Both the position numbers and the translations under genes were made by a program. The notes below the pieces were generated by a model. It did not search any database. It was not told where the DNA came from and saw only the letters and a program-made list of their open reading frames with translations. DNA of 64,000 nucleotides from Anodontia alba (lineage: Eukaryota > Mollusca > Bivalvia > Lucinida > Lucinidae), in the NCBI GenBank assembly GCA_964016985.1, contig OZ024825.1:35432057-35496056 (forward strand), in the 5' to 3' direction. Of this stretch, positions 1 through 64,000 are shown piece after piece. How positions within the stretch are numbered: position 1 is the stretch's first letter; the number at the start of each line of letters is the position of its first letter.

Positions 1-1095
1 TTTAGGGTAAAATCCACCAATTATTTTTGGAGTTACGGCCCTTTATCAATGTTGAAAAATAGTTGAAATATGGTTTCCGTTCGATATCTTTTGAAAGGAA
101 TGGTGTATTGGATTGAAATTTTATACAAAGGTATATAATAATAAAATGTAAGTCAAATTTGATTAAGGGTAAAATCCACCAATTATTTTAGGAGTTATGG
201 CCCTTTTTCAACTTTGAAAAATTTTCAACTTTGAAAATTGAAAAATGGTTTCCATGAGATATCTTTTGAAAGGATTGGTGTATTGGATTGAAATTTTATA
301 CACTGGTATATAATCATTAAATGTAGGTCAAGTTCGATTTAGAGTAAAATCCACCTATTCCCTTTTTCAACTTTGAAAAATGAAAATGGTTTCCATTCCA
401 TAACTTTTGAAAAGATTAGTGTATTGGATTCATATTTTATACACAAGCATATAATTATAAAATATACATGTAGGTCAAGTTCGATTTAGGGTAAAATCCA
501 CCAATTATTTTTGGAGTTACGGCCCTTAATCAATGTTGAAAAATAGTTGAAAAATGGTTTCTGTTCGATATCTTTTGAAAAGATTAATGTATTGGATTCA
601 AATTTTATACACAGGTATATACATTGTAATCATAAAATGTAGGTCAAGTTCGATTTAGGGTAAAATCCACCAATTATTTTGGGAGTTATGACCCTTTTTC
701 AACTTTGAAAAATGGTTTCCGTTCCATAATTTGAAAAGATTAGTGAATTGGATTCATATTTTATACACAAGCATATAGTTATAAAATATAGGTCAAGTTT
801 GATTTAGGGTAAAATCTTTTGAAAACATTAGTGTATTGAATTCATATTTAACACACAGGTATATCATCATAAAATAGAGGTCAAGTTCCAATTAGGGTAA
901 AATCAACCCATTATTATGGGAGTTATGGCCCTTTTTCTCCTTCAGAAGATGTTTTTCTTCCTATATTTTTTTAAAAAGATTGATTTATGTATTTGATTCA
1001 TATTTTGTACACAGGTATAATATGGTCAAGTTCGATTTAGGGTAAAATCTGCCAAATATTATGAGAGTTATGGCCCTTTTTTCAACTTCATTTTT
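1..1095. repeat. Tandem array, about 160-bp unit
   Basis: About seven degenerate copies of one unit follow each other. Each carries the landmarks TTTAGGGTAAAATCCACC, GGAGTTAYGGCCCTTT, GGTTTCCRTTC and TTTTATACACAGGTATATAA. Landmark copies start near 1, 163, 339, 483, 653, 811, 891 and 1035, so spacing varies by deletion. Arrays of this texture are the central part of the helitron/HINE-like elements further right; here the left end lies outside the window. No coding potential is seen. Confidence 0.85.
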
Positions 1096-1149
1096 TGCAA
1101 AAGCCTGCGTGTGGGTGAGGATGGCCCTGGGCGGGGGGCGTCTGTGCAA

Positions 1150-1620
1150 TACTAACACATTTCTAGTTTTTTTTTTAAAAAATACAACAACCTTGACCTT
1201 GATCCTGGCACCCTGAAAGTCAAACTTGCTCAAGATATTATACCAAACATTTGTATGAAGTAATATTGAAATCCATCAATAAACGTAGGCACTAGAACCA
1301 TAGCAAAGTTTTTTTTCTAAAAATAGCCACAGTGACCTTGACCTTGAGCCAAGCCATCTGAAAGTCGATCTTGCTCTAGATATTTTAATTCCCAACATTA
1401 TATGGTTATATTAAAATCCATTGATAAATGTAGGGGCTAGAGCGATGTCAAAGTTTTTCTAAAAATAGCCACAGTGACCTTCTAAAAATAGCCACAGTGA
1501 CCTTGATCCCAGGACCCTGAAAGTCGAACGTGCTTGAAATATTATCATACCCAATATTTGTGTGAAGTTGTATTAACATCCATTAATAAATGTAGGGGCT
1601 AGGGTGATGATAAAGGGTGA
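1150..1620. repeat. Tandem array, about 145-bp unit
   Basis: Three copies of a second unit with the landmarks ATAGCCACAGTGACCTTGA, CCTGAAAGTCRAACTTGCT, and AATCCATYRATAAAYGTAGG. One copy contains an internal partial duplication of the ATAGCCACAGTGACCTT segment near 1465-1505. The unit carries the GACCTTGA phrase that recurs in many other arrays of this window. It probably belongs to the same mobile element as the preceding array. Confidence 0.8.
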
Positions 1621-2849
1621 ACATACATATGTAGTATGTATGTACGTTACATACATACTTTGTACGGGACAGACCCTATATTCCTTCACCACTTCGATGT
1701 GCGAGGGGATAAAAAGGCAAGGATTTATAGTGCTGAAAGTATGAAGCCCTGCTTAATTCCTTCAATACAAGGTCCACATCAGCAGGGATTATTCTGGCCC
1801 CAGATTTTTGTGAGAGAAAAAATCCCATTTGGACAAAAACAGTGAGAGATTTTCAAATTCAGTGAGATTTTTTTTTCGCTTGCTCGGACAAACTGAGTGA
1901 GATTTTTTTTTTTTTTTTTTTTTGTAAAGGCCAGATTTTGTATCAGAATTGTATGTATAAGTATTATTATTGCTTATTTTGTAATGTACTCTAAATCAGG
2001 TTAATAAAATTGTTATATATAGGATGTTTGATTATTTTAAGTATCATTATTTTCATGTTTACTGCAAGTGTTTATATATAAATTTGAACTTTCTGGAAAA
2101 TCATGTTTACAATAACAAGTTGTTTATATTCTTTTTCCAATTTCCAAATGGAATATTCTAGATTAAGCTATTTTTGGCATGTCACAGAACATTTAAATTT
2201 TTCTTGACAAATACTGGAAAATAAGTGATGCCTCTAGTACTGTATTTTTTTTTAGAATATGCTTTGATATTATATAAGGAGAGAAGATTTTCATATGAGC
2301 ATCTTTGTACACTTTCATTCTTTACTGGATTACTTTAATGTTCCATTAATTCTGGAATTAAACTCTGAATTCAGGGACTTTAAATTGTGGGATCAGAAAC
2401 TGCAATTCAAAGAATTTGTTTCAGAAATTCTTCTGTAATATTTCTCAGGGATTTTGTGACATTATCCAATGATTTTTTTACCTGCGAGTTCCGATCCATA
2501 TACTCATAATTTTTCTCTGGGACTCACAAATTTTATAAGTGAGTCCCTGAACTCACAAAAACAGTAGATATCTGTTCTAAAATATATTACAGACTCATGA
2601 TTTTATCATAGGACTCATGGAATTTCAATTGAGACTGGATAGAATCAAACTGTAAATAAATCACTGATTATCTTGAAAGGTACCGTTTACATTTATTTTT
2701 CTGTCTTGCACATTTTCTTATTTTTTGTTAACAACAAATACTGTAAATAATTTTAAAGCTTGTTGCTGGTTTCACTTTCATTTCTTTCTCGTTACGCCTG
2801 GCTCGTAACAAAATGCAAACAACTGAATAAATAAAGGCTTCATGGGCTT
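1621..2849. other. AT-rich stretch, no gene seen
   Basis: Starts with a TACATACATAC-type simple palindromic run near 1623-1660, then a T-tract at 1904-1923. The rest is AT-rich with no convincing ORF, splice-flanked exon or repeat family that recurs elsewhere in the window. Short ORFs here (for example 1636-1845) show no protein-like features. Confidence 0.5.
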
Positions 2850-2853
2850 GTTA

Positions 2854-3060
2854 TTAATCAGGCTCAGCTCGGTCTTGTGTTTGATCGTCATCCGAATCAG
2901 GAGAGGAGAGCGTGGCCGCTTCAGTCGAGCTGGGTTGTGCTCGAACAAGATACTTTAACATGTTGCCATCCCGACTGGACGGCTTCGGGGCGGATAATTT
3001 TCTTTCTTTTTTTTTTCCGAGTCGGAGGACATGTTTTTGCTGACTCGAGGTAGCGATCAA
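2854..3060 (-). CDS. Hypothetical protein fragment, basic then acidic/Ser-rich
   Basis: A 68-codon minus-strand ORF without a convincing ATG at its start; an internal ATG lies about half way. The N-terminal half is Lys/Arg-rich (KKKERKLS), the C-terminal half Ser/Thr-rich and then acidic (SPDSDDD) before a TAA stop. Such basic and acidic tails occur at the N termini of hAT/ZMYM-type transposase-derived proteins, but no zinc ligands or catalytic motif are visible. An overlapping ORF in another frame (2921-3175) makes a frame choice unsafe. It could be chance coding in a CpG-rich promoter. Confidence 0.2.
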   Translation of the reverse strand: MIATSSQQKHVLRLGKKKERKLSAPKPSSRDGNMLKYLVRAQPSSTEAATLSSPDSDDDQTQDRAEPD

Positions 3061-3595
3061 ATAAACGCTTACTTAAACCAGAGACCGACAATGAGTTTTT
3101 ACGATAAAGCTTCTCAGTGATACAGATTAATGAATGGTTACCTGCGGTCGTATGCGTAATGAATTTTGGCGCCACAATAATTCAGAAACCGGTCAAACAG
3201 AACAGTCTGATAGTCTCGAAATGAACCGCATGTGCAAAATAGGAACTTAACAGCGCGAAACGAGAAAAATTCAGCGTGCGATTTTTTTCTCACTTGGGGA
3301 ATTTTGATGCGATTTCTTGCAAAAAAATGCGAGAATGTCGCGAAATCGCTGATGCAAACTTGCCAACAATGGACGTTTTATTACATCCATATGACAAAAT
3401 ATATCTTGCAGTCCCTTCAGTACTTTGATACGCATAAGTTCAATAGTATTAAAAATGCCGAAAAAGTCTTTTTAGGGTATCGTCCATATTCGGAACAGGT
3501 TGTCTGTTTCCACTATAAGGTGTATAATTATCTTCTAAATAAAATTATAGGAATTTATTTCCAGTTCCAAATATGGACATGTATGGAATCACGCC

Positions 3596-3610
3596 ATGAG
3601 CTGCACGCAG
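3596..3610 (+). other. UROD: Weak candidate for UROD coding exon 1
   Basis: UROD exon 2 opens in phase 0 at the conserved NFPLLKND segment, so the missing exon must be an ATG followed by a few codons and a phase-0 donor. Here GCCATGA starts five codons (MSCTQ) that end at CAG|GTGTTA. An alternative is ATG at 3952 (MKRL) ending at CTA|GTAAAT. Neither has other support; the real exon could also be further upstream. Confidence 0.15.
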
Positions 3611-3649
3611 GTGTTACAGTTTGCCATGTTAAACGTGATCGATAGGGAA

Positions 3650-5320
3650 GGTATATCACCGCAAAATTAACACAAAAACACCTTTCCAATCAATAAAAGA
3701 AATCAAGGGGATTAAATTAGAGACATTAAGGTTTCATTTTGCAATATTTGTTTTGGATTTGCTTATTTCCAATTTGACCCTGAAGTGGGCACATCGCAAT
3801 AGAAAAGCGTAACTCGTCCTTTGACTTCAGCAGGATGTCTAAAATTTGGTCCATAATAGCCATTACCAAACAAATAAAAAAGAAAAGGCTACTATCGCCT
3901 TATTTTCAGTCAAATACAGTATTGTTTGCGGCTTTCTAATCACCTTTCACAATGAAGCGTCTAGTAAATTCAACACACTCTGTCAGACTACATGTATTGA
4001 GTAAAGAGAAACAACTGACCGGGTTACCTTGGGAATGTCATAATCGTATATGCACTGAACCGTCAGAAAAGGTGTCAGTTATTGGGTTTATTTTAAGTGA
4101 GAATGGACAATAAGATAAACAAGCGATCTGAGTGATTTTACTTATCTCATGACTTGCATGTGATGAGGAGTGGTAATCTATTCGCAGAACATGCGCAACA
4201 TTGTCTGCGTAACATGATCCTAACATGATATTAAGATCCTTTTTCTCATAAAGAGTGTTCAGGCCACCATGTCACGTGACGTTACCATTATGGTCACATG
4301 CGCAAATGAGTGAAAACATAACTTATTGCATATGTGAACAGTACAGAACTATACCGGTGCATAATGTGCATTTCAAAGAGAGGCTATACACAGTTTACTG
4401 GATACATGTAGATTCTTCGGGACTAAGAAAGTGTATGTGGCCGACAGGAAAAATAATTTTTATGAACAAGTTGATATCTCACAAAATTTGATAAGATACC
4501 ATGGCAGTGACCAGTTGCTTTTCACTGTTAGCCGTAAAAAAAACAGCGCATGTGTTCATGAAATCCATGAATAAAATAACAGGGATCAGAGAATACAAAT
4601 TGATAACCTTTTAGCCCATTCAAATTCTGCATACCTAGATCAGCTTTTAATATACACAGGCTGTTGAGCGTATCAGACTCGCGGGTGTACAGACTGATCA
4701 GGGTCTGTGATGCTAGCATTTGTGACAAGGAAACCTTGCTTCTTGTCGACATGTGTCGGCATAGAATATGGGACGTGTAGCATGCATTTGCTTTAGTCAT
4801 TGTGTTTGTCACCTGCATTTAGAAACGTGAGAGAAATATTGAAATAAAAAAGCTTTCCAGAAACTATAAGCAGTCTCAGAAATTATCAAAACACGCTCTT
4901 CAGAAACTATCTTTGATCAGGGAAATTACCGAGACCCAGGATCCATTAATGCCTCCAGAAATGGAAAAATGCTGGACCGATTAGTGATTGTCATTTTCTC
5001 TGGAGCCCTGGTGCTAACTATCCCACTTCAGTGCTTATGATTTCAGGAAAACAAATAATGACAATTGAATAGCTCTTCTTCATCTTCTAAAAAAAGGTCA
5101 GGAGCTTCCTCAGACTGTATGGTTGACCTGATAGGAGGATGGGACAGCCATCTCATTCCCGATTAAAAAAAGTTAGGCCAAAATTGTATCAGCAGTTAAG
5201 AACTTGAAGGAATACTGTTTACAGAGCAACAATTACCCTGGTGCACTGGATGTCAGCTGTGAACTCTTCCAGTGTCTGGATGTCTGTAATTGCTGCTGGG
5301 AGTTTATTCCAGTTCATACC
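3650..5320. other. Mostly unique sequence, putative UROD intron 1 or upstream region
   Basis: No recurrent repeat family and no convincing exon. A perfect palindromic E-box, GTCACGTGAC, lies at 4271-4280 and runs into a CRE-like GACGTTA. The rest contains only short, non-conserved ORFs. Confidence 0.4.
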
Positions 5321-5325
5321 AATAT

Positions 5326-5534
5326 AACCCTAAGTATTGGGACAGGAAGGCCTTTGCAAACAGTGTACACCCAGATCAGATGCTGCAGAATGCAGCATCT
5401 GACCAGGGTATACACTGATTGCCATACATACAGTAATATTTTAGACACATCAAGAGGTAGTAAAATGGACTACTAGTATTTCAAATTTTAGGAGAAGTAT
5501 GGTAAGTAGGTAAGGTGTCCCAATACTTAGGGTT
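5326..5534 (+). repeat. MITE M2 (CCCTAAGTATTGGGACA ends, core A hairpin)
   Basis: Terminal inverted repeats AACCCTAAGTATTGGGACA and TGTCCCAATACTTAGGGTT enclose the recurring hairpin core A (GCAAACAGTGTAnACCCAGATC ... its complement). Short AT-rich segment with a TTTTAGACACATCAA motif follows the hairpin. About 210 bp, non-coding, so a non-autonomous DNA transposon is the likely nature. Other copies are listed separately. Confidence 0.85.
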
Positions 5535-5998
5535 ATTACCGTAGGTAAAAACAAGTATTTGTTGATGTGTCTAACCATACATGCCATACCTCACACTGTG
5601 AGATAAAATCTCACAGAATTTGGCCCATCTAGAAGGCCATTCCCATAAAATATCCACTTCTCACAGAATTTTCAGACCATTTTACAACAGCATTTATGAA
5701 GAAAAAACATAAATCACACACTTTTGTGCTTTTGACAAGCTTCTTACATGAAAAAAAGACAAGAATATATATTTGGGGAGCTCCAAAGCGATGTTTAAGA
5801 AAATCTCACAGAAATTTGTCAAATCTCCCTTAAAATTTCGCCTTATCTCACAGATTTAGTCCACAGCTTATGGCATCCATGTCTAACATATTGCTGGATG
5901 AGTGACAAACAGTGTAGACCCTGATCAGAGGCTGCATTCTGCAGCATTTGATCTGGATCTACACTGCACAGGCCTGTCTGTGTCCAATACTTAGGAAT
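5535..5998 (-). repeat. MITE M2, opposite orientation, interrupted
   Basis: A second M2 copy in reverse orientation: the end near 5550 reads AACAAGTATTTGTTGATGTGTCT and the far end CCAATACTTAGGAATGTAGT. It carries core A at 5908-5968. It is split by a 304-bp insertion (5576-5879) that left an 8-bp target duplication. Confidence 0.6.
5576..5879. mobile_element. hAT-like non-autonomous element with 8-bp TSD
   Basis: The insert is flanked by TGTCTAAC on both sides (5568-5575 and 5880-5887). Its ends are imperfect inverted repeats around ATGCCATA, and the interior repeatedly reads ATCTCACAGA. An 8-bp duplication fits the hAT superfamily; there is no transposase ORF. The host is an M2 MITE whose two halves join cleanly when the insert is removed. 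Confidence 0.65.
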
Positions 5999-6151
5999 GT
6001 AGTAACGTTTCATGGAGAAATAAGAAAATAATCTTGATGTCTCTCCTATCTGAAACTGTGCAGACTAAATTTGCTCGACTACATTTAGTAAACTTGCAGT
6101 TCACAACTGATTTGATTTAGGAGTTTAATAAGACTGGATTTTGTGTTACAG

Positions 6152-6257
6152 AATTTCCCATTATTGAAGAATGACTTGATACTGAGAGCAGCTCGAGGAG
6201 AGAAGACAGAGAGAGTTCCTGTCTGGTTGATGAGACAAGCTGGGAGATACTTGCCAG
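6152..6257 (+). CDS. UROD: UROD exon 2
   Basis: Acceptor TTGTGTTACAG, donor CCAG|GTTTGT. It encodes [16 protein letters not shown] through MRQAGRYLP: 35 codons plus one base. It contains both conserved arginines of the RQAGRYLP signature. The exon opens in phase 0, so the lost exon 1 supplies only the N-terminal few residues. A MITE starts about 15 bp after the donor. Confidence 0.93.
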
Positions 6258-9200
6258 GTTTGTACAAAATCTGGGCCCAGTTATTCAAACTAACAATGTT
6301 GTTAGTTAAAACTTTGATGATTAAACACAGCATATACATTAACATTTTTGCTGAAAAAATGTGAGTAGCTTTTGCATTTGCAAAAGCTACTCACATTTTT
6401 TCAGCAAAAATACCTGTGAATTAGATATTGTACTTACTAGAACAGTTAACATTTTGACAGCTAACAAGCTCGTTACACTAACAATGCTTTGAACAACTTG
6501 GCCCTGATTCTTTTTTTTTTTTGTTGTGACTGCTTTAGCAAGCAGAAGCAACATAGGGATCACTTTTCAGCGTTGATGTTGGCGTTGCTGTCAGTGTCAA
6601 CAATGTGACGTCAAGGGACTTGATAAGGAGGAGTATTTGATGATAATTTTGGGATAATTTTCTCCAGTTCTCCATAAAAACATGTGGGTACTCATTAGAA
6701 GCCCCACGGCAAGGCGCTTCTCATGAGTACCCACAAGATATGTTTTTTATGGAGAAATAAGAAAAATTATCCCAGAATTATCACCTGATACTCCTCTTTA
6801 TCAAGTCCTCTGGAAATCTGTGCGTTTAGCTCTGTTTCTCAAACACCAAGGCTTATAGGCTAATGAAACATCATACACACATCCGCCATGATGCATCCTG
6901 CCCACTGCCATCGACCGTAATTGACTTTTGATTTACATTTTGTACTTTTCAAGCTGAACCATGTTTAGTCTGTGCATTTAGCTCCATTTCTTGAACACCA
7001 CCAGCAGTCATGACATAGTCATTTGGCGAATTTCTTGTTGTGCCCCACTTTAGTGGCAGAGCTCTGAGTTATACCTCTAGTGTCTGTCAGTCTATGAGTC
7101 CATCTGCACTTCATTTCTGATAGATATCTTGAGTATTTAATCATCAGACATTGTCACATATGTGTCGGGGATGTGAGGCTTAGAACTGATAGTGGGCAAA
7201 ATCTGTGAATATTATCATATTTATCCTAAGCATTCGGACACTACTTTACCATACTTGTTCCAAAATTTGAACATGTACAATTTACTATACGATTTTGTGC
7301 CTAAAACTTGCTGGATGTGTGGCAAACAGTGTAGACCTTGATGAGAAGCCGCATTCTGCGGCATCTCATCTGGGTTTACACTGTTTGCTCAGGCCTGTCT
7401 GTCCGAATATTTACCGTAAATACAGTACCCTTTTCAGTGCATGGGAAATGGTTTTTTGGTCTCTTGTTCCTTTACAATAAGGAATATCTGGATGAAATTC
7501 CATAAGATATATACTATAGAGGATGCAAGGCTGTGACCACGAACCACTACTCCGGCTATTCCAATACATGAGTTGTCTACCATTGTTCTGTCTAAAAAAA
7601 TGGATTTTGGCCTATAGTTCCTGTATTATTTACAACATATGGATGGCTACCTTCATAGGTATATAGTAGACTAAAGGTTACTGTAGCAAAGGAGCACAAC
7701 ACTGGATGTCCCATTTCATGATTTATCTGCCCTTGAAATACAGAAAAATATGAGTTTTGGCTAAAAATTCCTTTATTATTTGAAATTTATGGATGAAACT
7801 TCATACAATGTAAATCAGTATAAGACCAACCAGCTGTTTCCAAATCAACGTCTCTAACCCTTCATGATATTGAGTTATCTGTCATTGAAATAACTGAAAA
7901 ATGGTGTACAAGACTGAAATTAAAGATTTTAGTCAAGATTCATAACTCTGACAGTCCTAGTTCTAAGGTTATATGCCCTTGAAAAATATGTAAAATTGAT
8001 CTTGCTGCCTAGTGATGTCGGGATATCATTTAGTGTCAATGCTTTTATTTGTACTGGCCCATTCCAAATAGCACATCTATTGGATTGGGCCGGTCTCAGT
8101 TGCTCAGTTGGATGCCTGTCTGACTGGTTATCAGGAGGTTGCCAATTTGACCCCTGCCGGGTTGGCAACATGCTATCGTGGAGATTGGTCATGAAATATT
8201 TTCTATGGTCATTCTCTCTCTTCCACTGATTCAAGAAGGGCAGTTGTCAGTTTCTGGCAAAACACTGGTTAACCACTTACAGGACTAAGCCTGCCCAGTA
8301 AAAGTGTGGTTAGGTAAACTGACTGTGCTTCACATGACCCCATTGAGTTGACTGGGCCATAAAACCTTAGCACAAGCAAACAAATCTATTGGATTGGGAG
8401 GTTGTCGGTTTGATTTCCAGCTGGTTTGTATGTAAAAGTTTCTAACATTGGTACATGTGTACTAGGTACTATTTCACTTGTTGAAGCATAAGGAATAAGA
8501 ACTAGGACTGGTCCCACTAATGTCACTGTATCATTGTAAAAGTATCATATCAGCAGCCAGCCTCATTGGCTCAGTCAGATGCGCATCCGACTGGTTATCA
8601 GGAGGTTGCAGGTGTGACCCCCAATGGGTAGGCAAAATTCTTTGATCACGAAACATTTTCTCCAGTCATTCTCTTCCTTCCGCTGATTCAAGAAGGGCAG
8701 TGTCAGTTTCTGACGAAAGAATGTGCACAATACTGGTTAACCGCTTAAGGGACTGTCTGCCCAGTAAAAGTGTACTTAGATATACTGACAGCGCTCGACA
8801 TGACCCCATCGGGTTGACTGAGCCATAAAACCTCAATACAAACAAAATCATATCAGTGAGTCTGGGGCATGATACTGCAATGAAATAGCACTATAAAAGG
8901 GAATCATTTCCTTCTGTTACATACAAACACTACCTATTATGACTGAAAGATTTATTGACAGTCTCTAGTACCGGGTATTTGAAATCTTTCAGAAATGGGA
9001 GCTACTCTTCAAGAATCAATTTTGCTACTGTGTGGAGCAAAGTCTTTCCTTTAAGAGTAGCCCCAATAACAAGGAAGACAAATATTTCCATGTGAGAGTT
9101 GGATGTGAATCAATTCCCTGTAAGTTTGCAGATGCAGAGATACATTGTACTTGCCATATTTTATGTTACCGTATTTACCCTAAGTATTCGGACACCTCAA

Positions 9201-12200
9201 CTCCTTACCATATATGTTCTAAAATTTGAACCAGTACAATTCACTACCCAATGTTGTGTCTAAAAATTGCTGGATGAGTGGCAAACAGTGTAGACCAAGA
9301 TGAGACGCCGCGTTCTGCACGTTCTGCGCCGTCTCATCTAGGTCTAAACGGTTTGCTCAGGCCTGTCTGTCCGAATACATATGGTAAATACGGTACTCCT
9401 GTTCTATTCTGTTCAGCCGCTTATCAGTAAGAATTGATATCCTGGTGAGGCACATTGTTGTTTACTTTTATAGGTGCAATCTCTTGTCAAGTTACCATCA
9501 TAGGACTATTTCTTTTGAATTGGCGGTGGAAGGGGCCAAGATGTCCTAGTAGGATAAGGCAGTTGCAAGTGGATAGTGGGGACATCTGTATTGTTTTTAC
9601 CCCTACTGGACACCTCTGTTGAGGAGATGGGATCCACTAGCATATCTTTATATGTGTTTCCTCCAAGACCATTGGGTGGATTTTCTAGAAACTACCAGAG
9701 ATTTCCCTTCTGTAAATCTAGCTGTGACTTAACCTTTACCACTCTCTGGGCATTTTCAGCAGACGACAAATTGATGATATTTTTCTTATTTTTCCCAGAA
9801 AACTGGATCTGACATTTCATGCAAATTGTCTCCTTGGGAGACAATTTGCATGAAATGTCAAATCCTGTTTTCTGGGAAAAATAAGAAAAATATTTTAAAA
9901 TGTCGTCTGCTGCAAATTTTACCCAGAGTGCTAAGCGTTAAGGAAAACTGGGGCAACTTTGATTTTTCTTGTTAGCACATTTCCTTCCCAACTATTGAAG
10001 GATCTTATGGTTATTTTTTTTTTTTTTTTCTTCTGTATACTGTATACAGGTACATTTTTGTATGATTCTTTGTCTGAAAAGGTTTTTTGCTGCATAAGGC
10101 TACCTAGTGAAAATGGAACGCTATTCCAGTAAAACAGTAGCTCCAGATGAGCTGTTAATTTCAACCAAACATTGATGATATTTTTCTTATTTCGCCACAA
10201 AAACATATGTTATGGTACTCATTAGAAGCCCCTATTGAGTACCCACAACATATGTTTTCATGAAGAAATAAAAAAAAATATTTACCTGAATAGGCTGATA
10301 CTTCCTCTTATCTAGATCTATGTAAGGTAGGGTAAAAGTCCTAAAATTTTGAACATCTGAGTGTTTGCAAACAGTGCAGACTCAGATCGGACTGCTCCTA
10401 AGCCATTCCACTAAGCATTTTAACAGACAGCTGCGTAAAAAGCAAAATTTAAGCCAAAAAAAAAGCATGGAATAAAGTGTTCAAAATTTTAGGACATTTA
10501 CCATACTTGTTGTGTGGTGTGGATCAGAATTTGTTTCTATGATTTTGCTTTCAGAGTATGGAGAGTTCAAGTCATCACATTCTGTTGGTTTCTTCGACAT
10601 GGTCAGGACACCGAGTATGGCCTGTGAAATAACTATGCAGGTTAATATCTGACAATTCAGGACCAAATCTTTTATATCCAGCTACATAATAAGTGGTGGA
10701 TTTATCAGTATCAGTTTATGTTGTCGTGCTTGACGTCCATCTATCCATCTATAAATTCTGTACTATTTCAGGGATTCAGTTGAAATTTTATAGGTGCATT
10801 AATGTTGGGAAGCTCTCATATGAGATTATTATTAATCAGTATTGGGCAAATTTTTATAATTACGTCCCTGCACTTTGGTGCAGATACCAGTGGCGTCAGC
10901 ATGACAGTTTCTTTGGCTTTGGCTTTAGCTTTGGTGTGACACTTTCTTGGCTGCACAATATCTTGTGAACCAGTGGTTGGATTCTTACCAAATTTTCTTA
11001 GATATATAATTGGGATATAACAAAGAATCGAGTAGATTTTGGTGACCTTGACCTAATTTTCAAGGTAACAGCAGTAGCAAAACTGAAAATTCATGGTGGG
11101 GGACATCTGTTTTCTATGAAAACATTTACTAGTTATTTATGGAGTTATGGCCCTTGATAAATGTTAAAAATTGGTTTCCATGGCAAAATTTGGTGTCTTT
11201 TCAGCCAATCCAAATGAAATGTGATGGCTTAATGACTAGTAAATACAGGTTCAGTTTGAAAATGGCATTTACATGTATTTGTTTATTATTGATTTACAGA
11301 GTTGCAACTTCTGATAGTTGCTAACGACTGGTTTCTGTGCCATAATTAGGTTTCTCATTGAGTTGAAATGAAATTCATCTGATGGCTTTATTAACGAGTA
11401 AACACAGGTTTATTCCAAAACAGCATTTTTGTGATGCTTCTGAAATATGTTATGACCCCTGGTAGATGTTAAAAATTTGGGCCCAGTTGTTCAAAGCTAA
11501 CAATATCGTTAGTTAACGATTCGTTAAAATTTATATCGAGCGATACACAAATATGCAGAAATTTTTTGCTGAAAAAATGTGAGTAGCTTTTGCAGTGCAA
11601 AAGCTACTCACATTTTTTTGGCAAAAAATATCAGAATATTGTATATTGAATCCGCTAAAACAGTTAATGAAATGACCCTTAACGAGCTCATTAAGCTAAC
11701 GATGCTTTGAACAACTAGGCCTTGGTTTCCTTGGCTTACTAAAATTACTGTTTCTGACAGCTTTCCCATGGCAGTGTATCATGCTGTGTAATTCTTTTAT
11801 ATTTTTACGCACACAAACTTTGTTTACATGGGGGGTGGGCGGGGGGAGAGTATAATGTTTTCACATTGTCTGTCCTTTACATTTTGGACCTTGCTGGGGT
11901 ATCTAATAAACACTGCTTATTGGCAATTTCTTGTTTTTAGCTGATCTGAGCAATTGTTCAAGATGAGCTGTTGTGATCACCCTATGTCTGTCGTTTACCG
12001 TCTCTCGTCAGCCGTCAACAATTGATTTGTTAATGCACTAGAGGTCACAGTTTTGACCCAGTCTTAATGAAACTTGCTCAGAATGTTTGCCTGTATCAAA
12101 TCTAGGTCAAGTCCGAAACTGGGTCACTTGGGGTTAAAAAACTAGGTCACCAGGCCAAATCAAAGGAAAACCATTTTAACACAATCGTGATCACATTTTT

Positions 12201-15200
12201 TAAGTTGTCATAAATCTTGCTTAAAATGTTTAACTTGATGATTTCTAGGTCAAGTTTGAACTTGGTCATTTGGGATCAAAAACTAGGTCAAAAGGACAAA
12301 TTAAAGGAAAACTTTGTTAACACACTTGAGGTCACACTTTTAAGTACATGTAACCATGAATCTTGCTGAAAATGTTTGTCTTGATGATTTCTATGTCCAG
12401 ATAGAACCTGTGTCAATTAGAATAAAAAACTAGGTGACCAGGCCAAATAGAAAACCTTGTCATCACTCTAGAGGTCACAATTTTGATGTAATACTCATGA
12501 ATTGTGCTCAAAATGTTTGTCTTGGTTGATAACTTATGACCTATATTTCATGGTCCGGTGACTTTAAGTTTTTCTGTATGCACCTTTGGTCCTAAGAAGT
12601 GATACTTAGCACTTGCATACATCTTAGCATAACCTCTTGAATGCAGTCATCCGTATTTGACCATGACCTATATTTTACGATCTATTGACTTTGTTAAGTT
12701 TTTTTGTTTAGGTCAGTTTCTCAGTAGCTACTGGTCCTTTAGCAGTGATTCTTGGCGCATGCATACATCTTAGCATGACCTCTTGAATGCAGACATCCAT
12801 ATTTTACATGGACCTGTATTTCATGGTCCAGTGACTCTGTTAAGCTTTTGCATTTAGGTCAGTTTCTCAATAAGTATTGGTCCAACAGCAGTGATACTTG
12901 GCACATGCATACATCTTAGCATGACCTCTTGAATACAGACATACATATTTGAACTTGACCTATATTTCATGGTCCATTGACTTTTTTAAGCTTTTGCATT
13001 TTGGTCAGTTTCTCAGTAAGCATTTTTTCTACAGCAGTGATACTTGGCACATGCATACATCTTAGCATGGCCTCTTCAAGGTAGTCATGAATATTTGACC
13101 GCGACCTATATTTCACGGTCCATTGACTTTGTGAAGTTTTTCTGTTTAGATCAATTTCTCAGTAAATATTAGTCCTACAGCAGTGATTTTTGGCACATAC
13201 ATTCATCTTAGCATAACCTTGAATGTAGTCATTCATATTTGACCTTGACCTATTTATTTATGGTTCATTAGGCTGGCTACATTGTCTTAGTTGTTAATTT
13301 AATCACGAACTTGGTCAGAATGTTTGTCTTGATGATCAGTAGGTCAGGTTCTCATTTTGTGCTAAAATACTTAGGTTAGCAAAACAGGGCCATCATAGCC
13401 CACTTGTCTTTGGATTGTGACTGTTTCCTTTCACTTTATCCTGACTTGCATCCTGATCTGACATATTCTGATATGAGAACAGCAGAAAATCTTAATGTTA
13501 TTCATCCCAAGGTCAAAACATACCTATATCAAAACAGAGGTGGCCCAACATCCTGTTGGGCAGTTGGCAATCATTTTGAAAAGTTTTTTTTAAACTACTA
13601 CAAAGGAATCATGATTACAGATAAGACATTTTTACAACCAAAAATATTGATGTCTTGCTTCTTTCGCCATGAAAATGTACGGTATGTTGTGATACTATCT
13701 GAGGCTCTTCTAATGAGTGCCTGCAACATATGTTTCCCTGGAGAAATAAGAAAAACATTTATCCCACTAGACTTTTATCTGGATCAGTGGGGAACACTGA
13801 AACATTTTAACATTTTTACAAGGATTGGTGGTTTTGTACCATTAAATGTCTGCTGACTTAGTTTCTAGTATAATATGAGTTTACTTAATGTTTTCTTGTT
13901 TCAGCCTATACGAAGGTTTGACCTTGATGCGGCAATCATATTTTCAGATATTCTAGTCATACCACAGGTGCTGGGCATGGGGATAGACATACAGGAAGGA
14001 AAGGTATTCAAGATAATCTTAACTGTTAAATCACTAAGTAAAATAATAGCAGATGACATTCTGATTTTTGTCGCACCTGCTTGTAGCAGGGTGAGATATA
14101 GGCGTCCGCTTTTCCGTCCATCCGTCTGTCTGTTTGTCTGTCAACATTTATGTTGAAGTTCGACATTTATGTCAAAGTTAGTATTCAAATCAACTACAAG
14201 ACTAAACAACCATCAAACCTTGCATGAAACATCTCCCTGACCTCCTGATTTTGCGACATAGGCATCTGCTTTTACGTTTGTCTGCCCATTCGTTCGTCCG
14301 TCTGTCAACATTATGTCGAAGTTCTACATTTATGTCAAAGTAAGTATTCTAATCAACTACAAGACTAAACAACCATCAAACCTTGCATGAAAGATCTCCC
14401 TGACCTCCTGACTTTGCGACATAGGCATCTGCTTTTCCGTTCGTCTGTCCGTTTGTACATCCGTCCGTCTGTCAACAGTTCTGTTATGTCGAAGTTTGAC
14501 ATTTATGTCAAAGTTAGTATTCTAATCAACTACAAGACAAAACAACCATCAAACCTTGCATGAAACATCTCTCTGACCTCCTGACTTTGTGACATAGGCA
14601 TCCGCTTTTCCGTCTGTTTGTCCATCCGTCCATCAGTCAACTTTTATGTCGAAGTTCAACATTTATGTCAAAGTTAGGATACTAATCAATTACAAGACTG
14701 AACAACCATCAAACCTTGCATGAAACATCTCCCTGACCTCCTGACTTTGCGACATAGGCATCTGCTTTTCCGTTCATCTGTCTGTTCATCTGTCTGTCAA
14801 CATTTATGTTGAAGTTCGACATTTATGTCAGAGTTAGTATTCTAATCAACTACAAGACTAAACAACCATCAAACCTTGCATGAAACATTTCCCTGACCTC
14901 CTGGCTTTGCAACATAGGCATCCTCTTTTTCGTTCATCCATCTCAACATTTATGTCGAAGTTTGACATTTACGTCAAAGTAAGTATTCTAATCCACTACA
15001 ATTTTACAACAACCATCATACCTTGCATGACACATCTCCCTGACCTCCTGACTTGGCAGGTACATTGACCGAGTAACCTTGACATATATTTCATGCTCCA
15101 GTGAAATTTGACACAATTTACGTTGACATTCCAGATCTTCTAAAACTATAAGGCATACAACTACCAAACCTTGCATAGAGCTTCTCCTAGATGTACTGAC

Positions 15201-18200
15201 TCGGCAGGTACCTTGACCCGATGACCTTGACCTATATTTTGCGCTCCAGTGACTTTGACACATTTTGCATTGATGTTCAATATCTCCTCAACTATAAGGC
15301 CTACAATTGTCAAACCTTGCAAAGTGCTGATTCTCAATGAACTGACTCAACAGATACCTTGACCTGGTGAGCTTGGCCTATATTTTGGCTGCAGTGACTT
15401 TGACATAACTTACGTCAACATTTCAGATCTCCTCAAGTGTAAGATGTCTAACCACCAAACCTTGCATATTCCTTCTCCTAGATGTACTGACTGGGCAGGT
15501 ATCTTGACCTGGTGACCTTGACCTATATTTTGCACATTTTACGTCGACATTTAATATCTCCTCAACTATAAAGCCTACAACCACCAAACCTTGCATAGTG
15601 CTTCTCATCAATGTACAGACTCTGCAGGTACCTTGACCCTGTGACCTTGACCTATATTTCAGTGACTTTTACATATTTTACGTCGATGTTCCATTATCAT
15701 CGCGCTGTATAATACGAAAAGTCAGTGCTGAAGATATAGCCATTAGAGGGAATGGCACTGGCCTGGAATATATGTGCCCCACTAGGCACTTTGTCTACAT
15801 TTTTTTTCAACCCATTTTCCAACTAAGCACTGCTAAGAATGAAATAAACTTATTTAACCCTTGTTCTGCTGAATAAATTAAGACAACATGCCCATTTCTA
15901 ATTTCTAGCCAATCAGATTACTTGATCCAGATTGTTGATATAAATTCACATACTTAATGGCAAACAGTGCAGATCCAGATGGGTTTATTTCTTCAGAAGC
16001 CAACTGATCTGGATCTAAACTGTTTGCAAAGGCAGGACATATCCGGGTTCAGCAGAACTAGGGTTAATAACCACATTCTGATTGTGGCTCCTGTGACTTT
16101 TGCCCCAGCAGGTATGACGACGCCCTCTGCAGAATTCTTGTTTTTATTATTATTCTTTCAGAGCATATAAGACTTGGCATTTCAGAAGGAAGAAATATTT
16201 TTGTAGAGATTCCTCCCCTGAAATAGCCATTCCCTATTAACTCTGAGGGCCTGGTGAAACATTAGCTACACAATATGTTAAATGTTGTCATCCTTGTTAA
16301 CCCTGATCCTGCTGAACCTGGATATGCCCTGCCTTGCAAACAGTGTAGATCCAGATCAGTTGGCTTCTAAAGAAGCCAACTGATTTGGATCTGCACTGTT
16401 TGTCATTTAGTATGATTAAGTATGTGAATTTGTATCAACAACCTAGATCAAGCAATCTGTTTGGCTAACAATTAGGAGTAAGTATGGCATCTTAATTTAT
16501 TCAGCATGACAAGGATTAAATGAAATCTTTAATACTTATGCACTCATCAATGTTTTTCCCCAGCTGGAGACAACAGAGCAACCCTGTTGATTATGCAGAC
16601 TTTTAAAAAGATCCACGCACGAGTAAATTAACCTGAACTTTCCTTAACCAGTGATGGGAATTATGTCCCCCACCATAGGGGGTGGGGGGGGGAGATATTG
16701 TTTTTAGTGTGGATCCCGTTGGCATCAGCATAGCCTCTTGTCTGCACTCTATCATGACTGGATGGATTTTGGCCAAACTTACACAAATAATCATTGGGTG
16801 GGGAAAAAATGCTGGTTAGATTTTGATGACCATGACCCCATTTTCAAGGTCGCACAAGGACTTAAATTGTCGGAAAAAGCTAAAAATTGCTTGTCTGCAT
16901 CCTGTTTCCTGAAGGAACAAATGGATTTTGACCCTACCTGCACAACTAGATTGCTTGGGCATGTAAAAGAACTGATTAGATTTTGGTGACCTTGACACCA
17001 TTTTCAAGGATACATGATTGCTTAAATGGTTGGAAAATGGCTTGTCTGCACCCTATCTCCTGAATGAATGGATGGATTTTTACCAAATTTGTGCATCTGT
17101 ATTGTTGAGACATGGAAAAGAACTGATTAGATTTTGGTGACCTTGACCCGATTTTCAAGGTCACAGGAGGGCTCAGATAGTTGGAAAATGGCTTGGCTAC
17201 ACCCTATCTCATGAAGGAATGGATGGCTGTTGACCAAACTTGCACAACTATATTGTTGAGACATGAAAAAGAACTGGTTAGATTTTGGTGACTTTGACCC
17301 CATTTTCAAGGTTACACAAGGGCTTAGATTGTTGGAAAACAGCTTTTCTGCACCCTATCTCATGAACAAATGGATGGATTTTGACCAGACTTGCACAAAT
17401 ATATTGATGTGACATAAAAAAGAACTGATCAGATTTTGGTGACCTTGACCCCATTTTCAAGGTCAAAGAAGGGCTCAGATTGTTGGAAAATGGTTTTCTG
17501 ATCAGATTTTGGTGACCTTGACCCCATTTTCAAGGTCAAAAGAGGGCTCAGATTGTTGGAAAATGGTTTTCTGCACCCTGTCTCCAGAATGAATGAATGG
17601 ATTTTGACTAAACTTGTACAGCTATATTGTTGAGACAGGGACAAGAACTCATTAGATTTTGGTGACCTTGACCCCATTTTCAAGGTCACTCGGGGTGGGG
17701 GTGGGGGTGGGGAGGGGCTCGTATTGTTGGAAAATGGCTTGTCTGCACCCTATCTCCAGAATGAATGGATGGATTTTGACTAAGCTTGTACATCTATATT
17801 GTTGTGACATGGAAAAAGAACTAATTAGATTTTGGTAACCTTGACCCTATTTCCAAGGCCACACAAGGGCTTAGATTGTTGAAAAATGGCTTGTCTGCAC
17901 CGTATCTCATGAAGGAATGGATGGATTTTGACCAAACTTGCACAACTATATTGTTGTGACATGAAAAAGAATTGATTAGATTTTGGTGACCTTGACCCCA
18001 TTTTCAAGGTCACAGAAAGGCTCAGATTGTTGGAAAAAGGCTTTTCTGCACACTGTCTCCAGAATGAATGGATGGATTTTGACCAAACTCGTACAGCTAT
18101 ATTGTTGAGATAGGGACAAGAACTGATTAGATTTTGGTGACCTTGACCCCATTAGATTTTGGTGACTTTTACCCCATTTTCAAGGTCACACTAGGGCTAA

Positions 18201-18226
18201 GATTTTGGAAAATGGCCCCCATCGAC

Positions 18227-18258
<32 letters not shown>

Positions 18259-21200
18259 AAAAGGATAAATTGTAGATACAACCTTTTTCAGTGATAGGTC
18301 TGTTCAAACTAGTGGGGGACATACGTTTTCCTCCAAAAACACTGTTCTAGTTAAATAACATGGTTGGAAGTATAGCTACAAACGTGTGTAAGTTTACAGG
18401 CCTGTCCAGGGATTTTGAGACCCTTAGTTTGATTTTCAAAATTGTCTACTACATTCTTGTTTATACCCCCAGCATACGAAGTATGCTGAATGCCGAAGGG
18501 GTATATAGTTTTCGTCCATTCCATTAGTCCGTTACTCTGTCTGTCCGTCCTTCTGTCTGTCCGCCCTTTTCTATAACCAAGTTCTACTTCGAAGTTTTTT
18601 GATTACTTATAACTCTGCAGCCACAGATCAAAAACTTTTCATATTTGATATGGAGGTACTTGGGAGGGTTCTGTTCCATTTTACATCTATGGACCCCTTG
18701 GTCATGCCCCAGGGTGGGGCTAGAGGTCAAAATCTAGGACACCCCAGTAAAGTAGTATATTGCAGTTTGTTTATACAAACAACTTGTTAAAGAAGGATGG
18801 GCATCAGACATGTTTATCACATCAACATTCATTGTAATAAGGTCAAGGTCATTGTGACGTTATTTTCATGCTTCAGTGATTTTGACATATTTTGGAGCCT
18901 ATTTGATGGATTAATGCCTCAATAAAGTAGTATGTTGCAGTTTGTTTATACAAACAACTTCTTAAAGAAGGATGGGCATCAGACATGTTTATCACATCAA
19001 TGTTCAGTGTAATAAGGTCAAGGTCATTGTGATCATATTTTCATGCTCCAGCAATTTTGCCTTATATCTTGAAGACTATTTCATGGATTAATATGATACT
19101 TGGAATATTGGTTCTTTGTGACACCACAATTGACAGCATAACAAATGTAGGTCATCTTGACCTATATTTCATGGTCGAATAATTTTGCTGCATATCTTGA
19201 ATGTTAATTGATGTTTGACACAATTTCAAGGTTACACAAGGGCTTAGATCATTATTTGCGATTATAAATTAGTATGATCCGACAGTTGACCTAAAAGTAA
19301 ATGTAGGTCACTGTGACCTATATTTCATGGTCCAGTGATTTTATGTTACATCTTGAAGACAATTTGATGTATTACTATCATATTTTGGGATTATGTGACC
19401 TATATTTCATAGCCCTGTGATTTTGTCTTATATCTCCCACTGTTTGATACCTAAATGTCATATTTACATATAATGACACAGTGTGACCTAAACTTTCACC
19501 TCAATGTAAATATAAATCAGTATGACCTATATTTCATGGTCTAGTGATTTTGCTTAATATCTTTTAGATTATTTAATGGATTAACATCATAGTGGTATAA
19601 TGCATCAGTGAGACCATCAGATTAATTTCTCAAGTATATGTAGGTCAGTGACCTATATTTAATGGCCCAGCAAATTTGCTTCATGTCTTGAAGACTATTT
19701 ACTCCAGGAAAGTTGTATTTGGGATGATAGATCAGTGTCACTCAGAGACTGACATTGTAAACTATATCTTGCCTTATATCATTGTCATTAACTTTAAAAT
19801 ATTTTATAGTTAAGAAATGGTTCCGGCCGGGGGTATTCGTGACCCTCTGGGCACTTGCTCTAACAACATTTTTGTCCCACCTGCCTGCTAAAGCGTGCTA
19901 GGCGTGCTGTGACCCGTCCGTTTGTCCATTCATGCATTCGTCAACAATTGACTTGTAAGTGCAACTCCTCCTACAGTTTTTGGCCAATCGTTTTGAAACT
20001 TCACAAATGTTTTGGCCATGGCGTGTAGATGTGCATATTGTTTGCTCATAATTCTCAGATTCTTTTTTTTTTTTTTTCAACTTTTTCCGCTTTGTTAACT
20101 TAGTCGTTTTTTACCTAAAACCCTTATAGTCAGTGGGTGTCTTGTGAGCGCAACTCCTCCTACAGTTTTTGGCCAATCATATTGAAACTTCACAGATGTT
20201 TTGGCCATGGTGTGTAGATGCACATATTATTTGCTCATAATTCTCATTTTTTTTTTTTTTTTTCAACTTTTTTCGCTTTGTTAACTTAGTCAGTTTTTAC
20301 CTAAAACCCTAATAGTCAGTGGGTGTCTCGTGAGCGCAGCTCCTCCTACAATTCTTGGCCAATCATTTTGGAACTTCACAGATGTTTTGGCCATGGTGTG
20401 TAGATGCGCATATTGTTTGCTCATAATTCTCAGATTTTTTTTCACTTTGTTAACTTAGTCAGTTTTTACCTAAAGCCCTAATAGTCAGTGGGTGTCTCGT
20501 GAGTGCAACTCCTCCTAAAATTTTTGGCCAATCATTTTGAAACTTCACAGCTGTTTTGGCCATGGTGTGTAGATGTGCATATTGTTTGCTCATAATTCTC
20601 AGATTTTTTTTTTTTCAACTTTTTCCACTCTGTTAACTTGGTCAATTTTTACCTAAAACCCTTGTAGTCAGTGGGTGTCTCGTGAGCGCAACTCCTCCTA
20701 CAGTTTTAAGCCAATAGTTTTGAAACTTCACAGATGATTAGGTCAGGGTCTGAAGATTTGCATATTGTTTGCTCATAAATCTCAATTTTTTTTTTTTCAA
20801 CTTTTTTCGCTTTGTTAACTTAGTCAGTTTTTGCCTAAAACCCTTATAGTCAGTGGGTGTTTCGTGAGCGCAACTCCTCCTGCAGTTTTAGGCCAATAGC
20901 TTTGAAACTTCCCAGATGATTAGGTCATGGTCTGAAGATGCACATATTGTTTGCACATAAATCTCAGATTCATTTCAGCAGAGTTAGGGGCCTTTGATTT
21001 ATGCCCAAAATTGGTTTCCGCTCAATATCTTGTGAAAGAATTGATGGATTAGGATCATATTTTACATACATATTGTTGTCAACAATACCTAGCTTGGGAT
21101 TGTCACATGACATTTTTCGTCAATTTTCAGCTGAGTTACTGGCCTTGATTAATGGGCAAAAATGATATCCGCTCAATATCAATATCTTGTGAAATAATGG

Positions 21201-24200
21201 ACAGGTTTAGATAAAATTTTGCAAACCAATATTCCAAATTTTCTACTTTGTCCATTTTTCTAACCCATCAATTTCTTGAATACTGCAAAATAGATTTTTT
21301 TCAATACAAATAGGAACTTGTATGACTTAATCCCCGCAGGTGCGACATCGCTTTCAGCGGATTTCTTGTTGGTTCACATCATTCTAAATCTTTTTATATC
21401 CAAAACTGCATAATAATGAATAGTGTTATCAGGTGGTTCTTGTGTATTTTATTTTCAGGTTTATGTTCTTTGTTGTCTATTAATTCATTTGATATTTTTC
21501 TTGTTTTTTTTTTTTTTTTTCAGGGTATAATATTTGAGTTCCTTCTTGAAACACCCGAGGATTTGAAGAAGCTGTGTAGAGATACTAATATAGCGCGAGA
21601 TCTGAGTTATGTAATGAATGCAATTACTCTAACAAGACACACACTGAATGGACAGTGCCCTCTGTTTGGTTTCTCTGGAGCACCTGTAAGTTCTGCTTGA
21701 TTAATTCTTGTCCTGCTGATCTCGGATATACTCTGCCTATGCAAACATTGTAGATCCAGATCAGTTGGCTTCTGAAGAAGTCAACTGATCTGGATCTGCA
21801 CTGTTTGCCATTCAGTATGTGATCATGAATTTATGTCAACCATCTGGATCAAGTAATCTAATTGGCTGAAAATTAGAAATGGGTGTGGCATCTTAATTTA
21901 TTCAGCATGACAAGGGTTAATTTTCTGTTAAACCTGTCTTTGAAACTCTTTCTTCAATTTGCCTATCTTCAGACAAAATGCTTTTTTCATCCAAAAAAAA
22001 TGTTAATATGTTTATTATTTCTTCACGCAAATGTATGCATAGCTCCAGATAAGGCATTTTGTCAACCAAAAACTACTTATATTTCCCCATGTACATATGT
22101 TGACAAATTGGTACACATTAGAAGCACCTCAGTGAGGTACTGCATTAAGTGAGTACCCACAATATATTTTTATGGAGAAATATTCATGTGGATACTCCTA
22201 ATCTGAAGCTATGCAAATGTTACAGCTGTTTATTGGAATTGCCACTGTGAGGTAACTCCAGTGAGCACCTTTAATGTATGTTTTGTGGAAAAATTAGAAA
22301 AAAATATTTATCTTGGATACATAGCTCGTAATAAGGCACTTTTTTTTTTCAACCAAAAGTTCTTGATACATGTATTTTTTCTTATTTCTCCATAGCTACA
22401 GATAAGAGGGGGTATCCACATAATATTTTTCTTATTTCTTGACGAAAACATATGTTGTGGGTACTCATTAGAAGTGCCTCAGTGAGGCGCTTCTAATGAG
22501 TACCCACAACATATGTTTTCGTCAAGAAATTAGAAAGATATCAGCATTTTTTGGATGAAAAAAGCGCCTTATCTGTTGCTATGTTCTCCATTAACCCATT
22601 GTAGTCAGGAGACCCGTAAAAGGGTAGTTGGCAAACAGTGCAGACCCAGATCAGACGCCGCAGAACGCGGCGTCTGATCATGGTCTCCACTGTTTGCAAA
22701 TATATTAGCCATTTTTCTCTAGGAATATGTAAATCTCATAGCCAGATGTACCTAAAATTGAAATTGGACTCTTCCAATATATAGTGTGGGAAAGTCTATT
22801 CAGTATACAGTGGGTTAAAACATGTTGAGGATATTCATTAGTAACTTCTCACAGACAATTTCATTAGGATTGACCTATTAGGAGTTATTGCATTTGACAG
22901 TCTAAACAGGCAATTATAATGTAAAAGCTTTATGTCTGTCCAGTCATATCTCTATAATCACTTTTCAGATAGTATACCTATTTAGGGTAAAGGACTGTAG
23001 TGATGATTTGTCGACATCCTGATAGTTTCATCAGAATTTATGTATTTGTTCAGGAATTATTGCTCTTGACATAGTCTTCATATGAAAGTAAATTGCTGGC
23101 TTTTTTTTTTTAGCTTACCTGAGCTGAAGGCTCACAAGGTGAGCTTGTAGTGCACCAATGGTCTGTTTTCTGTCGTCATCTGTCCACACTTTCATCAAAC
23201 ATATCCTCAGAAACCACTAGACTGATGAAAGTCAGATTTTTTATGGAACATCTGTCTTACGGGAACAAAAGTTTACCTGGTTACATGACCAAAATGGCCG
23301 CCATGCTCATATATGGTAAAAACTCTTTAAAAACCTTGTTCTCCAGAACCATGTTAGATGGCCTTGAAACTTTGCACACAGCAAAAGGTATTTGAGCCCT
23401 ACAAAAGTTATATAAATGATGACCCTGCATTGACCTTGACCTATTTTACAACAAGTCAACTTTGTCTATTTAGGCTTTTACATTATCTTGAAAAAAAATT
23501 ATATAAAATCAAAGTTCAAAGAAATTGACTCGAAACTTGGTAGAAATCATCTGGGTGACCTGTGGATCAAAAATAACTAAATTCATTTCTGATCGGAAAT
23601 CCGAGATGACTGCCATGGTCACCATCTTGAAAATCTATTTTGCACTTCTTCTCACTGGAAGGCCAATTAATTTGAAACTTGGTAGGAAGTATCAGGGCAA
23701 CTTGCAAACCAAAAATAGCTAAAATCATTCCAATTGGAAATCCAAAATGGCTGGCATTGCCGCCATCTAGAAAACCTATTTTGGGCTTGTTCTGATGAAC
23801 CGAAAGACCAACTGACTCGAAATATGGTAGGAAGTATGAGGGCAGGGCGTCTCTTATATCAAAAGAAGCTAAAATCATTTCAGAAGTCCAAGATGGACGC
23901 CATCTTGAAAATATATTTTGTGCTTTTTCTCTTGGTTCAAAAGGCCAATTGACTCAAAATTAGGGTAATATGTGGGTAAAAAAAATAGCTAAAATCATTC
24001 AGAGCGGAAGTCCAAGATGGGGGCATAGTCATGGCCACCATCTTGAAAATTGAACTGAAAGGCCAATTGAACCTTGGTAGGAGGTGTCTGGGCAACTTGT
24101 AAATCAAAAGTAGCTAAAATAACTCCAATCAAAAATCCAAGATGTCTGTCATGACCGCCATCTTGAAAATCTATTTTGCTCTTCTTCTCCTGAACTGAAA

Positions 24201-27200
24201 GGCCAATTGACCTGAAACTTGATAGGAAGTATCAGGGTGACTTATTGATTGAAAACAGCTTAAATAGTTCCGACTGAAAGTCCAAGCTGGCTGCCACAGT
24301 TGCCATCTTGAAAATCTATTTCTAACTACTTTTTCTAAACAAAAAAATCAGTTGACTCAAAACTTCATTGGAAGTATCAAGTTGACTTGTTCAAATTACA
24401 GCCCTGAGGTAAAAAATGACACCACCCAAAGGTAACTTGGCTAGTACTCAGGTGAGCGATATAGGGCCCTGTTGGCCCTCTTGTTTGTTAGTTATTGTCC
24501 TTGGTTACTTCTTTATGCCCCAGGGTGGAGTGTTGGGGCAGTGGTCAAAAGTCAACATTTTTAGAATATCTTCATATCAAACTGAATGGGCTGTAGAATG
24601 GTAGCAGTGTCACATCAGTGTGTCATGGGCATGCAGTGAGGTGGCATTGTACAAGGTCATCATTTCATGACACGCCATCATGACATGATTGAAAACATCG
24701 GTGACAGTGATGTTAAGCCTTGTCATGCTGAATGAATTCAGATGCCTTGTCGCACTGAATGAATTAAGATGCCACGCTCACTTCTAATTTTCAGCCAATC
24801 AGATAACTTGATCCAGGTTGTTGATATAAATTCACATAATGAATGACAAACAGTGCAGATCCAGATCAGTTGGCTTCTTTAGAAGCCAACTGATCTGGTT
24901 TACACTGTTTGCAAAAGCAGGGTATTACCGGGTTCAACAGGACAAGGGTTAAAGCTCAAACTCTAAACTTTTAATACTTACTGGTTCACAAAAATAAAAT
25001 CATATCTGTAGCTATGGTTGAATTGTCTCTGTTTTACATACAGTGGACCTTGATGAAGTTCATGATTGATGGTGGCAGTAGTGCTCCACTTCCCAAGGCC
25101 AGAAAATGGTTGATAAAATATCCCGAGGCTAGCCGCGAATTGTTGGATTTACTGAAGGACAAAGTGGTAGATTATCTGGTAGAACAAGTGAGAGCAGGAG
25201 CTCAGGTGATCCACTTTTCTTATTTGATCTATGACAAGCAAAAATGGTACCATACAACATCTGAGAAATACAAAGACCTTATCAGATAATAATTTATTAG
25301 GGCTGGGCATTTCAGCTCTTTCCCACATGTTCTAACAGTTGTATATACTTGACGATGTACAGTCGACTCTCGTTATCTCGAAATCCAAGGGATCTTATGA
25401 AACACCTCTAGATATCCGTACTTCAACATATCAGATTTGTGGAACTGAGGAAAACAATTAATCCAACAACCATCTTTAACAGAATGAATCTTTAATTTGA
25501 CTCCCAAGTTAGAAATATATTGAAAATATTGTGGAAAAGAGGAGAAATTGCTACTAAGGAGCAATTTCTCCTCCTTTCCACAATATTTTGTTGCCTGTTG
25601 GTAGATCTCTGTGTTAAAACAGGGACCAGATTTTCACTTTGAGATAAGTGGTTATTCGAGATAAGTCAGTTTGAGATAATGAGAGTCGACTGTATATGCA
25701 CTGCAAAAGAAGTACATTGAGCCCTAATGCGAAAAAAAAAAAAAAAAAAAAAAAATCAGATGTGCAGCCAGTGTTAACCTCTAAAGAATGCATCAAAATT
25801 GTTTTGTTATATGACTTTTATTTATTTATTTATTTTATTTTATTTTTTCAGTTTTTATTATTTTTATATTTATTTATTTCATTTATATTTTTATTTATTT
25901 ATTATTTTTCGAGGTGGGGGGGGGGGATTATTTTTATATACAGTCTCAGTAACATTTTCTTGAAATGCAATGCTGGAGAGAATCTGCTTCTCTTACTAAT
26001 GTCACTTTACTCATTTTAACAATTTTACAAAGATCAAAAAGTTTTGCCTTGGTTAAAAATTACCATAAAATACTTGTAAGACATCCATAATAAAGAAAAA
26101 TGTAGGAAAAGTACTTGTAATAAAGGATTCAAATAAAATAAAATAATTCAAATGAACAAGCTGTAAAAAATTAATACAAAATTCTTTAGCTTAATCTTTC
26201 AGGTCTGTGAAATATACAAAAATATGAAGGTCATGCACATCATGCAGCTATTCTAAATTTATCCTTCTGATGAGTGAAAATTGTGATATTGGTTTTAGCT
26301 GTCAGGCAGCAATGACAAAAGTGATGATAACCCATCCTTTCCCTTAGTAGCTGAATTTAGTAAAAGCAGTTAAATTTATTAAACATCAGGGCCCAGTTGT
26401 TCAAAGCTAACAATGTCGTTAGTGAACGAATCCTTAAAATTTAAATCAAGTGATACGCAAATATGCTGAAATATTTTGCTGAAAAAATGTGAGTAGCTTT
26501 TGCAGTGCAAAAGCTACTCACATTTTTTCAGCAAAAAATTTCAGAATATTGTATATTGAGTCCGCTAAAACAGTTAACGAAATGACCCTTAACGAGCTCG
26601 TTAAGCTAATGACATTTTGAACAGCTGGGCCCAGGATTTGTGAATACTGGGGAGAGCCAGTTTCAGCCAGTCAGAGAAGGCCTTAGATAGCAGTCATATA
26701 AAAAATGATTTTGTTGTAAAATACAGTAAATATATTTGTCTGGATACCCTACTTATCTGGACATCACGAAAACATGCCTATACATTTTTGACCCCATTTA
26801 AACCCCACTTTTATATAGTAAAACTGGGGTTTACAGGGGTATACATTATTTTTTCTTATTTCTGCCTAAAAACATAGATTGTGGTTACTCGTTACAACTG
26901 CCTTGTCAAGGCGGTTCTAACGAGTACCCACAATCTTTGTTTTGAGCAGAAATATGAAAAATATCAGAATCTTTATGTGAAATTTTTCATTGTTTGGTGG
27001 TAAACATAGCTACAGATAAGAGGGGGGTATCCACATGATATTTTTCAGATGAAAAAAGCGCCTTTTCTGTTGCTATGGGTAAAATTTCCAGTATATTTGA
27101 ATAGCAGTGTTTTGGTAATGAGCTATAGTTATAGGGAATATTTTCTCATGTTAGATCTAGTTTCTGCAAATTTTGCTCTGTACCTTTAAAAGATTTACGG

Positions 27201-30200
27201 TAAATGTTCTAAAATTTTGAACACCAAAGTGTCTGACAAAATGACATATGCAAACATTGCAGACCCAGATCAGACTGCTGGTCTACACTGTTTGCCATTA
27301 CACTAAGTATTTTAAGAAATAGGTGCATAAAAAGCACAATTTAGGCCATAATCGAAATTTTAAGACATATACCATACTTTGTTGTATGTGTTGTTAGTTT
27401 CTGATGTAAAAAGGCACTGTAGACCCAGGTCAGACACAGCAACATGCCATGTATGATATTAGGCAGTGTCTGATCAGGTTTTACATACTTTACCACTCTG
27501 ACATCCAGCATTTTTAGGCACATCAAAAGAGAGTAAAGCAGACTTATTCAGATTTGAGGACAAGTATGGTAAAGAATGAAGATGTCCAATATTTATGGTA
27601 AATTGGGTAGCACCGAAAGCCAGATATAAGTCTATAATTCTGCACAGTTTGATCATTGTTTGCAAAGTAGGAAGGCTATATCAGTCTTGCATCTGGGCCT
27701 TCTCAATAAAAATGCAGTATAACTTTATCCCTTAAAGTGCTAATCACAACTGCAGCAGATGACATTTTGATTGTCTTTGTTGTTGTTGTTTTTTTGTTGT
27801 TGTTGTTGTTGTTTTTTTTGTTTTTTTTTATTTTTTTTTTTGTTTTTTTTTTTTTGAGAAAATAAGTCTTGACATTTCATGTGAATTGTCTGTTAAGCAG
27901 ATAATTCACATAAAGTGCCAAGTTTTATTTTCTCTGAAAAATGATAAAACAAATTTTTTAGTCCTCTCTTCACGCTACCTCTCTTTCAAAACATGTGGCC
28001 ATGTGTACAGCTCTTGTGTACGGAGCGCAATGCTCCATGCCAGCGAGACTTGGCCATTGACAAAGCCGAACCTCCAGCGTCTGCAGCGAAATGACAAGGC
28101 AATGATCAGACAGATCTGCATTGTCAGGCCGCAAGACATTGTCACCACCAGGTCCAGTAATCTACTTGTGCGGCTTGGCATTGAGGATCTGGAACTCATT
28201 CTGAAGGAGTGAAGACTTCGATGGTATGGACATGTGGAACGCTCCAGTGGTGCAATCAAGACAGCCTTTGACATACAGGTTGATGGAAAGCGTGGGCCTG
28301 GGAGGCCCAAAATGACATGGAAGCAGCTGACAGAGAGGGATTGCAGAGAGTGGAAGCTCTCAGCTATCAACCCTCATGATAGACGTACCTGGAGATCTGG
28401 TGTGAGATCTGCCATGCGTGCAGCAAGCCAGCTATCTGGAAGGGGGCCCACTGATGTGGATGTTGCCCCTGTACCTGCATGTTAATCAAAAATCCGATTA
28501 TGATATGATTATATGATTTTAGAGTATCGTCTGCTACGATTTTGCTTAGCACTTTAAGCTTTATGTTTCTTTATTCAGATTCTTCAAGTATTTGACTCCT
28601 GTGCTGGTGAACTTGGACCAGATCAATTTCATACATTTGCCTTTCCTTACCTGAAGGATATTGCCTATAGAACTAGAGAAAAACTTGCAGAAGCTCGCTT
28701 AGAGCAAGTTCCTTTGGTAAGTATTGTAAGTTGAATCAAAATAGAAATGTTTAATGCTAGTTTATCTGACCAAGAAAACTTAACACTTCAGCTATTTTCA
28801 TTTTCTCATGGGCCATTTCTTTAGATTCTATAACAGAAAATGTTATAGAATCTATAACATAGATTCTGTAACAGAAAATGTTCTAAAATTTTGTACACCA
28901 AAGTTAGTCAAAATTGCATATGCAAATTGTGCAGACCCAGATCAGACTGCTCCTGAAGGAGCAGTCTGATCAGGGTCTACACTGTTTGCCATTCCACTTT
29001 GTATTTATAAACACAACTGCATAAAAAAAAGAAAAAAATAGGCCAAAAAGTATGGAATACAGTGTTCAAAAATTTAGGACATTTACCACAATCAGAGTCA
29101 GAAATATTTTTACAGCTGCAAGTTAGGACTGTAATGCGTAAGGGTTTTTCTATGATTTTAATCTACCCAGACTCAGCTATTCAGTGTGAAAATGGGTTTT
29201 AGGAATCCTTCTCTAGCAGAGCCTTTGTGGATTAGTCCACCATAAACTCACTCTTGACAGGAGTTTTGGGGCCATAAACTTAAACCTGATTTGTTTGTGC
29301 CATAATTTTCTTTAATATGAGCTAAATAAAACAAATTGTTTTCTTTGCTATAAGTTCAAACATGGTTTCTTTTTGCCATAAACTATCATTATTCTATGAA
29401 TCTTAAGCTCGGGCATAATTTTTGTTACATAAGCATCCACATGTCCAAGCAGATAGTGCTCCTTATTTTAAATCATGAGGCCTCAGGTTCAGATCCCACC
29501 ATGGAATTTACCGGCACAGTGGCTCAGTGGTAGAGCGTCCGCTTTGTGACTGGTAGGTTGCGGGTTCGATCCCCGGCCGGGTCATACCAAAGACCTTAAA
29601 AATGGTACTGGCTGCTCTTTCGCTTGGCACTCAGCATTAAGAAAGTAGAGCTAGGAATCAGAACTGGTCAGCTCAGTGTCAGTATAATGTGACTGGGTGG
29701 AATATCATGTCAAAGTGTCTGGGGCTTGATATTTCAGTGTGGCAGCACTCTAAAAATGAGCATTGAGCTCCCTGCCACATCCAGACACCGTCGCGATATG
29801 ACTGAAAGATTGTTGAAAGCGACTTTAAGCCCAAATCAAACAAACAAACCATGGAATTTAGCTAATGATTGTATGGGGCTTCATTGCATAGGGCCTCTCA
29901 TTATCACTCCTTCATTATCTCCATATGACCCATATGCTATCGAAAAAGATGTAAAACACTAAACCATGATCATCATGTCTGAAATCATGCTACACCACAA
30001 CCTCTTTACAACACTATTGTTGGGGTCCATAGCATAAACTGTGTTAGTTTAACAATCGTGTTATATCCAAACAAAAATGTATAGATTATATTGAAAAATG
30101 ACCATAAATGGTCATTTTTCAATATAATCTATACATTTTTTGGGATCCATCTTTGAACCGTGTTATGTCCAAAACCGTGCTATAATGAACAGTGAACAGT

Positions 30201-33200
30201 GTTATAAAGAGGCATTCTAATAAATTTTTGCACAAAGCAGACTTTATTGCTTAGCATGCTAGGTCGAGATTCCGTCCAACGACATGTTGATATATTGTTA
30301 TTGTTTTTTTTTTTGTTTTTTTTCAGAAAACAGGCTTTGATGTGCCATGTAAATTGTCTCATTATGAGACAATTTGCATGGAATGTCGAAGCCTCTTTTC
30401 TTGGAAAAATAAGAAAAACATCAGTTTGCCATCTGATGAATTTGCTCAGAGAGTGATAAAGGTTAAACTTAAAACAAATCAGAATTTTTTTCTGATTTGT
30501 TTTAAGTTTAACCTTTATCATTGGATTCAGTTATGATTACACTATAGTATCAGTCAGGATTGTGTTCTGTTACAGGTTGTTTTTGCTAAAGATGCCCACT
30601 TTGCTTTGGAAGATTTAGCCAATTGTGGATATGATGTTGTTTCGTTAGACTGGACTATAAAGCCAACACATGCAAGGTACATGTATAACTTAACTCTTTA
30701 AGTGTCAAGCAAAATTACCGCAGATGACAGTCTGATTTTGTTTTCTTATTATTTTTCAGAGTAAGAAGTCTTGACATTTCATGTCATGAAATATTAAGCT
30801 GTATTTTCTCTTAGTAAAAAAATATTTCAAAATGTCATCCACTGCAATTTTAATGGTTAATACCGTATAGTTTGGATTGGTGACATAGCTCTTGACGTTT
30901 TTTTTCAGTCCCAGAGTATTGATATTTTTCTTATTTCTCCACAAAAACATATATTGTGGGCACTCATTAGAAGCACCTCACTGAGGCTCTTCTAATGATT
31001 ACCCACAACATATGTTTTTCGTGGAGAAATAAGAAAAATACCTGATACCCACTCTTATCTAGACCTTTGGGTGATAAAGCAAATAAGAATTGGCAGTCAG
31101 CCATCTTATCTGGACATTCTGTTCAGACTTGGCTCAGCCTTCTGATCAGGACAGTTTGATCACTTTTGGGTCAGCCTGCTATCAGTCCTATCTCAGCCTA
31201 GTTTCCTGGACAGTCTGATCAGACCAGGCTTAGCCTACTTATCTAGACAGTCATGCTCAACCACAATTCTGATTAGTCCTGTCTTTGTCTACTTATCTGG
31301 ACAATCTCATCAGTTTTGGCTCAGTCTACATACCTGTACAGTCTGATCAGACCTCACTTGGTCTACATAATTATCTGGACAGTCCAATCAGGCCTCAATC
31401 AGTCTATATATCTGGACAGTCTGATGACCCCAGTCAGTCTACTTAGATACAGCTGGACAGTATGATCAGAGCTCAATCTACTTAACTGGACTGTCTATTC
31501 AGACTTCAATCTACTTAGCTGGACAGTCTGATCAGACCTCACTCAATCTACTTAGCTGGACAGTCCGATCAGACCTCAGTCTACTTAACTGGAGAGTCTG
31601 ATCAGACCTCACTCAGCAGACCTCACTCAGTCTACTTAGCTGGAGAGTCTGATCATACCTCATGCAGTCTATTTAGCTGGAGAGTCTGATTAGACCTCGC
31701 TCAATCTACTTAGCTGGAGAGTCTGATCAGACCTCACTCAGTCTATTTAGCTGGAGAATCTGATCAGACCTCACTCAATCTACTTAGCTGGAGAGTCTGA
31801 TCAGACCGCACTCGATCTGCTTAGCTGCACAGTCTGATCAGACCTCACTCAATTTACTTAGCTGGAAAGTCTGATCAGATCCAGCTTATCCTATTTATCT
31901 TGACAGTCCGATCAAACCTGTCAGCCTACTGATCTGGACAGACTGATCAGATCCACCACAGCCTACTTACCTGGACAGTCTCATCAGTTTTGGCAACCTG
32001 TTTAGGTGGACATATTCTAATCAGACCTAGCTCATCATTCTTACCTGGATAGTCTGATCAGACATGGTTCAGCCTTCATAGATAGACAGTCTGCTTAGAC
32101 CCATTTCTGCAAATTTATTTAGACAGGCTGACCTTATATGGAAAAAGCAATCAGATAATATACAAATTTATGCCTTTGAAATGCAATCAGATAATATACA
32201 AATTTATGCCATTGAAATGTATGAATGTTCAGGTTTATGCTTAATATGCTGGGAAAAATTCAGCAGATGACATCTTGAAATATTTTACTTGCTTTCCTCA
32301 TGAAATAGGCTTTGATATTTCATGCAAATTGTCTCCTGAGGAGACAATTTGCATGAAATGTCAAGGCCTATTTTCTGGGAAATACATATAATCAATTTGT
32401 CATCTGCTGAATTAGCTCAGACAGTGGTAAAGATTAATATGAGTGCTATATCACCAGATCACCAATAAGGTGTATTTTAATGACTTTGATTTACTGTCTA
32501 TGTTTCAGACGAGTGATGGGTAACAATATTACACTACAGGGCAACTTAGATCCAACATTACTCTATGCAGAAGAGGTTTGTACATTATTTACAATGTATC
32601 TGATCTAGGTCTAAATTGTTTCCTCAGGGGCATCTGATCAGGGTCTGTACTGTTTGCCTCTTGTCCAGCAGCTTTTAGACACATCAACAGGTAATAAAAT
32701 GCAGGGCCCAGTTGTTCAAAGCTAACAATGTTGTTAGTTAACGATTCGTTAAAATTTACATCGAGTGATACGCAAATATGCTGAAATTTTTTGCTGAATA
32801 AATGTGGGTAGCTCTAGCTACTCACGTCTTTTCAGCAAAACATATCAGAATATTGCATATTGAATCCACTAAAACAGTTAACGAAATGACCCTTTACGAG
32901 CACGTTAAGCTAATGACGCTTTGAACAGCTGGGCCCAGTTGTTTAAATTGTTGGACAAGTACGATAAGGAGTACAGGTGTCCAAATATTAAGGGTAAATA
33001 CAGTAAATCATTTGAGCCAGCACGTGACAAAACCTACAAAATGGCATGTGCACCCAGCAAAGACTCGGATCAGTCTCGGCATCTGCCTGGTCTGATCAGA
33101 GTTTTTGCTGTCCACATGAAAAAAAGCTTGGGTCCTCAGCTATCCATTGAGCGCACAGCAAAAACTCTGATCAGACTAGGCGGTTGCCCAGACTGATCTG

Positions 33201-35769
33201 AGTCTTTGATGGGTGTAATTGCCATTTTGTTGGTTTTGTCATGGACTGGCACATTTTCTCATTCACATGAGCTCTGCCTTGAGAAATAAGAAATCTACTT
33301 TGCCATACATTCTGATCATTCTGACCTAGAGATGCATGCTTAGAACAGGCTGTGCATAACATATTTATACCCCCCCCACCCCCCCCCACCCCCCCCCCAC
33401 CCCCCCCCCCTCCCCCCGGCTTCGGCCCCAGCTTCATATGCCATTGGAATATAGTTTCTTTTCATTCTGCATTATGAAAATATGCCTATTCTTTTCAAAA
33501 CATAGATTGTAAGGCAGTTCTAACAAGTACCCACAATCTGTGTTTTTAGCAAAATAAGAAAAATAATGTATACCCCGTAAACCCTAGTTTTACTATATAA
33601 AAGTAGGGTTTAAGGGGGTCAAAATTATATAGGCGTGTTTTCGTGATGGTCTCTTTGTCCATCCTAATGTCCATCTGTCTGTTTGTCCTTATGTAAGCTA
33701 ATTTTTGTGTTACGTTTGCTTTGCTTATATTTCTGAATGTCTGCATTTAACCTTAATTCGTTTAGTATTACTCCTGAATGAATGTAGGTCAGTTGGCATC
33801 ATCTTGCAGCTGCTGCTGCAGACCAAAGGTCAAGGTCACAGACTTGATTGAGCATGCAAAATGGGCTACAGCACTGCCACCTGAATGGATCATACCTCCA
33901 GATAGGGTGATAACTGTGGTTTTAATATGAGACTTGTTATTTTTGTACCAAAACATATGATCCAGGGCACAGCATTTCCAATAAGATTGAATGTGTGCCC
34001 GGTGAAGACTCAGATTAACCTGCGCATCTGCACTGTTTGATTAAAGTCTTTGCAGGCTACTCTGTCTAAGCGTCTTCAGGAGGATAGTGAAGACTGATCA
34101 TCTTGAGCTGGGCCCAGTTGTTCAAAGCGTCGTTAGCTTAATGATCTTGTTAAGGGTCATTTCGTTAACTATTTTAGCAGATTCAATATACAATATTATG
34201 ATAATTTTTGCTAAAAAAATGTGAGTAGCTTTTGCACTGCAAAAGCTACTCACATTTTTTCAGAAAAAAATTTCAGTATATATATCACTCGATGTAAATT
34301 TTAACAAATTGTTAACTAACTTCATCGTTAGCTTTGAACAACTGGACCCTGATGTTCAGCTCAGTCTTCACTGCTTGCACATGCAGTCTTGTAGGCAGTG
34401 CTGTGCACCGACTCATATAACATAACATAGGCAATTCCTTCAAGTACGTACAAGATACAGATAAACTTTAATAGCTGGAACACTGATGGCTCATTTACCA
34501 TGGCTAATTCAAACTAGCTTTTCAGTCCCTACAAAATTCTTCCGACAGTTCAAGAAAACTATATTGGGATATTTTCTTGTTTATCGTGAAATTGTATGTT
34601 GTGAGTACTCATTAGAATCACCTCATTGAAGTGATTCTAGTGAGTACACTCAACATACCATTATTGTATAGCTCAAAAAGACGTCCTTATCACCATTTGC
34701 GTCCTGACCTGTTGCTTCAACTTCCCATATCTCAAATAAATTTCCATAGTCCCAGCTCTTTGAGCCATTGACGTTTTATTGTATAGTTGTATACAAAAAT
34801 ATCAAATTTTTAACCTGTTTTGTTTTACTCATCAGAATAGCCTTTCTGAGGTAATTCCAGTGAGTACCCACGATATGTTAGCCCTTCCCAACAAAAAATA
34901 ATCTGATGTTATATGTGACCAGCATAGACTCAGATCAGCCTGTGCATGCAAGTCTTATTAGATCTACCTGGTTCATTTATAAATGCTTTTATGTCCACAT
35001 GTCAGTGACCAGTATAGGCTCTGATCAGACTGCATAGGTTCACAGGTTAATCAGGGTCTGCACTAGTTGCATATGTCATAAGGTTGATTTCTATACAGGC
35101 GGCTCATGTTTTAGTGAAAGAAAAATATCTGAATACTCTTTTTATCTAGAGCTTTGAGGGAAACAGTGAAATTGCAAGGTCTGTAGATTTTACACATGAA
35201 ATGTCAAGCCCTGTTCACAGTGGAAGTGCACAGTTTGTTCCCTAGCTTAAAGAACTCATGATTGTATGACACTTCGTTTCACAGTCTTCCATTATCAACC
35301 CTTCAATTTCTCTATATGACTTACACATAGCTACAGATAAGAGGGGGTATCCACATAATATTTTTCTTATTTCTCTACAAAAACATATGTTGTGGGTACT
35401 CATTAGAAGTGCCTCATCGAGGCGCTTCTAATGAGTACCCACAACATATGTTTTCGTGAAGAAATAAGAAAGATATCAGCATTTTTCGGATGAAAAAAGT
35501 GCCTTATCTGTTGCTATGCTTATTTATTTAATATTGAAAGAAATGTAAAATACCAAATCATGATCATCATCCAGACCAAAAATGTTTGTTTGTGTTCTTT
35601 CCAGAATGATTTGAAGAATGCAGTGAAGACAATGCTGAAGCGATTTGGAACACAGCACTATATCGCCAACCTCGGACATGGAGTTCATAAAGACGTGAAC
35701 CCAGAGAGTGTAGCTACATTTATAAATGCTGTTCATATGTACTCTGAGGAGATGAATGCATCCTTATAG
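6152..35769 (+). CDS. UROD: Uroporphyrinogen decarboxylase gene (nine exons found, exon 1 missing)
   Basis: UROD decarboxylates the four acetate side chains of uroporphyrinogen III to give coproporphyrinogen III in cytosolic heme synthesis. Coding segments 6152-6257, 10555-10640, 13905-14003, 21524-21685, 25044-25205, 28579-28716, 30576-30676, 32509-32575 and 35605-35769 join in one open frame of 361 codons plus stop; human UROD has 367 residues. All introns are GT-AG. Landmarks in order: MRQAGRYLP (Arg pair binding substrate carboxylates), FSDIL (catalytic Asp), [41 protein letters not shown], and IANLGHG near the C terminus (conserved His). The position of human Tyr164 is Phe, and one Gly of the following GGG is absent. 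Coding sequence is under 4 percent of the span; introns are filled with transposons. No internal stop or frameshift, so I expect a working gene. Assignment is by family recognition. Confidence 0.95.
6273..6505. repeat. MITE M3 (GGGCCCAGTTGTTCAAAGC ends)
   Basis: Ends are GGGCCCAGTTRTTCAAA and its complement. The middle holds a perfect hairpin, GTGAGTAGCTTTTGCA... and its complement. It starts about 15 bp inside UROD intron 2. Four more copies lie at 11479, 26389, 32704 and 34110. Confidence 0.85.
6615..6810. repeat. MITE with core B hairpin (GGACTTGATAAGGAGGAGTA ends)
   Basis: Ends GGGACTTGATAAGGAGGAGTA and ATACTCCTCTTTATCAAGTCC are inverted repeats. Inside is core B, a hairpin of ATGTGGGTACTCATTAGAAG and its complement, bordered by TTTATGGAGAAATAAGAAAAA. 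A related partial copy is at 51530-51665. Confidence 0.8.
6811..7221. other. UROD intron 2 segment, nothing recognised
   Basis: No exon-like ORF, no repeat shared with other parts of the window. Ordinary AT-rich intronic sequence. Confidence 0.4.
7222..7425 (-). repeat. MITE M2
   Basis: Reverse-oriented M2: TCCTAAGCATTCGGACAC at the left, GTCCGAATATTTACCG at the right, with core A at about 7320-7388. The hairpin loop side carries GAGAAGCCGC/GCGGCATCTC, a compensated variant of the usual stem. Confidence 0.75.
8090..8383 (+). mobile_element. SINE S1 with 15-bp TSD
   Basis: tRNA-derived head with A-box-like sequence (TTGCTCAGTTGGATGC) and B-box remnant, then the S1 body (GATTCAAGAAGGGCAGTTGT, GGTTAACCRCTTA, TGACCCCATTGRGTTGACTG). 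The 15-bp target duplication ATCTATTGGATTGGG is at 8075-8089 and 8384-8398. It is inserted near the head of an S2 SINE. Confidence 0.85.
8554..8846 (+). mobile_element. SINE S1 with 10-bp TSD
   Basis: Head AGCCTCATTGGCTCAGTCAGATGC with a promoter-like A box, then the S1 body and an AACAAA tail. The target duplication ATCATATCAG is at 8544-8553 and 8847-8856. It is inserted into the middle of the same S2 SINE. Confidence 0.85.
9165..9395 (-). repeat. MITE M2
   Basis: Left end TTACCCTAAGTATTCGGACAC, right end TGTCCGAATACATATGGTAA. Core A at 9282-9350 with a short internal duplication of CGTTCTGC in one stem side. Confidence 0.8.
9729..9943. repeat. MITE with core C hairpin
   Basis: Core C is GACATTTCATGCAAATTGTC followed by its complement, inside TTTTCCCAGAAAA...TTTTCTGGGAAAA and outer CAGCAGACGAC/GTCGTCTGCTG. 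The outermost segments are TTAACCTTTACCACTCTCTG-like on one side and CAGAGTGCTAAGCG on the other. Further copies are near 27715, 30240, 30688, 32226 and 54296. Confidence 0.8.
10170..10288. repeat. Core B hairpin, short form
   Basis: ATATTTTTCTTATTTCGCC, then CATATGTTATGGTACTCATT and its complement, then a T/A-rich mirror tail. The loop is shortened (one stem lacks the AGAAGC repeat). Confidence 0.65.
10330..10509. repeat. MITE M4 with core A half-hairpin
   Basis: Ends GGTAAAAGTCCTAAAATTTT and its complement AAAATTTTAGGACATTTACC. It includes AGTGCAGACTCAGATC and GCCATTCCACTAAG but the second stem side of core A is partly lost. It ends 46 bp before UROD exon 3. Other M4 copies are near 27200, 28875, 48640 and 56040. 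Confidence 0.7.
10555..10640 (+). CDS. UROD: UROD exon 3 (short, divergent)
   Basis: The acceptor TTTTGCTTTCAG and donor ATGCAG|GTTAAT bound 86 bases. With the one base from exon 2 they give 29 codons starting EYGEFK and ending ACEITMQ, matching the position of human EFRETRA...CELTLQ. The phase is exactly what exons 2 and 4 require. The usual FRE becomes YGE, and the Arg at human position 50 appears as Lys, so this exon is unusually diverged. A short M4 MITE ends about 45 bp upstream. Confidence 0.88.
10870..11135 (+). mobile_element. Helitron-like 3' fragment (H4)
   Basis: A short stretch with GTGACCTTGACCTAATTTTC and then a terminal region GGTGGGGGACATCTGTTTTCT with hairpin GTTTTC-TAT-GAAAAC followed by ATTTACTAG|TT. 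A subterminal hairpin followed by CTAG and a T is the classic 3' end of helitrons. The same end closes the 16650-18345 element. Confidence 0.5.
11136..11478. repeat. Diverged 'GGCCCTTGATAAATGTTAAAAA' type array remnant
   Basis: Repeated phrases (GAGTTATGGCCCTTGATAAA, TTGGTTTCCATGGCA, AATGAAATGTGATGGCTT and AATGAAATTCATCTGATGGC) show two to three degraded units of about 150 bp, similar to the array at 1-1095. No gene. Confidence 0.5.
11479..11722. repeat. MITE M3
   Basis: GGGCCCAGTTGTTCAAAGC at the left and GCTTTGAACAACTAGGCC at the right, with the GAGTAGCTTTTGCA hairpin in the middle. Confidence 0.88.
11938..13408 (+). mobile_element. HINE-like element H1 with tandem core
   Basis: 5' end TTTTAGCTGATCTGAGC with the complementary GATGAGCTGTTGTGATCACC and a GTCTGTCGTTTACCGTCTC stretch. 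Then two tandem modules: about 140-bp units with AGGTCACACTTTTAA and CTAGGTCAMRRGGMCAAAT, then about 130-bp units with CTTGGCACATGCATACATCT and GACCTATATTTCATGGTCCA. 3' end AGGGCCATCATAGCCCACTTGT with a terminal hairpin. Conserved ends around tandem repeats, with no ORF, fit helentron-associated elements (HINEs). Related copies are 23113-24484 and, inverted, 57126-59545. Confidence 0.6.
13650..13775. repeat. Degraded core B MITE
   Basis: ATGTCTTGCTTCTTTCGCC, then GAGGCTCTTCTAATGAGTGC, then CAACATATGTTTCCCTGGAG and AAATAAGAAAAACATTTAT. The left stem is eroded. It lies 130 bp upstream of UROD exon 4. Confidence 0.55.
13905..14003 (+). CDS. UROD: UROD exon 4
   Basis: Acceptor TTCTTGTTTCAG, donor AAG|GTATTC, 33 codons in phase 0. 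It encodes [20 protein letters not shown] and then [13 protein letters not shown]. The FSDIL aspartate corresponds to human Asp86, the key catalytic residue. A helitron-like element begins about 65 bp after the donor. Confidence 0.95.
14068..16143 (+). mobile_element. HINE-like element H2 with tandem core
   Basis: 5' end TTTTTGTCGCACCTGC and hairpin GCTTGTAGC, then GTCCGTCTGT-type spacers. Core 1: about six 145-bp units with ATTTATGTCRAAGTTAGTAT and CATCAAACCTTGCATGAAA. Core 2: about five related units with ACCTTGACCYRRTGACCTTG and CCAAACCTTGCATAG. 3' end CCAGCAGGTATGACGACGCC then CTCTGCAGAATTCTTGTTTT. The ends pair as GCACCTGC/GCAGGT. An M1 MITE (15854-16067) is inserted near the 3' end. No ORF. 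Confidence 0.6.
15854..16067. repeat. MITE M1 (TTAACCCTTGTCCTGCTGAA ends, core A)
   Basis: Ends TTAACCCTTGTTCTGCTGAA and TTCAGCAGAACTAGGGTTAA. Core A has AACAGTGCAGATCCAGAT and GATCTGGATCTAAACTGTT with loop TTCAGAAGCC. A conserved flank segment CCAATCAGATTACTTGATCC lies on one side of the hairpin. About ten copies occur in the window. Confidence 0.88.
16297..16519. repeat. MITE M1
   Basis: TTAACCCTGATCCTGCTGAA at the left and TTCAGCATGACAAGGATTAA at the right, core A hairpin with GTTGGCTTCTAAAGAAGCCA loop region. Confidence 0.9.
16650..18345 (+). mobile_element. Helitron-like element H4 with 151-bp tandem array
   Basis: 5' end near ATTATGTCCCCCACCATAGG; 3' end GTGGGGGACATACGTTTTCC, A-rich complement and CTAG|TT. 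The interior (16730-18210) is about ten head-to-tail units with 151-bp period. Each carries ATGGATGGATTTTGACCAA, TATATTGTTG, GATTAGATTTTGGTGACC and TTTTCAAGGTCAC. Apparent minus-strand ORFs of about 60 codons repeat at exactly 151-bp steps and are shadows of the array. A CA dinucleotide run is at 18228-18253. The subterminal hairpin plus CTAG before T supports a helitron relative. Confidence 0.65.
18346..18465. other. Short intron 4 spacer
   Basis: About 120 bp between two mobile elements, with no recognised content. Confidence 0.4.
18466..19862 (+). mobile_element. HINE-like element H3
   Basis: 5' end TATACCCCCAGCATACGAAG with hairpin AGCATAC-GAA-GTATGCT, then a GTCTGTCCGTCCTTCTGTCT spacer. 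Interior units (about 150 bp, strongly diverged) share GACCTATATTTCATGGTCYA, GATTTTGCYTTATATCTTGA and ATTTGATGGATTAATRYCA. 3' end GGCCGGGGGTATTCGTGACC then CTCTGGGCACTTGCTCTAA, whose GGGGGTAT pairs with the 5' TATACCCCC. No ORF. Confidence 0.5.
19867..21371 (+). mobile_element. HINE-like element H2, second copy
   Basis: 5' end CATTTTTGTCCCACCTGCC, then GTCCGTTTGTCCATTC, then about six units of 180 bp with GTGGGTGTCTCGTGAGCGCA, ACTCCTCCTACAGTTTTTGG and CATATTGTTTGCTCATAA, each with a poly-T tract. Two other units with ATATCTTGTGAAAGAATTGA follow. 3' end CCCGCAGGTGCGACATCGC then TTTCAGCGGATTTCTTGTTG. The same ends as the 14068 copy, but an unrelated tandem core. Confidence 0.6.
21524..21685 (+). 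CDS. UROD: UROD exon 5
   Basis: A long T-tract and CAG acceptor precede 54 codons; the donor is CCT|GTAAGT. It encodes a variable helix region ([15 protein letters not shown]), then AITLTR, and ends in PLFGFSGAP, the conserved segment leading into WTLM of exon 6. Confidence 0.95.
21701..21920. repeat. MITE M1
   Basis: TTAATTCTTGTCCTGCTGA at the left and TTCAGCATGACAAGGGTTAA at the right, core A at 21746-21812. It starts 15 bp after the donor of UROD exon 5. Confidence 0.88.
21960..22391. repeat. Degraded core B MITE copies
   Basis: Two eroded copies: around 22020-22170 (ACATTAGAAGCACCTCAGTG, AGTGAGTACCCACAATATAT) and 22240-22391 (TTATGTTTTGTGGAAAAATT, TGTATTTTTTCTTATTTCTC). Both have lost parts of the hairpin. 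No exon-like sequence. Confidence 0.5.
22394..22583. mobile_element. Core B MITE (CAGATAAG ends) with 8-bp TSD
   Basis: AGCTACAGATAAGAGGGGGT at the left and CGCCTTATCTGTTGCTATG at the right, core B hairpin ACATATGTTGTGGGTACTCA and its complement. The 8-bp direct repeat TTCTCCAT flanks it (22386-22393, 22584-22591), pointing to a hAT-type element. It sits in an older relative of the same family. Confidence 0.7.
22592..22818. repeat. MITE with TTAACCC ends and core A
   Basis: TTAACCCATTGTAGTCAGG at the left and ACAGTGGGTTAA at the right. Core A with a fully compensated GACGCCGC/GCGGCGTC stem. The rest of the element is unlike M1, so it is a separate shell around the same core. Confidence 0.75.
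23113..24484 (+). mobile_element. HINE-like element H1, second copy
   Basis: 5' end TTTAGCTTACCTGAGCTGAA and AGGTGAGCTTG; 3' end ACTCAGGTGAGCGATATAGG then GCCCTGTTGGCCCTCTTGTT, a subterminal hairpin. The interior is about six 140-bp units with AAAGGCCAATTGACTCGAAA, TAGCTAAAATCATTCC, and ATGGCCGCCATCTTGAAAAT. ORFs at 23525-23952 are shadows of this array. Confidence 0.6.
24713..24952. repeat. MITE M1
   Basis: TTAAGCCTTGTCATGCTGAA at the left, with a duplicated GAATGAATT segment, and TTCAACAGGACAAGGGTTAA at the right; core A 24846-24909 with the loop TTCTTTAGAAGCC. It ends about 90 bp upstream of UROD exon 6. Confidence 0.88.
25044..25205 (+). CDS. UROD: UROD exon 6 (active-site Tyr replaced by Phe)
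   Basis: Acceptor TTTTACATACAG, donor CAG|GTGATC, 54 codons. It starts [13 protein letters not shown], where most URODs read WTLMxYMxEGGGS. The Phe codon is at 25059-25061. One Gly of the loop is also absent. The remainder, with [15 protein letters not shown] and [14 protein letters not shown], follows the family pattern. Confidence 0.94.
25360..25692. mobile_element. pogo/Tigger-like MITE with TA target site
   Basis: Ends CAGTCGACTCTCGTTATCTC and its complement GAGATAATGAGAGTCGACTG, flanked by TA on both sides (25358-25359 and 25693-25694). The interior holds a hairpin of TATTGTGGAAARGAGGAGAA. No ORF. TIR sequence and TA target duplication fit the pogo branch of Tc1/mariner. Eroded relatives of its end lie at 53735-53757 and 59805-59880. 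Confidence 0.75.
25725..26388. other. Low-complexity AT stretch, UROD intron 6
   Basis: A-tract at 25732-25755, (TTTA)n/(TATTT)n at 25815-25905, a G-run at 25915-25926, then ordinary AT-rich sequence with nothing recognised. Confidence 0.6.
26389..26632. repeat. MITE M3
   Basis: GGGCCCAGTTGTTCAAAGC at the left, TTTGAACAGCTGGGCCC at the right, central hairpin GAGTAGCTTTTGCA. Confidence 0.9.
26763..27120 (+). repeat. Core B MITE Bb carrying a deleted core B relative
   Basis: Outer element: ATCACGAAAACATGCCTATA, then a CCCCACTTTTATATAGTA/CTGGGGTTT hairpin, core B variant with CATAGATTGTGG and GGCGGTTCTAACGAGTACC, and end TTTGAATAG...GGTAATG. At 27004-27077 it is broken by CATAGCTACAGATAAG...TCTGTTGCTATG, a deletion derivative of the 22394-type element that lacks the hairpin. 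Confidence 0.7.
27200..27375. repeat. MITE M4
   Basis: GGTAAATGTTCTAAAATTTT and AATTTTAAGACATATACC ends, with core A shortened (GCAGACCCAGATCAGACTGC then GGTCTACACTGTTTGCC). A further core-A-bearing fragment in reverse M2 style follows at 27385-27605. Confidence 0.7.
27715..28560. repeat. Core C MITE split by LINE fragment
   Basis: The left part (27735-27960) has GCAGCAGATGACATTTTGAT, a T-rich expansion at 27775-27855 and core C (GACATTTCATGTGAATTGTC and complement). The right part resumes at about 28508 with AGAGTATCGTCTGCTACG and TTTTGCTTAGCACTTTAAG. The break is filled by LINE-like sequence. Confidence 0.6.
27961..28500 (+). pseudogene. 5'-truncated non-LTR retrotransposon, reverse transcriptase C-terminal region
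   Basis: Two plus-strand ORF segments in one frame (to 28212, then from 28213 to 28485) read as the C-terminal tail that follows the reverse transcriptase in many LINE ORF2 proteins: [15 protein letters not shown], then [10 protein letters not shown], then [15 protein letters not shown] and [14 protein letters not shown] at 28210-28212 interrupts the frame just before the RLRWYGHV motif, and polymerase motifs upstream are missing, so the copy is dead. The GRPKxxW and WYGHV motifs are typical of this tail. Confidence 0.8.
28579..28716 (+). CDS. UROD: UROD exon 7
   Basis: Acceptor CTTTATTCAG, donor TTG|GTAAGT, 46 codons. It encodes [14 protein letters not shown] (with the conserved Ser that aligns with human Ser219), [16 protein letters not shown] and LEQVPL. 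It comes only about 90 bp after the MITE and LINE fragment ending near 28560. Confidence 0.95.
28875..29095. repeat. MITE M4 with full core A
   Basis: AAATGTTCTAAAATTTTG at the left and TTTAGGACATTTACC at the right. Core A: CAGACCCAGATCAGACTGC, loop TCCTGAAGGA, GCAGTCTGATCAGGGTCT. Confidence 0.8.
29096..29430. other. UROD intron 7 segment, nothing recognised
   Basis: Contains three rough repeats of a phrase around GCCATAAACTT, ATAATTTTCTTT and GCCATAAACTATC, but no element ends or coding signal. Confidence 0.35.
29435..29995 (+). mobile_element. SINE S4, host of a nested SINE
   Basis: Head part 29435-29510 with B-box-like GGTTCAGATCCCACC; body and tail resume at 29861 with TAGCTAATGATTGTATGGGG, CTCCATATGACCCATATGCT and TGATCATCATG. 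The same tail occurs at 35235-35335/35521-35575 and 48245-48385. It is interrupted by an S2 SINE. Confidence 0.6.
29511..29847 (+). mobile_element. SINE S2 with 13-bp TSD
   Basis: tRNA-like head with A box GTGGCTCAGTGGTAGAGCG and B box GGTTCGATCC (29567 area), body CTGGTCAGCTCAGTGTCAG, GTCTGGGGCTTGATA and CGATATGACTGAAAGATTG, tail CAAATCAAACAAACAAA. The target duplication ACCATGGAATTTA is at 29498-29510 and 29848-29860. The head can mimic a tRNA gene but continues into the SINE body. Confidence 0.88.
29998..30213. repeat. Palindromic MITE with GTTATAACAC ends
   Basis: Ends CACAACCTCTTTACAACAC and GTGTTATAAAGAGG. The centre is a perfect hairpin: AAATGTATAGATTATATTG, AAAAATGACC, ATAAAT, then complements. 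A second copy in the opposite orientation is 51728-51940 with the same centre. Confidence 0.8.
30240..30520. repeat. Core C MITE plus perfect inverted repeat
   Basis: Core C copy (GATGTGCCATGTAAATTGTC, ATTTGCATGGAATGTCGAAG) with T-rich left side. Its right flank TGATAAAGGTTAAACTT is continued by a perfect inverted copy, so 30454-30520 forms a 30-bp stem with a 7-nt loop. Confidence 0.75.
30576..30676 (+). CDS. UROD: UROD exon 8
   Basis: Acceptor TTCTGTTACAG, donor GCAAG|GTACATG, 33 codons plus two bases. It encodes [20 protein letters not shown] and then [13 protein letters not shown], all close to the family. A perfect 30-bp inverted repeat ends 55 bp upstream of this exon. Confidence 0.95.
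30688..30862. repeat. Core C MITE, hairpin deleted
   Basis: TTAACTCTTTAAGTGTCAAG and CGCAGATGACAGTCTGATTT at the left, only GACATTTCATGTCATGAAAT in place of core C, and AATGTCATCCACTGCAATTT then TTAATGGTTAA at the right. Confidence 0.65.
30915..31060. repeat. Core B MITE
   Basis: TTGATATTTTTCTTATTTCT, CATATATTGTGGGCACTCAT, AGAAGCACCTCACTGAGGC and the complementary right arm, TGGAGAAATAAGAAAAATA. Confidence 0.75.
31090..32110. repeat. Minisatellite, about 39-40 bp unit
   Basis: About 25 copies of a unit with consensus near CTACTTAGCTGGACAGTCTG then ATCAGACCTCACTCAGT. Units are nearly identical at 31490-31870 and more diverged at both sides. Each contains the palindrome TCTGATCAGA. It fills most of UROD intron 8. 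A 28-29 bp duplication containing CAGATAATATACAAATTTAT follows at 32152-32210. Confidence 0.9.
32226..32440. repeat. Core C MITE
   Basis: TTAATATGCTGGGAAAAATT, CAGCAGATGACATC, hairpin GATATTTCATGCAAATTGTC/TGAGGAGACAATTTGC, GTCATCTGCTGAATTAGCTC and AGTGGTAAAGATTAA. Confidence 0.8.
32509..32575 (+). CDS. UROD: UROD exon 9
   Basis: Acceptor CTATGTTTCAG, donor GAAGAG|GTTTGT. One base completes the Arg codon from exon 8, followed by 22 codons [20 protein letters not shown] and EE. LQGNLDP is a strongly conserved UROD motif. Confidence 0.95.
32704..32936. repeat. MITE M3
   Basis: GGGCCCAGTTGTTCAAAGC at the left, TTTGAACAGCTGGGCCC at the right. The central hairpin is shortened. A repeat of CCCAGTTGTTTAAA directly after it is a half of an M2/M3 hybrid that continues to about 33000. 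Confidence 0.85.
33010..33240. repeat. Palindromic segment around AGACTCGGATCAG
   Basis: CAAAATGGCATGTGCACCCA/TGGGTGTAATTGCCATTTTG and AAAGACTCGGATCAGTCTCG/CAGACTGATCTGAGTCTTTG are arms of an inverted repeat with centre near 33125. Similar GACTCAGATCAGCCTGCGCA phrases occur at 34000, 34930 and 43810, so it is another palindromic MITE family. Confidence 0.6.
33366..33417. repeat. Poly-C tract
   Basis: About 50 bp of C interrupted by four single A and one T (CCCCACCCCC type). A short ORF on the minus strand here is poly-Gly and not a gene. Confidence 0.9.
33470..33649 (-). repeat. Core B MITE Bb, deleted
   Basis: Reverse-oriented Bb: CATTATGAAAATATGCC at the left, GGGTCAAAATTATATAGGCG and TTTTCGTGATGG at the right, and a half core B (AAGGCAGTTCTAACAAGTAC). 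Confidence 0.75.
33650..34109. other. UROD intron 9 segment with HINE-like debris
   Basis: GTCCATCTGTCTGTTTGTCC followed by AAAGGTCAAGGTCACAGACT resembles the 5' and core parts of the tandem-array elements, truncated. Otherwise nothing recognised. Confidence 0.35.
34110..34349. repeat. MITE M3, inverted
   Basis: GGGCCCAGTTGTTCAAAGCG at the left, GCTTTGAACAACTGGACCC at the right, central hairpin intact. Confidence 0.88.
34560..34680. repeat. Core B MITE variant
   Basis: GATATTTTCTTGTTTATCG, TTGTATGTTGTGAGTACTCA, AGAATCACCTCA/TGAAGTGATTCT and the right arm GAGTACACTCAACATACC. A relative is at 59935-60035. Confidence 0.65.
34681..35234. other. UROD intron 9 segment, nothing firm
   Basis: A few phrases of the CAGATCAGCCTGTGCATGCA palindromic family near 34925 and 35010 but no complete element. 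Confidence 0.35.
35235..35575 (+). mobile_element. SINE S4 tail split by a core B MITE
   Basis: S4 parts ACTCATGATTGTATGAC, TTTCTCTATATGACTTACAC (to 35335) and GAAATGTAAAATACCAAATC then ATGATCATCATCC (35535-35575) match the S4 element at 29861-29990. Between them lies a complete core B MITE. The SINE tail ends 30 bp before UROD exon 10. Confidence 0.6.
35333..35520. repeat. Core B MITE (CAGATAAG ends)
   Basis: CATAGCTACAGATAAGAGG, CATATGTTGTGGGTACTCAT with full complement, and CTTATCTGTTGCTATG. Nearly identical to 22394-22583, so a recent amplification. Confidence 0.85.
35605..35769 (+). CDS. UROD: UROD exon 10, C terminus and stop
   Basis: Acceptor GTTCTTTCCAG, then 54 codons and TAG. It encodes [15 protein letters not shown], then [18 protein letters not shown] with the conserved LGHG histidine that aligns with human His339, and ends SEEMNASL. 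The 3' UTR runs into a core B MITE at about 35797; an AATAAA inside it (35947-35952) could serve as polyadenylation signal. Confidence 0.95.
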   Translation, partial: NDLKNAVKTMLKRFGTQHYIANLGHGVHKDVNPESVATFINAVHMYSEEMNASL

Positions 35770-35796
35770 CAATACTTATTGATCAGCTCTTATGTA

Positions 35797-36175
35797 ACAT
35801 AGCTCCAGATCAATCATTTTTTCTTCAACTAAAAGTACTGATATTTTTTCTTATTTCTCAATGAAAACCTGTGTTGTGGGCACTCATTAGAAGTGCCTCA
35901 GTGAGGCTCTTCTAATGATTACCTACAACATAGGTTTTCATGGACAAATAAAAAAAAAAATTGTGTGGATATCCCTTCTTATCTGGAGCTACGACATAAC
36001 TTTGGTTCTATGAATGTAGGATGCTGGTTCCAGATAAGAGAGGGGAATCCACATATTTTTCTTATTTTTCCACAAAAACCTGTTTTTGTGGCACAAAAAC
36101 ATGTTTTTGTTGAGAAATAAGAAAAATATCAGTACTTTTGGGTTAAAAAAATCTTATCTGGAGCTATGTGGTTCT
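35797..36175. repeat. Two core B MITEs in the UROD 3' flank
   Basis: First copy 35797-35995: ACATAGCTCCAGATCAATCA, core B, CTTATCTGGAGCTACGACAT. Second copy 36020-36175: TTCCAGATAAGAGAGGGGA, a replaced hairpin ACCTGTTTTTGTG/CACAAAAACATG, CTTATCTGGAGCTATG. The first lies within the likely 3' UTR. Confidence 0.75.
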
Positions 36176-36298
36176 ATGAAAGAAGGAAATACTGTATTTG
36201 CTTTAATAATAGCTCACCAGGTATTTTTAAAAAAATGTATATAAAAAATTGAATAGCCAGGGAACAGGTTGATGGTCAGTAAAATTGTATCTAAATTA

Positions 36299-36494
36299 TT
36301 TACCCTAAGTATTTGGACAGACAGACCTGAGCAAACAGTGTAAGATCACTACCACAAACAAGGTCTGCACTGTTTGCCACTCATTCAGCAGTTTTTTTTA
36401 AAAAACAAAACAATAGGTTGTAAAACGGACTTGCTCAAATTTAAAGACCTGCATAGTAAAGGCTGAGGGTGTCTGAATGTTTAGGGTAGATAGG
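36299..36494 (+). repeat. MITE M2, core A shortened
   Basis: TTACCCTAAGTATTTGGACAG at the left, GTGTCTGAATGTTTAGGGTA at the right. Core A retains GCAAACAGTGTAAGATC and GGTCTGCACTGTTTGCC. Confidence 0.8.
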
Positions 36495-36550
36495 GTATTG
36501 ACTTTGCACATTTCCCATTTAGTGTCACTTCATTTTAACTTCATAATACA

Positions 36551-36711
36551 TTAACCTATAGATAATGTGCTATTCTATTCTGTTTTCACACCTTCCACAG
36601 AAAAAACGACCTTTCAGTCGTTAATTAAAGTCTTAAACCAGAAGGTCCCTTAGGCAGTTACCTGTGTGACGTAACTCTTCCCGCTCAATTGACCACGTGT
36701 CAGTTTCTTTT
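36551..36711 (+). repeat. DIRS-like left inverted terminal repeat
   Basis: Starts TTAACCTATAGATAATGTGC and ends GACACGTGGTCA-complement then CAGTTTCTTTT. Every base pairs with 42499-42659. The left extension 36536-36550 precedes it. Confidence 0.92.
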
Positions 36712-37108
36712 CTGTGGACAAAGAAATTCAACAAGGATTATTTACCTGTATAGAAATTTGGATTATTTCTTTCCTCACGGATAAATTTATGTATCCTTGT
36801 GTTTCTTTTGTTTATTTATCACTCCTTTCACTTTCTGTGTTATTATTTAAAATTTTCAATTTTCGATTTCATGTATTTTTGACTGGTCTTTTTCCACATG
36901 CGTTTTGGCGACTCTCGCTATTCGGCACAACGCTCGTGCGCGATCGGTTCGACAGTCGTGTTTATATATGCAGAATATTTTTGTTCTTTTCGTTCCAGGT
37001 TATTCAGCAATTATGATATGTTTTTCCTGGACTTTTGTTTGCAGAGATCTTCAGTTGGCTAAAGATTCTCATGGTGGAGAAGCTGATTGTAAAGAACTTG
37101 TCAACCCT

Positions 37109-37187
37109 TGATGGGTTATAAGACAATTCTTTACTGATGGGAGCCCCACCCCATATGGCTATACTGCCGGGGTAAGACCCATCAAGG
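37109..37187. other. Hairpin in DIRS-like interior
   Basis: CCTTGATGGGT and ACCCATCAAGG are perfect complements about 57 nt apart, next to a T-rich stretch with a GTTTGCAG acceptor-like site. Role unknown. Confidence 0.4.
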
Positions 37188-37226
37188 TGGCATCTTTGGG
37201 TACTTAGTATCTTATAAAGTCTAAGT

Positions 37227-37456
37227 CCACCAGTCACCAGTCATCCAGTCACCAGTCACCAGTCAACCAGGCACCAGTCAATCAGCTTCACCAGTCACCA
37301 GTCAATCAGGTGCCAGTCAACCAGGCACCAGTCACCAGTCATCCAGGTGCCAGTCAACCAGGCACCAGTCACCAGTCACCCAGTCACCAGTCACCAGTCA
37401 TCCAGTCACCAGTCACCAGTCACCCAGTCACCAGTCACCAGTCAACTAGTCTCCAG
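37227..37456. repeat. (ACCAGTC)n short tandem repeat
   Basis: About 30 copies of a 7-bp unit ACCAGTC with interspersed ATCCAGTC, CAACCAGGC and CAATCAGG variants, forming a higher-order pattern. Lies inside the DIRS-like element. Confidence 0.9.
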
Positions 37457-37499
37457 TCAATAATTTAATTATTTTCTGGAAAGACTTTTCTGACATATT

Positions 37500-38370
37500 T
37501 CTGACATATTTCACCGGACAAAATAGGCACGTATACTAACTTCCGGTCATTATGTCTAATTATTAAAAAAATTTTTCACTGGGCAAAGTATCAGTAATAT
37601 TTCTGATACTTATACCCGGTCATATTATTATATTATTTCTGATTTTTCACCAGGCAAACTTTTACAGAAAGTGTCTGGTCAATTTTTGCCTAATAATTAA
37701 TTATCTTCGGGAAAAAGTTTCGAATACTTGTGCCCGCTCAGTTTTCATATATAATCTTCCTTTTTCATCGGACTAGAGTTACGAATACTACTATCCGATC
37801 AATTTGTCAAATTACTTGTAACTTTACCGGGCAACAGTTACGAATATTAGTGTCCGGTCATTGTGTCGGGTAACTAGTGTCAAAATAATGATTACTAATT
37901 CCCGAACAATCTATTATCGTTCATAGAGCTCCATTCACGTTTAAGTCAATGGATATAGGTTATTAAGTGAAATACATAATAACTTTTTATACAAAAAAAA
38001 AAAAAAAAAAAAAAAAAATTCTGTACAGTCTTTCCCAAATCAGACTAGAATTTTTAATATTCCATTGACTTATTATAGGTGTGTAATTCCATTAATATTT
38101 TAAATTAACTTATGTTTTATCTCTTTTATCCGCTAGAAAGAGTTAAACTTCCGACTATAACAAAATTCTTACCGGGCAGCAGTTCGTAGACTAGTGCCAG
38201 GTCATTCAAATGATGTTTTATCTCTTTAATTCGCTAGAAAGCGTTTAAATTCCGGCTCTAACGAAAATTTCATCGGGAGGCACTTCGTAGAGTAGTGCCA
38301 GGTCATTCTAACGAAATTCCACCGGGCAGTAGTTTCGTAGACTTTGTGTCGGATTACTAGTGTGTTCCAG
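37500..38370 (+). repeat. Degenerate hairpin array in DIRS-like interior
   Basis: Units about 60-100 bp apart read ACCGGRCA ... about 25 nt often with TTACGAATACTAGT ... TGTCCGGTCA. Left and right arms pair within each unit: ACCGGA/TCCGGT (37513, 37542), ACTGGG/CCCGGT (37578, 37615), ACCAG/CTGGT (37649, 37675), CGGG/CCCG (37708, 37733), ATCGGA/TCCGAT (37767, 37794), ACCGG/CCGGT (37826, 37854). Two longer units share CGCTAGAAAGMGTT and GTAGTGCCAGGTCATTC near 38110-38313. Confidence 0.6.
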
Positions 38371-41300
38371 GCTCAACATATATTCATATATAACCACTAT
38401 AGACATGTATAGTCTTGGATTATAGGTTATTGAATGACAGCGATGGGTTCTAATACCTAGTAGCCATTTATATTGTTGAATTCTGTCCAGTCATTTTTGA
38501 ACTTGACTTAAATTCTATATATATATTTATTATTGAAAATGAATTAAGAATTATCGGTTACGATCAAATTCGCAATTCATTCACTAAGTGTAGAAGATAC
38601 TTCCAGCTATAATTATATCTTGTTTGTTCGCTACAAAGAGATTAACTTCTTACATATTCACCTTATTCGGCTCTAGGGCAAAGGTGAACTATAAAACTAT
38701 CGTTATTTATAAGAAGAAAAATATATACGAAATATAAAAAATTTTCTTCTTTCCTCCCCTGTTTTTCTTCTACATGCTCCGATATGTAATCAGCATGTAA
38801 TCTAAGGAGTAAATTGACAAGAAAGTAGCAATCGATCTTTTCTACTTTCTATTAATTTTTCATTCTTAAGGTATCGGAAATTTACACCAACCAGATAAAT
38901 AAATTAACAGTTTATTTATTTATTCGCTACCTCTCTAGATTACTACGATTTAAAATTCTAGTTGAGGTACATATTTTCCTTTTGCCTTTTCTACATGGAA
39001 AATAGTTGATCCGATAAGCTATTATTCTATTTTATACTATCTTTTGATTGATTATATTAGAGTCTAGGTCAGTCGTGCTCTGTCTAAACTCTGCTATAAA
39101 ATAATAAATAAGAAAAAAATCTTATATTTAGGCATAGATATAATTTGATACGTTCTTTACTTTGCCTGTTTTATTTTTTCTTCTGGATCATTTAAGACTA
39201 CGATAGCAATATACCAGATATTTTTGCCTCAGTAAGAATCTATTACGCTGAAGATTCTTCATATTGGAATAATAATTTTATTATGATTATAATTCTAGAC
39301 CCAATTTATCCTCGTATATTATAGGTCTACTTTATCTTATTGAGGAATAGTTTTGCTTCGACTAGCTCTATACCTCTAATATTTTATTTATAACTAGAGT
39401 CCATGTCAATCAAAATTTTCTTGCACTTTGGTATTGACAATGGATACATATTTAGAAAAGGCATTAATTATTCAGTACGTGACAGATTATTATTGCCTAA
39501 ATTAGATTTTATATACATACTTTCCTTTTGATATTTTGTTTTATTGACTTTGTAACTATTCAGAAACTGCCAAAGTCAATCATTTCCTTCCTCTAAACTT
39601 ACCGAAGCTCTAGATTATGTTGATATATATTTTTGATATATGCTTAGAGGTTAATTAACGAGAGTTTACCTCATAATAGCAGATATTATTATAATTATAT
39701 TAATCAATCTATAGTCTAGGCTTAGACAAAAGGGAAAACATCCTTAATTATTAGTATACGAGCCGGTAAAGAATTAAGACACTCTTAATTATCTCTTTAC
39801 CCCTCCTTTATGTTTACATTCGTTAAAGGGATCATAGTAATTCTCGCTAAGAGTTCAAGTTCAGTTTGCGAATAATGCAAAGATTAATATCTTGATTTCC
39901 AGTCCGCATCAAAAATGGTCTATATATATAGATAAATATCTTTCCGAAACTGGATATTTATTTATTTTTCCACACAATAAGTCATTTCAAGATGTCGATG
40001 ATTTTGAAATGCACTGCTTCAATTTATAATATAAAATATGTTTATATTAACTTCACAACTTAGTAAGTGCTGCACCTACGTTCCTGGTCAGATCTTACTT
40101 TTGTGATACGTTTTTGAACATACTGAAAGTTTTCTCCGATTATACATTCGGTAAATAAACTTTCGAGTAGTATTTATGCCTTTAAACATTCAGATTATTT
40201 GATAATTGTTGGAGATAATATATTATTCCGATATTTATATATCTATCTTCATTATTTATCTTTCTCATCTTACTTTTAAATTAGATTGACCTTCTCGCTA
40301 CGTTCCAGGTTTAAATCTAGCTAACATTGTGGAACAGTCACTTTTTTATTTCCTAAACAATATTTTAACATTTTTCTCAGTATTCAGAGCATAACGACTT
40401 CATGAATACTTGAAAATAATTCAGTTCTACGCTTGTTAAACTAAGCCTAAAACAAGCCCTAGTTTTTTAGAATGGATATTATCCTTCGATTCAGTTCATG
40501 GAGATACATCCTTTTAGATCCCATTATCTCTATTTCAATCATTCAAAATTCTAATGACTAAGTACTCCTTTTCTACGTACGAATACAGAATATCGAGTCA
40601 CTGTTGCTGCATATTGGTTAAAGATTAAACAAATTTTATCTTAAACCTATATGACGTTAAATTAATTATTATCTCTTTCATATACATGTTTTTACCCTTC
40701 CGTCAGGGATCGCGGTAATAATATTATTACTCTCTATGGTTTACACATAGATCTCGAGAGTATATATATGTATTTTCTTCCTGAACTCATTTGCGAGTAC
40801 GTAATTTGATATTTCAGGAATTACCAATTATGCAGACATAGATTTTATTCTATTAATATTCAATTCTAAAAAAATTTGATTGAATGTTTATCTATAAAAT
40901 TTCCGGGCAGTAATTTTATAGAGAGTTATATGTTTAATAATTCCTTGCTTAAATAATAGTTACGCTTAACCTATGATTTATAGCGGGAATTTTGTTCAGT
41001 AGTATAATTTTTATTTAGTATTAATATATTTCTTACTATTCTTAAATATGCGTATAGAATAGTAATACTATCTCTTAACTCTTAAATTAAGTGTTTTTTG
41101 AGATTAATAATCAGTATTATTGTATAATCTTTCTTCAGAGATTATCACACTATTACTTTTTCTCTGAGTCCTTCTCTTTTTATGAACATTTTGATTCGTA
41201 TCAAAGTGGATTTTTTAACATTTCTTGATTTCCATGATTATTTACTCAGGAGTACTTTTCATGGCAATCTTCTGGTATAGAAAGATTCTATCCAGCTTAT

Positions 41301-42078
41301 TTATTATTGTTTAATCTTATCAATACGGTAAGATTTAGCCAAACTATGACCGTCATACAGTTTGCTGCGATCAACCTTATTCTTATCTCTCTTATTCTCT
41401 GTCAAACTCTTTAGTTATGATGTTGACAGTTTATTCTTTATTTTTTGTCAGGACATCAAACGCTTTTATATGTCTATGACAAAACTAATTATCAATGGTT
41501 TAGGTTGTTTTTTCTTCCCAGCAGTTATATGCAAACTCTGTATTATTTTATTGCTTGACTAAAAATTCGTTATACAATTAGTCTAGCAATAGTTTTAACC
41601 ATTATGTTTGTCTATACTTTTTTTTCTTCTGATGGATAACTTAGTTATAGTTAAGTTAACTCCATCTACTTTTATTATCTCCCCTTCTTTAATTTGATCA
41701 AGGGAAATAATTACACATTATGGTTATTTTAAGTCTGTGTCTGTTCATCGGAAACTGTCCTGTCGCTCCAATTAACAGAATTTAATTAGTTTATAATTCT
41801 AATAGCTTAGACTATTACAATTACATAGCTTCACATATCTAGAATTTTATCCAAAATATCTACATATGTCAGTTATCTATAGGAAACTCCACCGAGTAGA
41901 CTTTTCCTTATTTATTCAAGATCCTACATAGACTACTTACAGTGTATGGTCTTGGCTTTTTGTTTTACAAATTTTGTTTTCAAAATTTTCTATATTCCTA
42001 GCTTACTTTGCGATGGAATATTTATGTTATGTCTCAATGACTCCCTTTTCTTTTTGAAGCCAATTGTTGTTTCCCAAA
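38371..42078. other. DIRS-like interior, 3.7 kb without ORF or clear repeat
   Basis: AT-rich sequence with no ORF above about 66 codons on either strand, no poly-Gly, reverse transcriptase or recombinase motif, and none of the MITE or SINE families that fill the rest of the window. The absence of secondary insertions fits a young element. Confidence 0.6.
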
Positions 42079-42130
42079 AAGAAAAAAAGAGGGGGGGGGG
42101 GGGGCCAATGTTAGGTCTCTGAGACTTAAG
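42079..42130 (+). other. Purine tract followed by TGTTAGG, LTR-like look
   Basis: AAAAAGAAAAAAAGAG runs into a G-run of about 15, then CCAATGTTAGGTCTCTGAG. It resembles a polypurine tract followed by the first bases of an LTR, but no second copy of the downstream sequence is present at the left end. Confidence 0.3.
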
Positions 42131-42341
42131 AACTGGCTTCCTCTAGAGTCTACTAATATATATAAGGTTGTTAGATCATAACACCTTAAAGCTATTTTGT
42201 GAATCTAGACCATTCTTTCTATTAAATATAGAATTAGAATGTATCTGATTCCTTTGAGTTTCCTGAGTCTTAACCAGAAGTGGTGAGATATTATTGGTGT
42301 TAGAATTAGGAGAGCACCTCCCTCCTATTCTGCAAATTCTA

Positions 42342-42436
42342 GCACATTATCTATAGGTTAATGTATTATGAAGTTAAAATGAAGTTTTTTAAAAGTAAAA
42401 CATATTTTAACGAGTAATACTTAACCTATAGATAAT
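42342..42436 (-). repeat. DIRS-like internal complementary region
   Basis: GCACATTATCTATAGGTTAA (ITR end), then the complement of the left extension (42362-42376), AAATGAAGT (42377-42385), the complement of the right extension (42386-42420), and TTAACCTATAGATAAT (ITR end). It is thus an inverted copy of the junction that would form if the element were a circle. Confidence 0.88.
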
Positions 42437-42498
42437 CAGTTATCTCCCTCCGCCCACCCTCGCTTATCTCTCCTAATTGTGTCTATTGTTTTACACAT

Positions 42499-42659
42499 AA
42501 AAGAAACTGACACGTGGTCAATTGAGCGGGAAGAGTTACGTCACACAGGTAACTGCCTAAGGGACCTTCTGGTTTAAGACTTTAATTAACGACTGAAAGG
42601 TCGTTTTTTCTGTGGAAGGTGTGAAAACAGAATAGAATAGCACATTATCTATAGGTTAA
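42499..42659 (-). repeat. DIRS-like right inverted terminal repeat
   Basis: Exact reverse complement of 36551-36711. It is followed by the 35-bp right extension (42660-42694) and the border ACTTCATTT. Confidence 0.92.
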
Positions 42660-42763
42660 GTATTACTCGTTAAAATATGTTTTACTTTTAAAAAACTTCA
42701 TTTCACCAGTTAGTGTACAGATGCTGAATTAGCATGAAATGAATGTACCTTACAGAAGGGAGC

Positions 42764-43329
42764 ATCACGAAAACATGCCTATATAGTTTTGACCCCCTTA
42801 AACCCTACTTTTATACAGTAAACTGGGGTTTACAGGGGTATACATTAATTTTATTTCTGCTCAAAAACATAGATTGTGGGTACTCCTTAGAACTGCCTTG
42901 CTGAGGCAATTCTAACAAGTACCCACAACCTATGTTTTGAGCAGAAATATTGGGGTGGTCGGGTGGTGCGAAGGTGTTGTGTATCTTGCGTCACCGGGGC
43001 TTCCAACTGATATTGGCTTACAGATGGGCAAGGCCTGCTATCCTTGTAGCAGGTAAGGGTAGAGGGAGAATGTTTTTATTTCTTCTGTTTCTTCACTTTC
43101 ATTCCTGTTCCTCTTTCTTCCCTGTCCCTCTCTTTCATCTCCTCTACTCTTCTATTTTCTCACTTTCTCTGGGAGATGACAAAATGACCCACAAGGGTTG
43201 ACGTGTCGTTAAACCCCAACATAATTAATGAGCAGACATATGAAAACTACCAGAATTTTGACATCTGAAAGTTTTCATTTTTTGGTGGTAAAATTCTCAA
43301 TATTTTTGAATAGGCATGTTTTCATAATG
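42764..43329 (+). repeat. Core B MITE Bb interrupted by SINE S3
   Basis: ATCACGAAAACATGCCTATA at the left, CATAGATTGTGGGTACTCCT/AACAAGTACCCACAACCTATG hairpin, then a SINE, then the rest: GACATCTGAAAGTTTTCATT, TTGGTGGTAAAATT, and GAATAGGCATGTTTTCATAA. Confidence 0.8.
42951..43229 (+). mobile_element. SINE S3 with imperfect TSD
   Basis: GGGGTGGTCGGGTGGTGCGA at the head, AAGGTGTTGTGTATCTTGCG, GCTATCCTTGTAGCAGGTAA, a pyrimidine-rich stretch, and tail GGGTTGACGTGTCGTTAAAC then CCCAAC. Flanked by GAGCAGAAATAT (42939-42950) and GAGCAGACATAT (43230-43241). A second copy is 45781-46021. Confidence 0.75.
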
Positions 43330-43430
43330 GTAAAGCAACTTTTGACAGTTGCCGCCCCCTGTAAGTATATCCATTGCGGTTACCTTTGTAAATGTTTATA
43401 ATGTTCAAAAAGTCGCAAAGTCAGAAAAAA

Positions 43431-43790
43431 TACCGTATTCGACCTAATTACCACACATACTCCTATAAGTGCACAGTCAAGCAATTCTGTAGTCTTCATA
43501 TAACAGCCAGTGTACTTTTTGTCTTCTTCTTTGTAATGGCATATGTTGTGGGTCCCATTTGAATTGCATCAACTTGTCGATGCAGTTCAAATGAGTACCC
43601 ACAACATATGCTTTTATAAAGAAAATCAGAAAAACACAATAAAATCGCATAAGCATCATTTGCCAAGTCCTTCACTGGCCTTTGTTTAAGTGTACCCTTA
43701 GTATAGGTGGATACATATTTTACCACAAGTTTGCCGAGTAATTTTGAAAAACCTAAGTGCACAGTGCGGTAATTAGGTCAAATACAGTAT
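43431..43790. repeat. MITE with TACCGTATTCGACCTAATTA ends and core B variant
   Basis: Outer ends TACCGTATTCGACCTAATTA and TAATTAGGTCAAATACAGTA are inverted. The hairpin is GGCATATGTTGTGGGTCCCA, TTTGAATTGCATCAA/TCGATGCAGTTCAAATG and complement. It shares the CATATGTTGTGGGTA outer stem with core B but has a different loop side. A second copy is at 61930-62372. Confidence 0.8.
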
Positions 43791-43799
43791 CTTCAGACC

Positions 43800-44050
43800 T
43801 ATGCGCCAAACATAGATTAAGATCAGCCTGCATATTTGTGCAGTCTGATCAGAATCTTAACTGGGCACATTTTGAATAGCAAAAGGTGCAAGGTTTTTTT
43901 CATGCCCACAACAGAGACTGATCAGCCTGCACAGATGTGCAGACTGTTTTAAGTCTTTGTTGGGTGCACATGTCAGATTGTACGCTTTCTCACGTTGAAG
44001 CTCAAGTGTTCCAGGATGTGATAGCAAGCTTAGCTTACACAAGATATCTC
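43800..44050. repeat. Palindromic segment of the GATCAGCCTGCA family
   Basis: TATGCGCCAAACATAGATTA, AAGATCAGCCTGCATATTTG, CAGTCTGATCAGAATCTTAA then repeats of ACTGATCAGCCTGCACAGAT. Partial MITE. Other phrases are near 33010 and 34000. Confidence 0.45.
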
Positions 44051-44122
44051 ATAAAAAAAATGTTTTTGTTTTGCATAGACATGATAGTTCATATTTACAC
44101 TTATGAGTCATTACCATTTATG

Positions 44123-44328
44123 TTAACCCTTGTCCTGCTGAAGATTCCACACCCACTTCTAATTTTCAGCCAATCAGATTACTTGATCTGGATTGTTGCT
44201 GTAAAGTCACATACTTAATGGCAAACAGTGCAGCTCCAGATCAGTTGGCTTCTGAAGAAGCCAACTGATCTGGATCTACACTGTTTGCAAAGGCAGGATA
44301 TATCCGGGTTCAGCATGACAAGGGTTAA
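44123..44328. repeat. MITE M1
   Basis: TTAACCCTTGTCCTGCTGAA at the left, TTCAGCATGACAAGGGTTAA at the right, core A with GCTTCTGAAGAAGC centre. Confidence 0.92.
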
Positions 44329-44479
44329 TGCTGCTTTAATTGCAGTGTTATCTTGGCATTTACATTGTGAAAAGTGAGGTTTTATTGAAGTGTTCACAGT
44401 TACATTGTGAAAAGTAAACTTTTATTGAAGTGTTACTTTGACAGTAACATTGTGAAAAATAATGACCTTGTGAAAAGTA

Positions 44480-44683
44480 CTGTATATACCATAAGTACTC
44501 AGACAGACAGGCCTGATCAAATAGTGTAGACCCAGATGAGATACTGCATTCTCATGATCTTCACTCCACTCATCTGGTAATTTTTAGACACACAGTGGGT
44601 AGATCATTGTTTTTTTTCAAGTTTTAGAAAAAAGTATGGTAGGGAGTTGAGGTGTCTGAATACTTAGGGTAAATACAGTAATC
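44480..44683 (+). repeat. MITE M2
   Basis: ATACCATAAGTACTCAGACAG at the left, TGTCTGAATACTTAGGGTA at the right; core A degraded. Directly before it, 44350-44470 has three rough copies of ACATTGTGAAAAGTGA. Confidence 0.7.
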
Positions 44684-44744
44684 TTTTGTTTTGCCCTTTT
44701 ACACTTGAAAAAGAAAATCTTGAGAAAAACAATTGGCATTCATA

Positions 44745-44906
44745 GCTCCAGATAAGATGGTTTGTTCAACCCAAAAATGTGGATTTTTTTCGTAGTTCTC
44801 CACAAAAAATATGTGGGTACTCATTAGAAGCACCTTGGCAAGGCACTTCTTATGAGTGTCCATAGCATGTTTTCATGGAGAAATAAGAAAAGTTTTTAGA
44901 TAATCC
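44745..44906. repeat. Core B MITE (CAGATAAG end)
   Basis: CATAGCTCCAGATAAGATGG, core B with TGTGGGTACTCATTAGAAGC, TGGAGAAATAAGAAAAG; the right end is lost. Confidence 0.7.
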
Positions 44907-44908
44907 TC

Positions 44909-45153
44909 TTAACCCTTAAAGCGCCAATCACAACTATTGCCGTCTGCTTTGTCTTCTGCTGATTACTTTAAAAGTCACTTCTGCAAACAGTGTGGACCCA
45001 GATCAGACTGCTCCTTTAGGAGCAATCTGATCTGGGTCCACACTGTTTGCCTGTATGCAAAAATAGGTTTGAAAAGTTTGCAAGAATATTCAGCAGACGA
45101 CATAAACAGACGACATTTTCAGATGCAGGTTTTCTTGGCGCTTTAAGGGTTAA
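44909..45153. repeat. MITE with TTAACCCTTAAAGCGCCAA ends and core A
   Basis: TTAACCCTTAAAGCGCCAA at the left, TTGGCGCTTTAAGGGTTAA at the right, core A hairpin fully paired (TGGACCCAGATCAGACTGCT and complement) and CAGCAGACGACA, which is the flank seen with core C. Confidence 0.85.
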
Positions 45154-45780
45154 GTGGAACTATGGACATTGAAGAGTGATGGGCTGTTAGAGTGAATACA
45201 GTATTGTTGGCTTGGTATAAAATACCATAGTCACTTGTCATGGAGGAATGCAACAAGATTGTACAGTGCCATAACTTGTCAGGTGTGTGGGAAAAAGAAT
45301 GGAAATGTGCATTTATTCACAGGACTTTAACACTAATATACATCAAGTTTTATATTCTTACTAAATGTGTAATCCAGATAGGATATTTTTATTCATTTAT
45401 TTTTTTTTTCTTATTTTACATTGAAACATATCTTGTGGGCATATATTTTCTAAATTGACCTGTCAGTTTGATCTTTACATTTAATATTCATTAGGATGCA
45501 TCCATTGTACAATTTAGGCATTGTAGTCAGCTGCCAATACACTAGTATTGGTTGGCAGTTTGAAATCTTAAAATGGGTGATACCATTCTACTCAGGGGAG
45601 CACATTTTGCTGTTTGTGTCTCTTTATTGTTTACTGGTGCTCTGGACTGGTCCATCCTGATACACCCAGGGAGGAGTTATTGCTTGTTCTTATGGTATTC
45701 AGCATAATAACTGCAGTGTGTTTAGTTTTTCAAAATTAGTGGGAAAAACAGTGAAGATTTTGATGCTATGATATAGTCCA
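45154..45780. other. Intergenic stretch, nothing recognised
   Basis: AT-rich sequence with a T-tract near 45402 and no repeat family or exon-like ORF. Confidence 0.4.
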
Positions 45781-46021
45781 AGGTGTTGTGTATCTTGCAT
45801 CCCCAGGGCATCCAGCTGATATTGAATTACAGTTGGGCAAGACTTGCTATCCTTGTAGCAGGTAAGGGTAAAGGAGAATGTTTTTATTTCTTCTGTTTCT
45901 TTCCATTCATTCCTGTTCCACTTTCTTCCCTGCCCTTCTCTTTCATCTTTTCTGTCTCTTTTCTCCCTTTCTGTAGGAGACGACACAAAGTGACCTGCAA
46001 GGGTTGACGTGTCATTTAACC
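45781..46021 (+). mobile_element. SINE S3, 5'-truncated
   Basis: AAGGTGTTGTGTATCTTGCA through GGGTTGACGTGTCATTTAAC CCC aligns with the 42951 copy but lacks its head. An S1 SINE has inserted at its tail. Confidence 0.75.
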
Positions 46022-46034
46022 CCAACACAATAAA

Positions 46035-46340
46035 GCCAGTCTCGGTGGCTCAGTTGGATGCGCCGTCTGACTGGAGACCAGGAGGTCGCAGGTTCAACCC
46101 CCGTGGAGGTCGGCAACATTCTTTCGTGGAGATTGATCATGAAATATTTTCTACGGTCATTCTCTCCCTTCCGCTGATTCAAGAAGGGCATTTGTCAGTT
46201 TCTGGCAAAAGAATGAGCACAATACTGGTTAACCGCTTAGAGGACTAAGCCTGCCCAGTAAACGTGTGGCTAGGTAAACTGACCGCACTCGACATGACCC
46301 CATTGGGTTGACTGGGCCGTAAAACCTCAACACAAACAAA
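46035..46340 (+). mobile_element. SINE S1 with 13-bp TSD
   Basis: tRNA-like head with A box GGTGGCTCAGTTGGATGC and B box GGTTCAACCCC, body GATTCAAGAAGGGCATTTGT, GGTTAACCGCTTAGAGGACT, tail CAACACAAACAAA. Target duplication CCAACACAATAAA at 46022-46034 and 46341-46353. Any ORF here is spurious. Confidence 0.92.
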
Positions 46341-46499
46341 CCAACACAATAAATAGTCAGTTGCTTCTTCTGAAAGATTTAATTTAGTACTGTCTACTGT
46401 GAATTCTCTGAATTAAGCTTCACAGTAACACAAACCATTTGAGCCATGCCATGTGAAATTTGCTTGATCAGGCCCAGGGTTTATAAAACTTTTTTCATG

Positions 46500-46690
46500 T
46501 TTAGCTCAGCTGAGCATGAAATTTGTCCTGCTAATGAATCTCAAATTGCCAACAATTGCAAATTCTTTCTTGCTGAAAGTAGGCGAGCATGAAAGTTTCT
46601 CTGCTAATAAATATGAAAATGCCAACTATTGTTGGCATTTTCATATTTATCAGCAGAGAAAATTTCATGCTCAGCTGAACAAAAAATGTT
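46500..46690. repeat. Inverted repeat with GCTCAGCTGAGCATGAAA ends
   Basis: 46585-46674 is a near-perfect hairpin: GAGCATGAAAGTTTCTCTGC, AAATATGAAAATGCCAAC, loop TATT, then complements. A partial third copy of the arm (46503-46560) precedes it. It probably is the 5' end of the following tandem-array element. Confidence 0.7.
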
Positions 46691-47110
46691 TTATAACCTC
46701 GGGGCATGGATTTTTTGCTCATCTGTACAAAAGTACAGGGAGTCATTGTTGTCACCCTGACTTCGGCGTCTGTGTCCGCATTAGCATCACACTTAAAAGT
46801 TTTACAAGGTTTTTTAAACCTTCCAATCTCAACAACCACTGGCAAGAACCCTTTGATATTTGGAATATAATCATTTAATAACATATCCTTCAATTCTGTA
46901 ACATCATATTCCATGGTGAGGCTTTCGTATGGGGCTTAGGGGGTCAAAAAATTAGATCAAATTCACTTTAAAGTTTTACGACAAAAGTTTTTTAAACATT
47001 CATTTCTCAGCAACCATTGGACAGAGCCCTCCCATATTTGGAATATAATTATATCATAGCATAACCTTACATTCTGTAACACCATACCCCAGAACTCAGA
47101 TGAGTTATGC
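46690..47110 (+). repeat. HINE-like tandem remnant, about 190-bp unit
   Basis: CATCTGTACAAAAGTACAGG hairpin, then two units with ACTTWAAAGTTTTACRA, CARCAACCAYTGGMMAGA, TTTGGAATATAATYAT and TTCTGTAACAYCATA. No ORF. Confidence 0.5.
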
Positions 47111-47169
47111 CGTCTTGTGACAGCTCTTGTTGCTGTCTGCTCACAGAATCATTTTTTACTAAAGATAAC

Positions 47170-47376
47170 TTATTGTAATAACTCAAAGTATTGGGAAAGA
47201 CAGGCCTTAGACAGTATAGACAGATCAAAAACTCAGAATGAAGTAACTAATCAGGATCTACATTGTTTGCCACTCATTCCAGCAGTCTTCAGGCACATAT
47301 ACAGGTGTTAAATGGACTTGCTAAAATTTTAGGACAAGTATGATGAGGAGCTAAGGTTCATAATGTTTAGGGTTAA
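47170..47376 (+). repeat. MITE M2
   Basis: TAACTCAAAGTATTGGGAAA at the left, TTCATAATGTTTAGGGTTA at the right; the left arm of core A is degraded. Confidence 0.7.
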
Positions 47377-47407
47377 TATGATATATTAATAAATCAAAGT
47401 GAGAATA

Positions 47408-47621
47408 TTAACCCTTGTCATGCTGAATAAATTAAGTTACCATGCCTACTTCTAATTGTCAGCCAATCTGATTGCTTGGACTAGATGGTTGATATAAATT
47501 CACTTAATAACTGACAAACAGTGCAGATTCAGATCAGTTGGCTTCTTCAGAAGCCAACTGATCTGGATCTACACTGTTTGCAAAGGAAGGGCATATCCAG
47601 GTTCAGCAGGACTAGTGTTAA
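47408..47621. repeat. MITE M1
   Basis: TTAACCCTTGTCATGCTGAA at the left, TTCAGCAGGACTAGTGTTAA at the right, core A with GCTTCTTCAGAAGC centre. Confidence 0.92.
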
Positions 47622-47790
47622 GCAATCTCGCTGAAAGTGTATGCAACAGTACAGAATGTAATAAGAATTATTCCTTGGGATGGTAGGAAGGATATGACCA
47701 GTTACTGACTCAACGAATCACTGCCAAAGATTTTATATGTACAGATTGTGTGACATTTACTTAACATGTGGATTTATTAAATAGAAGTGT

Positions 47791-48097
47791 TTGTGTTTGT
47801 GTTGAAGTTTTACGGCCCAGTCAACCCAATGGGGTCATGTCGAGCGCAGTCAGTTTACCTAACCACACATTTACTGGGCAGGCTTAGTCCTCTAAGCGGT
47901 TAACCAGTATTGTGCACATTTTTTCGCCAGAAACTGACAACTGCCCTTCTTGAATCAGCGGAAGGGAGAGAATGACCGTAGAAAATATTTCATGATCAAT
48001 CTCCATGAAAGAATGTTGCCGACCTAGGCGGGGGTTGAACCCGCGACCTCCAGGTCTCCAGTCAGACGGTGCATCCAACTGAGCCACCGAGGCCGGC
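47791..48097 (-). mobile_element. SINE S1 with 13-bp TSD
   Basis: Reverse orientation: tail side TTGTGTTTGTGTTGAAG at the left, head GAGCCACCGAGGCCGG at the right, B box GGGTTCAACCC. Target duplication TAAATAGAAGTGT at 47778-47790 and 48098-48110. Confidence 0.92.
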
Positions 48098-48219
48098 TAA
48101 ATAGAAGTGTGATTTTGTATATATATATATAAATATTTTGAAAAGGTATATCTAATTTACATACATTGTATATTGTGGTGTGCACATGTATACCTAATTT
48201 ACATATATTGTGGCTTCAA

Positions 48220-48385
48220 AGCTTGTATTATATACTTCAGTATTTTTGATGAGCTGGTTCCCCTGGCAGAAATCATGATTGCACAGAACCTTTCATTATC
48301 AAGCCCATGTCATCTCGATATGACTTAAATGAAAGAGATGGAAAACATCAAATCATCACCATCATCATCATCATCATCATCCCCT
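48220..48385 (+). mobile_element. SINE S4 tail
   Basis: ATGAGCTGGTTCCCCTGG, CCTTTCATTATCAAGCCCAT, CTCGATATGACTTAAATG and a (CAT)n tail at 48356-48382. Matches 29861-29990; the head is missing. Confidence 0.6.
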
Positions 48386-48599
48386 AGCAGTAGTTTTATT
48401 TCCAATTTTGTTTGAAATATGTCATTTGTTGACTGCATAACTTGTGAAGGTGCATATAAACTAGGTCATAGGTTAACTTGCACATTTAGGCACCCTGATC
48501 AGTTTGTTTTCATTTCAGCAGTCACCAGTTCTTCAAGGGATGACTGGCACCACTCCAAGTATTTGCTGTTTATAAATATTTTAGTTTTTTTTTGTAGAA

Positions 48600-48815
48600 G
48601 AGCTCAAAGGCATCCTTAAATGTTTGTACATCAACAACTTTACTGACAAAATAGCATGCAAATATATTTGAAGGAGCAGTCTGATCAGTTTACACTGTTA
48701 GCCATTCAATCTAATATTTTGTGAAATAAACGCATAAGAAACAGAATTTAGGCAAAAATAAATTATAAAAGGCATAAAGTTTTGGAAAATTTAGGATATT
48801 TACCATACATCATAA
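48600..48815. repeat. MITE M4 fragment
   Basis: GAAGGAGCAGTCTGATCAG, TTACACTGTTAGCCATTCAA, AATTTAGGATATTTACCATA. The left half is eroded. Confidence 0.55.
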
Positions 48816-49265
48816 TTATTGCAATAATATTAACCTTATAAATTGATATTTACTAGAGCTCTGGGTAAGAGGTATATTTTGCTAATCTGGTGAACTTCAG
48901 TTATCTAGTAGCCCCTGCACCAAACAAGGGTTGCAAATGTTCCACAACTCGAGAAAGGGACATTGGGAATGTGCAGATAGCAAGTAACCAAATGAGGGCC
49001 TTAGCTGTTAGCTGAGAGGTTAGATGCCAGCTGGTGGATAAGTAAGGGCTAGAGTTTCACAGGGAACCAGTAGAGTTGATTAATGTATGTAACACTAACA
49101 CTAGCAGTGTGAAACAGGAAATTCTTCAAATGTTTTTGATTATTTTCAATTTTTGGCCTATATTATATTTTATTGTTTTCTTTAAGATATATTAACAAGA
49201 GAATACACATAATTATTAACAACCAATAAAATATATATTTTATGAGAACTGCTCTTATTGTTTTA
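48816..49265. other. Intergenic stretch, nothing recognised
   Basis: Ordinary AT-rich sequence with no recurrent family and no exon-like ORF. Confidence 0.4.
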
Positions 49266-49477
49266 TTAACCATTCTCTTGCTGAACATGTCATGCCCTGT
49301 CTTAGCAAACCATGTAGATCCAGATCAGTTAGCTTCTGAGGAAGCAAACTGATCTGGATCTGCACTGTTTGTCATTAAATATGTGAATTTCTATCAAAAA
49401 CCCAGATCAAGTAATCTGATTGGCTGGAAATTAGAAGTGGGCATGGCATCTTAATTTATTCAGCAAGGCAAGGGTTA
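49266..49477. repeat. MITE M1
   Basis: TTAACCATTCTCTTGCTGAA at the left, TTCAGCAAGGCAAGGGTTAA at the right, core A with TTCTGAGGAAGC centre. Confidence 0.88.
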
Positions 49478-49733
49478 AAAAGTAACCAGACACCCCTTCT
49501 ACTGATAATGGACCTGTTCATTAAGCTGAGGTGGTAGAGTCCACTTGGCATAAATGAGTTAAGCAGAACTCAGTTTCCCAAGATACCAGAATGGGTTCAA
49601 CAATCTCAAGAATTTGATTCAATCTGATAATAGAGGGTCTCTGATATTCTCAGGTTGGGTGTTCTTGCTTGTGACTACTTTACACCTGCCATCCATCAAT
49701 TTTTCCAGTTGAGCAGCTATCCATTCATTATAT

Positions 49734-49963
49734 TTAAACCCTGGTCCTGCTGAACCTGGTTATGCCCTGTCTTTGCAAACGGTGTAAATCCAGATCAGTT
49801 GGCTTAAGAAGCCAACTGATGGCTTAAGAAGCCAACTGATCTGGATCTGCACTGTTTTTTCATTAAGTATATGAATTTATATCAACAATCTAGATCAAAT
49901 AATCTGATTGGCTGACAATTAGAAGTGGGCATGGCATCTTAATTTATTCAGCATAATGGTTAA
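49734..49963. repeat. MITE M1 with duplicated hairpin arm
   Basis: TTAAACCCTGGTCCTGCTGAA at the left, TTCAGCATAATGGTTAAA at the right. The core A centre reads TTGGCTTAAGAAGCCAACTGATGGCTTAAGAAGCC: one stem-loop tip is duplicated in tandem (written here as TGGCTTAAGAAGCCAACTGA, then again). Confidence 0.85.
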
Positions 49964-50017
49964 ACCATGCAAGTGATCACAAGAACTTTCACTCGGAGAA
50001 TATTACAGATGACTATT

Positions 50018-50240
50018 CATTACGAAAACGTCTGTTCAAATATACTGAAACTTTTACCACCAAAAATTGAAAATTTTCAGATAAAAAAATTCTGGTATTT
50101 TTCACATGTCTGTTCAAAACATAGATTATGGGTACTCATTAAAGCTGCCTCTTTGAGGCAGTTCTAACAATCTATGTTTTTGAGCAGAAATAAGAAAAAT
50201 AATATATACCCGTTTTATGATAAAAGTGGGGATAGCATTC
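50018..50240 (-). repeat. Core B MITE Bb
   Basis: Reverse orientation: CATTACGAAAACGTCTG at the left, TTTACCACCAAAAATTGAAA, hairpin AACATAGATTATGGGTACTC, and AATATATACCCGTTTTATG. Confidence 0.7.
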
Positions 50241-50510
50241 ATGAAACAATGGCCTTGTGTGCTGAAAAAGGCAGTAAAATAAAACAAAAATGCAGAGTAG
50301 TTGTAACTTTTCTTCCTCAACATTTCAGTATCACTGAGAAATTCACAACACAGGCATGATAGATATTATTCAAAGCTATCAATATATTATGCATAATCGT
50401 ATATACTCAAGCATGGCAAATGTACCTAAAATATTTTTCTGTTATCAGAGGAGTTGCTGAGGAGGAGCACTTGATGATACTTCTAGAATAATTTTCTCTT
50501 GTTCTCCACA

Positions 50511-50788
50511 TCACGGAAACATGCCTATATAATTTTGACCCCCTTAAACCCCACTTTTATATAGTAAATCTGGGGTTTACAGGGGTATACATTATTTTTC
50601 TTATTTCTGCTCAAAACATAGATTGTGGCTACTTGTTAGAACCGCCTCGGCGAGGCGGTTCTAACGAGTACCCACAATCTATGTTTTGAGCAGAAATATG
50701 AAAAATATCAGAATTTTTTATCTGAAATTTTTCAGTTTTTTGGTGGTAACATTTTCAATATATTTGAATAGGCGTGTTTTCGTAATGA
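50511..50788 (+). repeat. Core B MITE Bb, complete
   Basis: ATCACGGAAACATGCCTATA, small hairpin AACCCCACTTTTATATAG/CTGGGGTT, core hairpin TAGAACCGCCTCGGCGAGGC, TTTTTTGGTGGTAACATTTT and GGCGTGTTTTCGTAATGAT. It truncates a GGAGGAGCACTTGATGATA element on its left. Confidence 0.88.
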
Positions 50789-51007
50789 TAACTTGAAAAG
50801 TGTGTTTATAAAACACTATGACCACAACTATATGATTGTTACAACAAAATGCCAAACTTGAAAAGGTACATAACCCTCATAAAATTAATTTAATTTTTTT
50901 TTCTTCAAAAGTTCATCTCACAGCTGATTCCTCAGCCCCAATAAGGTCATCAAACATCAAAGCCCTAACTCAAGTAGTACTTCTTTTTGAGATATCTTGT
51001 ACACATG

Positions 51008-51014
51008 GTTTTGT

Positions 51015-51045
<31 letters not shown>

Positions 51046-51055
51046 GTAAAAATGG
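51008..51055. repeat. Poly-T tract
   Basis: About 27 T in a row near 51018-51045, in sequence that resembles 55840-56035 (both have CTTCAAAAGTTMATC, AAAGCTCTAGCTCAA and GAGATATCTTKTACAC), so a diverged interspersed repeat. A matching pair of segments spans 50860-51060 and 55805-56045. Confidence 0.6.
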
Positions 51056-51132
51056 CATAACACTGCAAGTATTGGTCTGTTGGAAAAGAAGAAGATGGGT
51101 CTGCTGATTTTTCATATGGAATCCATATGTGC

Positions 51133-51410
51133 ATCACGAAAACATACCTATATAATTCAGACTCCCTTAAACCCCACTTTTATATAGTAAAACTGGGGTT
51201 TACATGGGTATACATTATTTTTCTTATTTCTGCTCAAAACATAGATTGTGGGTCATTATTAGAACCGCCTCAGCGAGGCGGTTCTAACGAGTACCCAAAA
51301 TCTATGTTTTGTGCAGAAATATGAAAAATATTTGAGTTTTTTTATCTGAAAATGTTCAGTTTTTGGAGATAAAATTTTCTATATATTTGAATAGGCGTGT
51401 TTTCGTAATG
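51133..51410 (+). repeat. Core B MITE Bb, complete
   Basis: ATCACGAAAACATACCTATA, AACCCCACTTTTATATAG, GAACCGCCTCAGCGAGGCGG and GGCGTGTTTTCGTAATG. About 340 bp from the preceding copy in the same orientation. Confidence 0.88.
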
Positions 51411-51529
51411 AAATCCAAGACTAGCATACACCACTCATTAGTTACTACACACACCAAAATATGGGACAAGCAGAATAACAAATGGACAAACAAAAGTAAT
51501 ATGCCAGTGAACTTTTTCGAAGTTGGGGG

Positions 51530-51665
51530 CATAAAAATATATGTAGTGTGTACTCATTAGAAGCACCTCAATGAGCACCTCTAATAAGTACCACATGTTT
51601 TTATGGGATAAAATGAGAAAATTATTCCAGAATTATCAGTAGATACACCTCCGTAACAAGTCCTT
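51530..51665. repeat. Core B MITE fragment (AAGTCCTTTGAC end)
   Basis: ATATGTAGTGTGTACTCATT, AGAAGCACCTCAATGAGCAC, TTATTCCAGAATTATCAG and CACCTCCGTAACAAGTCC. Matches the right half of 6615-6810. Confidence 0.65.
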
Positions 51666-51727
51666 TGACTATAATAATTATGACAAATATACAAATGATG
51701 ACAATTATATATATATATGTATATATA

Positions 51728-51940
51728 AACTACAACCTCTTTATAACATGGTTCGTTATAACACGGTTTTGGATATAGCACGGTACAAAGATGGATTCCA
51801 AAAATGTATAGATTATATTGAAAAATGACCATAAATGGTCATTTTTTAATATAATCTATACATTTTTGTTTGGATATAACACGATTGTTTAACTAACACG
51901 GTTTCTGCTATGGACCCCTACAACAGTGTTATAAAGAGGC
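51728..51940. repeat. Palindromic MITE with GTTATAACAC ends
   Basis: ACAACCTCTTTATAACATGG at the left, CAGTGTTATAAAGAGGC at the right. The hairpin AAATGTATAGATTATATTG is identical to the copy at 29998-30213, which is inverted relative to this one. Confidence 0.85.
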
Positions 51941-51944
51941 CGAT

Positions 51945-53130
51945 TTCAAACACCCCAAAACGCTAATAAATCGGTCCAACACGTTTGTGCCTTGAACCCC
52001 ATTTTTCCCCCAACCAACCAATTTTCATGAATCAATGTCTATAAAATCACAAACGGTCAAGTCTTCCCACGTCCGCGCACCTTTTAATGCAATATTATGG
52101 TAGTTAAAAGGCTCTAAACGGTCATTTGACATGTATATTGGAGAGACCGCTGAATAACGGCAACCTACCGCAGCACAAATTAATTACGTCATTATCCAAA
52201 CATTGTCAAAAAATCAACACTTCACTGACCTTTGTGCGGTAAACAAGCAATTAACACGAATCATCAGTAACGGTAGTCTGATAATTAATCCGTTTGTGAC
52301 ACGTGTGAATACACTGAGACTGCAAAACATCCAGGTGCAGTGGCGTGTCCAAAAAGATCAAAGGTCGCTTTACTGAGAGTGATAAAAGAATGCACCGCTT
52401 GAACGCACCCATTTTCTTCCTCTTCTTTTTTGTTTAGATCAACACGGTTTGTCGGTCTGAGATTCGATAAATGAATTCCCAAACCGTGTATGTCCTGATC
52501 AGATGTCGCATACAACGGCGTCTGATCTGGGTATTATTGATTGCTTCTTTTTTTTTTTTTTTTTTGTTGTTGATTGCTGTACATGCGAGTATAATTCAAG
52601 GTAGATTTCACGGTAAAAATAAGTAAGGCACCACTTGCGCAGACAAGATTGGTCAGTGCTTAAAATTTAAGCAGTCTGATCAAATCTTGAAACATTGAAA
52701 ACTGCAAAACCGCCCGTGGCGCAGGTCTTTTTTATTAGACCTAATTAGGTCCATGGAAGTCGTTTCGTTCCGTCTCTCCTGTTTCCTGCCGTCTTCGCGC
52801 TTATACAAGACGGAAATCAGTTGTTCATAAATAGTTTAGGAAAACCCTGCGGAGGTGGAAATAAAAACAAAACCGTTTTTTTTTTTTCTTTCTTTCTTTT
52901 TACATACCTGACGGTATTTATTGATGACGCCAGCTTTGATCATGCTCGTTATACCCGGACTTCCGTCATATAACAGAGTTGAGGTGTATTATTTAAAAGG
53001 AGTTATAGGACTGCCAATTGTCATTAGTTTTCGTGACAGGTGATATAGACATATTTTTTTTTTTTTTTTGGAAATGGGCTCATTGATGACGTCATCGTCA
53101 TCGGCTGGACCGATTCAGATTTCAAAATTT
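51945..53130. promoter_or_regulatory. Low-repeat, CpG-retaining island, function unknown
   Basis: Unlike its surroundings, this 1.2-kb stretch has many CpG sites (AACACGTTTG, CCACGTCCGCGCACC, CCTGCCGTCTTCGCGC, ATACCCGGACTTCCGTC) and almost no recurrent repeat. It includes one core-A-like piece (TGATCAGATGTCGCATACAA and CGGCGTCTGATC). No ORF with clear homology. It could be a promoter or enhancer of an unseen gene. Composition is the only basis. Confidence 0.3.
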
Positions 53131-54290
53131 CCAGAGCCCTGGTATATATTATATTACTAAGTGTCTAAAAGCCAAAAACCTCATGCATATACAGATGCAT
53201 GTCATATATGTAAGAAGAAAATGAAAATCCCCATAGATCAGTGTATTTTAATCTTTGCAAAATTTGTGCTTCGTCTACCCAACTAATCATAATGAAAATT
53301 ATATTGTTTAAAACCCGTCAAAACAACAAATGCAATAAACACTTCATAATTATTTCCATATAAATAGCAAATTAAAGCTTACATATCATTTATAATGTCA
53401 TTTATAATGTCATATTTTCAAAGATGTCACTATTAAATGACATCACTGAAAAACTGCCTTGAAAATTTAATGTTGGGTATGAAAAATTCTATCTAGGCAA
53501 AGGAAAGATGAAATTAAGGAAGATGATTTTATTTGTATTGGTAGACACTTGTAATCTCAAACTCCATGGGACTAGAAAGTTTGGGTTGAGATCACAATAG
53601 TTTGTGATAAAACATGCTGAAATGTAAAGAACACCTAACAAACTAAACTAATAATCTAATATTAATGAACACATAACAAACTAAACCTATTGCACTTTGT
53701 TTAGTTTCATTAAAAAGTAGTTTTTATCAGTGTTTGAGATAATGAGAGTCAGCTGTAGATAATATTAGTGACTGAAGGGAGTGCAAAATTTTGTTAATTT
53801 CTCCAGTAAAACTAACTTATTTACATTATTCAATCAACAAGTTCCTAAAATTATTCAAAAATTGCATCATATTTCCTGTTGGCTACAATGTATTCTTAGA
53901 CCTGTTCATTTTTCCTGTGTACTCTAAATTATGTGACGAAATTATTCAATACAGGTGGTACAGTAGAAATTTTATGCAATTAAATTTATGAGTTTGAAGT
54001 GAAAACCAGGCATCTGATTAGTGGAAAAGTAGGCTGAGCTGTTATTTGCAATATTCATTTTGCTTTCAAAGTGTACCACTTTTTTCAAAATTGAATGATT
54101 ATAACTTGTAATAATAAATTAAAAACCAAAACCTTACAAGAAAATCCACTAAGTCTAATAAGGGAGTTTTCACTTTGTTCATTGATATATGGCACATATC
54201 TGCCTTTGCCTATAAATCATCCAATTCCAGAACCTACGGTCCTTCACATTCCTATAATGGGAAACTTGTAGTTCCAAGCACAAAATATAT
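53131..54290. other. AT-rich stretch, nothing firm
   Basis: A GAGATAATGAGAGTC end of a pogo-like MITE is visible at 53738-53757. A 15-bp direct duplication (TTTATAATGTCA) occurs at 53390-53410. No exon-like ORF. Confidence 0.45.
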
Positions 54291-54295
54291 GGTTC

Positions 54296-54505
54296 ACATT
54301 GACGCTTAGCACTCTGGGTAAAATTTTCAGCAGACAACTTATTGAAATATTTTCCCAGAAAACAAGATTTGACATTTCATGCAAATTGTTTTGGAGACAA
54401 AATTGCATGAAATGTAAAAATCCTGTTTTCTGGAAAATAAATAAGAAAAATATCACCAAATTGCCATCTGCTGAGTTAGCCCAGAGAGTGGTAATGGTTG
54501 ATAGT
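54296..54505. repeat. Core C MITE
   Basis: GACGCTTAGCACTCTGGGTA, CAGCAGACAACTTATTG, hairpin GACATTTCATGCAAATTG and complement, GCCATCTGCTGAGTTAGCCC and GTGGTAATGGTTGA. Confidence 0.8.
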
Positions 54506-54945
54506 ACTTGTTAGGATGATTTTATAACCAAGCAAAAGTCATCTGCCGTTTCTGAGTTTTATAACTCGGTATAGGAAGCAGAGAATTCCTTTCAGAATCT
54601 ATTCCCCTCAATATACATGTAAGTACATACAGAGAGGTTCACAATCTAACAAATACTACTCAGTTATAAATATAATAACAATCCCAAGCAGCTTGGTGAT
54701 TTTCCTTATCTGGAAGTCTTTATTAAGATGGGGCTGTTCCAGATTATAAGAATCTTCCATGGGTGTTCGGTGTGTGTAGAAAAATTCATCCCAAGTCACT
54801 ACCTGGCATCATGATGCTTTGCCAACTGATGCAAGACAGTGAATCCAAGGGACTGGCTTTTCTATACACACCAAACACCCATGACAGATTCTTTTTCTTG
54901 CATACCTTCCAATAATTCCAGTGGTTGTTATCTTTTACAATGATT

Positions 54946-55158
54946 TTAACCCTTGTCCTGCTGAACCTGGATATACCCTGCCTTTGCAAACAGTGTAGAT
55001 CCAGATCAGTTGGCTTCTTCAGAAGCCAGCTGATCTGAATCTGCACTATTTGCCATTTAGTGTCTGAATTTATATCAACAATCTGGATCAAGGAATCTGA
55101 ATGGCTGAGAATTAAATGTGGGTGTGGCATCATAATTTATTGAGCAGGACAAGGGTTA
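54946..55158. repeat. MITE M1
   Basis: TTAACCCTTGTCCTGCTGAA at the left, TTGAGCAGGACAAGGGTTAA at the right, core A with TTCTTCAGAAGCC centre. Confidence 0.92.
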
Positions 55159-55549
55159 AATGCAGTACTTTCCCTTATACACAAAGAAGCTGACGTCCGC
55201 CATTTTGAAAGTTGTCATTGGTCAAGCCGTGATGCCGTTAGCTTAGCAACAGAATTATGTGATGTCCTATACAACCAACACATTGATCGACCATACATGA
55301 AGTTTTTCCTTTTTATCATACCCCTGGGTAGGAAGGTAGGAATTTCTCTCACCAGTTAAAACCTCAAATTTCTTTATCTGATATGCAAGGAAAAAGTTAT
55401 CTTAACCATTGAAAATACTGCTGTATGAACCATAATAGTATCCATCGTGAACACATCAGATGAAAATTTATTCCTTTTGAAAACACATTCAGAAATTTAC
55501 AATATTCAAGGCTGCAACCACACTCACCACTAATTAAAGTAAAGATCTA
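55159..55549. other. Intergenic stretch, nothing recognised
   Basis: No shared repeat and no convincing ORF. Confidence 0.4.
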
Positions 55550-55762
55550 CCATAATAGCCCTACGTGTTTGGATAGATGGGCCAAAGCAAACAATGTAGA
55601 CCCAAATCAGATGCTGCAGAATGCAGCATCTGATCAGGGTCTACAATGTTTGCCATTCATCCAGCAGGTTTTTGAACACACCAACAGGTAGTAAAATGAC
55701 TTGTCCAAATGTAAGAACAACTATGTTAAGGTGTCCCAATATTTAGGATTAATATAGTACAT
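55550..55762 (+). repeat. MITE M2
   Basis: CATAATAGCCCTACGTGTTT at the left, GTGTCCCAATATTTAGGATT at the right, core A with ATGCTGCAGAATGCAGCAT centre. Confidence 0.85.
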
Positions 55763-56039
55763 TCAAATATTCAAAACCACATGGAGAAACATTTGTAGAT
55801 GAATGACTGACAGTGCAGAAGGGCATAACTCTCATATAAATAATCCATTTTTTTTTTCTTCAAAAGTTAATCGGGTGATTTACCCCTCCCCAGTAAGTCT
55901 GCAAAATATCAAAGCTCTAGCTCAAAAACTTTATGAGATATCTTTTACACAAGGTACGATAAATGGCCTACAATTTCAAACACTTTATTCCATTCTTTTT
56001 TGGCCTAATTTTGCTCTTTTTTTTTTTTTTGCAGTCATT

Positions 56040-56180
56040 TCTTAAAACACTTAGTGGAATGACAAACAGTTTAGACCCTGATCAGACTGCGCCTTTAGTC
56101 TGATCTGGATCTACATTTTTTGAATGTGCAATTTTGTCAGGCACTTTAGCGTACAAAATTTTAAGAAATTTACCATAAAG
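56040..56180. repeat. MITE M4 fragment
   Basis: AACACTTAGTGGAATGACAA, AGACCCTGATCAGACTGC, AGTCTGATCTGGATCTACAT, AAATTTTAAGAAATTTACCA. One end of the element is lost. Confidence 0.65.
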
Positions 56181-56475
56181 TGTGACAAATGGAACAATAA
56201 GTGAAAGGACCACCATAGCAAAAGCAATACACCCTCTCACTTTTGGGTGCATGAAAATAGTAGGGCAAGATTTTTTTCTTAAGCTGCCTTCAGTTATCAC
56301 CCAGACAAATTCACAATCATATATAAATTAGCAAGCAAGGTATCTAGATAAAAACTGCTTTTTTGTCTCTATATGAAAACATAAGTTGTCACATTTCAAA
56401 TTATCTCTCCAAGTACCCACCAGAACAATTCTTTTGATATAACTCGACAAACATTTTCAAAGAGAAACAAGCAAA
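56181..56475. other. Short intergenic stretch, nothing recognised
   Basis: About 300 bp with no recurrent element and no convincing ORF. Confidence 0.35.
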
Positions 56476-57264
56476 TTCCATAGGGAATTTATGTCCCCCG
56501 CCTTATTTTTATTTGAGCTGTTAAAAATTGGCAAGTTAACCAGAGGACCATTGGTCCTGTATCACTTAAGTATTGAAGCAGGAAACCTGTGATAAAAAAT
56601 AATTTCAGAATTCTGAAAAAAACACATGTATATCTTCAGACCATCCTTAAAGCACCTGTAAAGTTTCAAAAAGATCGGCTTAAAACTGTGGTAGGAGTTA
56701 CGGGGACGAGGTACCTACTCCGTATACGCTTCTGTAGTATTAGAACTCAAAAAAATGTCTAAGTTAAAAATGCAGAAAAAGTGATAAAAACTTATTTCAG
56801 GATTCTGAAAAAAAACACATGCATATCTTCAGGCCATCCTAAAAGCCCATGTAAAGTTTCAAAAGGACCAGCCAAAAACTGTGGGAGGAGTTAAGGGGAC
56901 TCCCTATACACTTCTGTAATATTAGAACTCAAAAAATGTCTTAAGTTAAAAATGCAGAAAAGGTAACAAAAAATTATTTCAGGATTCTGAAAAATCCACA
57001 TGCATATCTTCAGGCCGTCCTAAAAGCCCATGTAAAGTTTCAAAATGATCGGCCAAAAACTGTGGGAGGAGTTAAGGGGACAATGCACCTACTCCCTATA
57101 CACTTCTGTAATATTAGAACTCAAACAAGAGGGCCAAGATGGCCCTGTAACGCTCACCTGAGCAACATAGCACTTTGAGAGCCTGATCTAGAACTAATCA
57201 GGGCAAACATTCTGATCAAAGTTCAAAATGATTATATTAACAAGTAAGACAATGTAGCATGTCT

Positions 57265-57576
57265 TTTATTTTGTTTTGTGTTGAGGTTTTACGACCCAGT
57301 CAACCCAATGGGGTCATGTCCAGCGCGGTCAGTTTACCTAACCACATGTTTACTGGGCAGACTTAGTCCTCTATGCGGTTAACCAGTATTGTGCACATTC
57401 TTTCGCCAGAAACTGACAACTGCCCTTCTTGAATCAGCGGAAGGGAGAGAATGACCGTAGAAAATATTTCATGATCAATCTCCACGAAAGAATGTTGCTG
57501 ACCTCGGCGGGGGTTGAACCCGCGACCTCCTGGTCTCCAGTCAGACGGCGCATCCAACTGAGCCACCGAGGCCGGC
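57265..57576 (-). mobile_element. SINE S1 with 11-bp TSD
   Basis: Reverse S1, head GAGCCACCGAGGCCGGC at the right. Target duplication GTAGCATGTCT at 57254-57264 and 57577-57587. Confidence 0.9.
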
Positions 57577-57669
57577 GTAGCATGTCTAATGGACTGTGAA
57601 ATAAAGGTCAAGATCAAATATGGATGACTGCACTCAAGAGGCCATGCTAAGATGTATGCATGTACTAAG

Positions 57670-57975
57670 TTTGTTTGTGTTGAGGTTTTACGGTCCAGTC
57701 AACCCAATGGGGTCATGTCGAGCGCAGTCAGTTTACCTAACCACACGTTTACTGGGCAGGCTTAGTCCTCTAAGCGGTTAACCAGTATTGTCCACATTCT
57801 TTCGCCAGAAACTGACAACTGCCCTTCTTGAATCAGCGGAAGGGAGAGAATGACCGTAGAAAATATTTCATGATCAATCTTCACGAAAGAATGTTGCCGA
57901 CCTCGGCGGGGGTTGAACCCGTGACCTCCTGGTCTCCAGTCGGACGGAGCATCCAACTGAGCCACCGAGGCCGGC
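57670..57975 (-). mobile_element. SINE S1, copy made by tandem duplication
   Basis: Same SINE followed by the same 3' flank (GTAGCATGTCTAATGGACTG and on to CATGTACTAAGT) as the preceding copy. Its left side lacks GTAGCATGTCT, so it arose by duplication of SINE plus flank, not by a new insertion. Confidence 0.8.
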
Positions 57976-59799
57976 GTAGCATGTCTAATGGACTGTGAAA
58001 TAAAGGTCAAGGTCAAATATGGATGACTGCACTCAAGAGGCCATGCTGTATGCATGTACTAAGTATCACTGGCTGTAGGAGCAATAGTTACTGAGAAACT
58101 GACCTAAACACAAACACTTCACAAGTACCAAATATCACTCTGTAGGACCAATAATTACTGAGAAACTGACCTAAATGGAAAAACTTAAGAGAGTCACTGG
58201 ACAGAAAACTATACATCACCTTGAAATCATCAAGACAAACATTTTGAGCAAGATTCATGATGATCACTTCAAAAATATGACCTCTAGAGCATCAACAAAG
58301 TTTTTCTTTGATTTGGCCAGGCGAACTAATTTTTGATATCAAGTGACCCAGTTTTAAACTAGACCTAGAACTCATCAAGATAAACATTTTGAGCAATATT
58401 TATGATGATTATTTCAAAAATGTGACCTCTGGAGTGTTAACAGTTTTCTACTGATTTGGCCAGGTCACCTAGTTTTTGACCCCATGTGACCCAGTTTCAA
58501 ACTTGACCTAGAAATCATCAAGACAAACATTTTGAGCAAGATTCATGATGATTGCTTCAAAAATGTGACCACTAGAGTGTTAACAAGGTTTTCTGCTGAT
58601 TTGGCCAGGTCACCTAGTTTTTGACCCCAAGTAACCCAGTTTCAAACTTGACCTAGAAATCATCAAGACAAACATGTTGAGCAAGATTCATGATGATTGC
58701 TTGAAAAATGTGACCACTAGAGTGTTAACAAGGTTTTCTGCTCATCTGGCCAGGTGACCTAGTTTTTGACCCCCGGTTACCCAGTTTCGAACCTGACCTA
58801 AAAATCATCAAGACAAACATTTTGAGCAAGATTCATGATGACTGCTTAAAAAATGTGACCGCTAAAGTGTAAACAAAGTTTTCTGCTGATTTGGCCCGAT
58901 GACCTAGTTTTTAACTCCAAGTGACCCAGTTTCAAACTTGACCTTGAAATCATCAAGACAAACATTTTGAGCAAGATTCATGATGATTGCTTGAAAAATG
59001 TGACGGCTAGAGTGATAAGATTTTAAGCTGATTTGGCCAGGTGACCTAGTTTTTTACCCCAGGTGTTCCAGTTTCGAACTTGACCTAGAAATCATCAAGA
59101 CAAACATTTTGAGCCAGATTCATGATGATTGCTTCAAAAGTGTGACCGCTAGAGTGTTAACAAGGTTTTCTGCTGATCTGGCCCGGTGACCTAGTTTATG
59201 ACCCCAAGTGACCCAGTTTCAAACTTGACCTAGATTTAATAGAGACAAACATTTCGAGCAAGTTTCATCAAGACTGGGTCAAAACTATGACCTCTAGAGT
59301 GTTAACAAGTTTTTCCTTTGTTTTGACCTGGTGACCTAGTTTTTGACCCCAAGTAACCCAGTATCGAACCTGACCTAAATTTCATAGAGGCAAACATTCT
59401 GACCAAATTTCATCAAGACTGGGTCAAAACTGTGACCTCTAGAGTGTTAACAAACTAATTGTTGACGAAGGAAGACGGACGACGACGGACGACGGACATA
59501 GTGTGATGACAATAGCTCACCCTGAGCTTTTGCTCAGGTGAGCTAAAAATGTCTAAGTTCAAAATGTGTAAAAAGTGATAAAAAATAATTTCAGAATTCT
59601 GAAAAAAATACATGCATATCTTCAGACCATCTTAAAACCCCGGTTAAGTTTCAAAAGGATCTGACAAAAACTGTGGGAGGAATTAAGGGGACAAGGTACC
59701 TACTAAAAATTCGGAACCATGTGCCACGCACCACGGAAAGCCGAAAACAGTGTCCCTCCGCTTTTCTTTGAAAAGGCAGGGGACAATAAGCAAAATACA

Positions 59800-59885
59800 G
59801 TCAAACTTCAATACCGCGAACATCTTTGAGACCATGGAAATTTGTTTGAGACATGGGTAGTTTGAGGCAATGAAGGTTAATCATA
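59800..59885. repeat. pogo-like MITE end, degraded
   Basis: ATACAGTCAAACTTCAATAC followed by GCGAACATCTTTGAGACC resembles the CAGTCGACTCTCG end of 25360-25692. The partner end is not identified; TTTGACTGTATATG at 63884-63897 is a similar end. Confidence 0.4.
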
Positions 59886-59934
59886 GCGCTGGGCCAGCAG
59901 GCAAATGGGGATAATTTAGAGATGTCATTTCTAT

Positions 59935-60035
59935 GTTCTATAAAATAAGGGTATGTTGAGTGTACTCATTAGAATTGCCTTCATGAGGCATTTCTAATAA
60001 GTACATACAACATACATTTTCATGATAAACTAAGA
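59935..60035. repeat. Core B MITE variant
   Basis: AGGGTATGTTGAGTGTACTC, AGAATTGCCTTCATGAGGC, TAATAAGTACATACAACATA. Similar to 34560-34680. Confidence 0.65.
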
Positions 60036-60530
60036 AAACTAGAATTTGTTTTCTACATGAAAACGGAGCTCCCTGTTTTTAGAGTAATTGCTTTGAACAG
60101 CCAGGGTTATTAATACACACGAATAACAGAAATCAATTTCCCTAAAATATCCCTAAATATTTGTTTCCTAGAGCCATCAGAAGAATTCCCTAGGGACTCA
60201 AAAGCAAGTTAGAATCAGCCACGGTAAACAAGCCATCGGTATTCGAATCGGTAAACAAGCCATCGGTATTTGAGTCACTTAGCATTTAGTTTTTTTAAAA
60301 ATACATGTACATCTTATCTGGAGCCTCATACATTGTAATCTCCTTATAGTCTTCATCATACCATATTTTCCCTTAATAAGTGCATCCAACGGGAACTGCG
60401 AAGCAGTTAGGCATGCAGAGGCACTACTATAGACTACCTATGTGACCAGTGATGTGTGTGAACGCTTGGGTGGTTCGGTGCTTATCCTGAAAAACAATAA
60501 GCGTTCAGTGATTTGGCAGAGACTACTGAC

Positions 60531-60592
60531 ATGGCGGCCCTGCCAATAATAGCAACAAAATATCCAAAAACGCCAAGTATTCCAACTGCAAG
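60531..60592 (+). CDS. Possible first exon of an unseen plus-strand gene
   Basis: GACATGG starts 20 codons (MAALPIIATKYPKTPSIPTA) followed by AG|GTGTTG, a usable donor. The surrounding 500 bp are CpG-bearing and low in repeats, as expected for a promoter. The next exon is not found within the window, and the peptide is too short to identify. Chance is a real alternative. Confidence 0.25.
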
Positions 60593-61149
60593 GTGTTGAA
60601 CCACGAGACTTGTGACTTCAGCCTACAAAATTTGTGATCGCAGCCATTTTTAATTTTGTCTCCACTTCTCCACACTGATTCGTTTTGTGCACAAAGTACA
60701 CTTTGATGTAGATTTTTAGATAACAAATAGACTTTACGCTCTTTTCACGTGATAATCTTAAAAAAACTTCAACACAAGTAATATACTGTCATTGTACCTA
60801 TCATCGACACTAGTTTTCGGTATTTGGAAAGTATGGCCCCCGCCCATCGGGGCCCAGGAAAGAGATGGGCTGCCTAAAGCCCCCATGGCAGAGCTGCCAG
60901 TAACTAAGCAGAGCCCAAATTCATGTGATCCGGTCGGGTAAAAGTCCCACAAATTTGGAGACAATATCTCTTAACTACTGAAATATTGTTGACTTGGACG
61001 TTATATTGCAATTCATGCAGCAGAGTAGAAGTCAAGCATGGTCTGAAATCAAATTCAGTTAAATCTGGCCAACCCACCTATGAAGCATGTGATGATAATT
61101 TGGATGCACGGATATAGGAAGTTCCTATTAAATTCATATTATTCAGATA
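60593..61149. other. Low-repeat stretch, nothing firm
   Basis: Moderate GC around 60830-60910 (GCCCCCGCCCATCGGGGCCC, a GC-rich hairpin). No convincing exon. Confidence 0.35.
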
Positions 61150-61345
61150 CTTTAAAACCTTACCATGCTTGTCCTTACATTTGGACAGATTCATTTTACT
61201 GCCTGTTTGTATGTCTAAAAACTTGTTGGATGAGTGGCAAACCGTGTAGATCCTGATCAGAAGCTGCATTCTGTGGCATCTGATCTGATTTGACAGTTTG
61301 CTCAAACTTGTCTGTCCAAATATTTAGCATATATAATGTAATACT
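61150..61345 (-). repeat. MITE M2
   Basis: TTTAAAACCTTACCATGCTT at the left, TTGTCTGTCCAAATATTTAG at the right, core A degraded but paired. Confidence 0.7.
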
Positions 61346-61432
61346 ATTCAGATCTAATGAATGTTATTAGGCCTCCTAAATACTTATATCTCTATGAATT
61401 CTATACATTCGTAGCTCCAGATTAAGTGATAC

Positions 61433-61655
61433 TGTAATAACCCCAAGTATTGGGACAGATAGGCATTTGCAAACAGTGTAGACCCAGATCAGACACCACA
61501 GAACACTGTGACTGATCATGGTCTACACTGTTTACCATACATACAGCAATGATTTAGACACATCAAACAATAGTAAAACGGACTATTTCAAATTTTAGGA
61601 CAAGTATGGTAAGTAGATAAGGTGTCCCAATACTTAGAGTAACTATGGTAATTGT
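61433..61655 (+). repeat. MITE M2
   Basis: TAACCCCAAGTATTGGGACA at the left, TGTCCCAATACTTAGAGTA at the right, core A with GTTCTGTGGTG-type centre. Confidence 0.88.
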
Positions 61656-61929
61656 AGTGATATTTACAATTAACTTTTGTTAACAAAACCTATCTTATAG
61701 CTACTCACTGGAATTGCCTCACCAAGTCAATTCCTTTCAATAGCCACCAGATATATGGAGCTATGAATATTTTATCTTCATTATAACACGATTCATTTAT
61801 AATGTCTGTAAGCCATTCCATGGACCTCAGCTACAGTTCAGAGACGGTCCTGTGGTATTAGTTTAGTCACCGGATTTCATCACTGGAAGCAACCGTAACT
61901 CCAGACAAGATGCCTTTTTCAACCAAAAT

Positions 61930-62372
61930 TACCATATTCGACCTAATTATCACACTGTGTGCTTAGTTTTTCAAACTTACTGGAAAAACTCGTGGTAAAA
62001 TACGTATCTAACTATTAAGAGTATTATACACTTTAAGAAAAAAGATCAGCAAAGGACTTATTTGATGATGTTTATGCATTTTTTTCATATTTTTCTTTAT
62101 AAAAGCATATGTTGTAGGTACTCATTTGAATTGCATTGACAAGTCGATGCAATTCAAATGGGTACCTACAATATATGCCTTTATAAAAGCATATGTTGTA
62201 GGTACTCATTTGAATTGCATCGACAAGTCGATGCAATTCAAATGGGTACCCACAACATATGCCTGTATACAGAAGTTGACAAAAAAGTACAAGTGTTGTA
62301 ATCTGAAGACTACGAAATTGCTTCACTGTGTACTTATAGGGGTATGTGCCGTAATTAGATTGAATACGGCAT
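61930..62372. repeat. MITE with TACCRTATTCGACCTAATTA ends and doubled hairpin
   Basis: Ends ACCATATTCGACCTAATTAT and GTAATTAGATTGAATACGGC. Inside, the hairpin ATATGTTGTAGGTACTCATT, TGAATTGCATYGACAAGTCG and complement is present twice in tandem (about 62105-62180 and 62186-62263). The other copy of the family (43431-43790) has one. Confidence 0.82.
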
Positions 62373-62374
62373 TT

Positions 62375-62530
62375 AACCTTTTTGTTATTTCTCCATGAAA
62401 GCGTATGTTGTGAGTACTGATTAGAAACCTCTCGGCGATGTGCCAGGGAGGCGCTTCTAATAAATACCAAGAGCATAAGTTTTCATAGATAAATAAGAAA
62501 ATACTTAACCGATACCCTCTTTTATTTAGA
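62375..62530. repeat. Core B MITE, degraded
   Basis: TTATTTCTCCATGAAAGCG, ATGTTGTGAGTACTGATTAG, GGAGGCGCTTCTAATAAATA, ATAAATAAGAAAATACTTA. The loop contains an extra GCGATGTGCCAG. Confidence 0.65.
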
Positions 62531-62545
62531 CTATGGCAACTATAT

Positions 62546-62662
62546 CCCAGTAAGCATTTTACTGTAGACTACATAAATCTATAGCGGGCCGTTATTGGCC
62601 CGTGAGGGTAGCTGACGGGCTGATAATGGCCCGCTATAGATTTATAAAGAATGCCAGCTGGG
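62546..62662. repeat. Hairpin MITE with CCCAGC ends, abutting a stop codon
   Basis: Ends CCCAGTAAGCATT and AATGCCAGCTGGG. Arms ATAAATCTATAGCGGGCC and GGCCCGCTATAGATTTAT pair over about 30 bp (62573-62645). Related in its ends to 63649-63756. The TAA stop of the minus-strand exon lies one base beyond its right end. Confidence 0.75.
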
Positions 62663-62663
62663 G

Positions 62664-63068
62664 TTATTCTGAATTAACAATCCCTTGAGGCATCAATGTA
62701 TCAACATTCTGTGTCTGTTTTGGGGTTTGTGTGTCCCCTTCTGATACAGAATTCTTCAATTTACCAGACACTATATCAGCTTGTTCTGAACTGTCATTTG
62801 AATTTGATGCAGAATACTTCGAATTAATTTGATCTGTTCCACTGTTTGCGGAAACTACCGCTATATAATCTGAAGAACTGTGAACAAGCGTTATAGCTGG
62901 CTGCATGGAATTAGGCTTTGTCACATTAACAGTAGGAGATGGCTGAGGACTACTTGGATCAGATGACGCTGAATATTCAATAGCCAGTTGTTGAACTTGT
63001 TCCAAATGTCGCAGTTTATCAGCTGTATTTGCCTCAGATGATTCTATTCGGTACTGCAATGCTTCGAG
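62664..63068 (-). CDS. 3'-terminal coding exon of an unidentified minus-strand gene
   Basis: On the minus strand an acceptor (TGTTTTGAATGTATTTCAG) opens a phase-0 exon of 134 codons before TAA. It begins LEALQYRIESSEANTADKLR, a short amphipathic, likely coiled-coil helix, and then becomes a long Ser/Asn/Gln/Thr-rich, mildly acidic and probably disordered tail (SSDPSSPQPSPTV, NSNDSSEQAD, TPKQTQNVD), ending PQGIVNSE. I do not recognise the family. The upstream exons lie beyond the window. An M1 MITE sits about 30 bp upstream of the acceptor. The tail may have been altered by the MITE that touches the stop codon. Confidence 0.7.
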   Translation of the reverse strand, partial: LEALQYRIESSEANTADKLRHLEQVQQLAIEYSASSDPSSPQPSPTVNVTKPNSMQPAITLVHSSSDYIAVVSANSGTDQINSKYSASNSNDSSEQADIVSGKLKNSVSEGDTQTPKQTQNVDTLMPQGIVNSE

Positions 63069-63098
63069 CTGAAATACATTCAAAACAAATAAACTTAT

Positions 63099-63312
63099 TT
63101 AACCCTTGTCCTGCTGAACCCGGATATACCCTATCTTTGCAAACAGTGTAGATCCAGACCAGATGACTTCTGAAGAAGCCAACTGATCTGGATCTGCACT
63201 GTTTGCCATTAAGAATGTGAATTTATAGCAACAATCCAGATCAAGTAATCTGATTGGCTGAAAATTAGAAGTGGGGATGGCATCTTAATTTATTCAGCAA
63301 GACAAGGGTTAA
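63099..63312. repeat. MITE M1
   Basis: TTAACCCTTGTCCTGCTGAA at the left, TTCAGCAAGACAAGGGTTAA at the right, core A with a GAAGAAGCC centre. Confidence 0.92.
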
Positions 63313-63648
63313 CAGACAAGAAATATACAAATGGAAAGAAGCTAATATATCTAAGAATCAATCTAATAACAGACATATCCTCAAGAAATGTAATGTCTTT
63401 TACTCATTCTGTCAAATTTAAAACAATGTTTTATCTTAAATGGAAAGGCCCTCTAAATGCAATGTATGCCTTAAAAAGTTCAGCTTTTGAAAAAAACATC
63501 TATGCACAAATTTGATCAAAATCGTTGAATGTTTAATATTAATAATGCCTAGGACACTAATAAATGCTGCCTACGGACAGGAGTATGCTGCTTATTTGAG
63601 TCCGCTAAGATAGGTCTGTGTTAAGCAAACACCTAAGGAAAAGCCATT
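63313..63648. other. Intron segment, nothing recognised
   Basis: No repeat family shared with the rest and no exon-like ORF; part of the intron upstream of 63068 on the minus strand. Confidence 0.4.
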
Positions 63649-63756
63649 CCCAGCGGGCACATGACGTAAATATAACGTCGCCTCAACGTCGATGCAACGT
63701 CATGACGTTGCATCGACGTTGAGGCGATGTTATATTTACGTCATGTGCCTGCCGGG
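63649..63756. repeat. Near-perfect 108-bp palindrome with CCCAGCGGGCA ends
   Basis: Arms of 54 nt with only one mismatch and one G-T pair; the centre is ACGTCATGACGT. Repeated ACGT/ACGTC motifs on each arm. The ends CCCAGCGGGCACATGACGT resemble the 62546-62662 element, so a hairpin MITE. Confidence 0.88.
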
Positions 63757-63984
63757 TTAAGTGACAGCTTAAAACAGATGCTTACTTAATACAGGTAAAT
63801 TTACACTTATTTTCCATCTGAGGGATCTGAAAAACTGGCATTCAAATACAGGTTATTGCTTAATATAGATGACTGTTAAGACAGGTTTGACTGTATATGC
63901 AAATGTGCACATTTACACGGATATAGCAATAAAATACTGTTTCTGATGCTATTTATGCTATTTATATAATTTTTGCATATATAA

Positions 63985-64000
63985 TTAACCCTAGTCCTGC
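63985..64000. repeat. MITE M1, start only
   Basis: TTAACCCTAGTCCTGC at the window edge matches the M1 end. Confidence 0.7.

Follow-up and report, generated by a model that had tools for sequence, protein, structure and literature searches.

A long gene-free DIRS-type element in the bivalve Anodontia alba, probably mobilised in trans by a coding relative

In non-autonomous LTR retrotransposons such as LARD and Dasheng-RIRE2 elements, which have LTRs and a DDE integrase, a long non-coding interior lies between cis-acting ends shared with a coding partner. The element described here, about 6.1 kb long and found in a 64,000-nucleotide stretch of the A. alba genome (hereafter the window), follows the same plan but with inverted repeats, an internal complementary region (ICR) and a tyrosine recombinase (YR). 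This is the architecture of DIRS-1 and of the mollusc elements AcaDIRS and LgDIRS, which, in PMC3266345 (Table 3), display inverted terminal repeats (ITRs), an extension, an ICR equal to the circle junction and an ATT-type core, all as in our element, whose length falls within the 3.8-6.3 kb given in that table for DIRS1-like elements. However, DIRS-1 encodes RT/RNase H/MT and YR, whereas the element encodes none of these. Gene-free YR retrotransposons with a coding relative do exist, since SIRE is the non-autonomous form of trypanosome VIPER, but SIRE is, according to PMC6681497, only about 0.4 kb long and mostly composed of VIPER ends, whereas the element has 6.1 kb, an unrelated interior and a DIRS-type ICR. 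In the open-access literature searched, no long DIRS without genes was found to be described; subscription papers or Repbase may contain one. From sequence comparisons, we propose (with a probability of roughly 0.86) that this is a non-coding DIRS-type element for which a coding DIRS of the same genome, nearly identical to it in right ends and ICR, supplies in trans the RT/RNase H and YR needed for reverse transcription, circularisation and insertion.

Anatomy and insertion border

The features of the element are listed in Table 1. The two ITRs, which the earlier note had described as identical base for base, are indeed reverse complements at 161/161 positions, and their 22-nt tip has three exact occurrences in the window plus one with 3 mismatches (0 in 100 shuffles). 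They are prolonged by a left extension, alternatively the divergent part of the ITR under the scheme of PMC3266345, and by a right extension (42660-42694). As for the ICR, its exact complementarity to the predicted circle junction stands, although the bounds first given (42342-42436) were slightly short of its 97 nt. Ngaro and PAT elements were rejected as a classification, split direct repeats being expected in these, where inverted repeats and an ICR were found instead.

Table 1. Features of the element in the window (positions in the 64,000-nucleotide stretch)
Feature	Position	Strand	Observation
Recombination core ATTTT, left copy	36532..36536	+	common to target and element; TTTT in 21/21 copies
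Left extension, 15 bp	36536..36550	+	exact complement within ICR; unchanged in 21/21 copies
Left ITR, 161 bp	36551..36711	+	reverse complement of 42499-42659
AT-rich interior, 5.6 kb, without recognisable coding sequence	36712..42339	+	ORF lengths at chance level
Leader block, candidate hairpins	37062..37181	+	120/120 versus older copy L060; fold z-scores
CCAGTCA minisatellite	37228..37459	+	gapped in alignment versus L060
Intact target, split in copy L040 by same-family insertion	39210..39239	+	L040 joined flanks match exactly
ICR	42340..42436	+	97/97 exact; copies match own junction in 20/21
Right ITR, 161 bp	42499..42659	+	27/27 match with coding partner in outer part
Right extension (35 bp) and ACTTC	42660..42699	+	ACTTC at right end, 21/21 copies
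Core, right copy, ATTT	42700..42703	+	AT(T/A)T at right border, 21/21 copies

When 21 copies (the window copy and 20 others, see below) are taken one by one with the core set as ATTTT, the ICR reproduces the copy's own junction in all except L050, where the two differ by 1 base. An extra base in the right extension of L035 is also present in its ICR, and right-extension differences between lineages are mostly mirrored in the ICR. A G variant was found in both left extension and ICR at 2 of the 38 non-coding ICR marks on C1 and in neither at 35, while at mark C1:85351052 the left extension has the G, with no G match within 150 bp of the mark and one 310 bp away.

The insertion border is the 4-5 bp core TTTT/ATTTT and not the 9-bp ACTTCATTT proposed earlier. 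The latter is present at both ends of the window copy, but this is not general: ACTTCAT occurs on the right side in 21/21 copies examined and is thus element sequence, whereas ACTTC precedes the core on the left in the window copy only (1/21). The base before the left TTTT is A in 16 copies and G in 5 (n=21). One insertion, L040, sits within another copy of the family, for which the window provides an exact empty site with 5 shared bases and no target duplication. For L041, L043, L044 and L045, the window has repeat copies to which the flanks can be fitted, at the cost of 1-3 mismatches and with 4-6 bases in common; those of L042 fit no repeat copy in the window. Absence of target duplications is a trait of DIRS elements in PMC8969392, and although the earlier note had counted another excision border as a refutation of the DIRS reading, the core remains consistent with the DIRS plan. 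At the window locus, the predicted empty site would read ...GTGTCACTTCATTTCACCAG.... The earlier assignment to DIRS is hence borne out by the ITRs, by the agreement between ICR and own junction and by an empty site without duplication.

Copy number and interior

Whether the inverted repeats were unique to this locus had been left for checking, and they are not: the ITR pattern has 3,815 matches in the genome (0 for the reversed-pattern control) and the ICR-mark pattern has 1,631 dispersed matches (control 0), with an estimated family size of 1,600-1,900 copies. Each of the 14 right ends tested, coding or diverged, departs from the ITR pattern by 4 mismatches or more, so that its count is not inflated by such ends. 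A similarity search of the genome with the ITR, which skips very common words, returned 0 matches, window included. Among the 100 ITR matches listed, 86 form 43 head-to-head pairs (spaced by 5,975-6,105 bases in 37/43) and 14 are single. Twenty of these 43 pairs were retrieved, all of which match the window end to end, with an inserted stretch in 5; L032, one of the latter, also lacks about 130 bp. The CCAGTCA minisatellite probably contributes to length differences between copies. The flanks of the 20 copies differ, except for one shared hot spot, and mean pairwise identity among the 21 copies is 99.1% (range 98.5-99.7%), with 360 singleton versus 63 shared variants in a star-like pattern. 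Together, these findings are best read as an old, long and abundant non-autonomous DIRS rather than a single odd copy.

The claim that no ORF above about 100 codons lies between the repeats proved accurate, since the longest stop-to-stop frame in the window element is 107 aa, a length that 25% of 200 dinucleotide shuffles attain and that is therefore expected by chance. A frame of 150-151 codons, a length attained by only 1% of shuffles, is open in 13/21 copies and may specify a small peptide, but was rejected as a gene because it is shortened in 8/21 copies and appears broken or frame-shifted in the older copy L060. At gathering thresholds, Rfam identified one tRNA only, outside the element. 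Whole-element RNA folding is unremarkable (mean z -1.48 on both strands versus -1.63 and -1.57 in flanks; 33% of plus-strand windows with z below -2 versus 25%). Strong folding is predicted at starts 37040-37100 (z -2.4 to -4.7, both strands), and the leader block is, like block 37602-37661 (60/60), identical in L060, the remaining 60-nt blocks being mostly 88-98% identical. This leader block is a candidate cis-acting RNA signal, which might serve in packaging.

A coding partner and competing explanations

The reading of the element as non-autonomous gained a partner when a coding DIRS family was found in the same genome (L069-L075, L077). Its interior consists of RT/RNase H and YR, whereas that of the element is non-coding DNA. 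Among the 150 recombinase matches listed, 34 belong to frames that stay open for 970-1,077 codons. The one partner copy in which RT integrity was examined has an RVT_1 domain (E=2.7e-21) plus RNase H in Pfam, and an overlapping 996-codon frame that ends in YR. This YR itself has no Phage_integrase match in Pfam, where a SAM-like domain below threshold is all that appears, and a PDB search with it found nothing; it can be aligned (334 aa, 25%) to a second YR that does match Phage_integrase in Pfam (E=1.5e-11). The same copy has a Ser where its relatives have what we take to be the first catalytic Arg, and may on this ground be inactive; the Arg is present in cluster P0001 (58 members, 99% identical). 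Of the coding capacity that the earlier note had proposed to look for between the same ends, RT/RNase H and YR are thus found, while the Dam methyltransferase domain stays below the cut-off (Pfam E=0.065). Because the RT/RNase H and YR expected of the DIRS order are absent from the element and present in its partner, the former is filed as a non-autonomous and not as a full DIRS.

The right end and ICR of the element are found in coding copies L069-L073 and L075. Compared with the window, five complete coding copies agree at 35/35 positions of the right extension, 27/27 of the outer ITR and 95/97 of the ICR, but at only 118-119/132 (about 90%) of the inner ITR and 48/60 of the spacer. Across the seven coding copies scored at the right end (L076 being left out), the outer ITR is identical in 7/7, the right extension is 35/35 in six and 33/35 in L074, and the ICR 95/97 in six and 92/96 in L074. 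The right border is the same in both families, the left extension and the ICR are similarly far apart (about 5.8 kb), and a near-identical ICR lies within 700 bp of 23/26 YR matches on C1 below 99.3 Mb. This comparison covers the right end and the ICR, the coding left end being judged indirectly from the pairing of G variants in left extension and ICR (40 pairs among the 100 matches listed on C1).

Could the element be driven mainly by a different YR retrotransposon family? The genome contains several, with 38 Dam matches, some Dam families having split direct repeats and some palindromic ends. However, within 4 kb downstream of 8/8 Dam loci nothing matched the ITR or ICR apart from simple repeats and short chance similarities, for which the Dam-bearing families were rejected as partner, whereas the coding family identified agrees exactly in the right extension and the outer ITR, which makes another driver unlikely. 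We consider it very unlikely that a YR produces the circle from DNA, in a Crypton-like manner without reverse transcription, and that gene conversion keeps the ICR and ends identical. Both routes are compatible with a circle core and with duplication-free insertion of the YR type, and nothing that points directly to an RNA step (e.g., a lost intron) was found, but the partner has RT and RNase H, and in the DIRS model (PMC5633606) the ICR is a template for cDNA synthesis.

There is hardly any chance that a once-coding family amplified itself and later lost its genes by decay, even though the right terminus and ICR are shared with coding DIRS and degenerate coding copies are present in the genome (L062, L064, L065, L066, L068). 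Since identity among the 21 copies averages 99.1% and no frame within their element sequence exceeds 151 codons, it is the gene-free form itself that was copied, which sustains the earlier view that the absence of coding sequence is not simple decay. Moreover, tblastn with the partner's RT and YR gave no match in the interior at E-values under 2 (control L065, 4e-98), and the older copies L060 (89%) and L063 (77%) already share parts of it. Finally, an ordinary inverted-repeat DNA transposon or an assembly artefact, which long terminal inverted repeats might evoke, can practically be dismissed, because the exact ICR reproduces a junction that only a circular form possesses, the exact L040 empty site lacks the target-site duplication expected of a TIR DNA transposon, 20 copies sit in differing flanks (bar the shared hot spot) and there are 1,631 dispersed ICR marks.

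Proposed life cycle and implications

For a non-autonomous DIRS served by this coding family, we infer a cycle in which (i) a transcript would begin in the left ITR and proceed to the right end, (ii) the partner's RT would copy it, (iii) the ICR would template the joining of both ends, so that both extensions would be rebuilt from a single internal master, (iv) a double-stranded circle would arise with the junction AAAAAACTTC-ATTTT-AACTTC and (v) recombination by the partner's YR would join the circle, through its core CTTC-ATTTT-AACTTC, to a YRTTTT site in a chromosome, without target-site duplication.

If all 1,631 to 1,907 copies are full length (about 6.14 kb), the family covers about 10-11.7 Mb, while DIRS annotation in two hard clam assemblies amounts to 1.36 and 1.80 Mb in PMC8905726, which suggests, assuming that the species correspond, a blind spot of repeat annotation. 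Since the family shares only ends and ICR with its coding partner, it also maps, by a natural experiment, the sequences that may act in cis, which is useful for reporter design. A broader and tentative idea, to which we give slightly less than even odds, is that gene-free DIRS act here as RNA parasites and form a long-lived lineage with a non-coding interior of its own, a length like that of its coding host, which it outnumbers, and a conserved structured leader acting as packaging signal. If true, this would not be a recent deletion derivative but a form kept through lineages that are now 77-89% alike, that is, the DIRS equivalent of LARDs, and 'ends conserved, rest free' would define the complete cis requirement for DIRS replication.

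Anatomy of the element

The element in the window had been read in the earlier note as a DIRS whose internal complementary region (ICR) is the reverse complement of the predicted circle junction. This is borne out by an exact 97-nt match, for which chance is ruled out since the matched junction is absent from the linear element. The layout (see table) fits the DIRS1 plan of PMC3266345; because that scheme could equally count the 15-bp left extension as a divergent inverted terminal repeat (ITR), no claim is built here on its presence.

Landmarks of the non-coding DIRS element (window positions)
Feature	Positions	Length or remark
Element	36532-36536 (left core) to 42700-42703 (right core)	
Left extension	36536-36550	15 bp
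Left ITR	36551-36711	
ICR	42340-42436	97 nt
Right ITR	42499-42659	
Right extension	42660-42694	with ACTTC to 42699

That the element has no long ORF also stands, its longest frame (107 codons) being within the shuffled range and reached by 25% of 200 shuffled sequences. At element positions 135-587 (window ~36670-37122) a frame of 150-151 codons overlaps the inner ITR; 13 of the 21 copies keep it open, and in the other eight, among them the window copy, it is shorter. The interior also carries a tandem pair of 101-bp units, 82% alike (window 38107-38308; CCGGGCA...AGGTCATT), with looser relatives upstream. Elsewhere in the window, a tRNA match (29513-29584, 37.8 bits) is the sole Rfam match at the gathering threshold.

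An abundant family and its insertion sites

The window repeats are not unique to this locus, as a search across the assembly (1,862,613,979 bases) revealed 3,815 matches to a 39-base ITR pattern at three mismatches or fewer (1,893 + 1,922; reversed-pattern control 0) and 1,631 to a 31-base mark of the ICR at two or fewer (769 + 862; control 0). A DNA similarity search with the ITR, by a method that passes over very common words, matched nothing, the window copy included. Compared with 14 right ends from coding or diverged copies, the ITR pattern was at least four mismatches away from each. Among 100 ITR matches listed, 86 form 43 head-to-head pairs and 14 are single, with a spacing of 5,975-6,105 bases in 37 of these pairs. 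Twenty pairs were fetched, all from one assembly sequence (C1), and every copy aligns end to end with the window, five having an inserted stretch (one of which, L032, also lacks ~130 bp). Together with the one in the window these make 21 copies. Their substitution identity averages 99.09% over all pairs (range 98.5-99.7%), and singleton variants (360) outnumber shared ones (63), the mark of a recent, star-like burst. In 13 of the 21 copies the two ITRs are identical.

The right border reads AT(T/A)T in all 21 copies. The left border is TTTT in every case, with A in 16 copies or G in five as the base in front of it and, one base further out, a pyrimidine in 20, which gives YRTTTT as the target consensus. 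The copy L040 (G000 C1:19002300-19008980) is nested in a second member of the family. When joined, its flanks reproduce window 39210-39239 without a mismatch, five bases being shared; this is an empty site of the kind that the earlier note had proposed to seek. The nesting recalls the self-preference reported in PMC5633606 for Dictyostelium DIRS-1. In five of the fetched copies (L041-L045, of 20) the insertion point falls at about one position of a dispersed repeat (GTACC...|TTTT). For L041, L043, L044 and L045 the joined flanks resemble unbroken copies of this repeat that the window contains, at 1-3 mismatches; those of L042 show no such resemblance. Border bases, the L040 empty site and the L041-L045 flanks together mean that ACTTCATTT, the border first proposed, is not general. 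The site hosting these five copies is a short hairpin repeat (GTACCCACAA...ATGTTTTGAGCAGAAATA), present at window 42840-42950 and near 31003, 35366, 35439, 50165 and 50672, which is likely a hot spot for the family.

A coding partner with near-identical right ends

With the core set as ATTTT, the ICR is the reverse complement of the same copy's own junction in 20 of 21 copies, the exception (L050) differing by one base, while L035 has an additional base in its right extension and the identical one in its ICR. In older lineages the right extension differs (e.g. ATTGCTAG replacing ATTACTCG) and the ICR mostly follows, mismatches between the two being also present in degenerate copies such as L062, L063, L064 and L076.

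The earlier note had suggested looking for coding copies with the same ends, and coding copies with closely matching right ends do exist. A diverged ITR/ICR tip pattern has 30 matches (control 0), and in five of the seven loci read (L062, L064, L065, L066, L068) degenerate tyrosine recombinase (YR) coding sequence, called by translation and mutual similarity, lies directly upstream of a related ICR. A 78-aa YR fragment retrieved at least 2,814 candidates; 150 were scored and listed, and for at least 34 of these the surrounding open frame is 970-1,077 codons long. Eight coding loci were read at their 3' ends, seven of young type and one older (L076, left out of right-end scoring). Five complete young copies (L070-L073, L075), which agree among themselves at 415-417/417 positions, match the window at 35/35 positions of the right extension, 27/27 of the outer ITR, 95/97 of the ICR, 118-119/132 of the inner ITR and 48/60 of the spacer; L069 has an ITR deletion, and the slightly older L074 matches 33/35 of the right extension. 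The single copy read through, L077, encodes reverse transcriptase (RT) and RNase H, and an overlapping 996-codon frame with the YR at its end. This YR is 25% identical over 334 aa to one with a clear Pfam match, itself yields only a sub-threshold SAM-like domain, and has Ser at what we take to be the position of the first catalytic Arg. YR copies with this Arg exist, since the motif is seen in 108 of the 120 relatives listed and 104 of these 108 keep it, including cluster P0001 (58 members). Three relatives (P0039, P0088, P0106) bear labels assigning them to the clam symbiont Candidatus Thiodiazotropha and are probably host sequence remaining in symbiont metagenome bins.

A one-base G variant of left extension and ICR has 705 + 730 exact matches (control 0); the 100 listed, all on C1, comprise 40 opposite-strand pairs, whose members lie 5.5-12 kb apart with a median of 5.84 kb, plus 20 single matches. 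On C1 below 99.3 Mb, a G-variant ICR lies within 700 bp of 23 of 26 YR matches (11 further YR matches lie above this range). Of 38 listed non-coding ICR marks in the same range, four listed beyond it being excluded, two have G at both sites and 35 at neither; the mark at C1:85351052 has a G left extension, no G match within 150 bp and one 310 bp away.

Other YR retrotransposons are present in this genome. Those bearing a methyltransferase domain (Dam; L051-L053, L056, L058, L059, L061) have direct repeats of ~65-110 bp near their 3' ends, which suggests split direct repeats, not ITRs. L054, L055 and L060 are a further DIRS-like type with Dam upstream, a YR (Phage_integrase ~1e-11 for L054 and L055) and ends that are palindromic but have no relation to those of the window element.

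The gene-free interior and its standing

Searched with the RT and YR of the partner, the interior gave no match (E > 2; degenerate control L065, 4e-98). L060 is inserted in an older copy of this interior, 89% identical to the window with gaps, and L063 has its right part in common (77%). Between the window and the older copy at L060, a leader block (37062-37181) is identical at 120/120 positions, as is one other 60-nt block (37602-37661) throughout; this hints at constraint but does not prove it.

YR retrotransposons without genes have precedents in principle, as SIRE/VIPER shows (PMC6681497). No description of a long gene-free DIRS was found in the open-access literature searched, as far as its available text goes. 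DIRS are reported in bivalves at low copy number (PMC10294476), and the two hard clam assemblies of PMC8905726 contain 1.36 and 1.80 Mb of them, whereas the window family would total 10-11.7 Mb, provided all copies are full length.

We infer transcription, circles and trans-mobilisation for this family. Confidence in both readings that follow is slightly lowered for two reasons: among the three non-coding copies with a G variant, one has no G match within 150 bp of its ICR mark, and the leader is not the sole identical block. These non-coding DIRS are likely mobilised in trans by the RT/RNase H and YR of the coding partner (probability roughly 0.86). More tentatively, at a little under even odds, they may represent a long-lived lineage of gene-free DIRS RNA parasites, with the leader as a packaging signal.
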